NCBI RefSeq assembly: GCF_014083985.1
Contig: NZ_CP046907.1
Coordinates: 3,510,501-3,574,500 of the forward strand
DNA length: 64,000 nucleotides
Reading direction: 5' to 3'
Origin: Streptomyces sp. SCUT-3
Lineage (GTDB): Bacteria; Actinomycetota; Actinomycetes; Streptomycetales; Streptomycetaceae
The notes beneath the pieces were generated by a model. It was not told where the DNA came from. It saw only the letters and a list, made by a program, of their open reading frames with translations, and made no database searches. This document shows positions 1 to 64,000 of the stretch, piece after piece; position 1 is the first letter of the stretch, and each line of letters opens with the position of its first letter. A program made the translations under genes and the position numbers.

Positions 1-1
1 C

Positions 2-301
2 CCCGACGGCTGGTGGCCCGGCTTCTCCCCCGACCACGTCATGGCCACCCTCGACGCGTGGGTGTACGACGCGCACTGGGACGACCTCGCCCAGGTGCCC
101 TGCCCCGCCCTCGTGGTGCGCGGCGTCGACGGCCAACTGGGGCGCGCCGAGGCCCAGGAGATGGTCCGCGTCCTGCCGCGGGGCCGCTACGCGGAGGTCC
201 CCGGGGCCGGGCCCCTCCTCCACTACGGGCAGCCCGACGCCTGGTACGCCGCCGTCGCGCCCTTCCTCGCCGAGCACTCCCTCCCCGCCCCCTCGCACTG
301 A
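2..301 (+). CDS. alpha/beta hydrolase, C-terminal part (5' end outside window)
   Basis: The last ~99 codons of a protein whose start lies upstream of the window. The pattern 'PALVVRG' followed by 'EVPGAGPLLHYGQPDAWYAAVAPFLAEH' segments is the usual end of an alpha/beta hydrolase fold enzyme: a beta strand before the acid residue loop, then the loop that normally carries the catalytic His. Most relatives have GAGH here. This protein reads GAGP with a His three residues later, so the usual His position is replaced and activity is uncertain. Substrate cannot be inferred. The family call is fairly safe; the function is open. Confidence 0.7.
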   Translation, partial: PDGWWPGFSPDHVMATLDAWVYDAHWDDLAQVPCPALVVRGVDGQLGRAEAQEMVRVLPRGRYAEVPGAGPLLHYGQPDAWYAAVAPFLAEHSLPAPSH

Positions 302-377
302 CCGCCGCCCCCCTGCGCCCGGGACGCCCCGTGCGCCCCGCCGCCCCGTGCGCTCCGCCGCTCCCTGCGCCCGGGCC

Positions 378-1040
378 TCAGCGGGCGCGGGCGGCCGCGG
401 CCTCGCGGCCGCAGGCGTAGGCCAGCGGGCCGAGGAGTTCCCCGACGTCCGGCAGCCAGCGGTTGCTGGCCGTGGGCGGGCGCGCCCACTGCACCGGCCC
501 GGAGGTGCCCACCCGGGTCGGCGGCGCCGGGACGTAGTCGCCCTCGCCCCGCACCACCAGGTCCAGCGAGGAGGCGGACCGGCCCAGGGCCCGGAGCAGG
601 GCGGGCACCCTGGCGGTCGCGCCGGGCAGCACCAGGAACACCAGCCGCCGCTTCGGGGAGCACAGCACCGGCCCCGCGGGCAGTTCCGTCCGCTCCATCC
701 GGGCCAGGGCCAGGAAGCCGGCGGCCTCCGGTACGTCGACGGCGTCGAAGGAGCGCCCGGCCGGGAGGAGGACGGAGCTCCCCGGCCGCTCGCGCCACAT
801 CCGGTGGACCTCGACCGTGCTCCCGCTCGCCCGGTCCGCCCAGCCGGGCTCCACGGGGTGCGCGCCGGGCGCGGGACAGGGGACCCGGCCGCACGAGCAG
901 CGCAGCGTCCCCCCGTCCTCGACCAGCCGTGCGCCCGCGAGCACGTCCCAGTGCCGTTCGTCCGCGTACCGGAGGGCTGCTTCCAGCATCGGGTCCGTGA
1001 CCTGCCGCCGGACTCCCACGGTGTTCTCCACGACCATCAC
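378..1040 (-). CDS. bifunctional DNA primase/polymerase (prim-pol) N-terminal domain protein
   Basis: 220 residues. The segment with paired cysteines (RCSCGRVPCPAPGAHP), then 'W...RPGSSVLLPAGRSFDAVDVP', matches the small stand-alone prim-pol domain proteins common in Streptomyces, which are annotated as bifunctional DNA primase/polymerase, N-terminal. The catalytic aspartate pair of active prim-pol enzymes is reduced to 'FDAVDV', so enzyme activity is doubtful; many of these proteins are thought to be non-replicative. Start is a GTG with an ATG directly after it; no clear Shine-Dalgarno is visible. It diverges from the HTH/TPR regulator at 1257, leaving about 216 bp of shared promoter region. 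Confidence 0.75.
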   Translation of the reverse strand: MMVVENTVGVRRQVTDPMLEAALRYADERHWDVLAGARLVEDGGTLRCSCGRVPCPAPGAHPVEPGWADRASGSTVEVHRMWRERPGSSVLLPAGRSFDAVDVPEAAGFLALARMERTELPAGPVLCSPKRRLVFLVLPGATARVPALLRALGRSASSLDLVVRGEGDYVPAPPTRVGTSGPVQWARPPTASNRWLPDVGELLGPLAYACGREAAAARAR

Positions 1041-1256
1041 AACTGCCGGACCGCACCGGGGTTACGGGCCCGCACCGGCGTTTCGCGCGGGCGCAGGGGC
1101 GGCTCGCGGGGCGCACCGGTGCAAGGGCGGGGGCGCGTGGGAGGGGCCCGGTCCCGGCGTGGGTATGCAGTCCCCCGGCACGTCGGCGGGCGAACGGCAG
1201 GACGGCCCGCACATCCGCACATCCGAAGGACGTACGACGGTGCAAGGGGGAGAGGG

Positions 1257-2639
1257 ATGGCCGCCAGACCGCTCGTGGCCCGACAGCCGAACGAGAGGCT
1301 GCAGTCACTGATCCAGGAGGCGGGCTGCTCGAACGCGGGCCTGGCCCGCAGGGTGAACGTCTGCGGGGCCGAGCACGGCCTCGACCTGCGCTACGACAAG
1401 ACCTCGGTGGCGCGCTGGCTGCGCGGGCAGCAGCCGCGGGGCCGGGCCCCCGCGGTCATCGCCGAGGCGCTGGGCCGGAAGCTGGGCCGCACCGTGACGG
1501 TCGACGAGATCGGCATGGCCGGCGGGCGCAACCTCGCCTCCGGGGTGGGGCTGCAGTTCTCCCCGACCGTCGGAGGGGCCATCGAGCAGGTCTGCGAACT
1601 GTGGCGCAGCGACGTCGGCCGCAGGGACTTCCTGACCGGCTCCCAGGTCGCCTCCTCCGCGCTGGTCGAGCCCAGCCGGGACTGGCTGATCACCGGGCCC
1701 GACCCGCAGGTCGCCCGGTCCGCCGGCCCCCGGGTCGGCCGGGCCGACGTGGACGTCGTCGTCGCCACGACGCGGGCGCTGACCGAACTCGACCACCGCT
1801 TCGGCAGCGGCCACGTCCGGCCGGTGCTCGTGCACTACCTCAACAGCGTGGTCTCCGGCCTGCTGGCGGGCTCCTACCGGGAGGAGACCGGCCGCCTGCT
1901 CTTCTCCGCCGTCGCCCGGCTGACCGAGCTGGCCGGCTACACGGCGGTCGACACCGGGCAGCCCGGGCTCGCGCAGCGCTACTACATCCAGGCACTGCGC
2001 CTGGCCCAGGCGGCGGGGGACCGCGCCTACGGCGGCTACGTGCTGGCCGCGGGCATGAGCCACCTGGCCGCGCAGCTGGGGACGCCGCGAGAGGTGGCGC
2101 AGTTGGCACGGGCCGCGCAGGAGGGCGTGCGCGGCCGGGCGTCGGCGACCGCGCAGGCCATGTTCTGCGCGGCGGAGGCCCGCGGCCACGCCCTGACCGG
2201 CGACACCGCCGCGTTCGAGGACGCAGCCGGGCGCGCGGTGGACGCGATGGAGCGCAGCCGCCCGGACGAGGACCCCGACTGGATCGCGCACTTCGACCAC
2301 GCCTACCTGGCCGACGAACTGGCGCACTGCCACCGCGACCTCGGCCGCCCGGAAGCGGCCGCCCGGTACGCCGAGGAGGCCCTGGCCGGGCACCCGGAGA
2401 AGCGGGCCCGCCGCCGCGCGGTGGACCTGCTGCTCCTGGCCGGCGCGCAGCTGGACCGGCGGGAGCTGGAGCAGGCCTGCGACACCGGCGCACGGGCCGT
2501 CGGGCTGCTGGCCGGGCTGCGGTCGGGCCGCGGCTCGGAGTACCTGGAGGACTTCCGGGACCGGCTCGGGCCGTTCGCCGGCGAGCCCGCGGTGCAGGAG
2601 TTCGAGGCGAGGCGGGAGGAGACCGCGTCCGCCGCCTGA
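1257..2639 (+). CDS. NsdA-like HTH/TPR transcriptional regulator
   Basis: 460 residues. The first ~75 residues form a lambda-like helix-turn-helix (NERLQSLIQEAGCSNAGLARRVN, then KTSVARWLRGQQPRG). The rest is a long alpha-helical TPR-like array (AQRYYIQALRLAQAAGDRAYG and similar). This architecture is that of NsdA, a negative regulator of sporulation and antibiotic production in S. coelicolor, and of its paralogues. I cannot tell the orthologue from a paralogue, so no symbol is given. The ATG at 1257 follows a strong purine run (GGGGGAGAGGG). Upstream in-frame codons exist but would read through low-quality sequence shared with the opposite-strand gene. Confidence 0.75.
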   Translation: MAARPLVARQPNERLQSLIQEAGCSNAGLARRVNVCGAEHGLDLRYDKTSVARWLRGQQPRGRAPAVIAEALGRKLGRTVTVDEIGMAGGRNLASGVGLQFSPTVGGAIEQVCELWRSDVGRRDFLTGSQVASSALVEPSRDWLITGPDPQVARSAGPRVGRADVDVVVATTRALTELDHRFGSGHVRPVLVHYLNSVVSGLLAGSYREETGRLLFSAVARLTELAGYTAVDTGQPGLAQRYYIQALRLAQAAGDRAYGGYVLAAGMSHLAAQLGTPREVAQLARAAQEGVRGRASATAQAMFCAAEARGHALTGDTAAFEDAAGRAVDAMERSRPDEDPDWIAHFDHAYLADELAHCHRDLGRPEAAARYAEEALAGHPEKRARRRAVDLLLLAGAQLDRRELEQACDTGARAVGLLAGLRSGRGSEYLEDFRDRLGPFAGEPAVQEFEARREETASAA

Positions 2640-2682
2640 GCCGCCGCCTGAGCCGCCGCCTGAGCCGCCGCCCGAGCCGCTG
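2630..2682. repeat. 12-bp tandem repeat containing in-frame stops
   Basis: About four copies of GCCGCCTGAGCC run across the stop codon of the preceding regulator. The TGA stop is itself part of the unit, so three successive stops occur in frame. Copy-number change here would not alter the protein. Confidence 0.7.
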
Positions 2683-2804
2683 CGGTGGCGGGAGCCGCGG
2701 GGACGATCAGGGCTCTTGGCCGCCCGGTGCCCTCACCCGGTAGCGTGGGCCGACGATCGTGTCGATGTGATTTTCTGAATCAGGTTCAGGCAGGAGCTCC
2801 GGTG

Positions 2805-4442
2805 ATGAACGGCGGGCTGGGAGACGAGGCGGCGGGCGCCGGGCGCCGGCGGGCACGTCCTGACGAGCTGACTCCGGACGACCTGTACCGGCCGCTGCCG
2901 CCCCAGCAGGCGCACGGGGGCGCCGCACCGGCCCCCGGCGGAGCCCCGTGGGGCGGCGGGCAGGACGACGGCAACGGCACCCCCTGGACCCCGCAGCCCG
3001 CCCCGCCGTACGGGAACGCCCCCTCGTACGGGAACGCCCCCTCGTACGGGAACGCCCCCTCGTACGGCGGCGTCCCGGCCCACGGCGTCCCGGCCCACGG
3101 CGGCCCGGCCCACGGCGGCCCGGCCCACGGCGGCCCGTCCCAGTACGGGGACGCGCCCTCCTACGGGGACGCCCCCTCGTACGGCGGGGCCCCGGCCCAC
3201 GGCGGGGCACAGGGCGCCCACGCCGCGTACGCCCCCCATGCCGCCCACGACCCCTACGGCGCCCCGCACGGCTCCTACGGCGGCTCCCACGACCCCTACG
3301 GCGCCTCCCACGGCGCCGGTTCGGCGCCGCTGCCGCCCCCGGCGGGGGAGGCGGCCGAGCAGACGACGGTCCTGCCGCCGTACCCGCAGGGCCCGCCGCC
3401 CGGGCAGCCGTTCCACGACGCCGGCCAGGACGAGGCGGAGCGCACCACGGTGCTGCGCCCGTACCGCGACGAGGCACCAAAGGCCCCGGCCCCCGACGCC
3501 GAGGCGACGCAGCTGATCCAGCCCTACCGGGAGGAGCAGGAGCTGCGCGCCCCGCTGCCGCCGGAGGCGGCCCCGGCGGCGCAGGGCGTGCCGCCGGTGC
3601 CCGCGGCGCAGCCCGGACCCGTCCAGGAGGCGGGCGCCACCCAGCAGATGCCGCGCTTCGAGGAGCCGCCCTCCGACCGGCGCCCGGCGCCCTCGCGTGC
3701 CGCCGCCCCGCACGGGGGGCCGCCCGCCGGGCCGCGCGCCGCGCGCCGGGCCGCGGGCGGGAGCCCGGGCGGCCGGTCCTCCGGCGGGCGGAGGTTCAGC
3801 AGCCGCGACCTGTCGCCGGCGGCCCTGGCCGGCATCGTCATCGGCGGCTGCGCCCTGGCCGGGCTGAGCGCCGGCGCCGCGCTCAGCAGCGACGACGAGG
3901 AGGACCGGAAGCCGGTGGCGGCCGAGAGCGCGCAGCCGTCGCAGTCCGCCGCCGTGAAGAACGCCTCGCCCGAGGCGTCCGCCGACCCGGTGAAGGAGCA
4001 GGCCGTCGCGCTGGACGCGCTGCTCGCCGACAGCAACGACAGCCGCGAGTCGGTGATCCGCTCGGTCGCGAACATCACCGCCTGCAAGGACCTGTCCCGG
4101 GCGGCGGCCGACCTGCGCGCGGCCGCCGGCCAGCGCAACGACCTCGTCACCAGGCTGTCGAAGCTGTCGGTGGACAAGCTGCCGCAGCACCAGCAGCTCA
4201 CCGCGCAGCTCAACAGCGCGTGGAAGGCGTCCGCCTCCGCCGACAACCACTACGCGGCCTGGGCCGACCAGGTGGCCGGGAAGAAGGGCTGCAAGGGCGG
4301 CAGGGCCCGGCAGACCGGGCAGGCCGCGGCCGGGAACAGGGCCAGCGGGGAGGCGACGGCCGCCAAGCAGCAGGCCGCGGCGCTGTGGAACGCCATCGCC
4401 AAGAAGTACGAGCTCACCGAGCGCAGCGCGACCCAGCTCTGA
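2805..4442 (+). CDS. single-pass membrane protein with long Gly/Pro/His/Tyr repeat-rich cytoplasmic region
   Basis: 545 residues, starting at ATG 2805 (GTG 2802 is also possible) behind CAGGAG. Residues ~40-340 are low complexity, with repeats YGNAPS, HGGPA, YGDAPS and DPYGA(P/S)HG. Within them are four spaced 'TT(V/Q)L..PY' motifs (ERTTVLRPYRDE, ATQLIQPYREE), which resemble phosphoacceptor or FHA-binding threonine motifs. One membrane helix follows (LAGIVIGGCALAGLSAGAAL, ~residues 343-362), then a ~180-residue helical extracytoplasmic domain with two cysteines (TACKDL, KKGCKGG). Streptomyces has several such proteins of unknown role. Two short DNA tandem arrays underlie the repeats (3009-3062 and 3079-3135). 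No function can be assigned. Confidence 0.8.
   Translation: MNGGLGDEAAGAGRRRARPDELTPDDLYRPLPPQQAHGGAAPAPGGAPWGGGQDDGNGTPWTPQPAPPYGNAPSYGNAPSYGNAPSYGGVPAHGVPAHGGPAHGGPAHGGPSQYGDAPSYGDAPSYGGAPAHGGAQGAHAAYAPHAAHDPYGAPHGSYGGSHDPYGASHGAGSAPLPPPAGEAAEQTTVLPPYPQGPPPGQPFHDAGQDEAERTTVLRPYRDEAPKAPAPDAEATQLIQPYREEQELRAPLPPEAAPAAQGVPPVPAAQPGPVQEAGATQQMPRFEEPPSDRRPAPSRAAAPHGGPPAGPRAARRAAGGSPGGRSSGGRRFSSRDLSPAALAGIVIGGCALAGLSAGAALSSDDEEDRKPVAAESAQPSQSAAVKNASPEASADPVKEQAVALDALLADSNDSRESVIRSVANITACKDLSRAAADLRAAAGQRNDLVTRLSKLSVDKLPQHQQLTAQLNSAWKASASADNHYAAWADQVAGKKGCKGGRARQTGQAAAGNRASGEATAAKQQAAALWNAIAKKYELTERSATQL
3009..3135. repeat. in-gene tandem repeats (18-bp and 15-bp units)
   Basis: Three exact 18-bp copies of TACGGGAACGCCCCCTCG (3009-3062) are followed by about four copies of a 15-bp unit, CACGGCGGCCCGGCC and variants. 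Unit lengths are multiples of three, so copy changes would lengthen or shorten the protein tail without frameshift. Confidence 0.85.
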
Positions 4443-4560
4443 CGGCCCGCCCGGCGGCCCCCGGAACCGGGGCTCGGCCGAACGGCGCCGCCGGGGCCGG
4501 ACGGGCCACCGGGACAGTCCGGCGCCGCCGGGGCGACCGGACGGCGCCGCCGGGGCGGGG

Positions 4561-5815
4561 TCAGGCCGGGTCGTCGGCGCCCTCGAGCATCACCCGCACG
4601 TCGACCAGCCGGTCGCGCATGGCGGTCAGCCGGCCGTTCCGCACGACCTGGAAGGTCACCGAGGTGTTGACGATCCGCGGGTAGTCGTGGACGGCGAGCA
4701 GGTCGCTGTAGCGCCAGCTCAGCCGCTGGGTCAGCCCGCCGGTGCCGATGCCCTCGCCGTTGTCGAGCTCCCGGGCGATCGTGCGGGCCGTGACCGGCTT
4801 GTCGCCCAGTGCCCGGGCCGCGGAGGTGAAGACCGTGTACGCGATCCAGGTGGTCTGCGCCCCCGGGTCGCTGATGTCGATGCGGTTGTCGCCGAAGGCG
4901 TGGGTGCGCACCACCTTGCGCATGCCGTCCCAGCGGGGGTCGTCGGCCGGCGGGTACCAGCCGGTGGCCCAGGCTCCCTCCAGGGGGCCGTCGGCGCCGC
5001 CGGTCCGGTCGACCAGGGACTGGTCGATGCTGCCGAGCACCGAGGCGATCCGCGTGTTGTCCGGCTTGAGCCGCCGGAAGGAGTCGAAGAAGGTGTCGGT
5101 GCGCTCGCCGAGCACCGCGGAGACGCAGGAGGAGGGCAGGTCGTCGCCGATGGCGGCGTGGGCCTGCGAGGTGTAGTCGGTGGAGTCGTGGGCCACCATG
5201 ATGTCCCGCGCGGTGCCGCGGCCGCCGGCCGTCAGCCCGGAGCTGAGGAAGTCCGGCATCGGGTCGCCGGCGATGCTGTCCGGGCGGACCAGGGAGACGC
5301 GTTCGCAGCTGTCGGCGAGCTGCCGGCCGTTGCCCGCGAGCAGGGCCGGGGCCGCCGTTGACCGGGTAGGACGAGGCGCTGGTGAACTCCTCGGAGGCTA
5401 TGCCGTACCCGCCGACGTAGGGGATGCCGGCGGCCTCGAGGGTGGGCATGAAGCTGCGGCCGTGCTCGCTGTAGGAGCCGACGACGGCGACCGCGCCCTC
5501 GGTGACGGCGCGGCGCGCGCACCGCGCGGCCTTGACGCTGTTGTGGCCCTCGTTGCAGGTGACGACCTTCAGTTCCCGCCCGTTGATCCCGCCGTTGGCG
5601 TTGACGTACCTGCTGTACGCCTGCGCCATGGCGGGCATGCCGGACATGTTGTTGGCCCTGGTGCCCTCGGGGGCCCAGGTCATCACGACGACGGGCTCGG
5701 TGGACGTGGAGGGTGCGCCCGGGAGCGAGGCGCAGCCGCCGATCAGGGAGACGGCCGCCGCGGAGGCGGCGGTTGCTCTGAGGCGGAGGGCGGGGGGGCG
5801 ACGCCGGTCTGTCAT
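4561..5815 (-). pseudogene. ABC-transporter substrate-binding lipoprotein (branched-chain/ANF type), frameshifted
   Basis: The reading frame starting at ATG 5815 has a lipoprotein signal (lipobox LIGGC), then a periplasmic-binding fold with 'RYVNANGGINGRELKVVTCNEGHNS' style segments and 'VVGSYSEHGRSFMPTLEAAGIPYVGG', typical of Leu/Ile/Val or ANF-receptor type binding proteins. Near 5350-5362 the frame breaks. The other frame then continues the same protein (ALLAGNGRQLADSCERVSLV ... down to LEGADDPA, stop at 4561). Total length 1255 bp is 3n+1, so removing one base in the GGCGGCCCCGGCC run restores a 417-residue protein of normal family length. Either a recent pseudogene or a sequencing error in a C/G run. 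Confidence 0.8.
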
Positions 5816-5928
5816 GGCCCCCTACGCTGCCGCCCGGTGTGAAACTCCTGTGCGTGCGACAGGTAACGGAGGGTGGAGAACGGGTGAACAGGCGGGGCCC
5901 GGTTGTGGGGAACGTATGATCGGAGATC

Positions 5929-6423
5929 GTGCACGCTACGGACAAGCCTTCCCGACGGGGTACCCGCTCCACCACTATGGCCGGTATGCCGATCAACGAC
6001 ATGCCCTGGTGGCGGTGGCGGGCCAACGTGCGTTCCGCCCTCCACATGCTCGGGGACCCGGTCTTCCAGCAGGAGTGCTGGCTGGCGGGGCGTCCCGGTT
6101 ACGGTGACGTGACCGACGCCGTCTACCGCCTGGTCGAGGACACCTGGCTCGACAACTGGTCCGCCGAGAAGTACGTGGGGACGATCTTCCGCGACCAGCA
6201 GGAGGCGGCCCTCGTCGACGCGGCCGTCCTGCGGGTGCTGAGGGTGCTGCACGAGGTGGGGGCGGACGCCCCCGTGCAGACCTACCTGGGGCACCCGGTC
6301 TGGCCCGAGGTGCTCGGCGCCGCCCGCGAGGCGCACACGCTCCTGGCGTCCAACGACGGCGAGGACCCGGCCGCCCCGCCGTGCTCCCTGGACGTCCTGG
6401 CCGCCGTGGTCGCCGCCCGCTGA
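5929..6423 (+). CDS. conserved Streptomyces protein of unknown function
   Basis: The conserved part begins at MPINDMPWWRWRANVRSAL (ATG 5986). Starts at GTG 5929, ATG 5977 or ATG 5986 are possible; none has a strong Shine-Dalgarno, and I expect 5986 from memory of the family. The protein is mostly helical and Trp-rich at its N-terminus (WWRWR ... DTWLDNWSAEKYVGTIFRD), with no membrane segment, signal or known catalytic motif. It is divergent from the frameshifted binding-protein gene and is followed by a tandem-repeat spacer. Function unknown. Confidence 0.75.
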   Translation: MHATDKPSRRGTRSTTMAGMPINDMPWWRWRANVRSALHMLGDPVFQQECWLAGRPGYGDVTDAVYRLVEDTWLDNWSAEKYVGTIFRDQQEAALVDAAVLRVLRVLHEVGADAPVQTYLGHPVWPEVLGAAREAHTLLASNDGEDPAAPPCSLDVLAAVVAAR

Positions 6424-6530
6424 CCGCACCGGCCCTCGCCCGCTGACCGCCGGCCGCACCGGCCCTCGCCCGCTGACCGCCGGCCGCACCGGCCCTCGCC
6501 CGCTGACCGACGGCCGCACCGGCCCGCGCC
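6422..6530. repeat. 31-bp tandem repeat array
   Basis: About three and a half copies of a 31-bp unit containing CCGCTGACCGCCGGCCGC and ACCGGCCCTCGC; the last copy is diverged. It starts at the stop codon of the preceding gene, so TGA recurs in every copy. No spacers of CRISPR type. Confidence 0.8.
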
Positions 6531-6631
6531 CGTCCGCGGGACCGCGCCTTCTTGCGGACCGGACGTCCCGGCCGGACGGGGGGCGGATGTGCCACGCTAG
6601 GAGGTCTGTCGTGGAGGAAGAGGGATACCTG

Positions 6632-7495
6632 GTGAACGAGCCGCAGCCTGCGCAGTACGTCCTCACGCTGTCCTGCCCGGACAAGCAGGGCATCGTGCAC
6701 GCCGTGTCGAGCTACCTGTTCATGACCGGCTGCAACATCGAGGACAGCCGCCAGTTCGGCGACCACGACACCGGCCTGTTCTTCATGCGGGTGCACTTCT
6801 CCGCCGACAGCCCGGTCACCGTGGAGAAGCTGCGGGCCAGCTTCGCGGCGATCGCGGACTCCTTCCGGATGGACTGGCAGCTGCACCGGGCGGACAGCCG
6901 CATGCGGGTCGTGCTGATGGTCAGCAAGTTCGGGCACTGCCTGAACGACCTGCTCTTCCGCACCCGGATCGGGGCGCTCCCGGTGGAGATCGCCGCCGTG
7001 GTCTCCAACCACACCGACTTCCAGGAGCTGGTCGCCTCCTACGGCATCCCCTTCCGCCACATCCCGGTCACCAAGGACAACAAGGCCGAGGCCGAGGCGG
7101 AACTGCTGGAGCTGGTCGAGGCCGAGAACGTCGAACTCGTGGTGCTCGCCCGCTACATGCAGGTGCTCTCCGACGATCTGTGCAAGGCGCTGGCCGGCCG
7201 CATCATCAACATCCACCACTCCTTCCTGCCGAGCTTCAAGGGCGCCAAGCCCTACCACCAGGCGCACGCCCGCGGTGTGAAGCTGATCGGCGCGACCGCC
7301 CACTACGTCACCGCCGACCTCGACGAGGGCCCGATCATCGAGCAGGAGGTCGAGCGGGTCGGCCACGAGGTCACCCCCGAGCAGCTGGTCGCCGTCGGCC
7401 GGGACGTGGAGTGCCAGGCGCTGGCGCGCGCGGTGAAGTGGCACAGCGAGCACCGGGTGCTGCTCAACGGGCACCGCACCGTCGTCTTCGCCTGA
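6632..7495 (+). CDS. purU: formyltetrahydrofolate deformylase
   Basis: 287 residues from GTG 6632, preceded by AGGG at good spacing. Residues ~8-80 are an ACT domain (TLSCPDKQGIVHAVSSYLF). The rest is a formyltransferase-type catalytic domain with INIHHSFLPSFKGAKPYHQA and DLDEGPIIEQE, which carry the Asn/His/Asp residues used in this fold. It hydrolyses 10-formyl-THF to formate and THF, balancing one-carbon pools for purine synthesis. Length matches PurU. It stands alone, with a C/G-rich convergent spacer to the anti-sigma gene downstream. Confidence 0.95.
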   Translation: MNEPQPAQYVLTLSCPDKQGIVHAVSSYLFMTGCNIEDSRQFGDHDTGLFFMRVHFSADSPVTVEKLRASFAAIADSFRMDWQLHRADSRMRVVLMVSKFGHCLNDLLFRTRIGALPVEIAAVVSNHTDFQELVASYGIPFRHIPVTKDNKAEAEAELLELVEAENVELVVLARYMQVLSDDLCKALAGRIINIHHSFLPSFKGAKPYHQAHARGVKLIGATAHYVTADLDEGPIIEQEVERVGHEVTPEQLVAVGRDVECQALARAVKWHSEHRVLLNGHRTVVFA

Positions 7496-7577
7496 CGGCC
7501 GCGCCCGCGCCGCGCCCGCCCCGCCCCCGCGCCCGCCTCGCCCCTGTTCCCGCTCCTGCCCCGCCCCCCGGGGCCGG

Positions 7578-8684
7578 TCAGAGCCGGGACAGTGCCGCGG
7601 TGGCGTGCAGCACCTCGTGCACCGCGGCGGCGTCCCCCTCGACGCCCGCGGCGACCCGCCCCGGGTCCGCGTGGCCCGCGGCCAGCCGGCAGAACTCCAG
7701 CCCGTCCAGGGCCAGGCGGGCCACGCTGGACTCCCCCGACACCGCCGCGCCGGGGGAGTCCAGGGGCACCAGCCAGGTGCCGCCGCCGTCGCCCCCGATC
7801 TCCAGCCGCACCGCCCGGCCCGGCCGCCCCGCCTCGGTGAGGCGGCCGGGCAGGGCCGCCCGCCCCGCCCGGCGGCGCAGGGCCAGGGACTCCGGCAGCA
7901 TCCGCGCGGCGAGGTCGATCAGCTGGTTGAGGTGGTCTGCGGCCGGCGGGCCGTACGGGTAGTCGACGGCCTCCGCGACGTCCTGGGCGTGGACCCAGCA
8001 CTCGAAGGCCCGGTACCGCAGGGCGTCGGGCAGCGGCAGGGCGAACTCCGCGAAGTCCACCGGCGGGGCGCCGCCCCCGGCCGGGGCGAGGGCGGCGGCG
8101 CGCACGATCCCGCGGGTCTGGGAGCGCCACTTCTCCCGGACGAACGGCGGACCGTGCGCGCGGCAGCGCTCCTCGGCCAGGTCGGTGCGCTCCGCGCGGG
8201 TGCGCGGGGCCCCGGGCCCCAGCGGGTCGGGCAGGCCGAGGGCGGTGGACACGAGGCCGTCCACCGAGCCCAGGTGCGCCAGCACCCCGCACAGGGTGAG
8301 CCGGCGCGCCCCCGAGGACCAGGACAGGGTGACCGGCGTCTCCCACTCGGCGTCGCCCAGGTCGCGCAGCAGCGCGTCCAGCCTGGCGGTCTCCGCGTCG
8401 TACGGGGCCGCCCACGGCGGGACGGCGACGCCGGCCGGCCTGCGGTCCAGGCACTCCCGGAGCACCTCGGTGCGCAGCAGCGGATCCGGGTCGAGGGGCT
8501 CCTCGGGCGAGAGGAAGCGGACCGCGCCGCGCAGCCGCACGGCCTCCTCGGCGCAGGACCCGCAGTCGTTCAGATGGGCCTCGACGGCACCGGCCTCCTG
8601 GCCGGAGCAGGCGTCGAGGGCCCAGGCGCCCAGCAGGGAGCGGAAGAGGGCGTGGGCGGCCCGGCCGCCGTCGGCGCCGCTCAC
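7578..8684 (-). CDS. zinc-finger anti-sigma factor fused to maleylpyruvate-isomerase-like (DinB/TIGR03083) domain
   Basis: 368 residues from GTG 8684, which overlaps the sigma-factor stop (GTGA), so the two are translationally coupled. The N-terminus has the ZAS anti-sigma signature HLNDCGSCAEE (HxxxCxxC, ~residues 29-36). The C-terminal ~250 residues resemble the mycothiol-dependent maleylpyruvate isomerase / DinB-like fold (WVHAQDVAEAVDYP, then a sterol-carrier-like end). This two-domain form is common beside Streptomyces ECF sigma factors. It likely binds and restrains the sigma factor encoded just upstream; the C-terminal domain may be the sensor. The signal is unknown. Confidence 0.85.
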   Translation of the reverse strand: MSGADGGRAAHALFRSLLGAWALDACSGQEAGAVEAHLNDCGSCAEEAVRLRGAVRFLSPEEPLDPDPLLRTEVLRECLDRRPAGVAVPPWAAPYDAETARLDALLRDLGDAEWETPVTLSWSSGARRLTLCGVLAHLGSVDGLVSTALGLPDPLGPGAPRTRAERTDLAEERCRAHGPPFVREKWRSQTRGIVRAAALAPAGGGAPPVDFAEFALPLPDALRYRAFECWVHAQDVAEAVDYPYGPPAADHLNQLIDLAARMLPESLALRRRAGRAALPGRLTEAGRPGRAVRLEIGGDGGGTWLVPLDSPGAAVSGESSVARLALDGLEFCRLAAGHADPGRVAAGVEGDAAAVHEVLHATAALSRL

Positions 8685-9244
8685 GACGGCCGCTCCGGCG
8701 GTGCCCCGGCCGTGGACAGCAGTTGCAGTCCCAGCCGCAGCCTGCGGCGGGCCTCCTCCTCCGTCACGCCCAGCTCCGCCGCGACCTGCCGGTAGTCGTA
8801 CTTCCTGCGGCAGGCCAGGTCGAGGGCGCGGCGCAGCGGCGCCGGCATGGAGGTGAGGATGTAGTCGGCCCGGGCGGCCGCCGACGCCTCCCGGACCCCC
8901 GCCTCGACCCCTCCGGGGTCTCCGGCGCTCCCCGGCCCCGCGTTTCCCGGCCCGGCGCTCCCGGACTCGCGCAGCCGCCGCACGGCCTCCTGCCGGGCGA
9001 GGCCGGCGATCCAGGAGCGCAGCGTGCCGTCCCGGGGGTCGTGGGCGGCGGGGTCCTGCCAGACGCGGGCGAAGACCTCCAGGGTGACCTGCTCCGCGGC
9101 GCCGGTGTCGTCGGTGATGCGGGTGGCCAGGGAGTGCACGAGGGGGGCGAAGCGGTCGTAGAGCTCCCGGAGGGCGGCCTCCTCGCCGCGCACCAGGCGC
9201 TGCCGCATCCGCAGGTCCCCGTCGGCCGGTGCGGGTGTCGCCAT
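8681..9244 (-). CDS. ECF-type RNA polymerase sigma factor
   Basis: 187 residues from ATG 9244. Region 2 is visible (LRELYDRFAPLVHSLATRI, VFARVWQDP, GTLRSWIAGLARQEAVRRLR), and region 4 (LRRALDLACRRKYDYRQVAAELGVTEEEARRRLRLG) carries the HTH that reads the -35. A Gly/Ala/Pro linker separates them. It is first in a two-gene operon with the zinc-finger anti-sigma partner and shares a ~350-bp divergent region with the STAS gene. It is probably a stress-type group IV sigma factor; its regulon is unknown. Confidence 0.88.
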   Translation of the reverse strand: MATPAPADGDLRMRQRLVRGEEAALRELYDRFAPLVHSLATRITDDTGAAEQVTLEVFARVWQDPAAHDPRDGTLRSWIAGLARQEAVRRLRESGSAGPGNAGPGSAGDPGGVEAGVREASAAARADYILTSMPAPLRRALDLACRRKYDYRQVAAELGVTEEEARRRLRLGLQLLSTAGAPPERPS

Positions 9245-9598
9245 GGGGCCGTCCCGTTGTGTGGTCGTCGTCGCCGTCGGCGTGCTCCGGCTGCCGGAGC
9301 TGCCGGGAGCTGCCGGGGGCCGCCGCGTCGAATGTATCGGGGGCGCGTGGCACTGTGTGCCCCTTCGCCGGAACCATGGTGGTCCGGGCACGTTCCGCGA
9401 TCTGCCGCGGACGATGTGTTACGAGGGCGTGACCGATTTTCCGTTCCGTCGGCCCCCGGGGTAGGGCATAGGGTCGGACGCGTGCCCGGCCGCGGGGGGC
9501 GGGGTTCCGTTTGGGGACGGGATGTGTGCGTCCCGGACGGGGCCGCGGGCGACCGGGCGGAGGGCGAGGCACAGCCGACGACGAGGGGTTGCGGACGC
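9245..9598. other. divergent promoter region (sigma factor / STAS gene)
   Basis: 354 bp between two outward-reading genes. I see no ORF with coding character and no strong inverted repeat. Promoters for both neighbours must lie here, but I could not fix -35/-10 elements with confidence. Confidence 0.5.
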
Positions 9599-9973
9599 GT
9601 GGCACTGCGGGTGAGGGAGGACGAGCGGAGCGGCTGGGCGGTCGTCCGGGTCTCCGGCGAGATGGACCTGCTGACGTCTCCGGCGGTCCGGCAGCAGGTG
9701 CACGAGGCCGTCGCCGAGGGGCGCCGCCGCGTGGTGCTCGACCTCGGCGACGTGCGGTTCTGCGACTCCAGCGGGGTGGGGGTGCTCGTCGCGGCCCGTC
9801 GGCTGATGCGGTCGTGCGCGGGCGAGCTGCGGCTGATCCTGCCCGCGCAGGGCGCGGTCGACGGCTCGCACGTCAATCGTGTCCTCGCCGCCCTCGGCGT
9901 CCGCCGGCTCTTCGAGGTCTACCCCGACCTGGACGCCGCCACGGACGACTCCGCCCGGCCCCTGTCGGCCTGA
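9599..9973 (+). CDS. STAS-domain anti-anti-sigma factor
   Basis: 124 residues from GTG 9599 behind GAGGGG. A complete STAS domain is present: 'VVRVSGEMDLLTSPAVRQQV', 'VVLDLGDVRFCDSSGVGVLV' with the phosphorylatable Ser in the DSSG motif, then the C-terminal helix. Such proteins bind SpoIIAB/RsbW-type anti-sigma kinases and free their sigma factor. An HATPase protein of that type is encoded downstream at 10449, so the two may be partners. A strong hairpin follows the stop. Confidence 0.9.
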   Translation: MALRVREDERSGWAVVRVSGEMDLLTSPAVRQQVHEAVAEGRRRVVLDLGDVRFCDSSGVGVLVAARRLMRSCAGELRLILPAQGAVDGSHVNRVLAALGVRRLFEVYPDLDAATDDSARPLSA

Positions 9974-9986
9974 CCGGACCCGTCCC

Positions 9987-10014
9987 GGCCGGGCCGGTCC
10001 GTACCGGCCCGGCC
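9987..10014 (+). terminator. hairpin terminator after STAS gene
   Basis: 12-bp perfect stem (core CCGGGCCGGT / ACCGGCCCGG) around a CCGT loop, 14 bp past the stop codon. No T-run, as usual for Streptomyces. Confidence 0.6.
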
Positions 10015-10448
10015 CGCGGCGTTCCGCCCGCGGCGTCCCGACCCGTCCCGTTCTGCTTCGGCCGGGACCGGCACGTCGCCCTTTGTCCCCGCAGGGTGTC
10101 CCTCGGTGACCGATATCGGGTCGTGTCCTGAGTGTGACCCGTCACGGCCCGGAGTCGCCGTCCTCCTCGGGTACTCTCCATCGGGTGCGAGTGGTACGAC
10201 GGCGCGACGACCACCCCCGGACCCGCGGAGCGGGTGCGCGGGAGGCTCTCGCGAGCCGTCGGCGCTGGTCCTCGCCCCGCAGCAGCCGGTCCTCCTCCCT
10301 CCCCGACGCCCGGGGCCCGCGCGGGAACGCGCACGGAGTGCTCGTGACGGCGGCTGCGTGTCAGGCATCCTGCCCCCCGTTCCGGTCACCGAGGGTGACG
10401 GCGCGGGGGCTCGCGGCGACGTGTGCGCCGGTTCGGACGGTGTGAGCG
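10015..10448. other. intergenic region without a supported gene
   Basis: About 430 bp upstream of the HATPase gene. Short reading frames exist on both strands, but none has a ribosome binding site or recognisable protein. The central part (10085-10200) is less GC-biased, with several GTGTC/GGTGAC words, and is the likely promoter region. Confidence 0.4.
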
Positions 10449-10937
10449 GTGCAGGCTCTCCAGGTGCAGTTGGAAGTCGGACCCGACCCCGCGGAGGTGG
10501 GGCGGGCGCGCAGGTGGGCCCGGTCCCGGCTCTCGGGTTCGGGCATCGACGCGGACGAGCCGTTGCACGAGGTCCTCGTCCTGCTGATCTCGGAGCTGGT
10601 CACCAACGCGGTGGTCCACACCGGCTGCCCGGCCGTCCTGCGGATGCGGCTGCCGCGCGAGGCGCCGGGGGGACGGGCCGGCTGCCGGGCGCGGGGAACG
10701 GTCCGCGTGGAGGTCGCCGACGCCAGCGGCCTGCCGCCGCGGCCGAGGCAGGCCCGCAAGGAGGACACCGGGGGCCGCGGCCTGGAACTGGTCGACGGGC
10801 TCGCCGACCGCTGGGGCTGGCACCGCGAGGGCGCCGGGAAGCGGATCTGGTGCGAGATCGACCGGACCCGCCCGCTGCCGGCGGCCCCGCCCGCGGCCCC
10901 GATCCCCGTGGTGCCGCTCTCGGTCCTCGCGGGCTGA
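10449..10937 (+). CDS. HATPase_c_2 ATP-binding protein (SpoIIAB/RsbW-like)
   Basis: 162 residues from GTG 10449. The GHKL ATPase boxes are visible: N box 'LLISELVTNAVVHT', G1 'VEVADASGLPP', and 'GGRGLELVDGLADRWGWH'. The C-terminus is a Pro/Ala tail. This single-domain form is the Streptomyces class of anti-sigma-like serine kinases. Its nearby STAS gene (9599) suggests a partner-switching pair, but the two are separated by a terminator and a long spacer, so this is inference only. Confidence 0.85.
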   Translation: MQALQVQLEVGPDPAEVGRARRWARSRLSGSGIDADEPLHEVLVLLISELVTNAVVHTGCPAVLRMRLPREAPGGRAGCRARGTVRVEVADASGLPPRPRQARKEDTGGRGLELVDGLADRWGWHREGAGKRIWCEIDRTRPLPAAPPAAPIPVVPLSVLAG

Positions 10938-11327
10938 CGCGCCCGGACCGCTCTGACGGCCCGCGCCGCCCGTACTGCTCGGACCGCCCGCGCCGCCGTG
11001 CGGCCGCGGGCCCGCCGTGCCCGGCCCCGGACCGCCGGACGTCCGACTGCGGGCCGTCGCACTGTTGACGCCGAGTGGTCCGATGATCACCCTTGTGGCA
11101 GCGATCCGCGGCGAGGGGACGCCGAGGCCGGCCCGAGGGCACGTCCTCGGCGAGTGTGGATCGCGGCCCGGTGGCGCCCGGGAGCCCGGCTCCCGGGGGC
11201 GACGGGTGGCGGCCCGCGGTGCCTCGCCCGGGGAGCGCACGGCGTCCCGCCACCCACCGGGTCCGACAGCGCTCCCCGCGCCGGGACCCGGCCGTGCGCC
11301 GTGTGCCGTGCGCAGGGGGGCCCGGTT

Positions 11328-11362
11328 GCGGTCCGGCCGCGACACGGCCGCGGCCGGACCGC
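11328..11362 (-). terminator. hairpin terminator after the CoA-lyase operon
   Basis: Stem of 12-14 bp (GGTCCGGCCGCG / CGCGGCCGGACC) around a 7-nt loop, 9 bp beyond the stop of the minus-strand lyase gene. The rest of the convergent interval 10938-11327 shows no gene. Confidence 0.6.
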
Positions 11363-11370
11363 CCGGCGGA

Positions 11371-12252
11371 TCAGCCCCGGGCCCGCTCGATCGCCTCGAC
11401 GGTGGCCAGCACCTGGCGGGCCATGTCCACGTGCAGGTTCTCGATCAGGCGGCCGTCCACGGTGGCCACGCCGCGGCCCTCGCGGCGGGCCTCCTCGAAG
11501 GCGTCGATGACCCGGCGGGACCGCTCCACCTCCTCCTCGGAGGGGGCGAAGACGCGGTTGGCCGCCTCCAGCTGCCCGGGGTGGATCAGCGTCTTGCCGT
11601 CGAAGCCCATCTGCCGGCCCTGCAGGCACTCCGCCTCGAAGCCCTCGGGGTCCTTCACATCGTTGTAGACGCCGTCCAGGATCACCTTGCCCGCGGCGCG
11701 GGCGCCCAGCAGGGCCAGGCCGAGGCCGGGCAGCAGCGGGGCGCGGCCCGGCACGAACTGCGCGTGCAGCTCCTTGACCAGGTCGTTGGTGCCCATGACC
11801 AGCACGGTCAGCCGCTCGCTCGCGGAGGCGATCTCCTCGGCGTGCAGCATGGCGACCGGGGTCTCCAGCATCGCCCAGATCTTCGTGTGCTCCGGTGCGC
11901 CCGCCGCGACCAGGGCCTCCTCGACCTCCCGCACGGTCCGCGCGGAGTCGACCTTGGGCACCACGACGGCGTCCGGGCCGGCCTGGGCGGCGGCCCGCAG
12001 GTCGTCCCCGTGCCAGGGGGTGCCGGGGCCGTTGACCCGGATCGTCAGCTCGCGGCTGCCGTACTCGCCGGAGGCGGCCGCGGCGCACACCCGCTCGCGG
12101 GCGTCCTCCTTGGCCTCGGGGGAGACCGCGTCCTCCAGGTCGAGGATCAGGGCGTCGGCGGCCAGGGTCTTGGCCTTCTCCAGGGCCCGCTCGTTGGCGC
12201 CGGGCATGTAGAGCACGGAGCGGCGCGGGCGCAGGGCGTCGGTGTTCGCCAC
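11371..12252 (-). CDS. CitE/HpcH-family CoA ester lyase
   Basis: 293 residues. A TIM-barrel of the citrate-lyase-beta type: 'RRSVLYMPGANERALEKAKTL', 'ADALILDLEDAVSPEAKEDAR' with the metal-binding Glu/Asp region, 'KVDSARTVREVEEAL', 'MLETPVAMLHAEEI', and 'LIHPGQLEAANRVFAPS'. Enzymes of this family cleave malyl- or methylmalyl-CoA, or hydrolyse malyl-CoA. It lies 4 bp downstream of a second, longer family member, so the pair is one operon, possibly a lyase plus thioesterase as in ethylmalonyl-CoA pathway organisms. The exact substrate is not shown by sequence. Confidence 0.85.
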   Translation of the reverse strand: MANTDALRPRRSVLYMPGANERALEKAKTLAADALILDLEDAVSPEAKEDARERVCAAAASGEYGSRELTIRVNGPGTPWHGDDLRAAAQAGPDAVVVPKVDSARTVREVEEALVAAGAPEHTKIWAMLETPVAMLHAEEIASASERLTVLVMGTNDLVKELHAQFVPGRAPLLPGLGLALLGARAAGKVILDGVYNDVKDPEGFEAECLQGRQMGFDGKTLIHPGQLEAANRVFAPSEEEVERSRRVIDAFEEARREGRGVATVDGRLIENLHVDMARQVLATVEAIERARG

Positions 12253-12256
12253 GGTG

Positions 12257-13321
12257 TCAGGCCTCCTTGCTCGCGGCGGCGTAGGCCGCGGCCAGGTCGG
12301 CGTCGCGGGCGGCGAGGGAGTCGGCCAGTTCGGCGACCACCCTGCACTGCTTGACGGTCGCGTCGTCCTGCATCTTGCCGTCGATCATCACCGCGCCGGT
12401 GCCGTCGCCCATGGCGTCGATGACCTTGCGGGCCCACGCGACGTCGGCCGGCTCGGGGGAGAAGACCCGCTTGGCGATGTCGATCTGCACCGGGTGCAGG
12501 CTCCAGGCGCCCACGCAGCCCAGCAGGAAGGCGTTGCGGAACTGGTCCTCGCAGGCGGTGGTGTCGCGGATGTCGCCGAACGGCCCGTAGAAGGGGAGCA
12601 GCCCGTGCGCGACGCAGGCGTCGACCATGCGGGCCAGGGTGTAGTGCCACAGGTCCTGCTGGTAGGTGGCGCGGGGGGCCTCCGGGTTCGCGGCGTCCGG
12701 GTCCTGGCGGACCAGGTAGCCGGGGTGGCCGCCGCCCACGCGGGTGGTCTTCATCCGGCGGCTGGCCGCCAGGTCGGCCGGGCCCAGCGACATGCCCTGC
12801 ATGCGCGGGCTGGCGCCGGCGATCTCCTCGACGTTGGCCACGCCGGTCGCGGTCTCCAGGATGGCGTGCACCAGGATCGGCCGCTCCAGGCCGGCCTTGG
12901 CCTCGAGCTGGGCCAGCAGCCGGTCCACGTAGTGGATGTCCTCGGCGCCCTCGACCTTCGGGACCATGATCACGTCGAGCTTGTGGCCCACGGCCGGCAC
13001 CAGGGTGAGCAGGTCGTCCAGGCCCCAGGGGGAGTCCAGGCTGTTGACCCGGGTCCACAGCTGGGTGTCGCCGAAGTCGGTGGCCGAGGCGATCTCCACC
13101 AGGCCGTTGCGGGCGGCCTCCTTGCGGTCCGCCTGGACCGCGTCCTCGAGGTTGCCCAGCAGGATGTCCACCTTGGGCGCGATGGACGGCACCTTCGCCG
13201 CCATCTTCTCGTTGGAGGGGTCGAAGAAGTGGATCATCCGGGACGGCCGGAACGGGATCTCCCGGACGGGGTCCGGGGCGCCCACGGCCAGGGGGCGGAA
13301 GAAGTCCTTCGGAGAGCGCAT
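12257..13321 (-). CDS. malyl-CoA/beta-methylmalyl-CoA lyase-like protein (HpcH/HpaI aldolase family)
   Basis: 354 residues from ATG 13321. Longer than the neighbouring CitE paralogue, with '[20 protein letters not shown]', '[23 protein letters not shown]', '[20 protein letters not shown]' and '[19 protein letters not shown]' matching Mcl1-type L-malyl-CoA lyases. The expected reaction is reversible cleavage of malyl- or methylmalyl-CoA to glyoxylate plus acetyl- or propionyl-CoA. It is first in the operon. A TetR gene sits upstream on the same strand, 174 bp away, and may regulate it. Confidence 0.82.
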
Positions 13322-13495
13322 GGAGAGTCTCCAGGGTGAGGGTTCGGGTGACGTGCTGTCGGCTCTGGGCCACGTACCGCGATCACCCTACGCGCGCTCC
13401 CCGCGCAGGTTACCGGCCGGTTGCTGTGCGGTTGGTAACAGCCGTGGCCCCGTCCCGGGAGCCGGTCCGGCCGGGAGGGGCGGCGTGCGGGGGGC

Positions 13496-14149
13496 CTACT
13501 TGGACGCGGAGGGCTTGCGGCCGGTGACACCCAGGTGCACCAGCAGGGCGAGGTTGGGTTTGAGGTCGGCCTGCTTGGCCCCCCAGCTCTGGAACCCCTT
13601 CTGGTGGGACGAGATCCCCGCCAGCATCACGACCAGGGCCCCGGCGATCGCACCGGGGTTCACCGACGCGTCCACCTTGCGCTTGGACTGCAGCTGCTTG
13701 ACCGTTTCCTGCAAGGGGGAGACGACGGCGTTGAGCACCTTCATGCGGATCTTGCCGAACCGCTTGTCGCCCTCCGCCGCGCCGAGTTCCACGACGCGCA
13801 GAATGGCGTCGTTCTTCCGCCAGAAGGCGAGGAAACCCTCCACGAGGTCCTCCGCCGCGCTCATGCCGGACTTACCCGCCCAGGAACGGCCCGCGACGAT
13901 GTCGGTGAGCCCCGAAGCCTCCTTGGCCATCTCGTCGGCGATCTCGAGAACGGCCCCCTCGACATCGGGGAAGTACTGGTAGAACGTGGCGGGGGAGGTA
14001 CCCGCCATCCGGGCCACGTCGATTACCTTGACGTCCCGGTACGGCGAAGTGGCGAGCATTTCCGCGAGGCAGTCGAGCAGCTTCTGCCGCGTCGCCTGTC
14101 CGCGTCGCCCGGCAACACGGCCGTCGACGGTGCGAACTTGTGCTGTCAT
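13496..14149 (-). CDS. TetR-family transcriptional regulator
   Basis: 217 residues from ATG 14149. N-terminal TetR HTH: 'RGQATRQKLLDCLAEMLAT', 'RDVKVIDVARMAGTSPATFYQYFPD'. The C-terminal ligand domain is helical (LVEGFLAFWRKNDAILRVVELGAAEGD). It diverges from the VOC gene (151-bp gap) and lies upstream of the CoA-lyase operon on the same strand. Either could be its target. No clear palindrome was found in the gap. Confidence 0.9.
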   Translation of the reverse strand: MTAQVRTVDGRVAGRRGQATRQKLLDCLAEMLATSPYRDVKVIDVARMAGTSPATFYQYFPDVEGAVLEIADEMAKEASGLTDIVAGRSWAGKSGMSAAEDLVEGFLAFWRKNDAILRVVELGAAEGDKRFGKIRMKVLNAVVSPLQETVKQLQSKRKVDASVNPGAIAGALVVMLAGISSHQKGFQSWGAKQADLKPNLALLVHLGVTGRKPSASK

Positions 14150-14300
14150 GCCGTCAGCTTACCGGCGGGTGATCCTGGCGCGATTCGGCGGGATGCAAAT
14201 GGGGAAGGGACTTCTCCGCCGCGCGCACCGCACTCCCTGTCGCTAGCGTGGACGGCGCGTCACATTACGCTGCTTTCGCGCGCGAGAGGAATCCGCGAAC

Positions 14301-15092
14301 ATGCCCGGACACGCATTGGGGGAGCCCTGCTGGGTCGATGCCATGCTCCCCGACCTGGAGGCCGGCAAGCGTTTCTACGGGGAACTCTTCGGCTGGACCT
14401 TCGGCGGCGGACGGGCCGAGTACGGTCACTACACGCAGGCATTCCGCGACGGAGAGAATGTGGCGGCGCTCGTTCCCAAGCGCGACGGGCGCATGCCCAC
14501 GGTCTGGAACGTGTATTTCTGCTCGCCCGATCTCCGGGAGACCGGGGAAGCGATCCGGAGGGCCGGCGGGCACGTACTGATCGGCCCCGCCGAGGTGGAC
14601 GGATTCGGCACGATGATGACGGCTCAGGATCCCGGCGGGGCCGTATTCGGGGTCTGGCGGGGAAAGGACTGCGCCGGGTTCGGCAGGAAGGGCGAACCCG
14701 GTTCGTTCTGCCGGACCGAACTGCTCACCCGGGCGCCCGAGGCGGTCGACCGTTTCTACGGGGAGGTCTTCGGGTTCGAAACGAAACGGCCGGAGGGCGC
14801 CGGGGAGTTCGACTTCGCCGAATGGTCCCTGCCCGGGACGGGCGGGGAACCCGTCGCCGGACGCGTGCGCATGGGTTCCGGATTCCCCGCCGAGCTGCCG
14901 CCGCACTTCGTCACCTACTTCGCCGTCACCGACTGCGACGCGGCGCTGGAGACCCTGGTCCGGCTCGGCGGCCGGGTCCACCACGGCCCGCTGGACACCC
15001 CCTCCGGCCGGTACGCCTCCGTCTCCGACGACCAGGGAGCCGGCTTCGCGGTGGTCGACACCTCCCGCCGCACCGGGGCGGGGCCCTCCTGA
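14301..15092 (+). CDS. VOC (glyoxalase/bleomycin-resistance fold) protein, two-domain
   Basis: 263 residues with two tandem VOC half-barrels: residues ~8-125 (PCWVDAMLPDLEAGKRFYGELFGW ... GAVFGVWRG) and ~138-255 (CRTELLTRAPEAVDRFYGEVFGFE ... DDQGAGFAVVD). This duplication is typical of the CFP30B/27-kDa antigen type proteins of actinobacteria. Metal-binding His/Glu positions are not all preserved, so catalytic activity is unclear. Start at ATG 14301. Confidence 0.85.
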   Translation: MPGHALGEPCWVDAMLPDLEAGKRFYGELFGWTFGGGRAEYGHYTQAFRDGENVAALVPKRDGRMPTVWNVYFCSPDLRETGEAIRRAGGHVLIGPAEVDGFGTMMTAQDPGGAVFGVWRGKDCAGFGRKGEPGSFCRTELLTRAPEAVDRFYGEVFGFETKRPEGAGEFDFAEWSLPGTGGEPVAGRVRMGSGFPAELPPHFVTYFAVTDCDAALETLVRLGGRVHHGPLDTPSGRYASVSDDQGAGFAVVDTSRRTGAGPS

Positions 15093-15303
15093 GGCGCCGT
15101 TCCCCGTCCCGCCGCACCCCGGCCCGCCGTGCCCTGTGCCGTCCCGGGCCGGTTGTCGATTAGCGTTTCCCCAGTAGGCAGCGGTCTCCCCCGCCCCGGG
15201 TTCGCACCACGTACTCCCGCCAGGAAGAATCGGTTCACGTACCCCGGAAGTCGGTAGGCGGTGAGACGCTGCACGGGGGACCCGACGCGGAGGTGGCAGG
15301 GAA

Positions 15304-17805
15304 GTGGAGCAGCTGACGCAGCACGACCCGAGACGGATCGGCCCTTTCGAGGTGCTGGGACGTCTCGGCGCCGGCGGCATGGGGCTGGTCTATCTCGCCA
15401 GGTCCGCCTCCGGGCGGCGCGTGGCGATCAAGACGGTGCGGGCCGAGCTCGCGGAGGACCAGCTCTTCCGGGTGCGCTTCACCCGCGAGGTGGAGGCGGC
15501 CCGCGCGGTCAGCGGCTTCTACACCGCGGCCGTCGTCGACGCCGACCCCCGCGCGGCCGTGCCCTGGCTCGCCACGGCCTACGTGCCCGCGCCCTCCCTC
15601 GAGGAGATCGTCAACGAGTCCGGCCCGCTGCCCGCGCAGGCGGTGCGCTGGCTGGCCGCCGGCGTCGCCGAGGCGCTGCAGTCCATCCACAACGCCGGCC
15701 TGGTCCACCGCGACCTCAAGCCGTCCAACGTCCTCGTGGTCGAGGACGGCCCCCGGGTCATCGACTTCGGCATCGCCAGCGGCGTGTCCAACACCCGGCT
15801 GACGATGACCAACGTCGCCGTCGGCACCCCCGCCTACATGTCGCCGGAACAGGCGCGCGACTCCCGCAGCGTCACCGGCGCCAGCGACATCTTCTCCCTC
15901 GCCTCCACCCTGGTCTTCGCCGCGACCGGCCACGCCCCCTACCGGGGCGCCAATCCGGTCGAGACCGTCTTCATGCTGCTGCGCGAGGAACCGGACCTGG
16001 CCGGGCTGCCCGGTGAACTGCGCCCGCTGATCGAGTCGTGCATGCAGAAGGAGGCCGACCGGCGGCCCAGCCCGGCCGACCTCCAGGCCACCCTCGCCCC
16101 GCACCTGTTCGCCTCGGGCGGCGACGACAGCGGCACGGCCTCCGCCTGGCTGCCCGCCTCCGCCGTCGCGCTGATCGAGGCCCGCAGCGGGCGGCGCGCC
16201 CCGGCGGGCGCCGGCCCGGCGGGCCCCCCGCCGCAGCCGCCGCCCCCCGTACCGCCCCGCCCGAACCGGCCCCCGCAGGCCCCGCCGGTGCCGCAGCACG
16301 AACCGCACCGGCCGCCGGTGCCGGTCGGCGCGCCGCCGCGGGCCCCGCAGGAGGCCGAGGGCCCGCGCCACGGCCGCCCCCCGCAGACCGCCGCGCACGG
16401 CCCGACGGGTGCGCACGGCCCGTCGATCGCGCACGGCCACGGCCCGACGGGTGCGCACGGTTCTGCCGGGGTTGTCCAGTTGACCGGGGCCCACGTGCCG
16501 ATCGGCCCCGGCCCCCGCGCCGCCGAGAACCCCGCCGACGCCCCCGCCCTCGACGGCGTGGGCTGGGTGCGCCGGGCCGACCTCCAGGCCGGGCCCGCCG
16601 CGGCGCCGCCCGCGCCGCACGCGGCCCCCCAGGTGCCGCCGCCCCCGCAGGCGCAGCCCGCGCAGGCGTCCCGTCCGGCCGAGCCGCCCGCCCGCTGGCG
16701 CCCGTGGCGCTTCCGCATGTCCAACGACGTGTGGGGCACACCGATCGTCGCCGGGGGACGGCTGTACGTCTCCTCGTTCGAGGTCCACGCCCTGGACGTG
16801 GCGACCGGGCGGCGGCAGTTCAAGACCCGCGAGGTCGCCTGGACGATGGCGGTCGAGGCCGGCCGCATCCACGCGTCCGACGGCCCCACCCTGTACGCCC
16901 TGGACGCCGCGGACGGGGGCGAGCACTGGCGCGCCGCCGCCGAGGGCTGGGTCTACTCGGTCCAGGTCGCCGACGGCACCGTGTGCACCGGCACCCGCGG
17001 CGGCGGGGTCCAGGCGTGGGACGCCGCCACCGGCGAGCTGCGCTGGAGCAGGGGCGGCGCCCAGACCGAGTTCGAGACCCAGGAGTCCGGGCCGTACGCC
17101 GTCGGCGGCACCGTCTACTACCGCGGGGGCGGACGGCTGTACGCCGTCGACGCCGTCTCCGGCCGGGACAAGTGGTCGTACCACGTGGGCGAGGAGGGCG
17201 CGTCCCGCCCCGTCCTGGCCGACGGCGCCCTCTACGTGACGGCGGGCGCGCGCGTCCTGGCGCTGGACGCGGCCGAGGGCCGGGAGCGCTGGCGCTTCGA
17301 CGCGCCCGCCGTGGTCTTCTGCCCGCCCGCCCACCGGCCGGGCCCCGGGGTCACCGGCGGCGGCGTCTACTTCGCCGACTACCTCGGCACCGTGTACGCC
17401 CTCGACCCGGACACCGGCCGGGACCGCTGGCGGGTGGCCACCGAGAGCCGCCAGAGCATCGAGCCGGTCCTGGTCCACGGCGGCTCCGTGCACCTGGGCT
17501 CCGGCCGGGCGCTCTACACGCTGGACGCGGTGACCGGCGCGCCCAAGTGGCGGTTCGCCGCCCAGGGCGAGGTGGTCGGCTCGCCCGTGGTCGCCGACGG
17601 GCGCATCCACTTCGGCTCCACGGACCACTGCCTGTACACGGTGGACGCGGCGGGCGGCCAGCTGCGCTGGAAGCTGGAGACCGGCGGGGAGATCACCGGC
17701 TCCCCGGTGGCCTCCCACGGCGTCGTCTACGCGTGCAGCAAGGACCGCTGCGTCTACGCGCTCGACGCCGCCAAGGGCACCGGTACCGGCCGCCCCGCGG
17801 CCTGA
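15304..17805 (+). CDS. afsK: serine/threonine protein kinase AfsK with C-terminal PQQ-type beta-propeller
   Basis: 833 residues from GTG 15304. Kinase domain ~12-275: glycine loop [16 protein letters not shown] lysine, catalytic [13 protein letters not shown] and the APE-like segment. Residues ~290-470 are a Pro/Ala/His-rich linker with repeated AHGPTG. The C-terminus (~475-825) is a PQQ-like propeller ([28 protein letters not shown], ...), and unlike many PknB kinases there is no obvious membrane helix. The propeller wording ([22 protein letters not shown]) is as I remember S. coelicolor AfsK. AfsK autophosphorylates and phosphorylates AfsR, whose gene lies 1.3 kb beyond. A long hairpin follows. 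Confidence 0.93.
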
Positions 17806-17892
17806 CCGCGCAGAGGCGGGCCGCCCGCTCCGGGCCGCCGTTCCCGCCGGGCCCGCCGCCGTTCCTGCGCCGGGGGCCCGAGCCGTCCGAGA

Positions 17893-17927
17893 GGCTGTCA
17901 CGGGGCCGTCACGGCCCTGTGACAGCC
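17893..17927 (+). terminator. long hairpin after afsK
   Basis: A near-perfect 35-bp inverted repeat: GGCTGTCACG plus GGGCCGT on the left, ACGGCCC plus TGTGACAGCC on the right, with one G.T pair and almost no loop. It lies 87 bp after the afsK stop and is the only notable structure in the 305-bp gap 17806-18110. Confidence 0.55.
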
Positions 17928-18110
17928 CCGTGAGAGGCCGGATCACGATCCACCCCCGCTGTTAGCCTGACGCGGTCCTGCCAACAAGCAGCCGTCCCGG
18001 GGGTACTTCGGTGATGCACCGTCAACGTCGTCGTCAGCGTCACCGCACGTGCGCGGCCGCCGTTCCCGCGGTCCGGGCCGGGTCCTGAGGCCGGCGGACG
18101 GGGCAGGGAC

Positions 18111-18626
18111 GTGAACAAGCACCGGGTCAAGGTCCTCGCGGTCACCGCGGTCGTCATGCTCGCCCTGACCGGCGGGCGCGGCGGAGGGGGCGGGAGCAGC
18201 AGCGGCGGCGGCAGCGGGGTGTCCAAGTCCGACGACTCGGACGGCGGAGGCGGCTGCAGCCGCCAGTCCGGCAGCTCCGGCAGCCACCACGACAGCGACG
18301 ACGACTACGACAGCGACGACTACAACTACGACGACAGTTCCTCGGAGCAGTACGCCGACGCGGAGGCGGAACTGGTCTCCTGCGTCACGAGCGACCAGCC
18401 GGCCGCCGGGCGCAGTGCCACGGTCGACGTCCACAATCCCGGCAGCGGCACGCAGACCTACACGGTGGAGGTCGACTTCCTCGCGCCCTCCGACGGCAGG
18501 GAGCTGGACACCAACGAGGTCACGGTCGTGGTCGCCGGCGGCGGGACCGAGACGGTCCGGGTCCCCATGGACGACCCTGACGCCTATGTGCCGGGCACGA
18601 CCTGCGAACTGGACTCGGTGTACTGA
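18111..18626 (+). CDS. small secreted protein with Gly/Ser/Asp-rich low-complexity segment
   Basis: 171 residues from GTG 18111 (GGGCAGGGAC upstream). Signal-peptide-like N-terminus (KVLAVTAVVMLALTGG), then a Gly/Ser run, a very acidic stretch (DSDDDYDSDDYNYDDSSSE), and a ~85-residue beta-rich domain (SATVDVHNPGSGTQTYTVEV ... TCELDSVY) with two cysteines that could form a disulfide. Where a lipoprotein would have LTGC, this one reads LTGG, so lipid anchoring seems lost. It sits between afsK and the afsS/afsR genes. Function unknown. Confidence 0.75.
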   Translation: MNKHRVKVLAVTAVVMLALTGGRGGGGGSSSGGGSGVSKSDDSDGGGGCSRQSGSSGSHHDSDDDYDSDDYNYDDSSSEQYADAEAELVSCVTSDQPAAGRSATVDVHNPGSGTQTYTVEVDFLAPSDGRELDTNEVTVVVAGGGTETVRVPMDDPDAYVPGTTCELDSVY

Positions 18627-18649
18627 GCCGGCACCGGCCGGAACGCGCG

Positions 18650-18686
18650 ACGGCCGCGGTGGCGCCCCCTGCGCCGCCGCGGCCGT
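18650..18686. terminator. bidirectional hairpin between 18111 gene and afsS
   Basis: 15-bp stem, ACGGCCGCGGTGGCG against CGCCGCCGCGGCCGT with one mismatch, around a 7-nt loop. It lies 24 bp past the upstream gene stop. Confidence 0.6.
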
Positions 18687-18699
18687 CGTGGACCGGCTC

Positions 18700-18830
18700 C
18701 CCCGAGCCGGCCCTCCCCCCTGGCTTTTCCACTCCTGCTCCCCCGAGCAGGCCTGTTCCCCCGAGCAGGCCGTTCCCCCGAACCGGCCTGTTCCCCCGGC
18801 CGGCCCGTCCCCCTGGCCGGCTCCGGTGAA
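18700..18830. repeat. short degenerate tandem repeats (CCCCCGAGCAGGCC type)
   Basis: Roughly six imperfect copies of a 13-16 bp unit (CCCCCGAGCAGGCCTG / CCCCCGAACCGGCCTG) fill the spacer between two convergent genes. No coding sense was seen. Confidence 0.6.
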
Positions 18831-18838
18831 GCGGCTCG

Positions 18839-19003
18839 TTACGGCGTCTCGCCGGTGGCGTGCCAGTCGGCCGGCTTGATGTCGCTGCCGGTGGCGTGCC
18901 AGTCCATCGGCTTGATGCCGTCCTCGCCGGTGGTCTCCTGCGCGGGGAGCTCGAGGTCGCCGGTCTCGGGGTCCGGGGTCGTGGTCGTGCTCTTGGTGCT
19001 CAT
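18839..19003 (-). CDS. afsS: AfsS-like small regulatory peptide (54 aa)
   Basis: ATG 19003 is preceded by GGGAGGGA at ideal spacing, and TAA is at 18839-18841. The 54-residue product is hydrophilic and acidic, with no signal or cysteine, and has two direct repeats, IKPMDWHATG and IKPADWHATG. It lies just downstream of afsR on the same strand, the position of afsS (afsR2) in S. coelicolor. That gene also encodes a ~60-residue peptide with short D-N-H repeats, and AfsR activates it to switch on antibiotic production. The assignment rests on synteny plus repeat character; the repeat residues differ (DWHATG rather than DNH). Confidence 0.8.
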   Translation of the reverse strand: MSTKSTTTTPDPETGDLELPAQETTGEDGIKPMDWHATGSDIKPADWHATGETP

Positions 19004-19040
19004 GCGTTCCCTCCCGTGGTTCGCCGGGTGCGGCGGTGCA

Positions 19041-19083
19041 ACCCTGGCGAGACTGGTGTGTGATCGTCAACGGATTATGAACG
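19041..19083 (-). promoter_or_regulatory. putative afsS promoter with AfsR-type direct repeats
   Basis: On the minus strand, CGTTCA (19078-19083) and CGTTGA (19067-19072) are 11-bp-spaced direct repeats. The second overlaps a -35-like TTGACG, which is followed after 18 bp by CAGGGT (19041-19046). SARP regulators bind 11-bp-spaced heptamer-like repeats overlapping the -35. The repeats overlap the end of afsR. Confidence 0.65.
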
Positions 19084-22050
19084 TCCGCTGGACGCGCAGG
19101 TCGGACCGGGAGGCGGGGGGTTTCGGACCGCGGTTGTCGACTCCAGCAGCCGGCGCACTTCGCCGACCTCCGGCGCCGAGGTGCGTTCGAGGAGTTCCAG
19201 GGCGTCCGTCCAGCAGGCGCGGGCGCGGTCGTGCTGGCCTACGGCGCGCAGGGCGCGGCCGAGGATGACCTGCACGGTTCCCCGGCGCCAGTCGCCCCCG
19301 ATGTCGCGCAGCAGTTTGAGTGCCTGTTCGGCGTGCGCGGCCGCCTGCCGGGGACGGCCGGCCGCCAGTTGGGAGTGGGCGAGCCGGTAGAAGGTCATGC
19401 CCTCCCACAACCGCTGCCGGTTGGCCCGGAAGATGGCGAGCGCCTCGGACTGGCGGTCGACGGCCTCCTCCAGTCGCCCCGCCTCGGCCAGGGCGATGCC
19501 CAGGGCGTACAGGCCGTTGCCGAGCCGCAGGGTCACCCCCTGCCGCTGGTAGATGGCCACGCCGGCCTCGGCGGCGGCGACCGCCCTGTCCTTCTGCCCG
19601 AGGGAGAGGAGGGCCCGGGACAGGTTGCTCAGGGCGGCCGCCTCGCCGGGCTCGTTGCCGTCGTCGCGGAAGGCGGACAGTGCCCGGTCGAAGTAGTCGG
19701 CGGCCTCCTGGTAGCGGCTGCGGTACAGGGCGATGATCCCGCGCAGGTTCGGGGCGTAGGAGCAGGTCACCGGGTCCGTGACGGCCGTCCCGAGGGTCAT
19801 GGCGTACCGTGCTTCGGCGTCGGCGCCGTCGAACTGGCCGCTCATGCCGAGCGCCTGACCGAGCAGCGACCGGGCCCTGCCCTCCACGAGGCGGTCCCCG
19901 GCCGCGTGGGCGGCCTCGACCACGGCGCGCGTGACGTCCTCGTACGCGCGGGCGTGGATTCCCGACTCCATCAGGTCCTGGGCCATCAGGAGCAGGTCGG
20001 CCGCCGGCCGCAGCATCGCCCGGTTCTCCGGGGCGGCGGCCTGGCGGGCGGCGGCGAGGAGCCCGGGGGCCTCGGCGAACAGCCAGTCGAGCGCCGAGTC
20101 CCGGCAGTCCAGGGGCAGCCCGGGCCGCGACACGGCGGTCAGGTGGTGCGGTGCCCGGTCGCCGGGGCGTTCCAGTTCGTAGGCGCGGGCGGCGGTGGCG
20201 AGGCAGAAGTCGAGGAGGCGGGCGAGGGCGGCGGGGGCGGTGCCGGGCGGGTCGTCGCTCTCGGCGCGGCTGCGCGCGTAGAGCCGCACGAGGTCGTGGT
20301 AGCGGTAGCGGCCGGGGGCGGCGGACTCCAGGAGGCTGGCGTCGACCAGGGACTCCAGCAGGTCCTCGGCGTCGTCCGGGTCCATGTCGAGGACGGCGGC
20401 CGCGGCCGGCAGGGAGATGTCGGGGCCGTCGGGCAGGGACAGCAGCCGGAAGGCGCGGGCCTGGTGCGGTTCCAGCTGCCCGTAGCCGAGCTCGAAGGTG
20501 GCGGCGACCGCCAGGTCGCCCACGCGCAGTTCGTCCAGCCGCCGTTTGCCGTCGGCGAGTTTGCGGGCGAGGAAGGAGACCGTCCAGGTGCGGCGGGTGG
20601 CCAGCCGGGAGGCGGCGATCCGGATGGCCAGCGGCAGGAAGCCGCAGGCGCCGACGACGTCGAGGGCCGCCTCGCGCTCGCTGGCCACCCGTTCCTCGCC
20701 GACGATCCGGGTGAACAGGTCCAGGGCCTCCTCGGGGCTCATCACGTCGAGGTCGACCAGGTGGGCGCTGGCCAGGTCCACCATCCGCACCCGGCTGGTG
20801 ACCAGCACCGCGCACCCGGCGGCGCCGGGCAGCAGCGGCCGGATCTGGGCCGCGTCGCGGGCGTTGTCGAGGACGGTGAGGACCCGGCGGCCGGCGAGTG
20901 CGGAGCGGAACAGCGCCGCGCGGTCCTCCAGGCTGTCGGGGACGGCGGAGTCGGGGGTGCCCAGGGCCCGCAGGAAGGAGGCGAGGACGACCTCCGGCTC
21001 GGCCGGCCGCGGGCTGGAGCCCTGCAGGTCGACGTAGAGCTGGCCGTCGGGGAAGTGCTCGCTCGCCTCGTGCGCGACGTGCACCGCCAGCGTCGTCTTG
21101 CCCACGCCGCCTATGCCGGCCAGCGCGGAGACGGCCATCACCCGGCCGCCGGCCGTGGACAGCTGCTGCCCCAGCTCGGCGACGAACGCCGCCCGGCCGG
21201 TGAAGTCGGCCACGGTGGCGGGCAGCTGGGCGGGGCGCACCCAGGCCGGTCCGCCGCCCTCCGGGGCCTCGGCCGCCGGTGCCTCCTGCGCGGCCAGGGC
21301 CGGGTCGGCGCGCAGGATGCGCTGGTGCAGTTCGGTCAGCTCCGGGCCGGGGTCCACGCCGAGCTCGTCGGCGAGCAGCCGGCGGGTGTCGGCGTACAGG
21401 CCCAGGGCCTCGGCCTGCCGGCCGCCCCGGTACAGGGCCAGCATCAGCAGGGAGCGCAGCCTCTCGCGCAGCGGGTACTCGGCGGACAGGGCGGTCAGTT
21501 CGGAGACCGCCTCGGTGTGGCCGCCCAGTTCCAGGTCCAGCTCCAGGCGGCTCTCCAGCAGTGCCAGGCGCCACTCCGTCAGCCTGCTGCGCTGCCCCTC
21601 CATGTAGGGGCCGGGCGTGCCGGCCAGTGCCTCGCCGTCCCACAGGCCCAGTGCTTCCGTCAGCAGTTCGCGGGCGCGGCGGGGGTCCCCGGCGGCCCGG
21701 CGCTTCTCCGCCTCCGACGCCAGCACCTCCGCCCGGGCGAGGTCGAGGGCCCCGGGGGCGACGCGCAGCGCGTAGCCGCCCGCCTCGGTGACCAGGGCGG
21801 AGGCGCCCAGCACCTTCCTGAGTCTGGAGGCGTAGGTGCGCAGGGTGGCTGTCGCCTGCGACGGCGGTTCCTCGCCCCACATCGCGTCGATCAGCTCCGG
21901 GGCGGTGGCCGTCCGCCCTCGGCGCAGCAGCAGCACGGCCAGCATGGCGCGCTGCTGCGGCGAACCCGCGTTGAGCGGGTTCTCGCCGTCCCAGACCCGT
22001 ACCGGGCCGAGCAGGGCGAAGCGCAGATCCGACGCCGATCCGTCGTTCAT
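19075..22050 (-). CDS. afsR: SARP-family global regulator AfsR (SARP + NB-ARC + TPR)
   Basis: 991 residues, the usual AfsR length. Residues ~9-100 are the OmpR-like winged helix (LRFALLGPVRVW, SPQQRAMLAVLLLRRG, ATLRTYASRLRKVLG). ~105-255 are the bacterial transcriptional activation domain. ~285-600 are an NB-ARC ATPase with P-loop GIGGVGKTT (~residue 315) and an 'RVLTVLDNA' Walker B-like strand. The C-terminal ~380 residues are TPR repeats. In S. coelicolor AfsR is phosphorylated by AfsK and activates afsS; the neighbouring genes here support the same circuit. Start at ATG 22050. A truncated AMP-binding gene diverges upstream. Confidence 0.93.
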   Translation of the reverse strand: MNDGSASDLRFALLGPVRVWDGENPLNAGSPQQRAMLAVLLLRRGRTATAPELIDAMWGEEPPSQATATLRTYASRLRKVLGASALVTEAGGYALRVAPGALDLARAEVLASEAEKRRAAGDPRRARELLTEALGLWDGEALAGTPGPYMEGQRSRLTEWRLALLESRLELDLELGGHTEAVSELTALSAEYPLRERLRSLLMLALYRGGRQAEALGLYADTRRLLADELGVDPGPELTELHQRILRADPALAAQEAPAAEAPEGGGPAWVRPAQLPATVADFTGRAAFVAELGQQLSTAGGRVMAVSALAGIGGVGKTTLAVHVAHEASEHFPDGQLYVDLQGSSPRPAEPEVVLASFLRALGTPDSAVPDSLEDRAALFRSALAGRRVLTVLDNARDAAQIRPLLPGAAGCAVLVTSRVRMVDLASAHLVDLDVMSPEEALDLFTRIVGEERVASEREAALDVVGACGFLPLAIRIAASRLATRRTWTVSFLARKLADGKRRLDELRVGDLAVAATFELGYGQLEPHQARAFRLLSLPDGPDISLPAAAAVLDMDPDDAEDLLESLVDASLLESAAPGRYRYHDLVRLYARSRAESDDPPGTAPAALARLLDFCLATAARAYELERPGDRAPHHLTAVSRPGLPLDCRDSALDWLFAEAPGLLAAARQAAAPENRAMLRPAADLLLMAQDLMESGIHARAYEDVTRAVVEAAHAAGDRLVEGRARSLLGQALGMSGQFDGADAEARYAMTLGTAVTDPVTCSYAPNLRGIIALYRSRYQEAADYFDRALSAFRDDGNEPGEAAALSNLSRALLSLGQKDRAVAAAEAGVAIYQRQGVTLRLGNGLYALGIALAEAGRLEEAVDRQSEALAIFRANRQRLWEGMTFYRLAHSQLAAGRPRQAAAHAEQALKLLRDIGGDWRRGTVQVILGRALRAVGQHDRARACWTDALELLERTSAPEVGEVRRLLESTTAVRNPPPPGPTCASSGRS

Positions 22051-22230
22051 CGCAGCCCCCGAGAGTCGCTGGTGCCCTGGACGCCGGGAAATGGTTCGTC
22101 CATCAATCGTTCATCGTGTACCGGAACAGTGACGCCTCAGCGCGCGCAGTCAGTTGCGAGCCTGCGCGAGCAGCCTCCCTCTGCTCCTCGCCGACCGTCC
22201 AACTCTCACGGAAGACTTCACCGAAAAGCA

Positions 22231-23022
22231 ATGCGTTCCATGCCTCTCATGCCTCGTCGGGCCCGGGCGGCGACCACCGGACGCACGCTCGGCGCACTTC
22301 TGCGCCGACGCGCGGCGGAGTCGCCGGACGCGCCCCTTTCCGCCGCCGGCCCGGTTGCCGGCCCCACGGGTGGTGCCGCCACCGGTCCCACCATGATCAC
22401 CTACGGCGCGCTGGACCTGCGCGCGCGTGCCGTTGCCGCGTTCCTGGGCGCCGTGGTCCCGCCGGGCAGCCGGGTGCTGCTGGCGCACGTGCCCGGGTCC
22501 GGGGCCGACTTCGCCGGCGCGCTGTTCGGCTGCTGGTACGCGGGGATGACCGCGGTGCCGCTGCCCGCCGGGGCGCTGGCCGGCGGGGCGCAGCTGCGCG
22601 ACGCGGTCCGGCGGGCGGCCCCCGAGGCCGTCCTGGCCGCGCCGGCGCTCGCCGCCGTCGTGCGGCACCGGTTCCGCGGGGGCGAGGTGTTCGCCGCCTC
22701 CGACGGCAGTGCCGTCGACGGCGAGCCGGTCGGGAGCCTCGCGCGGCGCTGGCTGCCGCTCGGGGTGCTGCCGTCCGCCGACGCCCTCGTGTGCCACACG
22801 CCGGAGGGGGACTGCGAGGCGCCCTTCACCCACGCCGACGTCCTGCGGTCGCTGTCCGTGCTGGCGCACACGGCGCGGCAGGGCATGGACCGGGAGCAGA
22901 CGGACTGGCTGGCGCACGTGCACGGTCTGGGCCTGGTCTGGGAGGCCCTGCTGGCCGTCCACCAGGGGCACGGGCACGGCGGGCCGGTCCGCCCCGCCGC
23001 GCCGTGGTGGCCGCCGCGCTGA
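22231..23022 (+). CDS. truncated AMP-binding (fatty acyl-AMP ligase-like) protein
   Basis: About 263 residues from ATG 22231 (ATG 22240 and 22249 are alternatives; the ribosome site is weak). It resembles the N-terminal half of a FadD/FAAL enzyme: 'ITYGALDLRARAVAAFLG', 'RVLLAHVPGSGADFAGALFGCWYAGMTAVPLP', and 'WLAHVHGLGLVWEALLAVHQG', which matches the family's WLP-x-HD-x-GL step. The ATP-binding TSGSTG-type loop is replaced by CHTPEGD, and the whole C-terminal half is missing. It therefore cannot adenylate and is either a decayed gene or a repurposed domain. The frame is clean, with strong codon bias. Divergent from afsR. Confidence 0.6.
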   Translation: MRSMPLMPRRARAATTGRTLGALLRRRAAESPDAPLSAAGPVAGPTGGAATGPTMITYGALDLRARAVAAFLGAVVPPGSRVLLAHVPGSGADFAGALFGCWYAGMTAVPLPAGALAGGAQLRDAVRRAAPEAVLAAPALAAVVRHRFRGGEVFAASDGSAVDGEPVGSLARRWLPLGVLPSADALVCHTPEGDCEAPFTHADVLRSLSVLAHTARQGMDREQTDWLAHVHGLGLVWEALLAVHQGHGHGGPVRPAAPWWPPR

Positions 23023-23422
23023 CCGCCCCGGTGGCCGCCGGTGCGGTGGCAGGTGCGGCGGCAGGTCCGCGCCGGCCCGCACAGGCCTGTGCGGGCGGGC
23101 CCTGCGGGGCTCCGCGGTCCGCCCGTGCGGGGGGCGGGCGGTGCCCCCGGGGCGGGTGCTTCGTGCCGTTCTGCCGGTGAAAGAGATGTCTTCGGCCATG
23201 GGCGCAGAGTGACGGCGGGAAAGTTTCCGAGGGCCTGCGGAGGGGGTTCCTGCGGTTCCCGCACAGGGGGGTTGCCGCGCAGCAGGTCTGTATCCGAAGG
23301 TTTACTCTCCGGTTACCCTTGTCTTTCAAGGGGAAATCCGCGAAAGTTCACCTGAACTTAAGGTTTACCGATTGTAGATCGGTCTGATTGATGCGGATAT
23401 AGCATCACTTAACCTCCGTTCC
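23023..23422. other. upstream region of APC permease with two palindromes
   Basis: 400 bp. The last ~130 bp are unusually AT-rich for the window. They contain AAGTTCACCTGAACTT (23344-23359, 7-bp arms) and CCGAT-N5-ATCGG (23368-23382). No gene seen. These are the likely operator and promoter of the permease. Confidence 0.6.
23344..23382. promoter_or_regulatory. two adjacent palindromes, probable operator of the permease gene
   Basis: The 16-bp AAGTTCACCTGAACTT is followed 8 bp later by CCGAT-TGTAG-ATCGG, 40-80 bp before the permease start. The first contains one GTTCACC, a PHO-box half unit, but the direct repeat needed for a PhoP box is absent, so a dimeric repressor is more likely. Confidence 0.5.
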
Positions 23423-25060
23423 ATGGTTCAGCTCGGCATGCGCCCCAGTGGCGAGTCCGTCCGTACGGGCGGTGACATCAGGTCCAAAGGTCTGGGCGGC
23501 AACTCCGTCGGCCTCACCGGCAGCACGGTCATCGGCATCTCCACCGTGGCCCCCGTCTACTGCCTCACCTCCACCCTCGGGCCGACCACTGGCGAGGTGG
23601 GCCTTCAGATGCCCGCCGTCTTCATCGCCGGCTTCCTGCCGATGCTCCTCGTGGCCTTCGCCTACCGGGAACTGAACAAGGCGGTCCCGGACTGCGGCAC
23701 CTCGTTCACCTGGACGGTCAAGGCGTTCGGGCCCCGACTCGGCTGGATGTGCGGCTGGGGTCTGGTCATCGCCACGATCATCGTGCTGTCCAACCTCGCG
23801 GGCGTGGCCACGTCCTTCTTCTACCTGATGCTCGGCGAGATCACCGGCAGTGACGCGGTGGCGGCCCTCGACGGCAACAAGGCCGTGCACATCGCCACCA
23901 CCCTGGTGTTCATCGCCGTCGCCACGGCCATCAGCTACCGCGGCATGACCGCCACCAAGGGCGTCCAGTACGCGCTGGTCGGGCTCCAGCTCGCCGTCCT
24001 CGTCCTGTTCGCCGTGATGGCCGTCATGAAGGCCGGCAGCGGGGCGACGACGGGATCGGTCGACTTCTCCTGGACCTGGCTGAACCCGTTCTCCGTGCAG
24101 TCCTTCGCGGCCTTCACCGCCGGCCTGTCCCTGTCGATCTTCATGTACTGGGGCTGGGACGCCTGTCTGACGGTCAACGAGGAGACCAGCGGCAGCAGCC
24201 GTACGCCGGGCCTGGCCGCGCTGCTGTCCATGCTCGTGATCGTCGGCTCCTACCTGCTGGTCGCCGTCGGCGCCCAGATGTTCGCGGGCCCCGGCGACGA
24301 GGGCCTCGGCCTGGCCAACGAGGCCACCGCGGACAACGTCTTCGCCGCGCTGGCCGGCCCGGTGATGGGCCCCGGCCTGGGCGTGCTGCTCTTCCTCGCC
24401 GTCGTGTCCAGCGCCGCCGCGAGCCTGCAGACCACCTTCATCCCGGTCGCCCGCACGGTGCTGGCGATGAGCACCTACCGCGCGCTGCCCGCCTCCTACG
24501 GCAAGGTCCACCCGAAGTTCCGCACCCCCGGCCGGGCCACCGTCATGGCCGGCGTCGCCACCGGCCTGTTCTACAGCGTGATGACGCTGCTCAGCGAGAA
24601 CGTCCTCGTCGACACCATCTACGCCCTCGGGCTGATGATCTGCTTCTACTACTCGATCACGGCCTTCGCCTGCGTCTGGTACTTCCGCCACGACCTGCGC
24701 CGCTCGGCACGCGACGCGGTCTTCAAGGGCCTCCTCCCGCTGCTCGGCGGCATCCTGCTGGCCGCCGTCTTCGCCAAGACCCTGGTCGACATGTGGGACC
24801 CCGCCTACGGCACCGGCAGCTCGGTGTTCGGCATGGGCAGCGTCTTCGTCATCGGCGTCGGGCTGCTCCTGCTCGGCGTGGTGCTGATGCTGGTGATGAC
24901 CCGCCACAGCCCCGAGTTCTTCCGCGGCGAGGTCCTCACCCGCGACACCCCCGCCCTCGCCGAGTCCGCCCTCACGGAGTCCGCCCTCACGGAGTCCGCC
25001 CTCACCGGGACCGTCCCAGCCGGGTCCGCCGCCGAGCCCGTCGCCGCCGACCCGCGCTGA
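23423..25060 (+). CDS. APC-superfamily amino acid permease
   Basis: 545 residues with about 12 hydrophobic helices. The conserved APC start 'GLTGSTVIGISTVAPVYCLTSTLG' (TM1) is present, as is 'FAYRELNKAVPDCGTSFTWTVKAFGPRLGW' between TM2 and TM3, the typical Pro/Gly/Gly signature. The hydrophilic C-terminus carries three tandem ESALT repeats. It imports amino acids or polyamines by proton symport; the substrate is not evident. Start as GTG/ATG around 23423 just after an AT-rich regulatory region. FO synthase follows, 273 bp downstream, with its own start region. Confidence 0.9.
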   Translation: MVQLGMRPSGESVRTGGDIRSKGLGGNSVGLTGSTVIGISTVAPVYCLTSTLGPTTGEVGLQMPAVFIAGFLPMLLVAFAYRELNKAVPDCGTSFTWTVKAFGPRLGWMCGWGLVIATIIVLSNLAGVATSFFYLMLGEITGSDAVAALDGNKAVHIATTLVFIAVATAISYRGMTATKGVQYALVGLQLAVLVLFAVMAVMKAGSGATTGSVDFSWTWLNPFSVQSFAAFTAGLSLSIFMYWGWDACLTVNEETSGSSRTPGLAALLSMLVIVGSYLLVAVGAQMFAGPGDEGLGLANEATADNVFAALAGPVMGPGLGVLLFLAVVSSAAASLQTTFIPVARTVLAMSTYRALPASYGKVHPKFRTPGRATVMAGVATGLFYSVMTLLSENVLVDTIYALGLMICFYYSITAFACVWYFRHDLRRSARDAVFKGLLPLLGGILLAAVFAKTLVDMWDPAYGTGSSVFGMGSVFVIGVGLLLLGVVLMLVMTRHSPEFFRGEVLTRDTPALAESALTESALTESALTGTVPAGSAAEPVAADPR

Positions 25061-25333
25061 GCCCGCCGCCGGCCCGCCCCCGGGCGAGCGGCGGTGAGGA
25101 GGAGCGGCGGTGCGCCCCCCGCACCGCCGCTCCTCCTCGTTCCCGGACACCCGCCGGCAGGCGACGGACGCGCGGCGCGGACGGGCGGCACGGACGCGTG
25201 GTGACGACCGGCCCGCCGGCCCGGCGCACCCGTCGGCCCGGCGCACCCGCCGGGCCGGGCGCCCGCCGCCCGTGCGTCCCGCACACCGGAAGGCGCTCCT
25301 GACGCTCCCGCGGCCCCCGCATATGCTCGGACG

Positions 25334-27964
25334 ATGGACACCAGCCTGCAGCGACCGGAGGAGCCGGCCCCCACCGCCAACGCGATGCGGCGCGCACTGC
25401 GCCGCGCACGGGACGGCGTGGCGCTGGACACCGCGGAGGCGGCCGTGCTGCTGCAGGCCCGCGGCGACGACCTGGCAGACCTGTGCGCCTCCGCCGCCAG
25501 GGTCCGCGACGCGGGACTGGAGGCGGCCGGCCGCCCCGGCGTGATCACGTACTCCCGCAAGGTGTTCGTCCCCCTGACCCGGCTGTGCCGGGACCGGTGC
25601 CACTACTGCACCTTCGTCACCGTCCCCGGGAAGCTGCGACGGGACGGCCACGGCATGTACCTGTCCCCCGACGAGGTCCTCGACATCGCCCGGCGCGGAG
25701 CCGGGGCGGGCTGCAAGGAGGCCCTGTTCACCCTCGGGGACCGCCCCGAGGACCGCTGGCCCGAGGCCCGCGAGTGGCTGGACGCGCACGGCTACGACGA
25801 CACCCTCGCCTACGTGCGCGCCATGGCCGTCCGGGTCCTGGAGGAGACCGGCCTGCTGCCGCACCTCAACCCCGGCGTGATGACCTGGACCGACCTGCAG
25901 CGCCTCAAGCCCGTCTCCCCGTCGATGGGCATGATGCTCGAGACCACCGCGACCCGCCTGTGGTCCGAGCCCGGGGGTCCCCACCACGGCTCCCCGGACA
26001 AGGACCCCGCGGTGCGGCTGCGCGTCCTCCAGGACGCCGGCCGGTCCAACGTGCCCTTCACCACCGGCATCCTCATCGGCATCGGCGAGACGTACACCGA
26101 GCGGGCCGAGTCGCTGTTCGCGATCCGCAAGGTCGCCCGGCAGTACCACGGCATCCAGGAGGTGATCGTCCAGAACTTCCGGGCCAAGCCCGGCACCGCC
26201 ATGCGCTCCGTGCCCGACGCCGACCTCGGGGAGCTGGCCGCCGCCGTCGCCGTCGCCCGCCTGCTCCTGGGCCCCTCGGCCCGCGTCCAGGCCCCGCCCA
26301 ACCTCGTCGGCGACGAGCACGCGCTGATGATCGGCGCCGGCATCGACGACTGGGGCGGCGTCTCCCCGCTCACCCCCGACCACGTCAACCCCGAGCGCCC
26401 CTGGCCGCACATCGACGAACTCGCCGACCGCACCGCCCGGTCCGGCTTCGCGCTGCGCGAGCGCCTCACCGTCTACCCGGAGTTCGTCAAGCGCGGCGAA
26501 CCCTGGCTGGACCCCCGGCTGCTGCCGCACGTGACCGCTCTCGCCGACCCGGAGACCGGGCTGGCCCGCGAGGGCGCCAGGCCCACCGGGCTGCCCTGGC
26601 AGGAGCCGGACGAGGTCTTCGCCCCCACCGGCCGCACCGACCTGCACCGCACCGTCGACACCACCGGCCGCACCGCCGACCGCCGCGACGACTTCGACGA
26701 CGTCTACGGAGACTGGGACGCCCTGCGCGAAGAGGCCGCCGAAGGCTCCGGCACGGGCACCGCCGCCGGCCCCCGGGGCGCGTCCGCCCCGGAACGCCTC
26801 GACGCCGACGTGCGCTCCGCCCTCGCCACCGCCGCCGACGACCCGGAACGGCTCACCGACGACCAGGCGCTGGCCCTGCTGCACGCCGACGGCACCGCCC
26901 TGGACGAGCTGTGCCGGATCGCCGACGACGTCCGCCGCGACACGGTCGGCGACGAGGTCACCTACATCGTCACCCGCAACATCAACTTCACCAACGTCTG
27001 CTACACCGGCTGCCGGTTCTGCGCCTTCGCGCAGCGCCGCACCGACGCCGACGCCTACACCCTGTCCCTGGAGCAGGTCGCCGACCGCGCCCGGCAGGCG
27101 TGGGACGTCGGCGCCGTCGAGGTGTGCATGCAGGGCGGCATCCACCCCGACCTGCCCGGCACCGCCTACTTCGACATCGCCCGCGCGGTGAAGGAACGCG
27201 TGCCCGGGATGCACGTCCACGCCTTCTCGCCCATGGAGGTCGTCAACGGCGCCACCCGCACCGGCCTGTCGGTCCGCGACTGGCTCCAGCAGGCCAAGGA
27301 GGCCGGCCTGGACACCATCCCCGGCACCGCCGCCGAGATCCTCGACGACGAGGTCCGCTGGATCCTCACCAAGGGCAAGCTGCCCGCGGCCACCTGGGTC
27401 GAGGTGGTCACCGAGGCCCACCGGCTCGGCATCCGCTCCTCCTCCACGATGATGTACGGCCACGTCGACCGGCCCCACCACTGGCTGGGCCACCTCCGCC
27501 TCCTGGACCGCATCCAGCGGGAGACGGGCGGCTTCACCGAGTTCGTCACCCTGCCCTTCGTCCACACCAACGCGCCCGTCTACCTGGCCGGCATCGCCCG
27601 CCCCGGGCCGACCGTGCGGGACAACCGCGCCGTGACCGCCATGGCCCGCCTGCTGCTCCACCCGCGCATCCCCAACATCCAGACCAGCTGGGTCAAGCTC
27701 GGCACCGAGGGCGCCGCCGAGATGCTCCGCTCGGGCGCCAACGACCTCGGCGGCACCCTGATGGAGGAGACCATCTCCCGGATGGCCGGCTCCTCCTACG
27801 GCAGCCACCGCTCGATCCGCGGCCTGGAGGCCGTCGCGGAGGCCGCCGGCCGCCCGTCCCGGCCGCGCACCACCACCTACGGGCAGGTCCCCGCCGAGCG
27901 CGTCGCCACGGCCCGCGCCTTCGACGGGCAGCTGCCCGAACTCCTCCCCGTCCTGGACACCTGA
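25334..27964 (+). CDS. fbiC: FO synthase (7,8-didemethyl-8-hydroxy-5-deazariboflavin synthase), CofG-CofH fusion
   Basis: 876 residues, the length of actinobacterial FbiC. Two radical-SAM halves are present. The N-terminal (CofG-like) half has CRDRCHYC at ~85-92 (CxxxCxxC). The C-terminal (CofH-like) half has CYTGCRFC at ~556-563. An acidic Ala/Asp-rich linker joins them (~440-490). It makes FO, the deazaflavin core of coenzyme F420, from tyrosine and the pyrimidine precursor using S-adenosylmethionine and two 4Fe-4S clusters. ATG 25334 is used. It stands alone. Confidence 0.97.
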
Positions 27965-28080
27965 CCGCCGCCCGCAGGGAGGACGGCCGCCCGCGGGGGC
28001 CCGCAGGGGAGGTGGGAGGACAGTCACCCGCAGGGGGGAACGGTCGTCCACAGGGGGGCCGGCTGTCCACAGGTGGAGCG
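27965..28080. repeat. G-rich imperfect repeats between fbiC and the glycohydrolase
   Basis: Several copies of CCCGCAGGGG and TCCACAGGGG-type words. G-runs of 5-7 are frequent on the plus strand, so G-quadruplex formation is conceivable. No gene. Confidence 0.5.
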
Positions 28081-28165
28081 GCCGTTCACCCCGCCGACGG
28101 ACGCCTCCACTACAGTGCTGGGCACTTGTGGTGAAAGACCGTACGCCGACGAGGGGGACGCCGAC

Positions 28166-29269
28166 GTGACAATGGTGTGGGGCAGGGCGGAGCAGCAGGA
28201 CTTCCGCAGCCGGGTGCGCGGCTGCATCGTCGGCGGTGCCGTCGGCGACGCGCTGGGCGCCGGCATCGAGTTCGACTCGCTGGACAGGATCCGGGCCGCG
28301 CACGGCCCGGCCGGCGTCACCGACTACGTGACCGCCTTCGGCCGCCGCGGCGCGGTCACCGACGACACCCAGATGACGATGTTCACCGTCGAGGGCCTCG
28401 TCCGCGCCCATGTCCGCAGGGACACCGGAGACTGGCACCCGCCCACCGACGTGCACCGCGCCTACCTGCGCTGGTACGCCACCCAGAACCACTGGGGCCC
28501 CGACGAGCGCACCCCGGACAGCGGATGGCTGGCCCGGGAGGAGTGGCTCTACAGCCGCCGCGCCCCCGGCGGTGCCTGCCTGAGCGGCCTCGAGGACGAC
28601 CGGATGGGCACCCTCGACGCCCCGAAGAACCCCGGGTCCAAGGGCTGCGGCACGGTCATGCGCTCCGCGCCCTTCGGCCTCCTGGTGGGCTGGGAACCGG
28701 CCCTGGTGTTCCAGTTGGCCTCCGAGTGCGCCGTGCTGACGCACGGACACCCCACCGGGCGCCTGGCGGCCGCCGCGTTCGCCGTGATCGTCCACGGCGT
28801 GGCCCGCGGCGAGGACCTGGAGACCGCCACCCGGGGCGCACTGGCCCTCGTGGCCGGCCACACCGGCCACGAGGAGACCACCGCGGCCCTGGAGGGCGCC
28901 CTGGCCGCCGCCCGTTCCGGACCGCCCACCGCGGAGCGGGTCGAGTCGCTCGGCCTGGGCTGGGTCGCGGAGGAGGCCCTCGCCATCGGCCTGTACTGCG
29001 CCCTGGTGGCCGAGGACGTCCGGCACGGGCTGCTGCTCGCGGTGAACCACTCCGGCGACAGCGACTCCACCGGCTCCGTCTGCGGCAACCTGCTGGGCGC
29101 CCTCCACGGCGAGACGGCCCTGCCGCCCGCTTGGGTCGCCGAGCTGGAGGGCCGGGGCGCCCTGCTGCAGCTCGCCGACGACTTCGCCATGGAGATGACC
29201 CAGGGTGGGGAACTGCACGGCCCCGGAGCCGTCTCGGACGCCTGGACCGCCCGCTACCCCCGATCCTGA
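28166..29269 (+). CDS. ADP-ribosylglycohydrolase family protein (DraG/ARH-like)
   Basis: 367 residues from GTG 28166, 8 bp after GAGGGGG (ATG 28172 is the alternative). The family hallmarks are clear: 'RGCIVGGAVGDALGAGIEF', the metal-binding 'VTDDTQMTMFTVEGL', 'GSKGCGTVMRSAPFGL', 'LTHGHPTGRLAAAAFA', and the second metal site 'NHSGDSDSTGSVCGNLLGALHG'. It removes ADP-ribose from proteins or small molecules using two Mg ions. All key Asp residues are present, so it should be active. Target unknown. Monocistronic by spacing. Confidence 0.93.
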   Translation: MTMVWGRAEQQDFRSRVRGCIVGGAVGDALGAGIEFDSLDRIRAAHGPAGVTDYVTAFGRRGAVTDDTQMTMFTVEGLVRAHVRRDTGDWHPPTDVHRAYLRWYATQNHWGPDERTPDSGWLAREEWLYSRRAPGGACLSGLEDDRMGTLDAPKNPGSKGCGTVMRSAPFGLLVGWEPALVFQLASECAVLTHGHPTGRLAAAAFAVIVHGVARGEDLETATRGALALVAGHTGHEETTAALEGALAAARSGPPTAERVESLGLGWVAEEALAIGLYCALVAEDVRHGLLLAVNHSGDSDSTGSVCGNLLGALHGETALPPAWVAELEGRGALLQLADDFAMEMTQGGELHGPGAVSDAWTARYPRS

Positions 29270-29413
29270 CCCCGGCGACCCCGGCGGCTTCAGCTCGTCG
29301 GCGCCGGACCCCGGCTCCTGCGGGCCGTTCCGGTTCCCGCTCGCGCATTTCGGTCCGCGAGGGAGGGAACCGTTCCGGGCGCTCCGGATGTCCGACATGA
29401 GGAAGGCGTAAAG

Positions 29414-29432
29414 ACTGCCGGTTCCCGGCAGT
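29414..29432. terminator. hairpin between glycohydrolase and NfeD-like gene
   Basis: ACTGCCGG-TTC-CCGGCAGT, an 8-bp perfect stem with a 3-nt loop in the 234-bp gap. It may terminate the upstream gene or act in the leader of the downstream one. Confidence 0.45.
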
Positions 29433-29503
29433 GCGGAACTCCCTCCGGAGCTGCGAGGATCCGCTCCGGCAGGGAAACGCGCGACGAGGGGAGGGGGGTC
29501 GGG

Positions 29504-30013
29504 GTGACACTGTTTCTCGGACTCGGCATCGCCGGGCTCGTCCTGCTGGCACTCGCCCTGGTGTTCGACGGATTCCTCGAAGGCGTCCTGGGCGGGGCCG
29601 CGGAGGGAGCCTTCGGCGGTCTGGTGTCGCTGCCCGCGATCGCCGGCTTCGTGTCCATGCTCGGTTTCTGCGCGGCGGCGGTCCAGGGCGCGACCGGCCT
29701 CGGCACGACCGCGGCGGTCCTGTCCGGAGTCGTGGCCGGCGTGGTCACGGCCTGGCTGGTCGTGCGGCTCAGCCGGCTGCTGATGCGGGACCAGACCGAT
29801 CCGGTGCTGCGCAGCGACGACCTCGTGGGCGCGGCCGGCTCGGTGGTCACGCCGATCCCGGCCGGAGGATACGGCGAGGTGATGCTCCACCTCACCGGGC
29901 AGCCGGTGAAGTACGCGGCCCGCAGCGCGGAACCGGTGCCCCGGGGCGCGGAGGTGTGGGTCGCGGAGGTGCTGTCCACCACCTCGGTGGAAGTCCGCCC
30001 CGTCGAACGCTGA
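29504..30013 (+). CDS. NfeD-like membrane protein, partner of flotillin
   Basis: 169 residues from GTG 29504 behind GAGGGG. Two or three membrane segments in the first ~95 residues (LFLGLGIAGLVLLALALVF, SLPAIAGFVSMLGFCAAAV, TAAVLSGVVAGVVTAWLVV) are followed by a soluble OB-fold-like C-terminus (DDLVGAAGSVVTPIPAGGYGEVML ... GAEVWVAEVL). This is the NfeD/YqiJ arrangement. Such proteins are usually encoded next to an SPFH protein, as here (flotillin at 30328), and take part in membrane-microdomain organisation. Confidence 0.82.
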   Translation: MTLFLGLGIAGLVLLALALVFDGFLEGVLGGAAEGAFGGLVSLPAIAGFVSMLGFCAAAVQGATGLGTTAAVLSGVVAGVVTAWLVVRLSRLLMRDQTDPVLRSDDLVGAAGSVVTPIPAGGYGEVMLHLTGQPVKYAARSAEPVPRGAEVWVAEVLSTTSVEVRPVER

Positions 30014-30052
30014 ACCGGGGCTGCGCCGCCCCGTCCGCGGCACCGGCCCGGT

Positions 30053-30127
30053 CCCTCCGCCCGGCCCGGTCCCTCCGCCCGGCCCGGTCCCTCCGCCCGG
30101 CCCGGTCCCTCCGTCCGGCCCGTCCGG
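30053..30127. repeat. 18-bp tandem repeat, four copies
   Basis: CGGCCCGGTCCCTCCGCC repeats four times head to tail in the 314-bp spacer between the NfeD-like gene and flotillin, then decays into related words. No gene is seen in the spacer. Confidence 0.8.
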
Positions 30128-30327
30128 TCCGCCCGGCCTGTTCGGCCCGTCCGCACAGGCACCCCACCGCGCCGCTCGCCCCGCCCCCACCGCCCGCACC
30201 GCCCGACCGTCCCGTTCCTGCTCCAGCCGACAGTCCAACCCCGGCCGGCGGCCCAGCCCCGGCCCGGTACTCCGAATCACCGCAACCAGCCGTCCGCAAC
30301 GGACGCGCGAGGGGGGACGTGCCCATC

Positions 30328-31830
30328 ATGAGCCCGGTAGCCGCAGCAGTCACCGGAGTCGTCGTACTCCTGGTACTCCTGGCCCTGGTCGTCATCACCC
30401 GCTACAAGGTCGCCGGTCCCAGCGAGGCCTTCGTCATCACCGGCCGCCGTGGGAAGCGGACCGTCGACCCGGCCACCGGCCGGGCCACCACCGACAACAG
30501 CGGTCAGAAGGTCGTCGTCGGCGGCGGTGTCTTCGTCGTGCCGTTCGTCCAGCAGCGGCACGTGATGGACCTGTCCAGCCGCCACATCCCGGTCGCGGTG
30601 CGCGGCGCGGTCACCCTGCGCGGCGTCAAGGTCAACCTGGACGGCGTCGCCATCGTCAAGGTCGGGGGCAACGAGGACTCCATCCGCGCGGCCGCCCAGC
30701 GCTTCCTGCAGCAGCAGGAGGGCATCGTCGGATTCACCCAGGAGGTCCTCTCCGGCGCCCTGCGCGCCATCGTCGGCCGCATGTCGGTGGAGGACGTCAT
30801 CCGCGACCGGGCCGCCTTCGCCAGCCAGGTCGCCGAGGAGGCCGAGGCCAGCCTCTCCGGCCAGGGCCTGGTCCTCGACGCCTTCCAGATCCAGGACATC
30901 ACCACCGAGGGCAGCTACCTGGAGGACCTGGGCCGCCCCGAGGCCGCCCGCGCCCGCCAGGAGGCGGACATCGCCGAGGCCGTCGCCCGCCGCGCCTCCG
31001 AGCAGGCCCGGCTGAAGGCCGAGGAGGAGATCGCGGTCGCCGAGCGGACCCTCTACCTGCGCCAGGCCGAGATCAAGGCGGAGACCGACGCGGCGGCCGC
31101 CAAGGCCAACGCGGCCGGCCCGCTGGCCGACGCCGCCCGCCAGCAGGAGGTCCTCGCCGAGCAGGAGAAGGTCGCCCAGCGGCAGGCCGCCCTGACCGAC
31201 CGCCAGCTCGACACGCAGGTCCGCAAGCCCGCCGACGCCGAGCGCTACCGCGCCGAGCAGGAGGCCGAGGCCCGTCGCATCGCCCTGGTCAAGCAGGCCG
31301 AGGCCGAGGCCGAGCGCGACCGGCTCACCGGTGAGGGCGAGAAGCAGCGCCGCGCCGCCCTCGCCGACGCCGTGCGCATCGAGGGAGAGGCGGAGGCGTC
31401 CGCCATCGCCGCACGCGGCCGCGCCGAGGCCGAGGCCATGCAGAAGAAGGCCGACGCCTTCGCCCAGTACGGTGACGCGGCCGTCCTGCAGATGCTCACC
31501 GAGGTGCTGCCGCAGGTCGTCGCCAAGGCTGCCGAGCCGCTGTCGGCCATCGACAAGCTGACGGTGATCTCCACCGACGGCGCGGGGCGCCTGCCCAAGG
31601 CCGTGGCCGACAACGTCACCCAGGGCATGGAGCTGCTCGGCTCCGTCACCGGGGTGGACCTGGCGGACCTGCTCTCCCGCTTCACCGCGCGCGACGGCGC
31701 GGGGGAGAGGAACCGCCCGGCGGCCGGCGGCCCCGGGGCCGTCAGCGCCTCCCCGTCCGACTCCGCGGACCCGGACCAGGAGCAGGCACCGCACTCCGGC
31801 TCCGGCGGGCGGGTGGAGATCACGGGCTGA
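30328..31830 (+). CDS. flotillin-like SPFH/Band 7 protein
   Basis: 500 residues from ATG 30328 (GTG 30319 possible) behind GCGAGGGGGG. N-terminal membrane anchor (AAVTGVVVLLVLLALVVI), then an SPFH domain (~30-200; VRGAVTLRGVKVNLDGVAIVKVG, VEDVIRDRAAFASQV, LVLDAFQIQDI). A long Ala/Glu/Arg coiled-coil follows (~210-400; AEAVARRASEQARLKAEEE, EAEASAIAARGRAEAEAMQ) with the flotillin EA repeats, and the tail is acidic and Ser-rich. It should oligomerise at membrane microdomains. It is paired with the NfeD-like gene upstream, the common bacterial arrangement. Confidence 0.93.
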   Translation: MSPVAAAVTGVVVLLVLLALVVITRYKVAGPSEAFVITGRRGKRTVDPATGRATTDNSGQKVVVGGGVFVVPFVQQRHVMDLSSRHIPVAVRGAVTLRGVKVNLDGVAIVKVGGNEDSIRAAAQRFLQQQEGIVGFTQEVLSGALRAIVGRMSVEDVIRDRAAFASQVAEEAEASLSGQGLVLDAFQIQDITTEGSYLEDLGRPEAARARQEADIAEAVARRASEQARLKAEEEIAVAERTLYLRQAEIKAETDAAAAKANAAGPLADAARQQEVLAEQEKVAQRQAALTDRQLDTQVRKPADAERYRAEQEAEARRIALVKQAEAEAERDRLTGEGEKQRRAALADAVRIEGEAEASAIAARGRAEAEAMQKKADAFAQYGDAAVLQMLTEVLPQVVAKAAEPLSAIDKLTVISTDGAGRLPKAVADNVTQGMELLGSVTGVDLADLLSRFTARDGAGERNRPAAGGPGAVSASPSDSADPDQEQAPHSGSGGRVEITG

Positions 31831-31841
31831 CCCTGCCGTGA

Positions 31842-31865
31842 CGCCCCCGGGACTGCCCGGGGGCG
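31842..31865 (+). terminator. hairpin terminator after flotillin
   Basis: CGCCCCCGGG-ACTG-CCCGGGGGCG, a perfect 10-bp stem with a 4-nt loop, 11 bp past the stop. Confidence 0.75.
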
Positions 31866-32055
31866 CTGCCGGAAAGTGCGGCCCGGGCCGCAGGCCAGGG
31901 AAACGGGGGAGGGAACGGGGGAACGGGGGACCAGGGCGGGGCGGGCCGGCTACGGGGGTGTCGGCGCGCCCCGCCCTGCCGTACCACCACTGCCGCACCG
32001 GCCGTCCCGGCCCGCCGGGACATTCGCCGTCGCGGCCCGCCGGAACAGCGCTCCC

Positions 32056-33156
32056 TCACAGCTCCTTGGTCGGCCAGTCCAGCAGACGGGCCCCTATCAC
32101 CGCGGTCTGCAGCGTGTAACGCTGCATCGAGTCCCCCGGATCCGCACCGGTGAGCCGGTGCACCCGCTCCAGCCGGTAGGTCAGGGCCCGGACGCTCAGA
32201 CCGATCCGGCGGGCGGCCTCGGCCGACACGCATCCCGAGGCGAAGTAGGCGTCCAGGGTGTCCAGCAGCGGCCCGGCCCCGCCCCGCGCCTGGGCCAACG
32301 GCCCCAGCACGGTGCGCACCAGGTCGGCCAGGGCCTCCCGGTCCCGGCTCAGCACGGGGAAGACCAGCAGGTCGGACGCCCACAGCACCGGCGTGTCCAG
32401 GCCCATGGTCCGGGCCAGTTCCAGGGCGCCCAGCGCCTCCTCGTAGCTGTGCACGACACCGCCCGGGCCCGGATGCGGCCGGCCGACGGCCACCCGGCAG
32501 TCCGCGCCGCCCGTCGCGGCCCGCACCTGCTCGGCGAAGTACCGCACGACGTCGTCCTGGTCGTCGGGGGCGATGCACACCAGCCGGCCGCCCTTGGTGG
32601 TCAGCAGCACCCGCCGCTCGCCGAACCGGCCGGTCAGCGCGCTCTCCACCCTGCGGGTCACCGGATGGATGTCGTCGAAGAGCTCGGGGCCCCGGGCCAC
32701 GGCCGCCACGTGGGACCGGGCCAGCCTCAGCCCGAACCGCACCGCGCGGGCGGACAGATGGCCCAGGTCGCTGCGCCCGTACAGCAGGTCGTCGATGAAC
32801 TCCCGGCGGTCCGCCGCTTCCTGGCGCACCGCAAGGAGCTGTGCCCGCTCGTAGCCGGCGGCCACGGCGTCCACCACCTGTTCCACGGCCCGCAGCACGC
32901 TCTCCCCGGCCGCCCGCACCTCCCGCGCCCCCGCCGCACCCGACATGCCGGGCAGGTCCGGCCACGCGGAGCGGGTCTGCTCCAGGATGCGGCCGACGAG
33001 CGGGCGCAGCCCGTACCCCCGCCGTGCGGCGTCCTCCCCCAGGTCCTTGCGGGCCTCCAGTTCCTCGCGCCGCGGGAGACGCCCGGTCGTGGAGACCTCG
33101 GCGAGCATCTCCACGTAGCCGTCCAGGTATTCCTCGGGTATCGGCTGCCGGCCCAC
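32056..33156 (-). CDS. PucR/CdaR-type helix-turn-helix transcriptional regulator
   Basis: About 366 residues. GTG 33156 is preferred because GAGGGAG lies just upstream; an in-frame GTG 33171 lacks a ribosome site. The C-terminus is the PucR HTH (SAEAARRIGLSVRALTYRLERVHRLTG). The middle is a GGDEF-like or sugar-diacid-type sensing region (VAVGRPHPGPGGVVHSYEEALGALELA). The N-terminal ~130 residues are helical. Members regulate purine, sugar-acid or amino-acid metabolism, but no metabolic neighbour points to a target here. Confidence 0.82.
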   Translation of the reverse strand: MGRQPIPEEYLDGYVEMLAEVSTTGRLPRREELEARKDLGEDAARRGYGLRPLVGRILEQTRSAWPDLPGMSGAAGAREVRAAGESVLRAVEQVVDAVAAGYERAQLLAVRQEAADRREFIDDLLYGRSDLGHLSARAVRFGLRLARSHVAAVARGPELFDDIHPVTRRVESALTGRFGERRVLLTTKGGRLVCIAPDDQDDVVRYFAEQVRAATGGADCRVAVGRPHPGPGGVVHSYEEALGALELARTMGLDTPVLWASDLLVFPVLSRDREALADLVRTVLGPLAQARGGAGPLLDTLDAYFASGCVSAEAARRIGLSVRALTYRLERVHRLTGADPGDSMQRYTLQTAVIGARLLDWPTKEL

Positions 33157-33451
33157 GTACCGCTCCCTCACTGTCTCGTGTGCGGTACAAGGTACTCAGA
33201 CGTTCCGCGCGGCCCGGCCCCGCCTGCCGCACCGGCCCCGTTCGTCGCACCGGCCCCGTTCGTCGCACCGGCCCCGTTCGTCGCACCGGCTCCACCTGTC
33301 GCACCGGCCTCCTGCCGGTCTGCCCCGGTGCGCCCGTGCGCGGACACGAAAGAGCCCCCTCGGCAGGGACGGCGTATCCCGACGAGAGGGCTCTGGACCT
33401 GGTGGTCCGGGCCGGTGCGCGGCCTTCCGGATTCCGGGAGGGGGACGGGGC

Positions 33452-33673
33452 TCAGACGTTCCCGAAAGCACCGCCGGTCACGTCCGCGACGAACGCGGAC
33501 CATGCTTCGGCGGAGAAGCTGAGCGCCGGGCCGCCGGGGTTCTTGGAGTCCCGGACGGCGATCGACGTCGGGGAGGGCGTCGCCACCTCGACGCACTGCC
33601 CGTTGGCGCCCGAGTAGGACGACTTCTTCCACGCCAGTCCGCCGAACCCTGCGGAGTCCTGCCTGGTCATCAT
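33452..33673 (-). CDS. DUF397 protein
   Basis: 73 residues from ATG 33673 with GGAG 5 bp upstream. The DUF397 core is clear: 'LAWKKSSYSGANGQCVEVA', 'IAVRDSKNPGGPALSFSAEAWSAFVADV'. These small proteins are encoded beside XRE-family regulators in Streptomyces (WhiJ/AbaA types) and are thought to modulate them. The XRE partner gene lies upstream on the same strand (34147-35004). A terminator separates the two, so this one has its own promoter. Confidence 0.93.
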   Translation of the reverse strand: MMTRQDSAGFGGLAWKKSSYSGANGQCVEVATPSPTSIAVRDSKNPGGPALSFSAEAWSAFVADVTGGAFGNV

Positions 33674-34080
33674 GATCACTCCGACTTCTGCGCGAGTCCG
33701 CACGATGTGCTCCGCGGCACCCGGAGGGACAGCGCCGTCTCCGCACCGACCTGCTGCATCGTGCTGTCGTGGGCCGCAACGTGCTGCGGTCCTATGGTCA
33801 TGACGTTACTCGTCAACTTCACGCTGGAGAGCGGATGTTCACCCGTCTGACTGGCATATTCCAGAAATACGGACAGCGGTGGGGGCAAGGGGTGTACGGT
33901 GTCCCGCCCCTGCCCCCGGCCTCTCGGCCCGTACCGCTCCGACAGGCCCCCGCGCCGGCTCCTCATGGCGCCGACGCCCCGCGGCACCGGCCCCTCGCGC
34001 CCCCGCACCGACTGCCGTCCCCGAACCGGCCGCCGCCCCGCGTCGACCACCGCGCGGAACCGGCCGTCGCACGGCACAGG
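33674..34080. other. promoter region of DUF397 gene
   Basis: About 400 bp between the XRE terminator and the DUF397 gene. The part near 33770-33880 is less GC-rich and holds several T-rich words. No additional gene is supported. Confidence 0.4.
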
Positions 34081-34117
34081 AAGGGCGCCTTCCCGTTCTC
34101 GCCGGGAAGGCGCCCTC
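34081..34117 (-). terminator. strong hairpin terminator after the XRE regulator
   Basis: A perfect 14-bp stem, AGGGCGCCTTCCCG / CGGGAAGGCGCCCT, with a 7-nt loop, 30 bp beyond the minus-strand stop. Confidence 0.8.
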
Positions 34118-34146
34118 GGAAACCGGGGGACAGCGACGCCGGGACG

Positions 34147-35004
34147 TCAGCGCGCGTACTCCTTGGCGACCTGGACGATCTTCTCCCTCGTCTGCTCCGG
34201 GCTCAGCGCCAGGGCCCGCAGGTGCTCGTACATCACCGTGTACAGCCGGACGTCCGGCTCCTTCTCCAGGTAGAGGTCGCTGGTGACGCCCTCCAGGTAC
34301 ACCACGCTGGAGTCGGCGTCGTCGTGGAACTCCAGGATCGAGAAGGTCCCGGACATCCCCGGGTGCGCGCCGATCTCGTACGGCAGCACCTGGACGGTCA
34401 CGTGCGGCCAGGTGCTCAGCTCCGCCAGGTGGTCCAGCTGCTCGCGCATTATCGCCCGGTTCCCCACCACCCGGCGCAGCGCGGACTCGTCGATGACGGC
34501 CCAGAAGCGCAGCGGCGACTCGGCGTCGGATATGCGCACCTGGCGCTTGAGCCGCACCTCCGTCCGCTTCTCCACCTCGGCAGGGGTGGCCTCCGGCTGC
34601 CCGCCGGAGATCGCGGCCTCCGCGTAGGCGCGGGTCTGCAGCAGCCCCGGGATGATCAGCGACTCGTAGTTGCGGACCGAGGCGGCCTCCGCCTCCAGTC
34701 CGATGTAGACGCTGTACGGGATGTCGCCGAAGGCGTGCCACCAGCCGCGCTGCCGGGACTCCTTGGCCATCGTCATCAGCGACTCGACGACCCGCTCGTC
34801 CTGCACCTCGTAGACCTGGCACAGGTCGCGCACGTCGCGCTGGCTGATGCTGCGCCGGCCGTTCTCCAGCCGGCTGATCTTGGACTGCGAGACCAGGAGC
34901 CGCGTGGCCACCTCTTCGGCGGTCATGCCCTTCGCCTCGCGCAGTTTGCGCAACTCCGAGCCGAGTCGACGGCGTCTGACGGTCGGATTGACATTGGCGG
35001 CCAC
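34147..35004 (-). CDS. XRE-family (WhiJ-like) regulator with DUF5753 domain
   Basis: 285 residues from GTG 35004 with GGAGGTG 8 bp upstream. The HTH is at ~14-70 (LGSELRKLREAKGMTAEEVATRLLVSQSKISRLENGRRSI). The C-terminal ~170 residues are DUF5753 (YESLIIPGLLQTRAYAEAAI, EQLDHLAELSTWPHVTVQVLPYEIGAHPGMSG, VYLEGVTSDLYLE). Streptomyces carries many such proteins paired with DUF397 genes, several of which affect development and antibiotic production. I recall a pair of this type near afsR in S. coelicolor too. Confidence 0.93.
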   Translation of the reverse strand: MAANVNPTVRRRRLGSELRKLREAKGMTAEEVATRLLVSQSKISRLENGRRSISQRDVRDLCQVYEVQDERVVESLMTMAKESRQRGWWHAFGDIPYSVYIGLEAEAASVRNYESLIIPGLLQTRAYAEAAISGGQPEATPAEVEKRTEVRLKRQVRISDAESPLRFWAVIDESALRRVVGNRAIMREQLDHLAELSTWPHVTVQVLPYEIGAHPGMSGTFSILEFHDDADSSVVYLEGVTSDLYLEKEPDVRLYTVMYEHLRALALSPEQTREKIVQVAKEYAR

Positions 35005-35244
35005 GGGAAGCGCACCTCCGGATTCCAGTGTTCCAGCACATTTCCGCTGGCTTGCAGCCTCCCACCGACGATCGGTCCTCCGCCGGGAAACCGCCGGACA
35101 GCAACCGACCAGCGGCCCGCAGGGCCCGGCCGTGGCGGCCCGCGGGCCCGGCCGTCCGGCCGTCCGTCCGGCCGTCCGTCCGGCCACGACGGTGCCGGCC
35201 CGGCGGCCGCGGCGGACGTCCCGCGGCAGGCGTGCAGGGACAGC
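35005..35244. other. XRE promoter region with CGGCCGTCCGTC repeats
   Basis: Spacer between the XRE start and the GPP34 terminator. Around 35150-35190 there are three copies of a CGGCCGTCCGTC-like unit. No gene seen. Confidence 0.45.
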
Positions 35245-35290
35245 TGCGCGGGGTGGGGCACCGGTGTCGGCCGGTGCCCCACCCCGCGCA
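35245..35290 (-). terminator. very strong hairpin terminator after GPP34 gene
   Basis: A perfect 20-bp stem (left arm 35245-35264, right arm 35271-35290, core GGGGTGGGGCACCGG / CCGGTGCCCCACCCC) with loop TGTCGG, 34 bp past the stop. The longest perfect hairpin found in the window by eye. Confidence 0.85.
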
Positions 35291-35324
35291 GACTCGCTGT
35301 GGGCCCTGGCCCACGGTCCAGCTT

Positions 35325-36053
35325 CTAGCTCGCCGCGACCCGGGCCATTCCGCGACCCGTGGACCGCGGCGGGGCGGTCCGCGAGGGCGCGGTCCGCCCT
35401 CCGCCGGCATGCCGGCCGCGCGGCGCGGCCGCCGCGCCGTTCTGCACGTCCATGACGGCGTGCGCCACCATCCCGCCCATCGGGTCGTACCTGATGAGGT
35501 CGCGCAACCTGGAGCGGGACGACCGCCCTTCGTTGCCCGGGTACAGGTGCTTGCCGAGTCCCACCGAGTGGGCGAGCGCGGCGAGCGCCGCGGTCCGCGG
35601 GTCCGGCGGTACGCCGGTGCGGATCGCACTGTCCAGCCTGGTCTTGATCTCGCGGCTGACCGAACTGTCCGACGCCTGGTACCTGGTCGTCGGCAGCACC
35701 CCGCACATCTGGCTCTCCACGGCATGCACCATGCCGCAGCGCTCCAGGTGCGCGAGGTAGGTCTGGCGCAGGCCCAGCCTGGGCCCGCCGATCCAGTGGA
35801 CCGCGCGTACTGCACTGCCGCGTCGGCGCAGCAGTTCCAATGCGGTGTCCAAGGTCGGATCACCGGTCGGCCGTGGTACCACCACGGCGATACGATCCCC
35901 GTCTGGGGCTATTCGCCCGGCCAGCGCCAACTCGACGAGTTGTGCGCCGGCCAGGCCGAGGTCGAGCGACTGCGGCTGTGCCGTGGTACCCGTGGCCGGG
36001 TCCAAGGCCAGCAGCAGAAGCTCCTCCGGAATTGATCTGCGGCTCCTGCCCAT
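35325..36053 (-). CDS. GPP34 (GOLPH3/Vps74-like) family phosphoprotein
   Basis: 242 residues from ATG 36053 (GGGGAGG 5 bp upstream); ATG 36077 is further up without a better site. The N-terminus, 'SIPEELLLLALDPATGTT', followed by 'DLGLAGAQLVELALAGRIA', is the GPP34 signature. Next come 'PTLDTALELLRRRG', 'LRQTYLAHLERCGMVHAVES' and an Arg/Ala/Pro tail after ~205. Eukaryotic relatives bind phosphoinositides at the Golgi; the bacterial role is unknown, though Streptomyces has several copies. It lies beside XRE/DUF397 genes, a frequent association. Confidence 0.88.
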   Translation of the reverse strand: MGRSRRSIPEELLLLALDPATGTTAQPQSLDLGLAGAQLVELALAGRIAPDGDRIAVVVPRPTGDPTLDTALELLRRRGSAVRAVHWIGGPRLGLRQTYLAHLERCGMVHAVESQMCGVLPTTRYQASDSSVSREIKTRLDSAIRTGVPPDPRTAALAALAHSVGLGKHLYPGNEGRSSRSRLRDLIRYDPMGGMVAHAVMDVQNGAAAAPRGRHAGGGRTAPSRTAPPRSTGRGMARVAAS

Positions 36054-36288
36054 CCATGCCTCCCCGCGTGGATGCATGACAGGGTGACCCCTCTCACACC
36101 CGGCTGTCGAGAGTGCCTAGGTTCTTTGTGAGGGAACCAACAGGTATGTCGTTCTCGTCCAGCAGGTGGGTGAGGTGTCGGCGCGGGTCGGCGGAGACAC
36201 CGGTCAGGCCCTCACGGGACACTGGACAGCAGCGGGGCGACGCAGACGCGCGTCCCGTCCGATGTGCGCATTTCTGCAGGAGGTTTGG

Positions 36289-38940
36289 GTGGCGGGCAAG
36301 TCCCCCGGCAGGGCGGATCAGCAGAAGTCGTCGGGGGAGACGGCGGAGGAGCCGAAGGATCCCCGACTCGAGGCCTTCCGCGAGCCGGACGAGGGTGAGG
36401 AAGCGACCGGCACGGCGACCCTCCACCTGAGGGCCTCGGCCCCGGACGGGGCGGCGCCCGCGGACACGGTGCCGGCGCAGGCGTCGTCCGCGGACGACGA
36501 GGCGGACCGGGGAACGGGCCGCGGGGCCGACGACGAGACCTCCGGCGTCGACGCCCCGTCCGGAAAACCCGCGCCGGGCGACGCGGACCCGTCGGACGCC
36601 GCGGACGGAGAGCGCGCGGCCGACGTGCCGGACGAACCCGAGCCGGACACGACCGGGTCGGATGCCGCTGAGTCGGACGCCGCCCCGACGGCCGGTGCCG
36701 ACGAGACCGGGGCCGACGAGACCGGGGCCGACGACGAGAGCGAGCCGGGGGCCGCAGCGGAGGCCAAGGGCGACAGCGGTACCGCCGATGCCGCCCCCGC
36801 GCCGTCACCGGCGCACCAGAAGGCCACAGGCGGCCCGGAGAAGGCCTTGAAGGGCGAAGACGCACCCGAGGTCGGGGAGGGCGCCAAAAGGGCCTCAGAA
36901 GGCGACGGAGGCTCCTCGGAGGGCAGGTCGACCGCCGATGCGGACGACGCCGAGGAGAAGCCTGTCCCCGCGGCTCCCGCAACGATGCAGTTGAGGATCC
37001 CGCCCCGGGAGGAGTCTGCCTCCGGGAGCCCCCGAGATGCCTCTGCCTCCGACGCGGAGGGAGCTGCGGACCCGGAGACGGACGCGGACGACCCGGCCCC
37101 GGCCCCGGCTCCGGCCGCGACCGGTCCGGACGAGGTGGAGGCCGAGAAGGCCGCCGTCGAGACGGATGACGCGGACACCTTCACGGCCTCCCCGTCCGGT
37201 TCGGCCAACAAGTCCGACAAGGCCGACAATTCAGGCAAGGTAGAGGAGGGTGCTGCCGACGAGTCGTCGGCCAAGGCTGCGGCCACCTCCGCCGAGAAGC
37301 CTGCAGTTGCCGAAAAGGCAAAATCCGGATCGAAAGCCGACAAGGCCGACGAACCCTCTGGTGACCCCGAGGCGAAGGACGCTCCCGCGAAGGGCGAGTC
37401 CGACCCCGTCTCGGACAGGTCCGGCCCGGGCCAGACGAAGCCTGCCCCGACGTGGGCCAAGGCTGCCGCCGCTCCGGCCGGGACCAAGGCCGGACCCGGC
37501 GCCGAGGCCAAGACCGGCACCAAGGGCGGCACCGAAGCCAAGGGCGGTCCCGAGGCCAAGGGCGGTGCCGGGGCGGCCCCGGCCATCGTCCACCCCGCGC
37601 CGAGGGCGTCGGAGCCCCCGCCCGTGGAGCGCACCAGGCAGCAGCCGCTGCCGCCCGTTCCCGGTGCGCCCCTGCAGTTGCTGGCCGAGCTGACCAACAC
37701 TCCGCCGCCGCCGGAGACCCCGCTGCGCACGTTCGTGCGCCGGGTCAAGATCTGGACTCCGCTGGTCCTGCTGCTCGTGCTGCTCATCGGCGTGGCCCAG
37801 ATGCTCCGCCCGCTGCCGCAGCCCGCCCTGACGCTCACCGCCGCCGACTCCTACACCTTCGAGGGCGGAAAACCGTCGATCCCCTGGCCGGACTCCGGCC
37901 AGGCGGCGCTCGACGTCGAGGGGCTGGGCACTTTCGGCAGCAGCGGTGAGCAGAAGCCGGTGCCGATCGCCAGTGTGGCGAAGACGATGACGGCCTACGT
38001 CATCCTCAAGGACCGCCCGATCAAGCCCGGTTCCAAGGGTGCGATGCTCACCATGGACAAGCAGGCGGCAGAGGACTCCGGCCTGAGCTCCGAGGGCGAG
38101 TCGACGATCAACGTCACCGAGGGTCAGAAGATCAGCCAGTACGAGGCACTGGAAGACCTGATGATCGCCTCGGCCAACAACATCGCCCGTTACCTGGCGC
38201 GTTGGGACGCCGGTTCCGAGGAGGCCTTCGTCAAGAAGATGAACGAGGCGGCCGCGGAAATCGGCATGGAGGACACGACCTACACGGACCCGAGCGGCCT
38301 GAAGTCGACGACCGTCAGCACGGCCGTCGACCAGGTGAAGCTGGCCAAGAAGGTCATGGACTTCCCCGTCTTCCGGGAGATCGTGGACAAGGGCTCCTAC
38401 ACCCCGTCCGGCTACAACTCCGTCCAGTACAACTGGAACACCCTGATCAACGACCCGGGTGTGAACGGCATCAAGACCGGCTCCAGCACCGCCGCCGGCG
38501 GAAACCTCCTGTTCTCGGCGAAGCAGCCGGTCGACGGGACCGAGCAGCTGATCGTGGGTGCGGTCCTCGGCCAGTACGACACCCCGATCCTCGGCTCGGC
38601 GATCAACGCCAGCCGTGAGCTGATCAAGACCGGCCAGGAGGCCCTGACCTCCGCCGCGATCCTGAAGAAGGGCGACGTCGTCGGCTACGTCGACGACGGC
38701 CTCGGCGGACGGACGCCCGTCGTGGTGACGAAGGACGTCAGCGCGGTCGGCTGGCCGGGCCTGGAGGTGAAGATCGCCGCCGAGGAGTCCGAGAAGGGCG
38801 TGCCGGGCACGGCGAAGGCCGGCACGAAGGTCGGCACGCTCACGGTCGGCGACGGCCCCGGACAGGTCAAGGTCCCCGTGGCCCTGGAGACGGCCTTGGA
38901 GGAGCCCTCCATCGGCGCCCGTCTGACCCGGATCCTCTGA
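36289..38940 (+). CDS. D-alanyl-D-alanine carboxypeptidase (penicillin-binding protein) with long acidic N-terminal tail
   Basis: 883 residues from GTG 36289, which has a perfect AGGAGG 5 bp upstream. Residues 1-488 are disordered, very rich in Asp/Glu/Ala/Ser/Lys/Pro, and would be cytoplasmic. One membrane helix follows (WTPLVLLLVLLIGVAQML, ~489-506), then an extracellular D,D-peptidase domain with the three serine-enzyme motifs: SVAK (~562), SAN (~627) and KTG (~729). It trims the terminal D-Ala of peptidoglycan side chains. The tail is far longer than in typical DacA proteins and may be a phosphorylation or scaffold region. A strong terminator follows. Confidence 0.92.
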   Translation: MAGKSPGRADQQKSSGETAEEPKDPRLEAFREPDEGEEATGTATLHLRASAPDGAAPADTVPAQASSADDEADRGTGRGADDETSGVDAPSGKPAPGDADPSDAADGERAADVPDEPEPDTTGSDAAESDAAPTAGADETGADETGADDESEPGAAAEAKGDSGTADAAPAPSPAHQKATGGPEKALKGEDAPEVGEGAKRASEGDGGSSEGRSTADADDAEEKPVPAAPATMQLRIPPREESASGSPRDASASDAEGAADPETDADDPAPAPAPAATGPDEVEAEKAAVETDDADTFTASPSGSANKSDKADNSGKVEEGAADESSAKAAATSAEKPAVAEKAKSGSKADKADEPSGDPEAKDAPAKGESDPVSDRSGPGQTKPAPTWAKAAAAPAGTKAGPGAEAKTGTKGGTEAKGGPEAKGGAGAAPAIVHPAPRASEPPPVERTRQQPLPPVPGAPLQLLAELTNTPPPPETPLRTFVRRVKIWTPLVLLLVLLIGVAQMLRPLPQPALTLTAADSYTFEGGKPSIPWPDSGQAALDVEGLGTFGSSGEQKPVPIASVAKTMTAYVILKDRPIKPGSKGAMLTMDKQAAEDSGLSSEGESTINVTEGQKISQYEALEDLMIASANNIARYLARWDAGSEEAFVKKMNEAAAEIGMEDTTYTDPSGLKSTTVSTAVDQVKLAKKVMDFPVFREIVDKGSYTPSGYNSVQYNWNTLINDPGVNGIKTGSSTAAGGNLLFSAKQPVDGTEQLIVGAVLGQYDTPILGSAINASRELIKTGQEALTSAAILKKGDVVGYVDDGLGGRTPVVVTKDVSAVGWPGLEVKIAAEESEKGVPGTAKAGTKVGTLTVGDGPGQVKVPVALETALEEPSIGARLTRIL

Positions 38941-38962
38941 CCGGTTCCCGTTCGGTCGACCT

Positions 38963-38995
38963 GCGGCCCCGGCGCTCCACGAGCGCCGGGGCCGC
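38963..38995 (+). terminator. hairpin terminator after the carboxypeptidase gene
   Basis: A perfect 14-bp stem, GCGGCCCCGGCGCT / AGCGCCGGGGCCGC, with loop CCACG, 22 bp past the stop. Confidence 0.85.
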
Positions 38996-39134
38996 CCCGT
39001 TCCTGGCCCGCCCACCGCCCGTCATCCGTTCCGGCAGGCGTCCCGCCGGACCCGGTCCCCCCGGAACCGATTCCACGATTTCGTGGCGGTCGGGTCCGTA
39101 TCGGCGATATTGAGCGTGGGAGTTCATTGAGTCG

Positions 39135-39377
39135 GTGCTGCGGCGACGGGTGGCCCGTCCAGAGGAGCGGGCGCCGACCGCAGAGCCTTGCGAGCCGGTC
39201 GGCGAGGTCCTCCGGGGCCACGCCCGGCTCCGGAGGCTCCACCGCAACTACGAGAAACTGTTTGGGCTGTCACGGTTGACGATCCGACAGGCCATGGTGG
39301 ACTCGAACACCCTGCCTGGCGTCGGCTCGGACGGAACCGGGCATTACCTCCGCTCGAAACCGCTCGCGGCAGCCTGA
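39135..39377 (+). pseudogene. possible GntR-family HTH remnant
   Basis: About 80 codons. The stretch 'NYEKLFGLSRLTIRQAMVD', followed by 'GTGHYLRSKPLAA', looks like the recognition helix and wing of a GntR regulator (compare the SRMTVRQAL pattern). The N-terminal helix is poorly matched and the effector domain is missing. Probably a decayed fragment left at a recombination point before the WXG cassette. Confidence 0.35.
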
Positions 39378-39396
39378 ACCGGCACCGAGCACCCTC

Positions 39397-39681
39397 TCAG
39401 AAGCCCTCGACAGCCGTCAGCGCGAACGTCAAGGGCAGAGTGACGCCGGCGAGTGCGGCTGCCGTCGCAGACATTCCCGCACGGATCTCCCGCTTGCCCC
39501 GGAAGCCCAAATAAGCAGCGACCAAAGGAAAGATGCAGCACACAAGGAAGCTGAAGTGCCAGCCTTCTTCCTTGATGAAGAAAACCATGCCGGCCAAGCA
39601 GACTGGAACCGACCCGAGGCTCAGGGCACGGCAACGAGTGAGGAAGAGATCGAGCTGGTCGATCCCGTCGAAGAATCCCAT
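39397..39681 (-). CDS. small multi-pass membrane protein (last gene of WXG cassette)
   Basis: 94 residues. Three hydrophobic stretches: SLGSVPVCLAGMVFFI, FSFLVCCIFPLVAAYLGF and GMSATAAALAGVTLPLTFAL. This is the DUF4190-like small membrane protein pattern, with GFRGKREIR between helices 2 and 3. It is 21 bp downstream of the WXG-type gene on the same strand and so in the same operon. Function unknown; a role in export or immunity of the WXG protein is a guess from position. Confidence 0.65.
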   Translation of the reverse strand: MGFFDGIDQLDLFLTRCRALSLGSVPVCLAGMVFFIKEEGWHFSFLVCCIFPLVAAYLGFRGKREIRAGMSATAAALAGVTLPLTFALTAVEGF

Positions 39682-39702
39682 TGATTCGGACCGCCTTTTT
39701 CT

Positions 39703-40836
39703 CTATACCGCTTGGTGGTCGTAGCCGCCGGTGCCTACCTCGGGGAATCCGTCCGCCGCCGAGAAGCCGTTGACAGCGGCGGACATGGTCAAGCCGAGCG
39801 CGCTGAGTGCCGCCGCAACCATGTCGAATGCCTTGGCCGCCTCGCCCCACATCTGCATGATCCGGATGGCTTGTGCCGCGGCCAGGGCGAACAAGGCCAC
39901 CGATGCAGCCTGCCCCCCGACGGGAATCACGTTGACGGCCTGCGCCGCGGCCAGGTTGATCAACCAGATGACGAGCCAGTCGCAGAACATCACCAGGAAC
40001 GATTTGAGGAACTCGGCGAACTGGAAAGCCAGTTGTGCCGCCTGTGCGTAACACTCCTGCAATGATTCGAATGTTTTTTTGATTTCACTCAGCTTATTGC
40101 TGAATTCATCGAAATACACGGCGGCTGCATCGGCGGCGTTGCCGCGCCAGGTGAGACCGATGTTCCGGTTGCCTTTATTTAAATTAGCAGCCGCTGTATC
40201 GCAGAATGATGCGAGGTTCCCCCATGTTTCGGCGCATTCATTGTACTTGTTCCAGTCTCCGAAAACCCAATTCGTCACGGTGGCGAAGGGGTCGAAGCCG
40301 AACAGCAGCTTGGATGCCTCTACTGCCATTGCCGAGGGGCTGCCCAGGTCGAGGGCGCTGCCGAGCGTTTTCTGTACCGGATTCATTCCGTACTCGTCCG
40401 CATGGCCCGACGCGTAATTTGCGAAGGGGTTATTACTATCCCCGTCCGGCTTCTTCAGATGGTTCGTCGCGTCGCTGTTGTCGGAGAAATCTTGCGGGTC
40501 GCCCTCGGGGCTGCTGGCTGGCGCCTTGGAGCCCTGGTGCAAGGAATCAATTCTGGCAGCCTCGTTCCTGTCCGTCTCCCGGTAATAATCGGCTGAGCGC
40601 TCCAGTTCCTTCTTGGATGACTCCAGAACTTTCTGAACCTTCTCCAGGGATTTCTTGGCCTCGTGCACGTAACTGTCATGATCACCCGCGACGAGGTCCC
40701 ACAGATCTCCACCCCCTGACTTCTCGATCTGTGCGTAATTATTTGTGTACGAGATGGCCTGCGCGCTGCCGTCCGCCGCGCGTCCCACCAACTTCGAAAA
40801 GCTGTCGATCGCACCGGGTTCTACGCGGAAATTCAA
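39703..40836 (-). CDS. WXG/ESX-like putative type VII secretion substrate
   Basis: 377 residues from TTG 40836 behind GGGGGAG. Two helical hairpin regions are present. The first (~1-95) starts 'VEPGAIDSFSKLVGRAAD' and is a coiled coil. The second (~205-280) has the WXG-type turn 'LTWRGNAADAAAVYFDEF' followed by 'KLSEIKKTFESLQECYAQAA'. A hydrophobic segment (LVMFCDWLVIWLINLAAAQAV) and a second one near 315-335 follow. Codon use is AT-richer than its neighbours. This fits the WXG100 / LXG-like cassettes of Streptomyces. No ESX secretion machinery is in the window. Confidence 0.75.
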   Translation of the reverse strand: MNFRVEPGAIDSFSKLVGRAADGSAQAISYTNNYAQIEKSGGGDLWDLVAGDHDSYVHEAKKSLEKVQKVLESSKKELERSADYYRETDRNEAARIDSLHQGSKAPASSPEGDPQDFSDNSDATNHLKKPDGDSNNPFANYASGHADEYGMNPVQKTLGSALDLGSPSAMAVEASKLLFGFDPFATVTNWVFGDWNKYNECAETWGNLASFCDTAAANLNKGNRNIGLTWRGNAADAAAVYFDEFSNKLSEIKKTFESLQECYAQAAQLAFQFAEFLKSFLVMFCDWLVIWLINLAAAQAVNVIPVGGQAASVALFALAAAQAIRIMQMWGEAAKAFDMVAAALSALGLTMSAAVNGFSAADGFPEVGTGGYDHQAV

Positions 40837-40886
40837 ATTCTCCCCCGAATGAACTCATTCCTCAGCCGCCCGGCCGGTGGGGCTGT

Positions 40887-41300
40887 TCAGTACAAGGACC
40901 AGTCGCGGCCGTCGTGACGTGTCTTTTCGCCCGGACGGTTTGGAGCATCTGCGCGCCGCTCATCATCGAGTTGCTGTTGCTCCTTCGCGAGCAGGTGTTC
41001 CCCCTCTGCAGCGAGTGCGTCGCGCTCACTGTCGGACATGGAGGCCCACTTCTCGGCGAGCGGGGCCGACTGCTCCACCGCCTGTTCGGCGTAAGCCGAC
41101 ACGTTGGCTGCATCACGCAGTCCCGTGCGTCCGGAGAGCACACCCTGTGCCATCTCCTTGAGCGCGTCTCCCCCCAAGCCCGAGGCGAGGTGCTCCAAGG
41201 ACCGTCGCAGGATTTTTGCCTGGGCCGGGTCATGCTGGGTCATTTCCAGGAACTCGGAGTCGTCCACCGGCTTGTGAGGGTGCTTGGAGGTGCTGCCCAC
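40887..41300 (-). CDS. small hydrophilic protein, first gene of WXG cassette
   Basis: 137 residues from GTG 41300 with GAAGGGG 5 bp upstream. Highly charged and helical: 'FLEMTQHDPAQAKILRRSLEHLASG', 'LAEKWASMSDSERDALAAEGEHLLAKEQQQ'. No signal peptide or membrane segment. It lies 50 bp upstream of the WXG-type gene and is probably co-transcribed. It may be a chaperone or helical partner of the WXG protein, by position only. Confidence 0.65.
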   Translation of the reverse strand: MGSTSKHPHKPVDDSEFLEMTQHDPAQAKILRRSLEHLASGLGGDALKEMAQGVLSGRTGLRDAANVSAYAEQAVEQSAPLAEKWASMSDSERDALAAEGEHLLAKEQQQLDDERRADAPNRPGEKTRHDGRDWSLY

Positions 41301-41727
41301 GGGTACCCCTTCAAGTAGGTCTGACCTGTTTGGCCCAGCGTCAGCCTACTGACCGTCCGGGTCCTGCCGGCGCCATTACCGGCAAGATGCGCCTCACCGC
41401 GTCGGTCCGGGAGTCGCCCCGTGTGTCGAAGCGGGCTACGACGGGAGCCTTGTCAGGAGGGTGCCGTCCGTCATGCGCGACCCCGCCGTGCCGCATAGCG
41501 CTGCCGGTCGGCACATCCACAGGCAATGCCGTCACTGATCACTCCAGCACGTCCCCACTCCCATCCGCTATTCTGTCCTCGGCACCTCTCCCAGCCGTAC
41601 CCAGGAGGAGTCGGGGACAGTACATGCAACCCCGCCGTCTGAGGCCGAGAGTCGGGCGCCACCGACGTGCAGTGATCTTTGGAAGAGGCTCCCGGCGGAG
41701 GTTCCTCCAAGGTTCTCCACACGTCCC
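41301..41727. other. spacer between WXG cassette and tRNA-Arg
   Basis: 427 bp, less GC-rich than the surroundings. Short frames on both strands lack ribosome sites and family resemblance. It must contain the promoters for the WXG operon (minus) and the tRNA (plus). Confidence 0.4.
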
Positions 41728-41800
41728 GCCTCAGTAGCTCAGGGGATAGAGCACCGCTCTCCTAAAGCGGGTGTCGCAGGTTCGAATCCTGCCTGGGGCA
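41728..41800 (+). tRNA. tRNA-Arg (anticodon CCU)
   Basis: A complete cloverleaf of 73 nt without encoded CCA. Acceptor GCCTCAG pairs with CTGGGGC. The anticodon stem CCGCT/AGCGG encloses loop CTCCTAA (anticodon CCT), and the T arm is GCAGG-TTCGAAT-CCTGC. Its 3' part, from the anticodon loop on, is the left half of the element's attachment repeat, so the integrated element restores an intact tRNA. Confidence 0.97.
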
Positions 41801-41858
41801 CACAGTCCGACCAGCACGAAGCCCCGGCCCGATCAGGGTCCGGGGCTTTTCCGTGCCG
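41759..41858. repeat. attL: left 100-bp direct repeat of the AICE
   Basis: Identical base for base to 55349-55448. It spans the tRNA from the anticodon loop to its 3' end plus 58 bp beyond, including the tRNA terminator. The integrase gene ends 21 bp further in. Confidence 0.95.
41820..41850 (+). terminator. rho-independent terminator of tRNA-Arg
   Basis: AGCCCCGGCCC-GATCA-GGGTCCGGGGCT (one bulge) followed by TTTT. It also occurs in the right repeat (55410-55440). Confidence 0.85.
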
Positions 41859-41878
41859 CCTGACATCCACAGGTGACA

Positions 41879-43021
41879 TCAACGGCGGCGTCTGAGCAGC
41901 CGGTCCATGTGGCTGATCGCCTCCCGCTGCGTGTCCTGGACCACGTGCGTGTACACGTCCATGGTGATGCTGATCTGGCTGTGGCCCAGGATCTCCATCA
42001 CCACCCGGGGTGCCACCCCGGCAGCGGTCAGCAGCGTCGCGCAGCCGTGCCGGGCGTCGTGCAGCCGGATGACCCGAAGGCCGGCGTTCTCGGCGACCCG
42101 GGTGAACGAGCGGTACAGGTTCCGCGGCTCGACCGGACGGCCGGTGCGGGTGGTGAACACGTATCCCGACTCCTGCCAGGCCGCCCCCGCGCGCTCACGA
42201 GCAGCCGCCTGCCGCATCCGGTGCCACCGCAGGGGAGCGACGCACATCGCCGGGAGGGGCACCACTCGGCGGCGCCGGCCTTTCGGGTCGTCGTCGTAGA
42301 GCACGCCCCGACGGCGCTGCGTCTGACCCTGCACGGCCAGGACGCGGTTCTCCAGGTCGATGTTCTCCCAGCGCAGGCCCACGATCTCCCCGCGCCGCAG
42401 TCCCATGGCGATGGCCAGGACGAACGCCGCGTACAGCGGATCGGTCCGGGCGGCGGCGAGGAACGTCAGCGTCTCGTCCAGGGACCAGGGCGACAGCTCC
42501 CTGGAACGGGGTCGGGGAGGCTCCACCAGCTTCGCCACGTTGCGGGTGATCAGCTCTTCCCGGCAGGCGGCCGAGAGCGCGGTGCGCAGCACGCGGTGGG
42601 ACTCCTTGGCAGTGGCCGGCGTCGTCCGCTTCTCCACGGCGGTGAGGAAGCGGCGCACGTCGGCCACGCCCAGCGACTCCAGCCGCTTGGAGCCGAGCAG
42701 CGGCACGAGGTAGAGCCGCACGTGCGATTCGTACTTGTCGTAGGTGCTCAGCTTCCGCCGTGGCCGTACGACCTGCTCCAGCCAGTACGGCAGCCACTCG
42801 GAGAGCTTGGCCGAGCGGGTGGGGGTGGGGATGCCGTTGCGGTCGCGGGCGAGCAGTTCGTGGCGCTTGCGGTCGCACTCGTCCCAGGTCTTGCCGTAGG
42901 CGAACTTGCGGGCGCGGGTGCCGTCGGGCTGGAGGACGTACACGGCGGCCTGGTAGCGGCCGTCGGCGCGCTTGGTGATGGTGCCGGCGCCGTTGGGGTT
43001 GCGCTTGCGCTTGGGGGCCAT
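41879..43021 (-). CDS. int: tyrosine site-specific integrase
   Basis: 380 residues. N-terminal arm-binding and SAM-like core-binding domains (SEWLPYWLEQVVRPRRKLSTYDKYESHVR) precede the catalytic domain. Its residues are visible: Arg in GLRRGEIVGLRW, His-x-x-Arg in LHDARHGCATLL, and the second His/nucleophile region 'ILGHSQISITMDVYTHV' with the Tyr. It integrates and excises the element at tRNA-Arg(CCU). Its ATG overlaps the xis stop by one base, and its stop lies next to attL, the normal AICE layout. Confidence 0.97.
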   Translation of the reverse strand: MAPKRKRNPNGAGTITKRADGRYQAAVYVLQPDGTRARKFAYGKTWDECDRKRHELLARDRNGIPTPTRSAKLSEWLPYWLEQVVRPRRKLSTYDKYESHVRLYLVPLLGSKRLESLGVADVRRFLTAVEKRTTPATAKESHRVLRTALSAACREELITRNVAKLVEPPRPRSRELSPWSLDETLTFLAAARTDPLYAAFVLAIAMGLRRGEIVGLRWENIDLENRVLAVQGQTQRRRGVLYDDDPKGRRRRVVPLPAMCVAPLRWHRMRQAAARERAGAAWQESGYVFTTRTGRPVEPRNLYRSFTRVAENAGLRVIRLHDARHGCATLLTAAGVAPRVVMEILGHSQISITMDVYTHVVQDTQREAISHMDRLLRRRR

Positions 43022-43203
43022 CAGGCAGCCGCCTCCAGTTCTCGGGAGATGTATTCGCGCACGGCCCGGGCCGGGATGCGGCGACAGCGGCCGATGGTGA
43101 TCGAGGGCAGGCGGTGGGAGCGGATCAGGTCGTAGACGGTGGAGCGGCCCAGGCGCAGACGGGCCATCACCTCCGGCACGGTCAGCAGCTCGTCGTCATG
43201 CAC
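43021..43203 (-). CDS. xis: excisionase (MerR-like HTH)
   Basis: 60 residues with one HTH: 'LLTVPEVMARLRLGRSTVYDLIRSHRLPSITIGRCRRIPARAVREYI', the AlpA/Xis-type helix-turn-helix with wing. It directs the integrase towards excision. Its start overlaps the end of the RepSA gene by 8 bp and its end overlaps int, so repSA-xis-int is one translationally coupled operon, as in pSAM2. Confidence 0.93.
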   Translation of the reverse strand: MHDDELLTVPEVMARLRLGRSTVYDLIRSHRLPSITIGRCRRIPARAVREYISRELEAAA

Positions 43204-44533
43204 GGGTGGGCTCTCCTTCGGTTCCGGGTGCGGGTGCGGTGGAGGCGGCGAGCCAGGCTTCGCCGGGGGTCAGGCCGGTGCCGGCGAAGACCCAGTGCGC
43301 CAGGACGTAGGTGGTCTCCTCGTCCTCCTCGGCCGGGCGCTGTGTGCCGTCGAGGGCGGCGAGGGCCTGGGCGCGGCGCCATTGGGCGCGGGCGTCGCGG
43401 AGGGCGCCGAGGGTGGTGGAGTAGCGGCGGGTCTTGGTGGAGAAGTGGCCGCGGAAGCCGAGCATGTGGGCCCAGGCCCGCAGGCGGAGGTGTTCGAGGT
43501 CCTTGCGGGCGCCGAGGGCCCAGGCGGTGCGGATCATCCGCCGGGCGTGGTCGGTGATCTCTGCCTGTGCGAGTTCGGCGAGGAGCTTCAGCGGCCGGTC
43601 CAGGGTGCCGGTCGCCGTCTCGGCGCCCTTGGTGGCGTACTTGGCGATGTAGGCGGCAACGGCCCGGTCGGTCAGGTCGGCCGCGCCGTCGAGGTCGGTG
43701 CCCCGGATGGTGCGTACGTCCAGCTGGCGGCCGAAGGCGAAGGTGTGGGCGCGGCCGTCGACGACCGGGCCGGGTACTTCGGCGGTTGCGGCGGCGGCGC
43801 GGACGGCGTCGGTCAGCAGCTCGGCGGTGGCCCAGGCCGGGGGCGGTGCGTCGCCGCCGGAGGGGCCGTCGAGGCGGATCACGGCGTGGAAGTGGACCGC
43901 GCCGCGCTTTTGGTACTCGGCGACCTTGGCGAACGAGACGCGGGCGTGTTCGGCGAACTCCCGCTGCGGCAGGCCGGCCCGCTTGGCGACCTCCCGGCGC
44001 AGGTAGATGGAGAACCGGCGCCACAGCGCTCCGGCGTGCGCGTTCCACAGCACCGCGGCTTCGTAGTCGTAGGTGTTCGGGTCCAGGGGTGTGCCGAGGA
44101 CGTCGTCCTCCTGGCCGTGGAGGACGCCGCAGCGGCAGCGGCGGACGGTGCAGCCCGGGCCGGTGGGCCGGTTGTGGACCGGGCCGAAGCCGGGGGCGGT
44201 GAAGGTGGCGAACACTCGAGGGTGGGCCGCCACGGTTTCGGGGATGCCTTTGCCGCCGCGCAGTCCGGCGGTGACCAGGTGGAAGGTGTCGCGGCGGTAG
44301 ACCTCCGCGCAGGCCGGGCAGCGGGTGGCCCGGCGGTTGTTGCAGCGCACCAGCAGGTGGCCGGCGGGAAGGTCGGTGGCCTGGAGGTGGTGCAGGATGC
44401 GGCCGATCTCTCCGGTGCGGGTGTTCACCGCGTGCTCGGTGCGGTGGCCGTCCAGCCGCACGGGACGGGTGCAGCCGCCGAGGCCGGACAGTTGCCGCAG
44501 CAGTGCGGGCATGGTGCCGAGCGAGGCCAGCAT
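43196..44533 (-). CDS. repSA: RepSA-type rolling-circle replication initiator
   Basis: 445 residues from ATG 44533. A cysteine-rich zinc region (CNNRRATRCPACAEVYRRD; CTVRRCRCGVLHG) precedes the HUH motif 'GAVHFHAVIRLDG' and a catalytic-Tyr region 'AVAAYIAKYATKGAE'. It nicks the element's origin for rolling-circle replication after excision. The ATG has no ribosome site. The frame is open upstream to ATC-ATC (44575-44570), which sits 5 bp after a perfect AAGGAGG. Starting there would give 459 residues, so a rare ATC start is possible. Confidence 0.9.
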   Translation of the reverse strand: MLASLGTMPALLRQLSGLGGCTRPVRLDGHRTEHAVNTRTGEIGRILHHLQATDLPAGHLLVRCNNRRATRCPACAEVYRRDTFHLVTAGLRGGKGIPETVAAHPRVFATFTAPGFGPVHNRPTGPGCTVRRCRCGVLHGQEDDVLGTPLDPNTYDYEAAVLWNAHAGALWRRFSIYLRREVAKRAGLPQREFAEHARVSFAKVAEYQKRGAVHFHAVIRLDGPSGGDAPPPAWATAELLTDAVRAAAATAEVPGPVVDGRAHTFAFGRQLDVRTIRGTDLDGAADLTDRAVAAYIAKYATKGAETATGTLDRPLKLLAELAQAEITDHARRMIRTAWALGARKDLEHLRLRAWAHMLGFRGHFSTKTRRYSTTLGALRDARAQWRRAQALAALDGTQRPAEEDEETTYVLAHWVFAGTGLTPGEAWLAASTAPAPGTEGEPTRA

Positions 44534-44612
44534 GCCGAGTTCGGGCAGCGGGGGAGGGGTGGTGCGGGTGATGATGGCTTCCTCCTTTTCGGCTTAGGTC
44601 GAGAGGGAGTGC

Positions 44613-44660
44613 GCTCCCGGGGCGGCGGATGCTTGGCGGTATCGAGGCCGCCCCGGGAGC
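44613..44660. terminator. inverted repeat between SpdD-like gene and repSA
   Basis: 14-bp perfect arms, GCTCCCGGGGCGGC (44613-44626) and GCCGCCCCGGGAGC (44647-44660), around a 20-nt loop. It lies just after the minus-strand SpdD-like stop, so it probably ends the spread operon; it could also hide the repSA leader. Confidence 0.6.
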
Positions 44661-44667
44661 GATCTGT

Positions 44668-44970
44668 TCAGTGGTGGTGGCGCTGGTCGCGCAGCGGCGA
44701 GCGCAGGACCACGGCGGCGACCGCGACGGAGACGGCCGTGGCGGCGACGGCGGTCAGCAGTGCGGTGAGGACCACGCCGCCCGCTATCACGGCAATCACC
44801 GCGCCGGCCCCCACGCCCAGCGACGGAGTCAGGCGGCGTACGGGAGTGGGCGGGGCGTCGTGTCGGCAGGAGCAGGTCGGGGCGGGGCCGTGCTGGACCG
44901 GCAGGGCCGGAACCGTGGGGTGGTGGACGGTCGAGGGCGAGGGCATTTCCGGGAGCTTGGGACGGAACAC
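44668..44970 (-). CDS. SpdD-like spread/transfer membrane protein
   Basis: 100 residues from GTG 44970 with GAGGAGA 7 bp upstream. Pro/His-rich N-terminus with CSC, then two hydrophobic helices (GVGAGAVIAVIAGGVVLTALL, TAVAATAVSVAVAAVVL) and a RDQRHHH tail. This matches the small hydrophobic Spd proteins of Streptomyces conjugative elements that help intramycelial spread. Confidence 0.75.
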   Translation of the reverse strand: MFRPKLPEMPSPSTVHHPTVPALPVQHGPAPTCSCRHDAPPTPVRRLTPSLGVGAGAVIAVIAGGVVLTALLTAVAATAVSVAVAAVVLRSPLRDQRHHH

Positions 44971-44995
44971 GAGCGGTCTCCTCTCAGCTACTCGT

Positions 44996-45190
44996 CTAGT
45001 CGTGTGTGCCGTTGACGATCTCGACTCCGGACCGGGTGCCGGATTCGATCGCCGGGGCGAGGAAGGTGTGGGAGAGCCAGAAGCCGAAGAGAGCGATCAC
45101 GACGGCGACCCACATGCGGACGCCGAGGAACTTGGTTGCGGCCCAGGCGACGATGCCCAGGACCAGGACGAGCGGCAGGCTGACGGTCAC
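44996..45190 (-). CDS. small membrane protein of the spread operon
   Basis: 64 residues from GTG 45190. Two helices (LPLVLVLGIVAWAATKFLG, MWVAVVIALFGFWLSHTFL) and a short polar tail. It sits between the SpdA-like and SpdD-like genes and is typical of AICE spread operons. A CTCGTCTAG operator-like word overlaps its last codons. Confidence 0.75.
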   Translation of the reverse strand: MTVSLPLVLVLGIVAWAATKFLGVRMWVAVVIALFGFWLSHTFLAPAIESGTRSGVEIVNGTHD

Positions 45191-45205
45191 GGGGAGCAGG
45201 TCCTC

Positions 45206-45397
45206 TCAGCGGACGGGGCAACGGTGGGTGCGGGCGGCCAGCTCGGCCGCGGCGCGGGAGTCGTACTCGGCGGAGAAGCCGCAGCGCGGGGCGGTACAGG
45301 CGGCCGTGTGCCTCTCCCGGCCCCGGCCGTCGTAGGCAGTGCCGACCTGGACGGGACCGATGCGCAGCAGCCGGCGGAAGCGACGGAAGACGGACAT
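45206..45397 (-). CDS. mobile element transfer protein (SpdA-like)
   Basis: 63 residues from ATG 45397 behind AAGGAGAA. Basic N-terminus (FRRFRRLLRIGPVQVGTAYDGRGRERHTAACTAPRCGFSAEYDSR region) with a C..RC pair and a closing HRCPVR, suggesting zinc binding. This exact small family is annotated as mobile element transfer protein in many Streptomyces elements. Confidence 0.85.
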   Translation of the reverse strand: MSVFRRFRRLLRIGPVQVGTAYDGRGRERHTAACTAPRCGFSAEYDSRAAAELAARTHRCPVR

Positions 45398-45412
45398 GGG
45401 CAGTTCTCCTTG

Positions 45413-46156
45413 TCAGATCTGGGCGGCGATGGCTTCGGCGAGCGGTTCCGGGACGCCGAGGCGAGCGCGCAGGGTCGGGGTGTCGATGGGCGAGCCGGTC
45501 CGGGCGCGGTGGCCGTCAGCCACCTTCCGGGCGTGCTCGACCAGGGCGACCGGAACCCGCACCGCCGGGCGGGAGGGCTCAGGGGTCGGTTCCGGGACCG
45601 CTTCCGGTTCGGCCGTCTGCGGTTCGGGCTCGGGTAATTCGGGCGCCGGAGGCCCGGCGGCCTTCGAGGCCAGTACTGGGACGGGCTCCCGGACCGGGTG
45701 GGCCGACTCGACCGGGGCCGGCTCCGGCACCGGGGCGGGGAGCACGGGGGCCGACGGGATGGGCTGTGATGCGGACTTGGCGAGTGCGGGAGCGGTCGCG
45801 CTGTGGGCGAGGAGGCTGCCGCCGAGGAAGGCCAGGGCGGGCCATCCGGCGACCAGGATCCGCAGCCAGGCCGGGACGTGGTTCAGGTCGAGCAGCCCGG
45901 CGGTGGCCACGTTGGCGCCCAGGGAGGCCGCGAGGGCGATGAGGAACCAGCACCAGGCGGCGGCCCGGTCGGTGCCCGAGCGCAGCCGCCGCCAGGCGGC
46001 GACCATGAGCAGGTCGACCGAGACCGGGTAGGCCCAGGCCTTCCAGCCTTCCTGCCCGGCCGCGTGGGCGAGGTCGTGCAGGTGGGCGAAGGACAGCGCG
46101 GCGGCGATGGCCGCTTGGACGAGCACCGCGTCGACGCGGGCCAGGAGAGCGCGCAT
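45413..46156 (-). CDS. spdB: DUF2637 / SpdB-type spread protein
   Basis: 247 residues. Four hydrophobic segments in the first ~115 residues (VQAAIAAALSFAHLHDLAHAAG, AYPVSVDLLMVAAW, AAAWCWFLIALAASLGANVA, ILVAGWPALAFLGGSLL), as in DUF2637. A Pro/Glu-rich linker and a C-terminal helical segment follow (RVPVALVEHARKVADGHRARTG), resembling the DNA-binding tail of SpdB proteins. It forms membrane complexes with TraB for spread of DNA through septa. Confidence 0.88.
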   Translation of the reverse strand: MRALLARVDAVLVQAAIAAALSFAHLHDLAHAAGQEGWKAWAYPVSVDLLMVAAWRRLRSGTDRAAAWCWFLIALAASLGANVATAGLLDLNHVPAWLRILVAGWPALAFLGGSLLAHSATAPALAKSASQPIPSAPVLPAPVPEPAPVESAHPVREPVPVLASKAAGPPAPELPEPEPQTAEPEAVPEPTPEPSRPAVRVPVALVEHARKVADGHRARTGSPIDTPTLRARLGVPEPLAEAIAAQI

Positions 46157-46175
46157 GGCTGGGGTGTCCTTCCTG

Positions 46176-46385
46176 TCAGTCGGCGCTCTTGAGCGCGTCG
46201 GCCCGGGCGCGGGCGTCGGCGGCGACCTCGGCCGCTTCGGTGTCGTCGGGCCGGTCGGCGGCGATGCGCTCCAGCAAGTCCGCCTTGCGGTTCATCAGTT
46301 CGGTCCGGTCGCCGATCCCGCGGCGGCGGTGGGCGGCCAGGTCGGCGAGGAAGGCGGACACCTCGGAGAGGGAGGGGCGGGACAT
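46176..46385 (-). CDS. small conserved AICE protein
   Basis: 69 residues from ATG 46385 with GGAAGGA 5 bp upstream. Entirely helical and charged (EVSAFLADLAAHRRRGIGDRTELMNRKADLLERIAADRPDD region). It lies between the tra gene and spdB on the same strand with normal operon spacing. Comparable small helical proteins occur at this point of other Streptomyces elements; function unknown. Confidence 0.7.
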   Translation of the reverse strand: MSRPSLSEVSAFLADLAAHRRRGIGDRTELMNRKADLLERIAADRPDDTEAAEVAADARARADALKSAD

Positions 46386-46465
46386 GGCAGTCCTTCCGTG
46401 ATCAGGCATGGCGGGGGTAGGGACGTGGCGCGAGGCGGTCGCGCCGACCGTGGAACGGGAAGGGC

Positions 46466-47842
46466 TCAGCCGGTCGCCGGGCGCGGCACCAGCACCGGTG
46501 CGGGGTCGTCGACTGGAGCGGCGGACGCGGCGGGCCGGAAGGGGGCGAGGGCGGGCAGGTCGGGGACGAGGCCGGCGGTTTCCTGGCAGACGGCGGCGGC
46601 GTCGGCCAGGGACAGGTAGGGGGTGCGGATGCGGGACCAGCCGCCGGAGGTGTCCCCGGCGACGGCCAGGCCGGGACGTTCGGGCGCGATGGCGCAGGCC
46701 GCGTCCACCGCTTCGGGGGCGATGTCGCCGAGCGCCATCTTGGCCGAGGCTTCGTCGTTGACCCGGTGGCAGACCCGCCCGGTGAGCTGGGCGCGGAGCA
46801 TGGTGGCGCCCTTGCCCAGTTCGGCGCCGAAGCGCTGCCCGCACACCTCCAGGTAGATGCCGGCGGCCCGGCCGAGCTGGGCGAGGCGGACGAGCTGGGT
46901 GACCATCTCGTCCCGCCGTTCCTCGTCCTTCTTCGTGGCGACGAGGAAGAGTTCGGCCACCTCGTCGACGAACAGCACCACCGGGACGGGTCGCTCGTCC
47001 TCGGGCAGGCCCCAGATGTCGGAGGTGATCTCCTCGTCGGGGACGGTGGGCGCGATGCCCTGCCGGGTCTTGATCAGGTCGTAGCGGTCCTCCATCTCCT
47101 TGACCAGTACGGGCAGCAGTTCCGCTGCCTGTTGCGGGTCGGTGGCCAGTGCGGACAGGCGTGGGGCGAACGGGGCCAGTTCCACCCCGCGCTTGCAGTC
47201 GATGCCCACCAGGGCCACCGGTTGCGGGGCGAGCCCGGCGACCAAGTGGCGCAGGTACATGGACTTGCCCGACAGGGTGGCGCCGAGGGTGAGTTGGTGC
47301 GGGACGGCCCGGTAGTCGCGGACGAACGCGGTGGTGTCCTCCCGCAGGGCCACCGGCACTTTGAGGAAGCCGCCGCCGGTCTTCCGGGGCATCCGTACCG
47401 TCCGCAGCACGTCGAAGCCGATCAGGCGCAGCTCGACCACGCCGGGCTTGACCTCGGTCACGTACACCGCGTGGACACCCCAGGCGTGCCGCAGCCGCTC
47501 CGCCGAGGCCGCCACGTCCGCCGGCTCCTGCCCCGGGGCCAGCCGCAGCCGCAACCGCAGCCCGGTCGTGGTGGGACGGATGACGCCCCGGCGGGGCGGA
47601 ACCGGCCGCACCTCCCGGCGAGTGGCCGCCCGCACCGCCAGGGCCCGCAGCCGGGACGGGGCCACAGTCAGCCCGCACGCCTCCATGACCGAGCCGTACG
47701 AGCCGAGCAGCCGGGCGGTGGCCACCGGCAGGCCGAGCGTGGACCAGTAGGCCGCCGGATGCCTGGCCCGGAGGTAGGCGGCCCCACCACCGATCGCGAC
47801 GACCGGGCCGCCCACCTCCAACAGCGTCGTCAGCTCCGACAT
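46466..47842 (-). CDS. traB: FtsK/SpoIIIE-type DNA translocase (TraB/TraSA)
   Basis: 458 residues from ATG 47842, whose first base overlaps the upstream stop. Walker A 'GATLSGKSMYL' (~186-196), Walker B 'VVLFVDEVAEL' (~285-296), then 'LAQLGRAAGIYLEVCGQRFG', as in FtsK motors. The N-terminus has one weak hydrophobic segment. Streptomyces elements transfer double-stranded DNA with one such hexameric ATPase and need no relaxase. A complete, intact gene, so conjugative transfer is plausible. Confidence 0.95.
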   Translation of the reverse strand: MSELTTLLEVGGPVVAIGGGAAYLRARHPAAYWSTLGLPVATARLLGSYGSVMEACGLTVAPSRLRALAVRAATRREVRPVPPRRGVIRPTTTGLRLRLRLAPGQEPADVAASAERLRHAWGVHAVYVTEVKPGVVELRLIGFDVLRTVRMPRKTGGGFLKVPVALREDTTAFVRDYRAVPHQLTLGATLSGKSMYLRHLVAGLAPQPVALVGIDCKRGVELAPFAPRLSALATDPQQAAELLPVLVKEMEDRYDLIKTRQGIAPTVPDEEITSDIWGLPEDERPVPVVLFVDEVAELFLVATKKDEERRDEMVTQLVRLAQLGRAAGIYLEVCGQRFGAELGKGATMLRAQLTGRVCHRVNDEASAKMALGDIAPEAVDAACAIAPERPGLAVAGDTSGGWSRIRTPYLSLADAAAVCQETAGLVPDLPALAPFRPAASAAPVDDPAPVLVPRPATG

Positions 47843-48198
47843 CAGGCCGACGCCCCCACCGGGACGGGGAAGGCGCCCGGGGCCACTGCGGCCGCCCGGA
47901 AGGCGATGCCGTGCCGCTGCTGGCCGTTGAAGACGTTCTCCCACGGCCGGGCCACCAGGCCGACCAGCGAGACCGGGGCCCCGAGCGTCAGGCCCTCGGT
48001 CACGCCGCTCTCGGGCACGGTGACCTGGAGGAGCGAGGATTCGCCCCCGTCGATGTAGACCACGCCGATCTTCATCAGCGTCTCGCCGGTCACGGCGTCG
48101 GTGGCGACCTCTCCGGTCTGCCGGTCCCTGATCTTCTTCTCCGGAGCCTCGGTGAGCAGGATCGTCGCCGACGAGGTCTCGACTCGGATGGAACGCAA
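47842..48198 (-). CDS. conserved AICE protein upstream of traB
   Basis: 118 residues if started at TTG 48198, which has GGAGGAG 8 bp upstream; no ATG or GTG is better placed. Beta-rich: 'IRVETSSATILLTEAPEKKIRDRQTGEVATD', 'MKIGVVYIDGGESSLLQVTVPESGV', 'VSLVGLVARPWENVFNGQQRHGIAFRA'. The pattern recalls an OB-fold, single-strand-binding type protein. It is the first gene of the transfer operon and is translationally coupled to traB. Two GntR-type operators lie upstream. Confidence 0.82.
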   Translation of the reverse strand: MRSIRVETSSATILLTEAPEKKIRDRQTGEVATDAVTGETLMKIGVVYIDGGESSLLQVTVPESGVTEGLTLGAPVSLVGLVARPWENVFNGQQRHGIAFRAAAVAPGAFPVPVGASA

Positions 48199-48244
48199 GT
48201 GGACTTCTCCTCCTGTGCTGCCGAAACCACCGCACACTTCACCT

Positions 48245-48260
48245 AGTCGTCTAGACAAGA
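48245..48260. promoter_or_regulatory. KorSA-type operator in transfer-operon promoter (imperfect)
   Basis: AGTCGTCTAGACAAGA matches ACTCGT-N4-ACGAGT with three mismatches. It lies about 45 bp upstream of the first transfer-operon start. Confidence 0.55.
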
Positions 48261-48319
48261 TGCGGCGCAGTGGTCCCGGACGGGCGGGAACGCGGACCAC
48301 TGTGCCACAGGAGACAACT

Positions 48320-48335
48320 ACTCGTCTATACGAGT
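48320..48335. promoter_or_regulatory. KorSA-type operator (best copy)
   Basis: ACTCGTCTATACGAGT has perfect 6-bp arms around a 4-bp centre. It lies in the 207-bp promoter region between the repressor gene and the transfer operon. Confidence 0.7.
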
Positions 48336-48405
48336 TTGGGTATTGGCGTGTACGAGTCCGAAGTCCGGGGCCCCCGGAGCCGTGGCGCACGCCCGCCACC
48401 GGCGT

Positions 48406-49194
48406 TCAGGTCGCCGGGAGCTGGTAGGCCAGGACGTAGGCGTCGGCGGCCATCACCGTGTCGCAGACCTCCACTGCGCGGCCGGTGGTGTCGTGGGCGG
48501 TGCGGATCAGGTGGATGACGGGGACGCCCGCGGCGAGCCGGAGCGTCTTGATCTCGTCGGGGGAGGGCATCCGGGCGCGGATCTCCTCGTCGAAGTGGTC
48601 CAGGCGGTGGCCCAGCTCCTCCAGGCGTGCGTAGATGCCGCCGGGGCCGGGGTTGGGCTCGGCGATCGGGGTGCCCCGGGCGATGTCGAGCGGGAGGTAG
48701 GAGACGGCGAACTCCACCGGCCGGTTGTCCAGCAGATACCGACGGCGCCGGGCCAGCACGCGGCGCGGGGAACCGAGCCGGGCGGCGATGTCCTGCGTGG
48801 GCCGCTCCTCGCGCACCTCCAGACTGTCCACCTCCGGGCGGGAGCCCGCGGCGTCCGCCTCCACGATGAACGCCGACTTGCCCTGCTCGCGGTGGCGGCG
48901 GGCGAACCGGTCGGAGGCCAGCCGGCGGACCGGCGGGCGCGGCCGGACGTACACGCCCCTGCCGTGCTCCGACACCACCAGCCCTTCCGTCTGGAGCAGG
49001 GAGAGGGAGTTGCGCACGGTCATCCGCGAGACGCCGTAATGCTCGACCAGCTCCGATTCCGACGGGAGCTTGTCGCCCTCCTTGAAACGGCCCTTGTCGA
49101 TCGCCTCGCGGAGCTGGTCGGCGATCTGCCGGAACACCGCACGATCACTGGTCGGATCCAACGCCCCGAGAACGCCGGAAGAGATAGGAGGCAC
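48406..49194 (-). CDS. GntR-family repressor (KorSA-like)
   Basis: 262 residues from GTG 49194. N-terminal GntR winged helix (~20-88): 'FRQIADQLREAIDKGRFKEGDKLPSESELVEHYGVSRMTVRNSLSLL'. The C-terminus is a UTRA effector domain (RRRYLLDNRPVEFAVSYLPLDIARGTP ... VIHLIRTAHDTTGRAVEVCDTVM). In pSAM2 KorSA represses the replication activator and controls transfer. Operator-like palindromes flank this gene on both sides, including one just upstream of its own start (49207-49222). A truncated near-copy lies outside attR. Confidence 0.92.
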   Translation of the reverse strand: MPPISSGVLGALDPTSDRAVFRQIADQLREAIDKGRFKEGDKLPSESELVEHYGVSRMTVRNSLSLLQTEGLVVSEHGRGVYVRPRPPVRRLASDRFARRHREQGKSAFIVEADAAGSRPEVDSLEVREERPTQDIAARLGSPRRVLARRRRYLLDNRPVEFAVSYLPLDIARGTPIAEPNPGPGGIYARLEELGHRLDHFDEEIRARMPSPDEIKTLRLAAGVPVIHLIRTAHDTTGRAVEVCDTVMAADAYVLAYQLPAT

Positions 49195-49206
49195 GAGTAC
49201 TCCTTT

Positions 49207-49222
49207 AGGTATCTAGACGAGC
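49207..49222. promoter_or_regulatory. KorSA-type operator, autoregulatory position
   Basis: AGGTATCTAGACGAGC: the right arm ACGAG(C) is good, the left arm diverged. It lies 13 bp upstream of the repressor start and 56 bp before the divergent Nudix gene. Confidence 0.5.
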
Positions 49223-49277
49223 TACCAAATTTTGTTGCTACCGTGGGCAGCCTAGCCAGCCGAGGAGACCAGGGACT

Positions 49278-49709
49278 GTGAGCACCGAGCGCCCCCACTC
49301 CGTGAGCGTCGCCGGAGTCATCGTCGACGACCAGGGCCGAGCCCTGCTGATCAAGCGACGCGACAACGGCCACTGGGAGCCCCCGGGCGGTGTCCTGGAA
49401 GCCGGCGAGACCATTCCCGACGCTCTGCAGCGCGAGGTCCTGGAAGAGACCGGGATCAAGATCGCTCTCCCGGCCGCCCTCACCGGCGTCTACAAGAACA
49501 TGACCGGGCTGATCGTCTCCCTCGTCTTCCGCTGCGAGGCGGTCGACGGAAGCCCGACCACCGGCGAGGAGACCCGCGCCCTGCGCTGGGCCACCCGCGA
49601 CGAGGTCATAGAGCTCACCGACGAGGCCTACGCCGTGCGCGTCCTGGACGCGTTGGACGCGGCCTCCCCGCCGGCGGTCCGCGCCCATGACGGCGTGCGA
49701 CTCGTCTAG
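49278..49709 (+). CDS. Nudix hydrolase (Pif-like, AICE-borne)
   Basis: 143 residues from GTG 49278. A full Nudix box spans ~37-60: GG at 37-38, AGE, then REVLEETGI, giving the GX5EX7REUXEEXGU pattern. Nudix proteins are standard in AICEs; in pSAM2 the equivalent Pif prevents redundant transfer between element-carrying cells. Divergent from the repressor, so it shares the regulated promoter region. An operator-like CTCGTCTAG overlaps its stop. Confidence 0.92.
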   Translation: MSTERPHSVSVAGVIVDDQGRALLIKRRDNGHWEPPGGVLEAGETIPDALQREVLEETGIKIALPAALTGVYKNMTGLIVSLVFRCEAVDGSPTTGEETRALRWATRDEVIELTDEAYAVRVLDALDAASPPAVRAHDGVRLV

Positions 49710-49715
49710 CTGAAT
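49700..49715. promoter_or_regulatory. half KorSA-type operator at Nudix stop
   Basis: ACTCGT-CTAG-CTGAAT: left arm perfect, right arm lost. Weak candidate. Confidence 0.35.
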
Positions 49716-49749
49716 CCCACTGCCCATGGCGGCCTACCAGCACGAAGGA

Positions 49750-49765
49750 ACTTGTATGGACGAGT
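49750..49765. promoter_or_regulatory. KorSA-type operator overlapping a start codon
   Basis: ACTTGT-ATGG-ACGAGT: one mismatch in the left arm, right arm perfect. The central ATG is the start codon of the HATPase gene, so repressor binding would block that gene directly. Confidence 0.6.
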
Positions 49766-50196
49766 ATATGAGTACGGTGCGGGTCTGGGGACTCACTTGC
49801 CCAGGTTTCCCCGAAGAGGTGGGCCGCGCTCGGCGCTGGACCCGCGACATCCTGCGTGAATGTCCGTGCGCGGACGACGCCGCCCTGATCGTCACCGAAC
49901 TGGGAGCCAACGCCCTCGTCCACACCGCCAGCGGCGATAAGAACGGCAGCTTCCACATCACCCTCGCCCTGTCCGATCAGGCGGTCGTTATCGCCGTCAG
50001 CGACTCCGGAAGCGCCGGCACCACCCCGCGCATCAAGCGCCCCGACCAGGACGCCACCTGCGGCCGCGGACTCGGCATGGTCGAAATCCTCGCCACCCGC
50101 CTGGACATCCACGGCAGCGACCACGGCCGCACCATCACCGCCGAACTTCGCATGAGCAAGGACTGCGGAACCGCCCCCGGAGAACGCACATGCTGA
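49756..50196 (+). CDS. HATPase_c_2 ATP-binding protein carried by the AICE
   Basis: 146 residues from ATG 49756 with GAAGGAA upstream. GHKL boxes are visible: 'ADDAALIVTELGANALVHTAS' (N box), 'VVIAVSDSGSAG' (G1) and 'CGRGLGMVEILATRLDIHGSDHGRTI' (G2). It is an anti-sigma-kinase-like protein of the Streptomyces class. On the element it may alter host sigma-factor control, an inference only. An operator of the element's GntR repressor overlaps its start codon. Its end overlaps the next gene by 7 bp. Confidence 0.85.
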   Translation: MDEYMSTVRVWGLTCPGFPEEVGRARRWTRDILRECPCADDAALIVTELGANALVHTASGDKNGSFHITLALSDQAVVIAVSDSGSAGTTPRIKRPDQDATCGRGLGMVEILATRLDIHGSDHGRTITAELRMSKDCGTAPGERTC

Positions 50197-50630
50197 CCCT
50201 GGACGAACTCCACGCCTTACAGGGCCCCGCGCTCCGGCACGGCTACTGGTGCGAGGCCATCGCCCACACCCACCAGGACGGCTGCGTCTTCTGGCTCGGC
50301 TCCCACCTGACAGCCACCCCGCGTCTCGCCCTGCGCTGGCTCCGCTCCCGCGTCCGCGACGTGGCAGACCAACTCGACCCGGCCCCAGCCCACCCCGCCC
50401 GTTGCTGGCTCGACGACCAGACCGAGCACGAACGAGCCTTGGCCGCTCTCGTAGGCGGCGAGTTGTACGCCCTCACTCTCGCCGACGACACCACCCGCTA
50501 CCTCCTGTCGGCCCGCCCTAATCCAATGGACTGTGCAACCGGTCAGCTTCCTGATGCTGGCGCATCGTCAGGCCAGCAAGCTCCCACCTGCGCAGAACAG
50601 TTCACCAGATACATGACATGGGGCGAGTAA
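50190..50630 (+). CDS. conserved hypothetical AICE protein
   Basis: 146 residues from ATG 50190, overlapping the HATPase gene by 7 bp, so the two are translationally coupled. Features: 'GYWCEAIAHTHQDGCVFWLGSHLTATPRLALRWLRSRVRDVADQLDP' region, a Trp/Arg-rich middle and a polar tail ending TRYMTWGE. No known domain recognised. Its last ~20 codons recur, diverged, in the relic element at about 56100-56158, so it is part of the shared AICE backbone rather than recent cargo. Confidence 0.7.
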   Translation: MLTLDELHALQGPALRHGYWCEAIAHTHQDGCVFWLGSHLTATPRLALRWLRSRVRDVADQLDPAPAHPARCWLDDQTEHERALAALVGGELYALTLADDTTRYLLSARPNPMDCATGQLPDAGASSGQQAPTCAEQFTRYMTWGE

Positions 50631-51148
50631 CAACTTTCTCTACGGGTTCAAGGCGGCTCGCTCCGCTCGCCGCGCGCGGCCCGCGGGGCGGACCGCCGCT
50701 CCTGTCTCCGCCCCGCTCCGGCCCGCCCCGCCGCCCGCGCGCCAACGACAGCCGCCTCATGGGGGTCGAGCACCATCACGACCCGGTCGTCATCGAGCGA
50801 CGACCACAGCGCCACGTCCCGGGGCGCCGGCCAGGCTTCGAGTTCAGGTCAGCAGCCCGCACCGGGAGGGCGGCATCGGTGGACTGGCTTACATGGCGGG
50901 TGCACTGCCGGGTGCGGGATGCCCGTTGTGCGCGTAGAGAGGCTGGCTACAAGGGAGGGCGCCTGTGGGGCCTGGGCGCCATCGCCAGCGACTCCCGTCA
51001 CTGATGCAGGCCGGTGAAGTCAGCTGCTGCCGCGCCGTGGCAGGCCGCCGTCCTCAGCGATACCCAAAGACGGGGCCGGCCTTCCTACGACCTGACAGTG
51101 TGGGCGACTCGGCCGACTCCTCCGAGGTGAAGCAGTCGGCAACGGGGA
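50631..51148. other. AICE backbone spacer without a supported gene
   Basis: 518 bp. The first ~35 bp (to the CGGCTCGCTCC word) also occur outside attR, so they are old backbone. The next ~90 bp are extremely GC-rich (CGCGCGCGGCCCGCGGGGCGG-like). No frame has a ribosome site or recognisable product. A replication or single-strand initiation function is possible but not shown. Confidence 0.4.
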
Positions 51149-51595
51149 TCAGTGCTCGTAGAGGTGACCTCGCACCAGCGGGTCGGCCTCCAGGACGAAG
51201 TCGACCACCGACCAGAACTCTGCCAAGCGAGGGTGCCGGAGTCCGGCCTCGCGATCGAGCTTCTGGCCGAAGAGGGGGCCGTCCGGGTAGATCGTGCCCG
51301 CATCGACGAGGGTGGCAGCGGGCGTCGTCTGGCCGACCACCGGGCCGACACGGCAGCCGAAGGAGACATGGCCGCTCATGGCTTCCACGCCCTGGCCCCA
51401 CGTTCCGAAGATCACGTCTATCCATGCGTCGTGGTCGCGGTCGGTGTGGTGGTAGCAGTTCGCGTAGTACAGCGCGTGCGGAGTGCCGTCCGCGTGGACG
51501 AGACACCAAGAACGCTCGATCGGAGCGCTGCAGCACTCGCAGGTGAACGAACGTGTCTGACGGTCGGGACCGAGGGTCAGCAACATGGCGTACAT
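51149..51595 (-). CDS. hypothetical protein with CxxC pair, AICE cargo
   Basis: 148 residues from ATG 51595 (or ATG 51586). 'TFTCECCSAPIERSWCLVHADGTPHALYYANCYHH', then 'DAWIDVIFGTWGQGVEAMSGHVSFGCRVGPVVG', looks like a compact alpha/beta protein with a possible Cys/His metal site near the N-terminus. The C-terminal part is 'RHPRLAEFWSVVDFVLEADPLVRGHLYEH'. Ribosome site weak. I do not recognise the family. It points away from the HNH gene. Confidence 0.6.
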   Translation of the reverse strand: MYAMLLTLGPDRQTRSFTCECCSAPIERSWCLVHADGTPHALYYANCYHHTDRDHDAWIDVIFGTWGQGVEAMSGHVSFGCRVGPVVGQTTPAATLVDAGTIYPDGPLFGQKLDREAGLRHPRLAEFWSVVDFVLEADPLVRGHLYEH

Positions 51596-51741
51596 ACTGA
51601 CGCAGGCGCCGGCAGGGCATGCTCTGGCCGTGCCCGCCACGTGCCCGATGCCACGGGGAACACCGGTGAGCCGCGGGGCGACACAGTCGCTGGACAAGCG
51701 AACGGCCCTTGACCGTTTTTCTTGGTCAGAGGCCGTCCCTT

Positions 51742-51815
51742 TGGTGTGGCGGGTGCGGGGTCCGAACCTGCGTAGGCGTAAGCCGACAGATTCCCCATCT
51801 GCTAGACCGGGAGCT
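51742..51815 (-). pseudogene. tRNA-like relic (tRNA-Tyr-like 3' part, anticodon loop TGGGGAA)
   Basis: On the minus strand: an anticodon stem GCAGA/TCTGT around a 7-nt loop TGGGGAA, then a long variable arm (CGGCTTACGCCTACG) as in class II tRNAs, a T arm GCAGG-TTCGGAC-CCCGC with one mismatch, an acceptor strand ACCCGCC, and a CCA-containing end. The variable and T arms read like bacterial tRNA-Tyr. The 5' acceptor strand (GGCGGGT) is absent and U33 is replaced, so this is not a working tRNA. Perhaps an attachment-site remnant of an SLP1-like element, which uses tRNA-Tyr. Confidence 0.55.
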
Positions 51816-51870
51816 GTGAAGCAGGAGACCATGAGCCAGTAGTCGCGTAGGACTTGGAGGAGGAATACAT

Positions 51871-52659
51871 ATGGCTGAGCGGTCGCCAATTCCGGAGGGT
51901 ACTAAGCGAGTAGTCAGAAGAAGATGCGGATTTGGGTGTGTACTGTGTGGCGCCCCGATCTACCAGTATGACCATATGCATGACTGGGCACTTGGTGGTG
52001 CTGATGACGCCGAAAACTTGACTCTACTTTGCGCCAGTCATCATGAGGAGAAGACGAAGAAGCTAATCCCCCTAGAAAAGGTAAGGCGAGCCAACAAGGA
52101 CCCATTCAATCGCTCTCGGGAATCATCTCCTGCTCACATATTGCATTACTTTGGAGACAGCTTCGAAGTTATTCTGGGGTCACTCAGGTTCACCCAAAAG
52201 CTTGACGCCGAAGGGGCCTGTAAACTGGTTAGTATTAATTCTGAAACCCTCCTCAAGTTGAGACTTGAGGAGGGCAATCTGCTGATTACCCTAAAGCTTT
52301 ACGATGTCAGAGGTGAACCCCTGGTTACGATCATTGACAACGAACTCACCTATAAGATGGCAAGCTGGGACGTTGAATTTATCGGACGGGCTTTGACCAT
52401 CAGGGAGGGAAAGAAAAAGATTCAAGCTAGGCTAGCTTTCGGCCCTCCGCGTCTACTAAATCTTCAGCGTGGCCTTTTTGTGCATCGAGGACTGAGGGTA
52501 GAGGTGACCCCTGATGGAGTTCGCGTACCGAATCATGGCATTTCACTGCAAGGGGGAGCATGGACTGGTGTGTATGGGCGCGGGATCGTCGCCTACGACA
52601 AACACCACAGCGGTGAAAATTTTGATGACGCATTCTTGATTATTCCGGTAGATGAATAA
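51871..52659 (+). CDS. HNH endonuclease with beta-rich C-terminal domain (AICE cargo)
   Basis: 262 residues from ATG 51871 behind GGAGGA. The N-terminus holds an HNH fold: Cys19, Cys23, Cys26 in CGFGCVLCG, then D34-H35, D38, 'LGG', N49 and C54-ASHH58, the zinc-bound HNH pattern. Residues ~100-262 are mostly beta strands (LLKLRLEEGNLLITLKLYDV, VEFIGRALTIREGKKKIQARL) of no family I recognise, perhaps a sensor or target-binding domain. Base composition is near 50% GC, far below the rest, so it was acquired recently. First of three cargo genes. Confidence 0.88.
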   Translation: MAERSPIPEGTKRVVRRRCGFGCVLCGAPIYQYDHMHDWALGGADDAENLTLLCASHHEEKTKKLIPLEKVRRANKDPFNRSRESSPAHILHYFGDSFEVILGSLRFTQKLDAEGACKLVSINSETLLKLRLEEGNLLITLKLYDVRGEPLVTIIDNELTYKMASWDVEFIGRALTIREGKKKIQARLAFGPPRLLNLQRGLFVHRGLRVEVTPDGVRVPNHGISLQGGAWTGVYGRGIVAYDKHHSGENFDDAFLIIPVDE

Positions 52660-52849
52660 CTCAATAATGGATGGCTCGCGCTTTGTTGTTCCCCAGGGCG
52701 GTTATTGGAATCCCCCGGCGCAAGTCATAGGTGAGCTTGGAGTCCTGTCTATATTTTTGCCTTTCTGTCGACTGATATTAGTTGTTGGCATTGAGGATAG
52801 AATAATGCAGTGATCTCAATGGAGAGAACAGATTAGAAGGGGGAAAGTT

Positions 52850-53641
52850 TTGGCAGGGTTCGACGCAACATTTGTCTTCCGTCCTGAGAATCTCGGAGTG
52901 GTGCGAGCCATGAACGCTGCTGCTCAGCGTCGGGCTCGCGAAATGAATATCCGTTGGAAAAGTCGCACAACAGAGGATGGCGTCGGCTACACGGCCATGG
53001 ACGGCTGGAGTTATGGTTTGGATGTTCTCTTGGAAAGATTGCGCCGCGACCTACCTACCATTGCTGAGGCGACCCCAGGTTGGCGGAGTGCATCTTACCG
53101 CCGCAGGCTTGGAAATGGTTATGTTGATATCCTCACCAAATATCGATGCGATTGGTACGATCGTTACTACAAAACGAACGATTCGTACGTTCCCACTCTA
53201 CGTGCAATCAGATCATCCTCTGTCTGGCCAATCCACTCTCTGTGGCCTGGAAGCGGCGATCAAGAGCTGGGGATGCGGTTAGTGGTAGCGCAAACAGTGA
53301 TGGCAGCTTGGTGCATCCAAGAGGTCGAACCGGAGGTAGTAATAGAGGAGCTTCACACGGCCGCCGAATTGATGCTAAAGCGTATTACGCAAATGCCAGA
53401 TCGAACGAAGTTTCCTGATTTGATCAGGGAAGCTCGTCGCAAGCGCGTGTTTTCTGCCGAACCCATGACGTTCGTCTACGCAGACCCCAAGCGAGCTCTT
53501 ACAGTGCAGCAACTCCTGAAGTCGCTCCTACGGGAGCGGAACGAAAGTAAGCATGGCGGGAGATCGCAGGCTGAGAGCTGGCTCGAAGAGAATTTCTGGC
53601 CGATTGCTGACCTATTGGAGTCATTGTCGGCACAGGTCTAA
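52850..53641 (+). CDS. hypothetical protein with HEPN-like RNxxxH motif (AICE cargo)
   Basis: 263 residues from TTG 52850 (GAAGGGGGAAAG upstream). Helical protein with aromatic-rich stretches (KYRCDWYDRYYKTNDSYVP). Near the C-terminus, 'LLRERNESKHGG' gives R230-N231-x3-H235, the R-[N/D/H]-x3-5-H motif of HEPN ribonucleases, in a helix as expected. No other known domain. Base composition is as AT-rich as the HNH gene. One in-frame TTA codon (53279-53281) would make expression depend on bldA tRNA. The HEPN call is a motif-level inference. Confidence 0.65.
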   Translation: MAGFDATFVFRPENLGVVRAMNAAAQRRAREMNIRWKSRTTEDGVGYTAMDGWSYGLDVLLERLRRDLPTIAEATPGWRSASYRRRLGNGYVDILTKYRCDWYDRYYKTNDSYVPTLRAIRSSSVWPIHSLWPGSGDQELGMRLVVAQTVMAAWCIQEVEPEVVIEELHTAAELMLKRITQMPDRTKFPDLIREARRKRVFSAEPMTFVYADPKRALTVQQLLKSLLRERNESKHGGRSQAESWLEENFWPIADLLESLSAQV

Positions 53642-53735
53642 GGGGCGCGTCATAACGGCACCATAGGTCAAGGAAAAGCGGTACAGCAACTCGTTTGACA
53701 AGGCGTGCCATCGAATATAACTGCAGATGCTGATT

Positions 53736-54479
53736 TCATCTCGTGCGGTAAATTCTGGGCGAAGAATACTCTCTTACCTTTGCTTTTTGAGCCACAATAA
53801 GGAAATTGTCGTATGAGCGGATCAGCTCGCCGCGTGCCGAGTTAACTTTATTGACAGCTTGGTCATAAAGGTCGGGGCTTGCAAACTCGTGCCGATCTGG
53901 CATCTGCAGGACTCGTCTTCCATTTGCATAGTCAGAGGTCAGTTCGTGTGCGGTTGTGGTAATGAATTCGTCTAGAGTTCGAACGAATTCCTGGTAAGCA
54001 TGGTTGAGTTGCTGATCGTCGAATCCTCGTGGATCTAGCTCGCACTGCGTGAGAAGTGCGAGAAGCGGGTCTACATCCCCACCCTCGAAGCGTGAGGGGA
54101 TGAACCCCGTTTTGAGCCATTGGATCGTATAGCTGTCCGGGGGAATGGTTGCGATGACTTTCTGGAAACGGGATATGTCGTGGCTGCTAGGTTCCTGTAG
54201 CTGCTCCTGTAGCTGAGTAATTTTGTCGAGCTGTCTTAGGTGGTTGTTCATCAAGTAGATCAGCATGGATAGAAGAACGATCGACACTATTGTCGGTATC
54301 CACCAGTGGGTCTTCAGCCAGCGGCGGAAGCTTTCGGATGTCAGAAGAGGAACGACTGCGCTGACATCAGCGATCAGGCCAACCGCGAGCACGGCGGTGG
54401 AACTTGATACTCGGTCGGTCAGTGTTCTAGCGGTCATGTGCACAGCGTATTCGGATGCGTCGGCGTGAGCGGTGACCAT
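53736..54479 (-). CDS. membrane protein of unknown function (AICE cargo)
   Basis: 247 residues from ATG 54479 (ATG 54437 is an alternative; both ribosome sites are weak). One weak hydrophobic segment (STAVLAVGLIADVSAVVPLL) and one clear membrane helix (WWIPTIVSIVLLSMLIYLM) in the first ~80 residues. A coiled-coil (HLRQLDKITQLQEQLQEP) follows, then a ~150-residue soluble helical domain. Convergent with the HEPN-like gene, with a 94-bp gap, and of similar low GC. Membrane-plus-soluble-domain proteins of this kind are common effectors or immunity partners in defence loci, but I recognise no family. Confidence 0.65.
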   Translation of the reverse strand: MVTAHADASEYAVHMTARTLTDRVSSSTAVLAVGLIADVSAVVPLLTSESFRRWLKTHWWIPTIVSIVLLSMLIYLMNNHLRQLDKITQLQEQLQEPSSHDISRFQKVIATIPPDSYTIQWLKTGFIPSRFEGGDVDPLLALLTQCELDPRGFDDQQLNHAYQEFVRTLDEFITTTAHELTSDYANGRRVLQMPDRHEFASPDLYDQAVNKVNSARGELIRSYDNFLIVAQKAKVREYSSPRIYRTR

Positions 54480-54669
54480 AGGAAGAACTACGTGATCTCG
54501 TCAGCTGATGCAGCCGCGGTCACGGACGTTCAGACGAGACCCTAAGCCATCTCCTCACCGGCAACCAGCCACTCATGAACGCAGGTGAACGCCCCTGCAG
54601 GCAGCCCATGACCCCACCAACGCAGTTGGATAGCGTGCGGTGGCGTACGTTGTCGGCTTTGGAGGCCCC

Positions 54670-55215
54670 ATGCACGCCACTGCACTCACCAGACCGAGTC
54701 GACTCTGGTCGGCGGACGAGGTTCTGACGCGTCCCAGCTCTGTGCCCGCTGCTCCCGGCGTGTACGGATGGCACTTCACGGAGGCTCCGTGTTCGGACCT
54801 GGCTGCTGGACAGCTCCTCTACGTGGGCATCGCTCCGCGGCACATGGCGAACCGGAAGAGTACCCAGAACCTGCGGACGCGGGTGCGGTACCACTTCCGG
54901 GGTAACGCGGCCGGCTCCACGCTGCGGCTCACCCTGGGCTGCCTGCTCGGCCTGGAGCTGCGCCGGGTCGGCAGCGGCCGGCGCATGACCTTCGGCCAGG
55001 CTGGGGAAGCCGCGCTCAGTCAGTGGATGGCGGAGCACGCACGCGTGTGCTGGGTGGAACACCCGGAGCCGTGGACCGCGGAGTCCGACCTGATCACCCG
55101 GCTGGATTTGCCCCTGAACCTTGACCAGAACCGGCACAACGGCTTCCACGCCCGTCTCACCGAGATACGTGCCCAAGCCCGCCAGCAAGCCAGGGAGCTG
55201 CCCATCAGTGCCTGA
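54670..55215 (+). CDS. GIY-YIG nuclease domain protein
   Basis: 181 residues from ATG 54670 with GGAGG 4 bp upstream. GIY-like 'PGVYGWHF' (~29-36) and YIG-like 'LLYVGIAPR' (~49-57) are followed by 'LRTRVRYHFRGNAAGSTLRLTLG', where the catalytic Arg/His-bearing helix of the family lies, and a conserved ETDLI-like 'AESDLITRLDLPLNLDQN' (catalytic Glu position). High GC again, unlike the cargo just before it. It stands next to attR. May act in element maintenance or as a homing-type nuclease; target unknown. Confidence 0.82.
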   Translation: MHATALTRPSRLWSADEVLTRPSSVPAAPGVYGWHFTEAPCSDLAAGQLLYVGIAPRHMANRKSTQNLRTRVRYHFRGNAAGSTLRLTLGCLLGLELRRVGSGRRMTFGQAGEAALSQWMAEHARVCWVEHPEPWTAESDLITRLDLPLNLDQNRHNGFHARLTEIRAQARQQARELPISA

Positions 55216-55228
55216 TTAGTCTTCGAAC

Positions 55229-55255
55229 GGCTGACATCACCAGGTGACATCAACG
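55229..55255. repeat. arm-type repeat near attR
   Basis: TGACATCACCAGGTGACATC continues into AACG; it matches the segment just inside attL (41862-41885) apart from two bases. Candidate integrase arm-binding sites at both ends of the element. Confidence 0.45.
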
Positions 55256-55348
55256 TCCCCGGACGACAGCAGACTGAGGCAGCTGCACGAGGACCAGGAG
55301 CTGTCAGGGACACGAGAGTAAGGCAGGCCGCGCAGCCTGGTGATCGAA

Positions 55349-55448
55349 CTCCTAAAGCGGGTGTCGCAGGTTCGAATCCTGCCTGGGGCACACAGTCCGA
55401 CCAGCACGAAGCCCCGGCCCGATCAGGGTCCGGGGCTTTTCCGTGCCG
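55349..55448. repeat. attR: right 100-bp direct repeat of the AICE
   Basis: Identical to 41759-41858. It contains the tRNA-Arg 3' half and its terminator but no 5' half, so it is not a functional tRNA gene. Confidence 0.95.
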
Positions 55449-56192
55449 TTCGGCGTTCACCGTGGTGCCCCGGAGTGGCCGGTTCCGTGCGGCTTCGAGG
55501 ACCGGCGTGCACGAAGCCGAGGTTTGGGGTTCCCGGAGCCGTGGTGCACGTCCGCCGCCGGTGTTCAGGTCGCCGGGAGGCGGTAGGCCAGGACGTAGGC
55601 GTCGGCCGCCATCACCGTGTCGCAGACCTCCACCGCGCGGCCGGCGGTGTCGTGGGCGGTGCGGATCAGGTGGATGACCGGGACGCCCGCGGCGAGCCGG
55701 AGCGTCTTGACCTCGTCGGGGGAGGGCATGCGGGCGCGGATCTCCTCGTCGAAGTGGTCCAGGCGGTGGCCCAGTTCCTCGAGGCGGGCGTAGATGCCGC
55801 CGGGGCCGGGGTTGGGCTCGGCGATCGGGGTGCCCCGGGCGATGTCGAGCGGGAGGTAGGAGACGGCGAACTCCACCGGCCGGTCGTCCAGCAGGTACCG
55901 GCGCCGCCGGGCCAGCACGCGGCGCGGGGAGCCGAGCCGGGCGGAGATGTCCTGTGTGGGGCGTTCCTCGCGCACCTGAAGGCTGTCCACCTCCGGGCGG
56001 GAGCCCGCGGCGTCCGCCTCCACTATGAACGCCGACTTGCCCTGCTCGCGGTGGCGGCGGGCGAACCGGGTCGGAGGCCAGCCGGCGGACCACAGTCAGG
56101 TCGGCAAGCTCCCACCTGCGCACAACGGTTCACCAGACACGTGACACAGGGCGAGTAATACCTTTCTCCACAGGCTCATGGCGGCTCGCTCC
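55449..56192. mobile_element. relic of a second, related AICE
   Basis: Homologous to two separate backbone parts of the intact element, 48340-48990 (repressor) and 50568-50664 (last 20 codons of the hypothetical gene plus its 3' flank), fused at about 56090-56095. The intervening ~1.6 kb is deleted. Divergence of several percent shows it is not a recent duplication. Confidence 0.75.
55565..56094 (-). pseudogene. truncated and frameshifted copy of the KorSA-like GntR gene
   Basis: The UTRA effector domain is nearly identical to residues ~110-262 of the repressor at 48406-49194 (a handful of changes in 152 residues). Around 56068-56070 an extra G (ACCGGG for ACCGG) shifts the frame. The homology stops at about 56090, before the DNA-binding domain, where it is joined directly to a backbone segment related to 50568-50664. 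It cannot bind DNA. It belongs to a relic AICE outside attR. Confidence 0.85.
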
Positions 56193-56265
56193 ACTGGCGT
56201 CGTGCGGTGTCCGGGCCGCCGGGCTGGGGCCGCTGGATGATTCCGGTGGCCCCAGCCGGATGTGG

Positions 56266-57096
56266 TCAGCGAGGGTCGTTCAGGAGGCTGCTGATCTGTT
56301 CGTGGAGTTCGTGCGGCAGGTGGACGGTCCAGCGGTCGGCGGCCTCGGCGGCCAGGTCGCGGCTCCAGCGCCAGCTGTTGCGTGCCGCTGTGCGCACGTC
56401 CTGGTCGCGGACGGTGGCCGTGGTGGAGGCGTAGCGATGGCGGTCGGTCTCGGGCAGGTCCTGTTCGAGTGCGCGGCTGGGGGTGAGCCAGTGGGCCGTG
56501 CTGTTGCGCAACAGGCGGCAGAGCTGAAGTTGCTGGGGCGCGATGACGGTGTGCAACAGGGCGTGGGCGCGGGCGATCTCGCCGCGGGCCAGGACGTGGG
56601 CGAGCATGAGCGTCCAGTTGGTCAGCTCGTCGGTGAGCTGCTGGGCGGTGGTCACCGGCTCGGGCGGCTGGAAGGTGGCCAGCTGCCGGGCGGCCCGGGT
56701 GAGCCGGCCGGTGCGGTCGAGCAGGACGGCTTCGTCGGGGCGGGGCAGGTGCACCATGCCTTGCCAGGTGGGGACTTCGTCGATGCCGGGACCGGCCGGG
56801 GCGAGGTGGAACTCGCCGCGCATCAGGTCGTCGAAGACGACGGCGAGGATGCCGTACATGTTGGTGTAGGCGAGCTGAAGCGGTGCGAGTTGTGCCAGGA
56901 AGCCGGGGCCGTCGAAGTCGGAGAGGCGGTCGTCCTGGATGTAGAGATATGCCTCGATGTCGGAATGGGCGTCGGCCTCCCCCACGGTCCACGAGCCGTA
57001 GAGCAGTACGCCCTCCAGTCGGGTGTCGGCGTGGGCGAGCTGTCGCAGGCGTGCGATGCGGTCGTCCAGGGCGGAACGGGCAGAGCGAACGGACAT
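56266..57096 (-). CDS. nucleotidyltransferase, lincosamide/aminoglycoside adenylyltransferase-like
   Basis: 276 residues from ATG 57096. The nucleotidyltransferase signature GSWTVGEADAHSDIE (~34-48; G-S-x-G-x-D-x-D type) is followed by a helical C-terminus (LTNWTLMLAHVLARGEIARAHALLHTVIAPQQLQLCRLL) like Lnu(F)/LinB-type enzymes. These adenylylate lincosamides. The key acidic residues are present, so activity is plausible. Located just outside the mobile elements, so it may be accessory. Substrate not provable from sequence. Confidence 0.8.
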   Translation of the reverse strand: MSVRSARSALDDRIARLRQLAHADTRLEGVLLYGSWTVGEADAHSDIEAYLYIQDDRLSDFDGPGFLAQLAPLQLAYTNMYGILAVVFDDLMRGEFHLAPAGPGIDEVPTWQGMVHLPRPDEAVLLDRTGRLTRAARQLATFQPPEPVTTAQQLTDELTNWTLMLAHVLARGEIARAHALLHTVIAPQQLQLCRLLRNSTAHWLTPSRALEQDLPETDRHRYASTTATVRDQDVRTAARNSWRWSRDLAAEAADRWTVHLPHELHEQISSLLNDPR

Positions 57097-57204
57097 GGTG
57101 TGGTCGTGTCTCCTGAGGTGGGCGTGCGGGCACGCTGACGGAGCCCGGCACCTGCCGGGCGGATGTCTGTGAACCGTCGCGGTCCGCTCAGGAGAAGTTG
57201 CCCA

Positions 57205-57330
57205 TGGCCGAGATCATAGGAGACGGCTCGACCGCCGAGCCGGGGGCAGCAGATCAGGGTGGCTGCGATACCGGCGAAGGCCAGGGAATGCTCGGTCTTG
57301 TGCCAGTACGGGTGCCGTCGACGTCCCCGT
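57205..57330 (-). pseudogene. possible transposase C-terminal remnant
   Basis: The minus strand reads HPYWHKTEHSLAFAGIAATL then ICCPRLGG, which resembles the helical C-terminus of an IS5-like transposase. No catalytic part or inverted repeats remain. Weak evidence. Confidence 0.25.
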
Positions 57331-57376
57331 GCCGGCGCTCGCAGCAGGACCGGTGTCGCATGCACTTGGGCCTGAC

Positions 57377-58021
57377 TCAGGTGGAGACAGGGGTGCGGGA
57401 CAGGGCGGTGCGCAGAGCGAAGGCGCCGAGCAGGCCGCCTGCCGTGAACCGCTGGACGGCCATGGCGCGGGGCCGGGCGGCCAGAAACCCCGACACGCGT
57501 GCTGCTCCCAGCATGATCAGGGCGTTCACGGAAACCCCCACGACGATCTGCACGCCACCGAGTTGGAGCAGCTGCCCTCGGGCCGGACCTGCCTGCGGAT
57601 CCAGGAACTGGGGCAGGAGGGCGGCATACACAAGAGCGATCTTGGGGTTGAGCAGGTTGGTCAGCAGCCCCGTCGAGAACAGGCGGGCGTCGGGGACCGG
57701 AGGCAGGTCCCGGGCCGGGGAGAAGGGCGAGCGGCCTCCGGGCTTGAGCATGTCCCAGGCGAGGTAGGCCAGGTAGGCGGCCCCGGCGAGCTTGACCACC
57801 GTGAACGCCACCGGCACGGCGGCGAACAACGCGGACAGGCCCGCAGCCGCGGCCAACAGGTAGCACACGAACCCCACGGCGGTCCCGCTGAGGCTGACCA
57901 GGCCCGCCCTGCGGCCCTGGGTGATCGCGCGGGAGGCAAGGTGGATCATGTTCGGTCCCGGGGTCAGGGCCATGCCCAGTTCGACCAGGGCCACTCCTCC
58001 GGCTGCGGCCAGAGTGATCAC
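57377..58021 (-). CDS. LysE/RhtB-family amino acid exporter
   Basis: 214 residues from GTG 58021 with AGGAGG 7 bp upstream. Six hydrophobic segments and the family start 'ELGMALTPGPNMIHLASRAITQGRRAGLVSLSGTAVGF', including the conserved PGPN. 'LLTNLLNPKIALVYAALLPQFLDP' is also typical. It exports amino acids (Lys/Arg, Thr or homoserine lactone type). A 17-bp palindrome, CGGGTACC-C-GGTACCCG, lies 23 bp upstream, a probable operator. Confidence 0.93.
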   Translation of the reverse strand: MITLAAAGGVALVELGMALTPGPNMIHLASRAITQGRRAGLVSLSGTAVGFVCYLLAAAAGLSALFAAVPVAFTVVKLAGAAYLAYLAWDMLKPGGRSPFSPARDLPPVPDARLFSTGLLTNLLNPKIALVYAALLPQFLDPQAGPARGQLLQLGGVQIVVGVSVNALIMLGAARVSGFLAARPRAMAVQRFTAGGLLGAFALRTALSRTPVST

Positions 58022-58044
58022 CGGTCAACCTCCTGGTTGTTCGC

Positions 58045-58061
58045 CGGGTACCCGGTACCCG
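58045..58061. promoter_or_regulatory. palindromic operator upstream of lysE-like gene
   Basis: CGGGTACC-C-GGTACCCG, perfect 8-bp arms with one central base. No adjacent regulator gene (LysG type) is present, so the binder is unknown. The rest of the gap to 58455 shows no gene. Confidence 0.6.
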
Positions 58062-58455
58062 GAGTGGGGAGTCGCCCGGCTGCAACGGACGGCTGCGACG
58101 CATCAGCAGCGCCTGCCTTGCCTGCGGCAGGATACGGCCTTGCCGCTCGGTACCTCCGTGCATTCCCGACCCCGGTCCCGTTCCCGGCCCGCCGGCGACA
58201 TCAGCGACAGCCGAAACCTCTGTCCCGGTGCATGACGTCAACAGGTATCAACGGCAGCGGACAGCGACGGGCAGCAGCGGGCAGCGGCGGCACCGTGCGG
58301 TTCCGGGGGCCGGGGCGGATGTGGTCGAGGTCCGGACTCCCTGGTCCGGGGCCGCGGCGGCGGCGATCATGCAGCCGAGTCGAACTGTGTGATGATGCGC
58401 GGAAATTGACCGGCTCCGGGGTGGGGTCGGGTGTGAAAGAGGGGCGGGGCCCATC

Positions 58456-59559
58456 GTGGGCAGGGACGGGGAGTCGTCCATACCGGACGAGGAGTGGGAG
58501 CGCTTCCTCCGTGAAGCGGAGGCCGGGATCGAGGACGCGCCCGAGGAGCCGTCGGCGCGGGCCCGGATGGTGGCGCGGCGGCTGCGGGAGGAGGCCGGCC
58601 GGCCGGGGCCGTGGCGGAGTCACCGACCGGCCCGACGGCGGCGGGACAAGGGCTGGTACGTGATCGGCCTGCCGGCTGCGGCCGCCCTGCTGGCCGTGGC
58701 GCTGTATCCGGGGCCGGTGGCCGGCTGGTTCGACGGCGGGGGCGGCGGCGGGGGTGCGCCGCTCGCGGTGGAGTCGGAACGTCCGGACCAGGCGCCGCCC
58801 ACGGAAGCGGCAGCCCTGCGTCCGACCGTGGAGCAGCCTTTCAGGGGGTCGCCCGCGGCGCGGTGGGGCGACGGGACCGCCGGGATCGGCATGCCCTCGG
58901 CGCGGGCGACCGGCTGGATGGACAAGGAGCAGGTCGCGCAGGCGCTCGAGAAGAGCCGGGACTTCCTTGCCGCGTCCGGTCTGGAGCCCGGTGTGCTGCG
59001 CGGGGAGCGGCCGCGGAAGGCGATCGCGTTGATCAATCCCCACCAGCGGGACGTCCAGGACTACCTGGCGGCCGCGTTCCGCGAGCCCGGCCGGGAGAAC
59101 GATCCGCTGCTGCTGTTCAGCCGGTTCGACGAGGAGGAGGTCCGGCTCGTCGGGGACGTGGTCAAAACGCGGGGGCGGATCACGTACCGGGAGGGTGAGC
59201 GCGGCGCGGTCGAGGTGACCGCCGACGTCACCTACGTGTACCCGGTCGTGCGCGCCGCGGCGGGAAGCGACGAAGTCGCGCGCACGATCGTGCGCCGCGA
59301 GATCGTGATGAGCTGGGACGACCCGGCGAAGGTCGTCGTCGAGCCGGGCACGTTCTCCCTCGTCTCCTACAAGGCGGACACCACCAACGGCGGCTGCGGC
59401 ACCCCCACCGGCTACTTCACCCCCAGCTTCGGCGCGGAGCGCGCGACCACGCGCCCGGGGGACGGCCCCGAGGTCGACCCGTACGACCGGAGCACGTCGA
59501 TGGAAACGCGTATGCGGGAGGCCGGCGACGCGGAGTGCGGGACCGCCACGCGGTCGTGA
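58456..59559 (+). CDS. membrane-anchored protein of unknown function
   Basis: 367 residues from GTG 58456. The cytoplasmic N-terminus is acidic then basic (PDEEWERFLREAEAGIEDAPEEPSARARMVARRL). One membrane helix follows (WYVIGLPAAAALLAVALYPGPV, ~68-89), then a Gly-rich stretch and an extracellular domain (ATGWMDKEQVAQALEKSRDFL, INPHQRDVQDYLAAAF, VEVTADVTYVYPVVRAAAG, FSLVSYKADTTNGGCGTPTGYF) with two cysteines. This is a recurring Streptomyces family of unknown role. Monocistronic. Confidence 0.8.
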   Translation: MGRDGESSIPDEEWERFLREAEAGIEDAPEEPSARARMVARRLREEAGRPGPWRSHRPARRRRDKGWYVIGLPAAAALLAVALYPGPVAGWFDGGGGGGGAPLAVESERPDQAPPTEAAALRPTVEQPFRGSPAARWGDGTAGIGMPSARATGWMDKEQVAQALEKSRDFLAASGLEPGVLRGERPRKAIALINPHQRDVQDYLAAAFREPGRENDPLLLFSRFDEEEVRLVGDVVKTRGRITYREGERGAVEVTADVTYVYPVVRAAAGSDEVARTIVRREIVMSWDDPAKVVVEPGTFSLVSYKADTTNGGCGTPTGYFTPSFGAERATTRPGDGPEVDPYDRSTSMETRMREAGDAECGTATRS

Positions 59560-59562
59560 ACG

Positions 59563-59592
59563 GCAGGTGCAGGTGCAGGTGCAGGTGCGGGG
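59563..59592. repeat. hexanucleotide microsatellite (GCAGGT)
   Basis: About four to five perfect GCAGGT units just after the stop of the preceding gene. The remaining gap to 59916 has no supported gene; AAGGAGA at about 59904 is the ribosome site of the next gene. Confidence 0.8.
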
Positions 59593-59916
59593 GCGAGGAG
59601 GCCTGCTCCTGCTCCGCGGTGCCCGGCTGCGGGTCCGGCGGACTCCGGCGGCGGGCTCTCGGACGGCACTGGGACGGGATCCCCGCGCTTGCCGGGGCGG
59701 GGGCCGGCCGTCGGCGGCGTGCGCGGGGGTTCTACGACGGAGCGGTGGAGGCGGGTGGCTGTCAGTAGCGGTTGTTAGGTTCCCGCACGTGCTGCCGAGG
59801 AGATCACTCGCCGCCCCCTCGGGCTCGATTTGATCAGCACCTGACATTCGGTGGCCGTGTGAGTGACCCAGCCCGGTCCGTCGGGACCGGGACCGCTCCC
59901 GTGAAGGAGAAACCTG

Positions 59917-60837
59917 ATGAGAAGCAGCGCGCCGGTCCGCGGCCTGGTCCGCACGGCGGCCGTCCTCGTGGCCGCCCTGGCCGCGACGGTGACGGCGGCC
60001 CCGCTGACGGGTACGGCGGAGGCACACGAGGCGGTGACGGGATCGCTCAGCTTCAGCGGCGAGCCGGGCGAGTACATCTCCGGCGGCCAGTCCTACACCT
60101 ACACCCCCGAGACCACCGAGATGTTCGACATCTCCGGGCCGGTCTCCCAGTCCGCCGTTGGCGCCACGGTCGTCACACCCGAGGGCAAGCGCTGGAGCCT
60201 GCACATGGAGGCCCCCTACGGGCAGAAGCTGACCTCCGGCGTCACCTACACCAACACCTCCAGCTGGCCCGACGCCCGGCCGGAGGACCCCCAGTTGCAG
60301 TTCAGCGAGACCGACCGCTACTGCGAGAGCGGCACCGGTTCTTTCACCGTCTCCCACATCGCCTACGGCCCCTACGGTTACATCCGCGAGATCGACGCCA
60401 CCTTCGAGCGGTACTGCAGCGGCTCCACGCTGCCCGTGCGAGGTGAGCTCCACGCCCGCATGCCCGAGCCGCCGGCGGAGCTCGCCGTCGGCATGGACCT
60501 GGACACCACGGGCACGGTCGACACCCGCACCGGAGAGATCACCGTCGGCGGTGAGGTGACCTGCAACAAGCCGGCCCGCATCACTCTCACCGCCAGCGCC
60601 TACCAGACACAGAAGCGCGGGACCGCGTCCGGCAGCCAGGAGGACCTGGTCGTCCTCTGCGAGCCCGGGGCCCCGGTCCCGTGGACCGCCTCCTTCACCA
60701 GCAACATCGACCCCACCGCCTCCTTCCAGCCCGGTGCCGCCGTGCTCCGGGGCATCGGCAGGGCGGACGACCGCGACTACCCGGCGAGCGTCGACACCGG
60801 GTTCCAGAGCGCCGACATCACTCTCGTCAGGTCCTGA
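59917..60837 (+). CDS. secreted protein of unknown function
   Basis: 306 residues from ATG 59917 with GAAGGAGA upstream. Classical signal peptide (RGLVRTAAVLVAALAATVTAAPLTGTAEAHEA, cleavage near AEA-HE). The mature part is beta-rich with two halves: 'GSLSFSGEPGEYISGGQSYTYTPETTEMFDIS' and 'DLDTTGTVDTRTGEITVGGEVTCNKPARITLTASA'. Four cysteines could form two disulfides. The second half resembles the DUF6299-type immunoglobulin-like modules of Streptomyces secreted proteins. Function unknown. Confidence 0.82.
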   Translation: MRSSAPVRGLVRTAAVLVAALAATVTAAPLTGTAEAHEAVTGSLSFSGEPGEYISGGQSYTYTPETTEMFDISGPVSQSAVGATVVTPEGKRWSLHMEAPYGQKLTSGVTYTNTSSWPDARPEDPQLQFSETDRYCESGTGSFTVSHIAYGPYGYIREIDATFERYCSGSTLPVRGELHARMPEPPAELAVGMDLDTTGTVDTRTGEITVGGEVTCNKPARITLTASAYQTQKRGTASGSQEDLVVLCEPGAPVPWTASFTSNIDPTASFQPGAAVLRGIGRADDRDYPASVDTGFQSADITLVRS

Positions 60838-61257
60838 CCGGCCCGGGCGGGCCCGACGGCGCGCGGCCCCGGCGCCTCGTACTGCGGGCGTCGGCCCGCC
60901 GCCGTGCTCGGCCTCTCCGTGCGACGGGCTCGGGCGCCCGGACGTCCCGCCGAGCCGAAGTGTTCGAACCTGATCGAGTCTGTGGGGCGGGCCCTCCGGA
61001 GGGCCCGCCCCACAGGCCGAGCCGACCGGTCCCCGGGGGGTGCCGGCGGTACACGCCGCTGCCCGCGCGGGCGGAGGCGGAGCCCGCGTTGCCGGAGCGG
61101 CGTGCCAAGGGATCCGTGCGGTCGCACCGTCGATGTCTGTGTTTCGCAACGGATGATGACGATCTGATGTACGGATCAAAGCAAGTGTTTGTAAGCTTAG
61201 TTTTCCGCCGCGCACAGGGGAGAGGCGCGGCACTGTCCCGAACAGGGGGGACCCTCG
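60838..61257. other. gap with ArsR-like decayed fragment and long palindrome
   Basis: 420 bp. On the minus strand around 60960-61100 a frame reads SGVYRRHPPGTGRLGLWG, closely parallel to SSVYHRRSPEAGRLGLRG in the ArsR-like fragment at 61737-62114. It is interrupted and lacks an HTH. The end (61140-61200) is AT-richer and likely carries the promoter for the lamin-tail gene. Confidence 0.5.
60981..61014. terminator. 34-bp perfect palindrome (hairpin)
   Basis: TGTGGGGCGGGCCCTCC followed directly by its exact reverse complement. No loop bases are left over, so it may form a cruciform or a terminator hairpin; it lies 144 bp past the secreted-protein stop. Confidence 0.6.
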
Positions 61258-61758
61258 ATGAACAAGCGTGCCCGCACCACCGTCGCGGCTGCCGTCGTGG
61301 CGTGCGCCGCCGCCGTCCTGACGCCGGCCCAGGCCCAGGCCGCCGAGTACACCTCGGCGTTGAAGATCCGCGGAGCCCAGTACGACGCGCCCGGCCGGGA
61401 CTCCAACAGCTGCTCCTCCGGCAACACCGACGAGGAGTACCTGACGATCAAGAACTACTCCTCCTCGGCGACCGTCAACCTCAGGGGCTATGTCGTCAAG
61501 GACGCCGCCGGCAACCGCTTCGCCTTCACCGCCGACCACTACCTCCAGCCCGGTGACTACGTGAAGCTGCGCGGCGGCAACGGCGCCGACTCCGACAAGT
61601 ACAACGTGGTCTACCGCGACAACTGCAACTTCCTGTGGAACAACGACAGCGACACGATCTACCTGTACAAGCCCTCCGGCAGCCGCTCCGACGTCCACTC
61701 CTACACCAGGAGCGGATCCGACCCCGACGGCAACGGCTACATACGCTTCCACAGCTGA
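61258..61758 (+). CDS. secreted lamin-tail-domain (LTD) protein
   Basis: 166 residues from ATG 61258. Signal peptide (RTTVAAAVVACAAAVLTPAQAQA, cleavage at AQA-AE). The mature part is one LTD fold: 'EEYLTIKNYSSSATVNLRGYVVKDAAGNRFAF', 'YLQPGDYVKLRGGNG', 'WNNDSDTIYLYKPSGSRSDVHSY'. Small LTD exoproteins are frequent in Streptomyces and are thought to bind DNA or the cell surface. Two cysteines. A strong hairpin follows the stop. Confidence 0.92.
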   Translation: MNKRARTTVAAAVVACAAAVLTPAQAQAAEYTSALKIRGAQYDAPGRDSNSCSSGNTDEEYLTIKNYSSSATVNLRGYVVKDAAGNRFAFTADHYLQPGDYVKLRGGNGADSDKYNVVYRDNCNFLWNNDSDTIYLYKPSGSRSDVHSYTRSGSDPDGNGYIRFHS

Positions 61759-61767
61759 ACCACGGGT

Positions 61768-61802
61768 CCGGCGCCCGTCTCCGTCGCGGAGGCGGGCGCC
61801 GG
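61768..61802 (+). terminator. hairpin terminator after the lamin-tail gene
   Basis: A 16-bp stem (CCGGCGCCCGTCTCCG / CGGAGGCGGGCGCCGG, one wobble) with loop TCG, 9 bp past the stop. Confidence 0.8.
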
Positions 61803-62114
61803 CCGCGGTCCGGCCGTGGCGGGGCCCGACGGCGCCGGCCGGCCCCGCAGGCCGAGCCGGCCGGCCTCCGGGGAGCGCCGGTGGTACACGCTGCTGCCCG
61901 ACCGGGTGCGGGTCGCCAGTCCCGCGCGGTGCAGCAGGGCCAGGTGGTAGGACACCGTGGACGGGCTCAGGTGGCGGAGGGCCGCGAGTTCGGTGGTCGT
62001 GCGGGGTTGCGCGAGACCGGCCGGCAGGGCCGTCCGGGTGTGGCCCAGTACGTTGCCCAGGGGCCCTGCGTCCTTCGCCGGGGTGGTGGGGGACAGGTGC
62101 AACTGGCCGCTCAA
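61803..62114 (-). pseudogene. ArsR-family regulator fragment (N-terminally truncated)
   Basis: The minus strand reads LAQPRTTTELAALRHLSPSTVSYHL, then a recognition helix and wing 'RAGLATRTRSGSSVYHRRSP', the HTH of the long ArsR/DUF5937-type regulators, whose HTH is C-terminal. The ~230-residue N-terminal part of that family is missing, and the only start is a TTG at 62114. The frame remains open past the normal end, to about 61737. A related decayed piece lies on the other side of the lamin-tail gene (60960-61100). Confidence 0.6.
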
Positions 62115-62169
62115 GGGCCGGTCGGTCGGGGCCGTCCCGGACTGGGCCGGCCAATCCGGGGCGGTCGGG

Positions 62170-62565
62170 TCAGGTGAGGGAGTCCAGGGCGGCTTCGAGG
62201 CGGCGGGCCGCCTCCTCGGCCACCGGCTGCAGTGCGGGCAGCCCGGTCAGCTCGACCATGGTGTGCGGGTCGAGGGCCTGGACGGCCGATCCGCCGTCGG
62301 CGGTGCCGCGGACCACCACGTTGCAGGGGAGCAGGAGTCCGACGGAGCGGTCGGTCTCCAGGGCCCGGTGGGCGAGTGCCGGGTTGCAGGCGCCCCAGAT
62401 CAGGTAGGGCTCCATCTCCTCGCCGAGCTTGGCCTTGAGGGTCGCCCGCACGTCGATCTCGGTGAGGATGCCGAAGCCCTGTCCGGCCAGTGCCTCCCGG
62501 GCCAGGGTCACCGCCCTGTCGAAGGGGACGTCCAGTTCGACCGTGCGTCCGTAGTCCTTGCTCAC
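62170..62565 (-). CDS. DUF302 protein
   Basis: 131 residues from GTG 62565 behind GAGGAAAC. The DUF302 pattern is clear: 'VPFDRAVTLAREALAGQGFGILTEIDVRATLKAKLGEEMEPYLIWGACNPALAHRAL', 'VGLLLPCNVVVRG', with the conserved NP and LPC. DUF302 genes are often found with sulfur or metal stress genes. Here it diverges from a sulfide:quinone-oxidoreductase-like gene, with a CsoR/CstR-type palindrome between them, so a role in sulfide/persulfide handling is likely. Confidence 0.92.
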   Translation of the reverse strand: MSKDYGRTVELDVPFDRAVTLAREALAGQGFGILTEIDVRATLKAKLGEEMEPYLIWGACNPALAHRALETDRSVGLLLPCNVVVRGTADGGSAVQALDPHTMVELTGLPALQPVAEEAARRLEAALDSLT

Positions 62566-62577
62566 GTTTCCTCGTTC

Positions 62578-62640
62578 CTCCCGGGTGCGGGGGTGCCCGG
62601 GTGCCCGGGTGCGCGGGTGTGCGGGTGGTGCTTCGTACGT
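62578..62640. repeat. short GGGTGCCC/GGGTGCGC tandem repeats
   Basis: Six or seven 8-9 bp units (CGGGTGCCCGGGTGCGCGGGTG type) just upstream of the DUF302 start. Confidence 0.65.
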
Positions 62641-62793
62641 TCCCTGCAGGTGCTGCTGCCCGGATGCGGGGCGGGGGATGCGGGTGTCTCCTGGTGGGGT
62701 CCGGACCGGTCCGACAGGGCCGTTCGGGCACATCGAAAGGGCCGTTCGGGGTGTTTCTCTCCGGCGCCCAGAGGTTTACCTTCAGAAGTGCGT

Positions 62794-62809
62794 ATACCCC
62801 TAGGGGTAT
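62794..62809. promoter_or_regulatory. CsoR/CstR-type operator
   Basis: ATACCCCTAGGGGTAT is a perfect 16-bp palindrome in the 388-bp divergent region between DUF302 and the SQR-like gene. It has the exact form of CsoR-family operators (ATACCC...GGGTAT). With a sulfide oxidase next door, the persulfide sensor CstR is the likely binder. Confidence 0.8.
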
Positions 62810-62953
62810 CTCTGGGAGGTTGGGCAAGGCTCGGGGCGATGATCCTCCGGGCCGGTTCCCGCGGCGGCGCAGTCCGTGTGCCGCGGCGGGGTCCGTGCTC
62901 CGCCTCCCGCAGCCCGTGCCCGTGCCCGTGCGCCGGGCGAGGAAGGAGCTCCC

Positions 62954-64000
62954 GTGTCCCCCACCTCCGGTTCCGCTCCGGACCGCCACCGTGTGCTGAT
63001 CGTCGGCGGCGGAACGGGCGGCATCACCGTCGCGGCCCGTCTGCAGCGCGCCGGCGTCACCGACGTGGCCGTGATCGAACCGTCCGAGTCCCACTGGTAC
63101 CAGCCCCTGTGGACCCTGGTCGGCGGCGGCCAGGCGCCGCTGGACATCACACGCCGCCCCGAGGCCTCGGTAATGCCCGAGAAGGTGACCTGGATCCGTG
63201 AGGCCGCCACGGGCGTCGACCCCGAGGCGCAGACCGTCACCACCTCCACCGGCCGCGCCGTCGGCTACGACTACCTCGTGATGGCCACCGGCCTGCAACT
63301 GGACTGGGACATGATCCCCGGGCTGGAGAAGGCCGTCGGCCACGACGGCGTGTCCAGCAACTACGCCGCCGAGTACGCACCGCGCACCTGGGAACTCATC
63401 CGGAACATGCGCTCGGGAACCGCGGTGTTCACCCAGCCGGCCGGCCCGATCAAGTGCGGCGGCGCACCGCAGAAGATCGCCTACCTGGCCGCCGACCACT
63501 GGCGCAAGAAGGGCGTGCTGGACCGCATCCGGGTCGTGCTCGTCATGCCCACCGAGACCATGTTCGGCGTACCGGTCTGGCGGCAGGTGCTGGAGGGCGT
63601 CGCCGAGCGCTACGGCATCGAGGTCCGGCTCAGCACCGAGATGACCGCGGTCGACGGCTCGGCGGGCCACCTGACCCTGACCGACCACGCGGCCGGCACC
63701 GAGGAGAGCCTGGCCTTCGACATGCTCCACGCGGTCCCGCCGCAGAGCGCCCCGGACTGGGTCAAGGCCAGCCCCCTCGCCGACCCGGACAGCCCCTTCG
63801 GGTACGTGGCGGCCGACCGGCACTCCCTCCAGCACCCCCGCTGGCCCAACGTCTTCTCCGTCGGGGACGTCGCCAACCTGCCCACCGGAAAGACCGGGGC
63901 GGCCGTGCGCAAGCAGGCGCCCGTACTGGTGGCCAACCTGCTGGCCGAGATGAGGGGGCCGCACCTTCCCCGGCGCAGCTACGACGGCTACTCCTCCTGC
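62954..64000 (+). CDS. sulfide:quinone oxidoreductase-like FAD protein (3' end outside window)
   Basis: 349 codons in the window from GTG 62954, which has GGAAGGAG 6 bp upstream; the gene continues past the end. FAD-binding Rossmann motif 'VLIVGGGTGGITVAARLQ' (~14-31), then 'ESHWYQPLWTLVGGG', the redox-active Cys in 'IKCGGAPQKIAYLAADHW', and 'FSVGDVANLPTGKTGAAVRKQAPVL'. This is the type II SQR pattern: it oxidises sulfide to persulfide at the membrane and passes electrons to the quinone pool. Downstream detox genes, if any, are not visible. Confidence 0.92.
   Translation, partial: MSPTSGSAPDRHRVLIVGGGTGGITVAARLQRAGVTDVAVIEPSESHWYQPLWTLVGGGQAPLDITRRPEASVMPEKVTWIREAATGVDPEAQTVTTSTGRAVGYDYLVMATGLQLDWDMIPGLEKAVGHDGVSSNYAAEYAPRTWELIRNMRSGTAVFTQPAGPIKCGGAPQKIAYLAADHWRKKGVLDRIRVVLVMPTETMFGVPVWRQVLEGVAERYGIEVRLSTEMTAVDGSAGHLTLTDHAAGTEESLAFDMLHAVPPQSAPDWVKASPLADPDSPFGYVAADRHSLQHPRWPNVFSVGDVANLPTGKTGAAVRKQAPVLVANLLAEMRGPHLPRRSYDGYSSC

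Follow-up and report, generated by a model that had tools for sequence, protein, structure and literature searches.

Co-variation of the AfsS repeat core with the TPR sensor of AfsR suggests a peptide ligand for a streptomycete antibiotic regulator

Introduction

Directly downstream of afsR in Streptomyces sp. SCUT-3 lies a very small gene whose product carries two copies of a ten-residue repeat, which raises the question of what this protein is and what its repeat might do. In 2026, the mode of action of AfsS was described as 'still unknown' (PMC13011467), and whether the TPR sensor of AfsR binds any inducer 'remains elusive' (PMC10936776). If the AfsS repeat were the inducer of AfsR, it would give one answer to both questions. 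Here, we describe the gene within its window (the whole stretch of 64,000 nucleotides that was analysed) and compare its repeat, its promoter and the adjacent AfsR sensor with those of related loci.

Results

The small gene is afsS in a canonical afs locus

The ORF listing and translation gave a 54-residue protein (MSTKSTTTTPDPETGDLELPAQETTGEDGIKPMDWHATGSDIKPADWHATGETP) with an ATG start, separated from the afsR stop codon by 71 bp (Table 1). The original prediction had regarded it as an AfsS-type peptide with a strong ribosome site, a two-fold ten-residue repeat and a place right after afsR. All of these observations held: GGGAGGG precedes the ATG, two IKPxDWHATG copies occupy residues 30-39 and 42-51, and the gene belongs to a canonical afsK/afsS/afsR locus, both neighbours being called by scores above the curated equivalog cut-offs of NCBI. 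The AfsS-type identity is supported by the adjacent true afsR, the nearby afsK, the repeat and an AfsR box. The gene is a normal AfsS and a member of a known family; the 54-residue protein has no family match in Pfam or NCBIfam. Searched across the 6.07 Mb genome, the repeat DNA (GACTGGCACGCCACCGG) has two matches, both inside afsS, and the two repeats share identical DNA over 17 bp.

Between afsS and afsK lies a 171-residue ORF (18111-18626, forward strand) with a low-complexity Gly/Ser/Asp stretch, which matched no Pfam or NCBIfam family. Weak homologues of its C-terminal part occur in 10 other afsR loci (33-36% in those shown).

Table 1. Features of the afs locus, with positions counted in the window
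Feature	Position	Strand	Remark
afsK, Ser/Thr kinase with PQQ propeller	15304-17805	+	NF053615, 1414.8 bits (cut-off 1300)
afsS, 54 residues	18839-19003	-	ORF and ribosome site; orthologues directly 3' of afsR in 167 loci
Repeat copy 2, IKPADWHATG, residues 42-51	18851-18880	-	
Repeat copy 1, IKPMDWHATG, residues 30-39	18887-18916	-	
Ribosome binding site GGGAGGG	19009-19015	-	5' of the afsS ATG
Probable -10 element CAGTCT	19055-19050	-	6 bp after the box, spacing as in other species and S. coelicolor
afs box CGTTCATAATC-CGTTGACGATC	19062-19083	-	Repeats exactly 11 bp apart
Third, weaker box repeat CGTCCAGCGGA	19084-19094	-	Beside the afs box
afsR, SARP-NOD-arm-TPR regulator	19075-22050	-	NF053617, 1535.2 bits (cut-off 1430)
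AfsR arm/TPR sensor, residues 604-974, proposed receptor of the AfsS repeat	19129-20241	-	pLDDT mostly 81-97; co-change with the core
AfsR R922	19285-19287	-	R with T/S at core position 5, other residues with P (165/167)
AfsR M885	19396-19398	-	Co-varies with core position 5
AfsR L769	19744-19746	-	Co-varies with core position 2 (X)
AfsR Q691	19978-19980	-	Co-varies with core position 2 (X)

AfsS cores vary between species and agree within a protein

Loci with afsR came from two sources, a scan of named genomes and 395 genomes of the family, and the gene after afsR was read. A core of the form [D/N/E]-X-[H/Y/W]-x-x was found in 167 afsR-linked AfsS proteins, with 66 core versions among them, and X takes at least 15 residues (16 by automatic call, 15 after hand correction). 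Within a protein the copies are nearly uniform: 544 of 551 carry the X and the aromatic residue of their own protein, and two copies agree in these residues in 97.5% of comparisons within a protein versus 10.3% between proteins. There are one to six copies per protein, mostly three or four, and two in the window. Furthermore, the core is unchanged where AfsR sequences are more than about 93% identical and is usually different below about 84%. Since cores vary between species and agree within a protein, DWHAT is, as judged by this comparison, one species' version of the AfsS core.

The original prediction had also proposed that DWHATG might mark a separate subclass of small activator, and tryptophan at X is indeed rare, being found in 1 of 167 proteins by automatic call and in 3 after inspection of loci L008 and L034 (the cores of these two, L015 and L045 were assigned by hand). 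Nevertheless, L008 (Wenjunlia vitaminophila, NWQPT) and L034 (NWHTD) are among the nearest relatives found and likewise have X=W if their cores are aligned to the frame of the other repeats, W is one of the at least 15 values that X takes over 167 same-locus orthologues, and the locus, promoter layout, IKPxD lead-in and core frame are all as in other AfsS. The subclass is unsupported by this comparison, and we regard it as extremely improbable. The diversity of the core also bears on the proposal that AfsS is a sigma-like factor binding RNA polymerase, a label given for some residues of sigma domain 3 (PMC2267785). A conserved contact with RNA polymerase is unlikely with 66 cores in 167 proteins, and the absence of a Pfam or NCBIfam match to AfsS does not favour it either; we consider a sigma-like role very unlikely.

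The afsS promoter carries an AfsR box

A box model was built from the afsS promoters of other species, with the window's own box excluded. These promoters have CGTTCATCGTT-CGTTTATCGCC, 6 bp, and then CAnnCT, and the afsS box scored above every shuffled sequence in 165 of 166 loci. A 22-bp AfsR box with a -10 element at the same distance is present in S. coelicolor (PMC10936776), and the published AfsR site is CGTT(T/C)ATCGNN (PMC10972967). The window has the same arrangement, namely an AfsR box of two 11-bp repeats followed by a -10 element six bp downstream. The predicted promoter repeats, 11 bp apart, could be assigned to CGTTCATAATC and CGTTGACGATC at 19083-19062. The box is a weak match to the model (-0.7 versus a median of 40.4 for other afsS boxes), and, of the roughly 128,000 positions that the two strands of the window offer, two of its registers rank second and fifth. 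On the other hand, the CAGGGT previously taken as the -10 element is probably not one; CAGTCT is preferred because its 6-bp spacing matches that in other species and in S. coelicolor. The transcription start would accordingly be placed near 19043.

The distance from the afs box to the afsS start is about 190 nt in most species and 80 nt in the window, a leader shorter by about 110 nt; the long leaders of other species carry common stretches such as GTCGCGTCGGGGGGCAG. The window's best AfsR-box match (CGTCCATCAATCGTTCATCGTG, score 24.9; 22097-22118, forward strand) sits between afsR and a divergent gene for a 263-residue protein with an AMP-binding domain (22231-23022, forward strand). L008 has a comparable divergent box (score 17.8), and L008 and L034 both have a homologue of this gene on the same side of afsR. 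The gene is a candidate for an additional AfsR target in the X=W lineages.

The core co-varies with the groove of the AfsR sensor

In the AF2 model, the AfsR sensor (residues 604-974) forms a TPR superhelix with block pLDDT mostly between 81 and 97, and the NOD is poorly modelled. X underwent about 47 changes on the AfsR tree according to parsimony. On the same tree, 24 columns of the sensor (617-960) reached z>2 for X and for the whole core, where 9.0 and 4.9 columns, respectively, were expected (p=0.0003 in both cases). Such whole-tree co-change alone is no proof of contact, since afsS adjoins the part of afsR that encodes the sensor. At third codon bases, co-change with the AfsS core was likewise seen in the TPR region and was absent from the SARP and NOD regions. 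Part of the sensor signal is, on this evidence, linkage by co-replacement of the afsR 3' end and afsS, because the TPR third codon bases co-change too; afsS and the sensor-encoding part of afsR have apparently been exchanged together. Enrichment of the sensor over the rest of AfsR had been considered as direct evidence of contact and was downgraded, given that third codon bases show the same enrichment.

The co-variation would be nothing but linkage if recombination replaced the afsR 3' end and afsS together and AfsS acted on another target. Besides the third-base signal, the report that afsS alone can drive actinorhodin production (PMC8290100) would fit such an explanation. As a linkage control, we used a tree inferred from the nucleotides of those sensor codons that do not belong to the groove. 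With this tree, amino-acid co-change was concentrated at the TPR groove, both for the textbook set of positions 2, 5, 9, 12 and 13 (p=4.8e-4) and for this set with -1 and 6 added (p=3.0e-6), and it was higher in the groove-lining A-helices of the AF2 model than in the rest of the sensor (p=1.7e-7). Of these tests, the fairer ones are those with the textbook set and the AF2 helices, as the TPR register was fixed after the top columns had been seen. No significant excess was found for third bases of groove codons (z>3 in 0 of 44 versus 5 of 222, p=0.09).

Moreover, the mapped part of the sensor shifts with the position in the core: position 2 maps to AfsR residues 691, 732, 735, 762, 769 and 772, position 4 to 735, 775, 776, 813, 849 and 881, and position 5 to 815, 849, 850, 881, 885 and 890. 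Their centroids are 743, 792 and 875, respectively, and an equally ordered span appeared in 88 of 2000 permutations. Where X is asparagine, nearly all clades have K691 and most have D or N at 769. Histidine at X occurs mostly with Q691 and D769, glycine with R691 and E769, and lysine with L691 and D769. In general, a nonpolar X is mostly accompanied by a hydrophobic residue at 769 and a polar X by an acidic one. The three X=W lineages have Q691, M694, M736, Y765 and L769 in common. The rule for R922 and core position 5 has L015 and L034 as its two exceptions among the 167 proteins. Counted over phylogenetically independent pairs, it held in 7.0 of 9 on the whole tree (p=0.016) and in 8.5 of 10 on the SARP and NOD tree (p=0.008), with none opposite.

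The residue rules lose significance on the sensor's own tree, as linkage alone would have it: the R922 rule held there in only 2.6 of 4 pairs (p=0.25), and each rule had only two to three informative independent pairs, nearly all in the same direction (p 0.25-0.5). However, linkage alone does not predict that groove-facing A-helices co-change in amino acids and not in third bases, nor that distinct core positions map to distinct sensor stretches. In these data the groove-focused co-variation goes beyond linkage, and we consider linkage as the sole explanation unlikely, although it deserves some weight.

Many loci encode an exported partner with a related core

A second gene on the same strand was found in 43 loci. 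It begins about 290-590 bp beyond the start of afsS and encodes 41-110 residues with a signal-peptide-like N-terminus and a core near that of the locus's own AfsS. The two cores agree at a mean of 2.91 of 4 positions, versus 1.43 for shuffled partners. When one locus was kept per cluster of AfsR sequences more than 85% identical (32 loci), the agreement was 3.00 versus 1.53, and none of 20,000 shuffles rose above 2.09. The protein ends exactly with the core in 26 of the 43 exported partners versus 4 of the 167 AfsS. SCO4424, beside afsS of S. coelicolor, is listed as a 'possible secreted protein' (PMC3897704), and we infer that it is the exported partner in that species.

In 38 of the 43 loci, a single one of the four residues distinguishes the partner core from that of AfsS, and in only two loci are the cores identical. 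The single changes are often conservative (K/R, V/I and Y/W), and it looks as if identity between the two cores is avoided. Among the loci listed, no AfsR box of afsS strength was found 5' of the exported gene. In the window, the exported partner is absent beside afsS; the genome has no other DWH[A/V]TG, and inspection of its other 18 [DN]WH-x-[T/S/P] matches revealed no small signal-peptide protein.

The exported partners also speak to the origin of repeat uniformity. Tandem duplication or gene conversion might keep the copies alike, with D-x-H possibly a metal site and the exact residues having no partner. The constancy of D/N/E and of the aromatic residue (mostly H), together with the 17 bp of identical repeat DNA in the window, is in keeping with such an origin. 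Against it, the exported partner is a separate protein that has almost the same core within spacers unlike those of AfsS, and the core co-varies with groove residues of AfsR. We find this account highly improbable.

Discussion

On the strength of sequence co-variation, the AfsS repeat core is probably a peptide ligand in the TPR groove of AfsR, rather than part of a sigma-like factor. In the mechanism that we propose, AfsR activates afsS through an AfsR-dependent promoter, and the five-residue core of each repeat (here D-W-H-A-T) would be a ligand of AfsR's own arm/TPR sensor. Both the length of the cores and their pattern of variation suit ligands of the AfsR groove. The core might lie extended in this groove, where X would be close to the first repeats (691/732/769) and the final residue of the core close to the last ones (881/885/922). 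AfsR would then activate expression of a multivalent ligand of its own, forming a feedback loop in which several core copies could bridge several AfsR protomers, and the ligand might release the SARP domain held back by NOD and TPR. The exported gene, present in other loci and absent from the window's genome, would probably supply a related pentapeptide from outside. Physical binding, feedback, multivalency and sign are all what we infer from these patterns.

The NOD and TPR of AfsR restrain its SARP domain in vitro (PMC10936776). Activation is our guess for the effect of AfsS on AfsR, because of the inhibition of SARP by NOD and TPR and the higher antibiotic output seen with additional AfsS. 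Disruption of afsS in S. coelicolor impairs pho and nitrogen genes (PMC2267785), a drop that occurs although afsR is present, and AfsR binds the pstS, phoRP and glnR promoters (PMC10972967). Constitutive afsS alone leads to actinorhodin overproduction, and AfsS has been described as the final activator (PMC8290100); since afsS alone can have this effect, AfsS may also act elsewhere.

In the literature surveyed, which did not cover the original AfsS papers of 1994-2002, we found no report of AfsS binding AfsR or of a link between AfsR and the RRNPP receptors. The co-variation with the AfsR sensor is a new result that gives a specific, testable answer on the AfsS mode of action: it names AfsR residues to mutate (691, 732, 769, 842, 885 and 922) and would allow a designed specificity swap between species. 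A wider and more tentative possibility is that AfsR is a peptide-sensing STAND regulator whose species-specific pentapeptide comes from multi-copy AfsS and, in many species, also from an exported Phr-like precursor with a near-identical terminal core. The sensor and ligand genes might then form a co-replaced specificity cassette, providing private signals that control antibiotics. If true, RRNPP-like peptide recognition would enter streptomycete antibiotic control, and synthetic peptides would be possible elicitors of silent antibiotics.

Comparison with known systems

AfsS (AfsR2) of S. coelicolor and S. lividans is likewise a small protein encoded beside afsR, with tandem D-x-H repeats and an AfsR-box promoter. 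The window's AfsS has two repeat copies instead of three, and its core is DWHAT in contrast to the DNHM-type core of S. coelicolor AfsS, as read from a primer (PMC2267785).

The closest solved folds of the sensor include APPBP2 with the RxxGP degron (top match, Z 30) and, for residues 595-958, phage Phi3T Rap with the pheromone RGHTS (Z 26.3, rmsd 4.4, 315 aligned). They are followed by Rap with the competence and sporulation factor (25.4), RapF with an inhibitory peptide (24.8), MalT domain III (24.4), LGN with peptides (about 23), NprR-NprX (22.2), AimR-arbitrium (19.6) and PlcR-PapR (18.5). Rap-Phr, NprR-NprX, AimR-arbitrium, PlcR-PapR and LGN are among the matching TPR folds whose structures contain extended peptides. 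Because TPR folds match one another broadly, these matches support a peptide groove and not descent from RRNPP receptors. MalT and other STAND regulators likewise combine a NOD with a helical-repeat sensor, but MalT senses maltotriose, whereas the proposed inducer of AfsR is a peptide encoded by AfsR's own target gene. LGN/Pins has TPRs of about 40 residues that bind extended peptides, including GoLoco motifs of the same protein (4jhr); unlike AfsR, it is a eukaryotic cell-polarity protein without a DNA-binding domain.

The RRNPP systems (Rap-Phr, NprR-NprX, PlcR-PapR and AimR-arbitrium) pair a TPR superhelix with a peptide of about five residues, as proposed here for AfsR. Phr pentapeptides such as ERGMT and ARNQT resemble DxHAT in length and in the final T. 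Also RRNPP-like are the adjacent signal-peptide pro-protein that ends with the core in many AfsR species and the joint variation of receptor and peptide; the exported pro-peptide is present in 43 other loci and absent from the window. The TPR domain of AfsR has the peptide-receptor fold, which other TPR families match too. Instead of the HTH (or the three-helix bundle of Rap) and TPR of RRNPP receptors, AfsR has OmpR-type DNA-binding, BTAD, NB-ARC and TPR domains. Unlike RRNPP systems, AfsR is a SARP-NOD-TPR STAND ATPase, and AfsS is cytosolic and multi-copy. By analogy, AfsR may work like an RRNPP receptor, but we do not file it among them.
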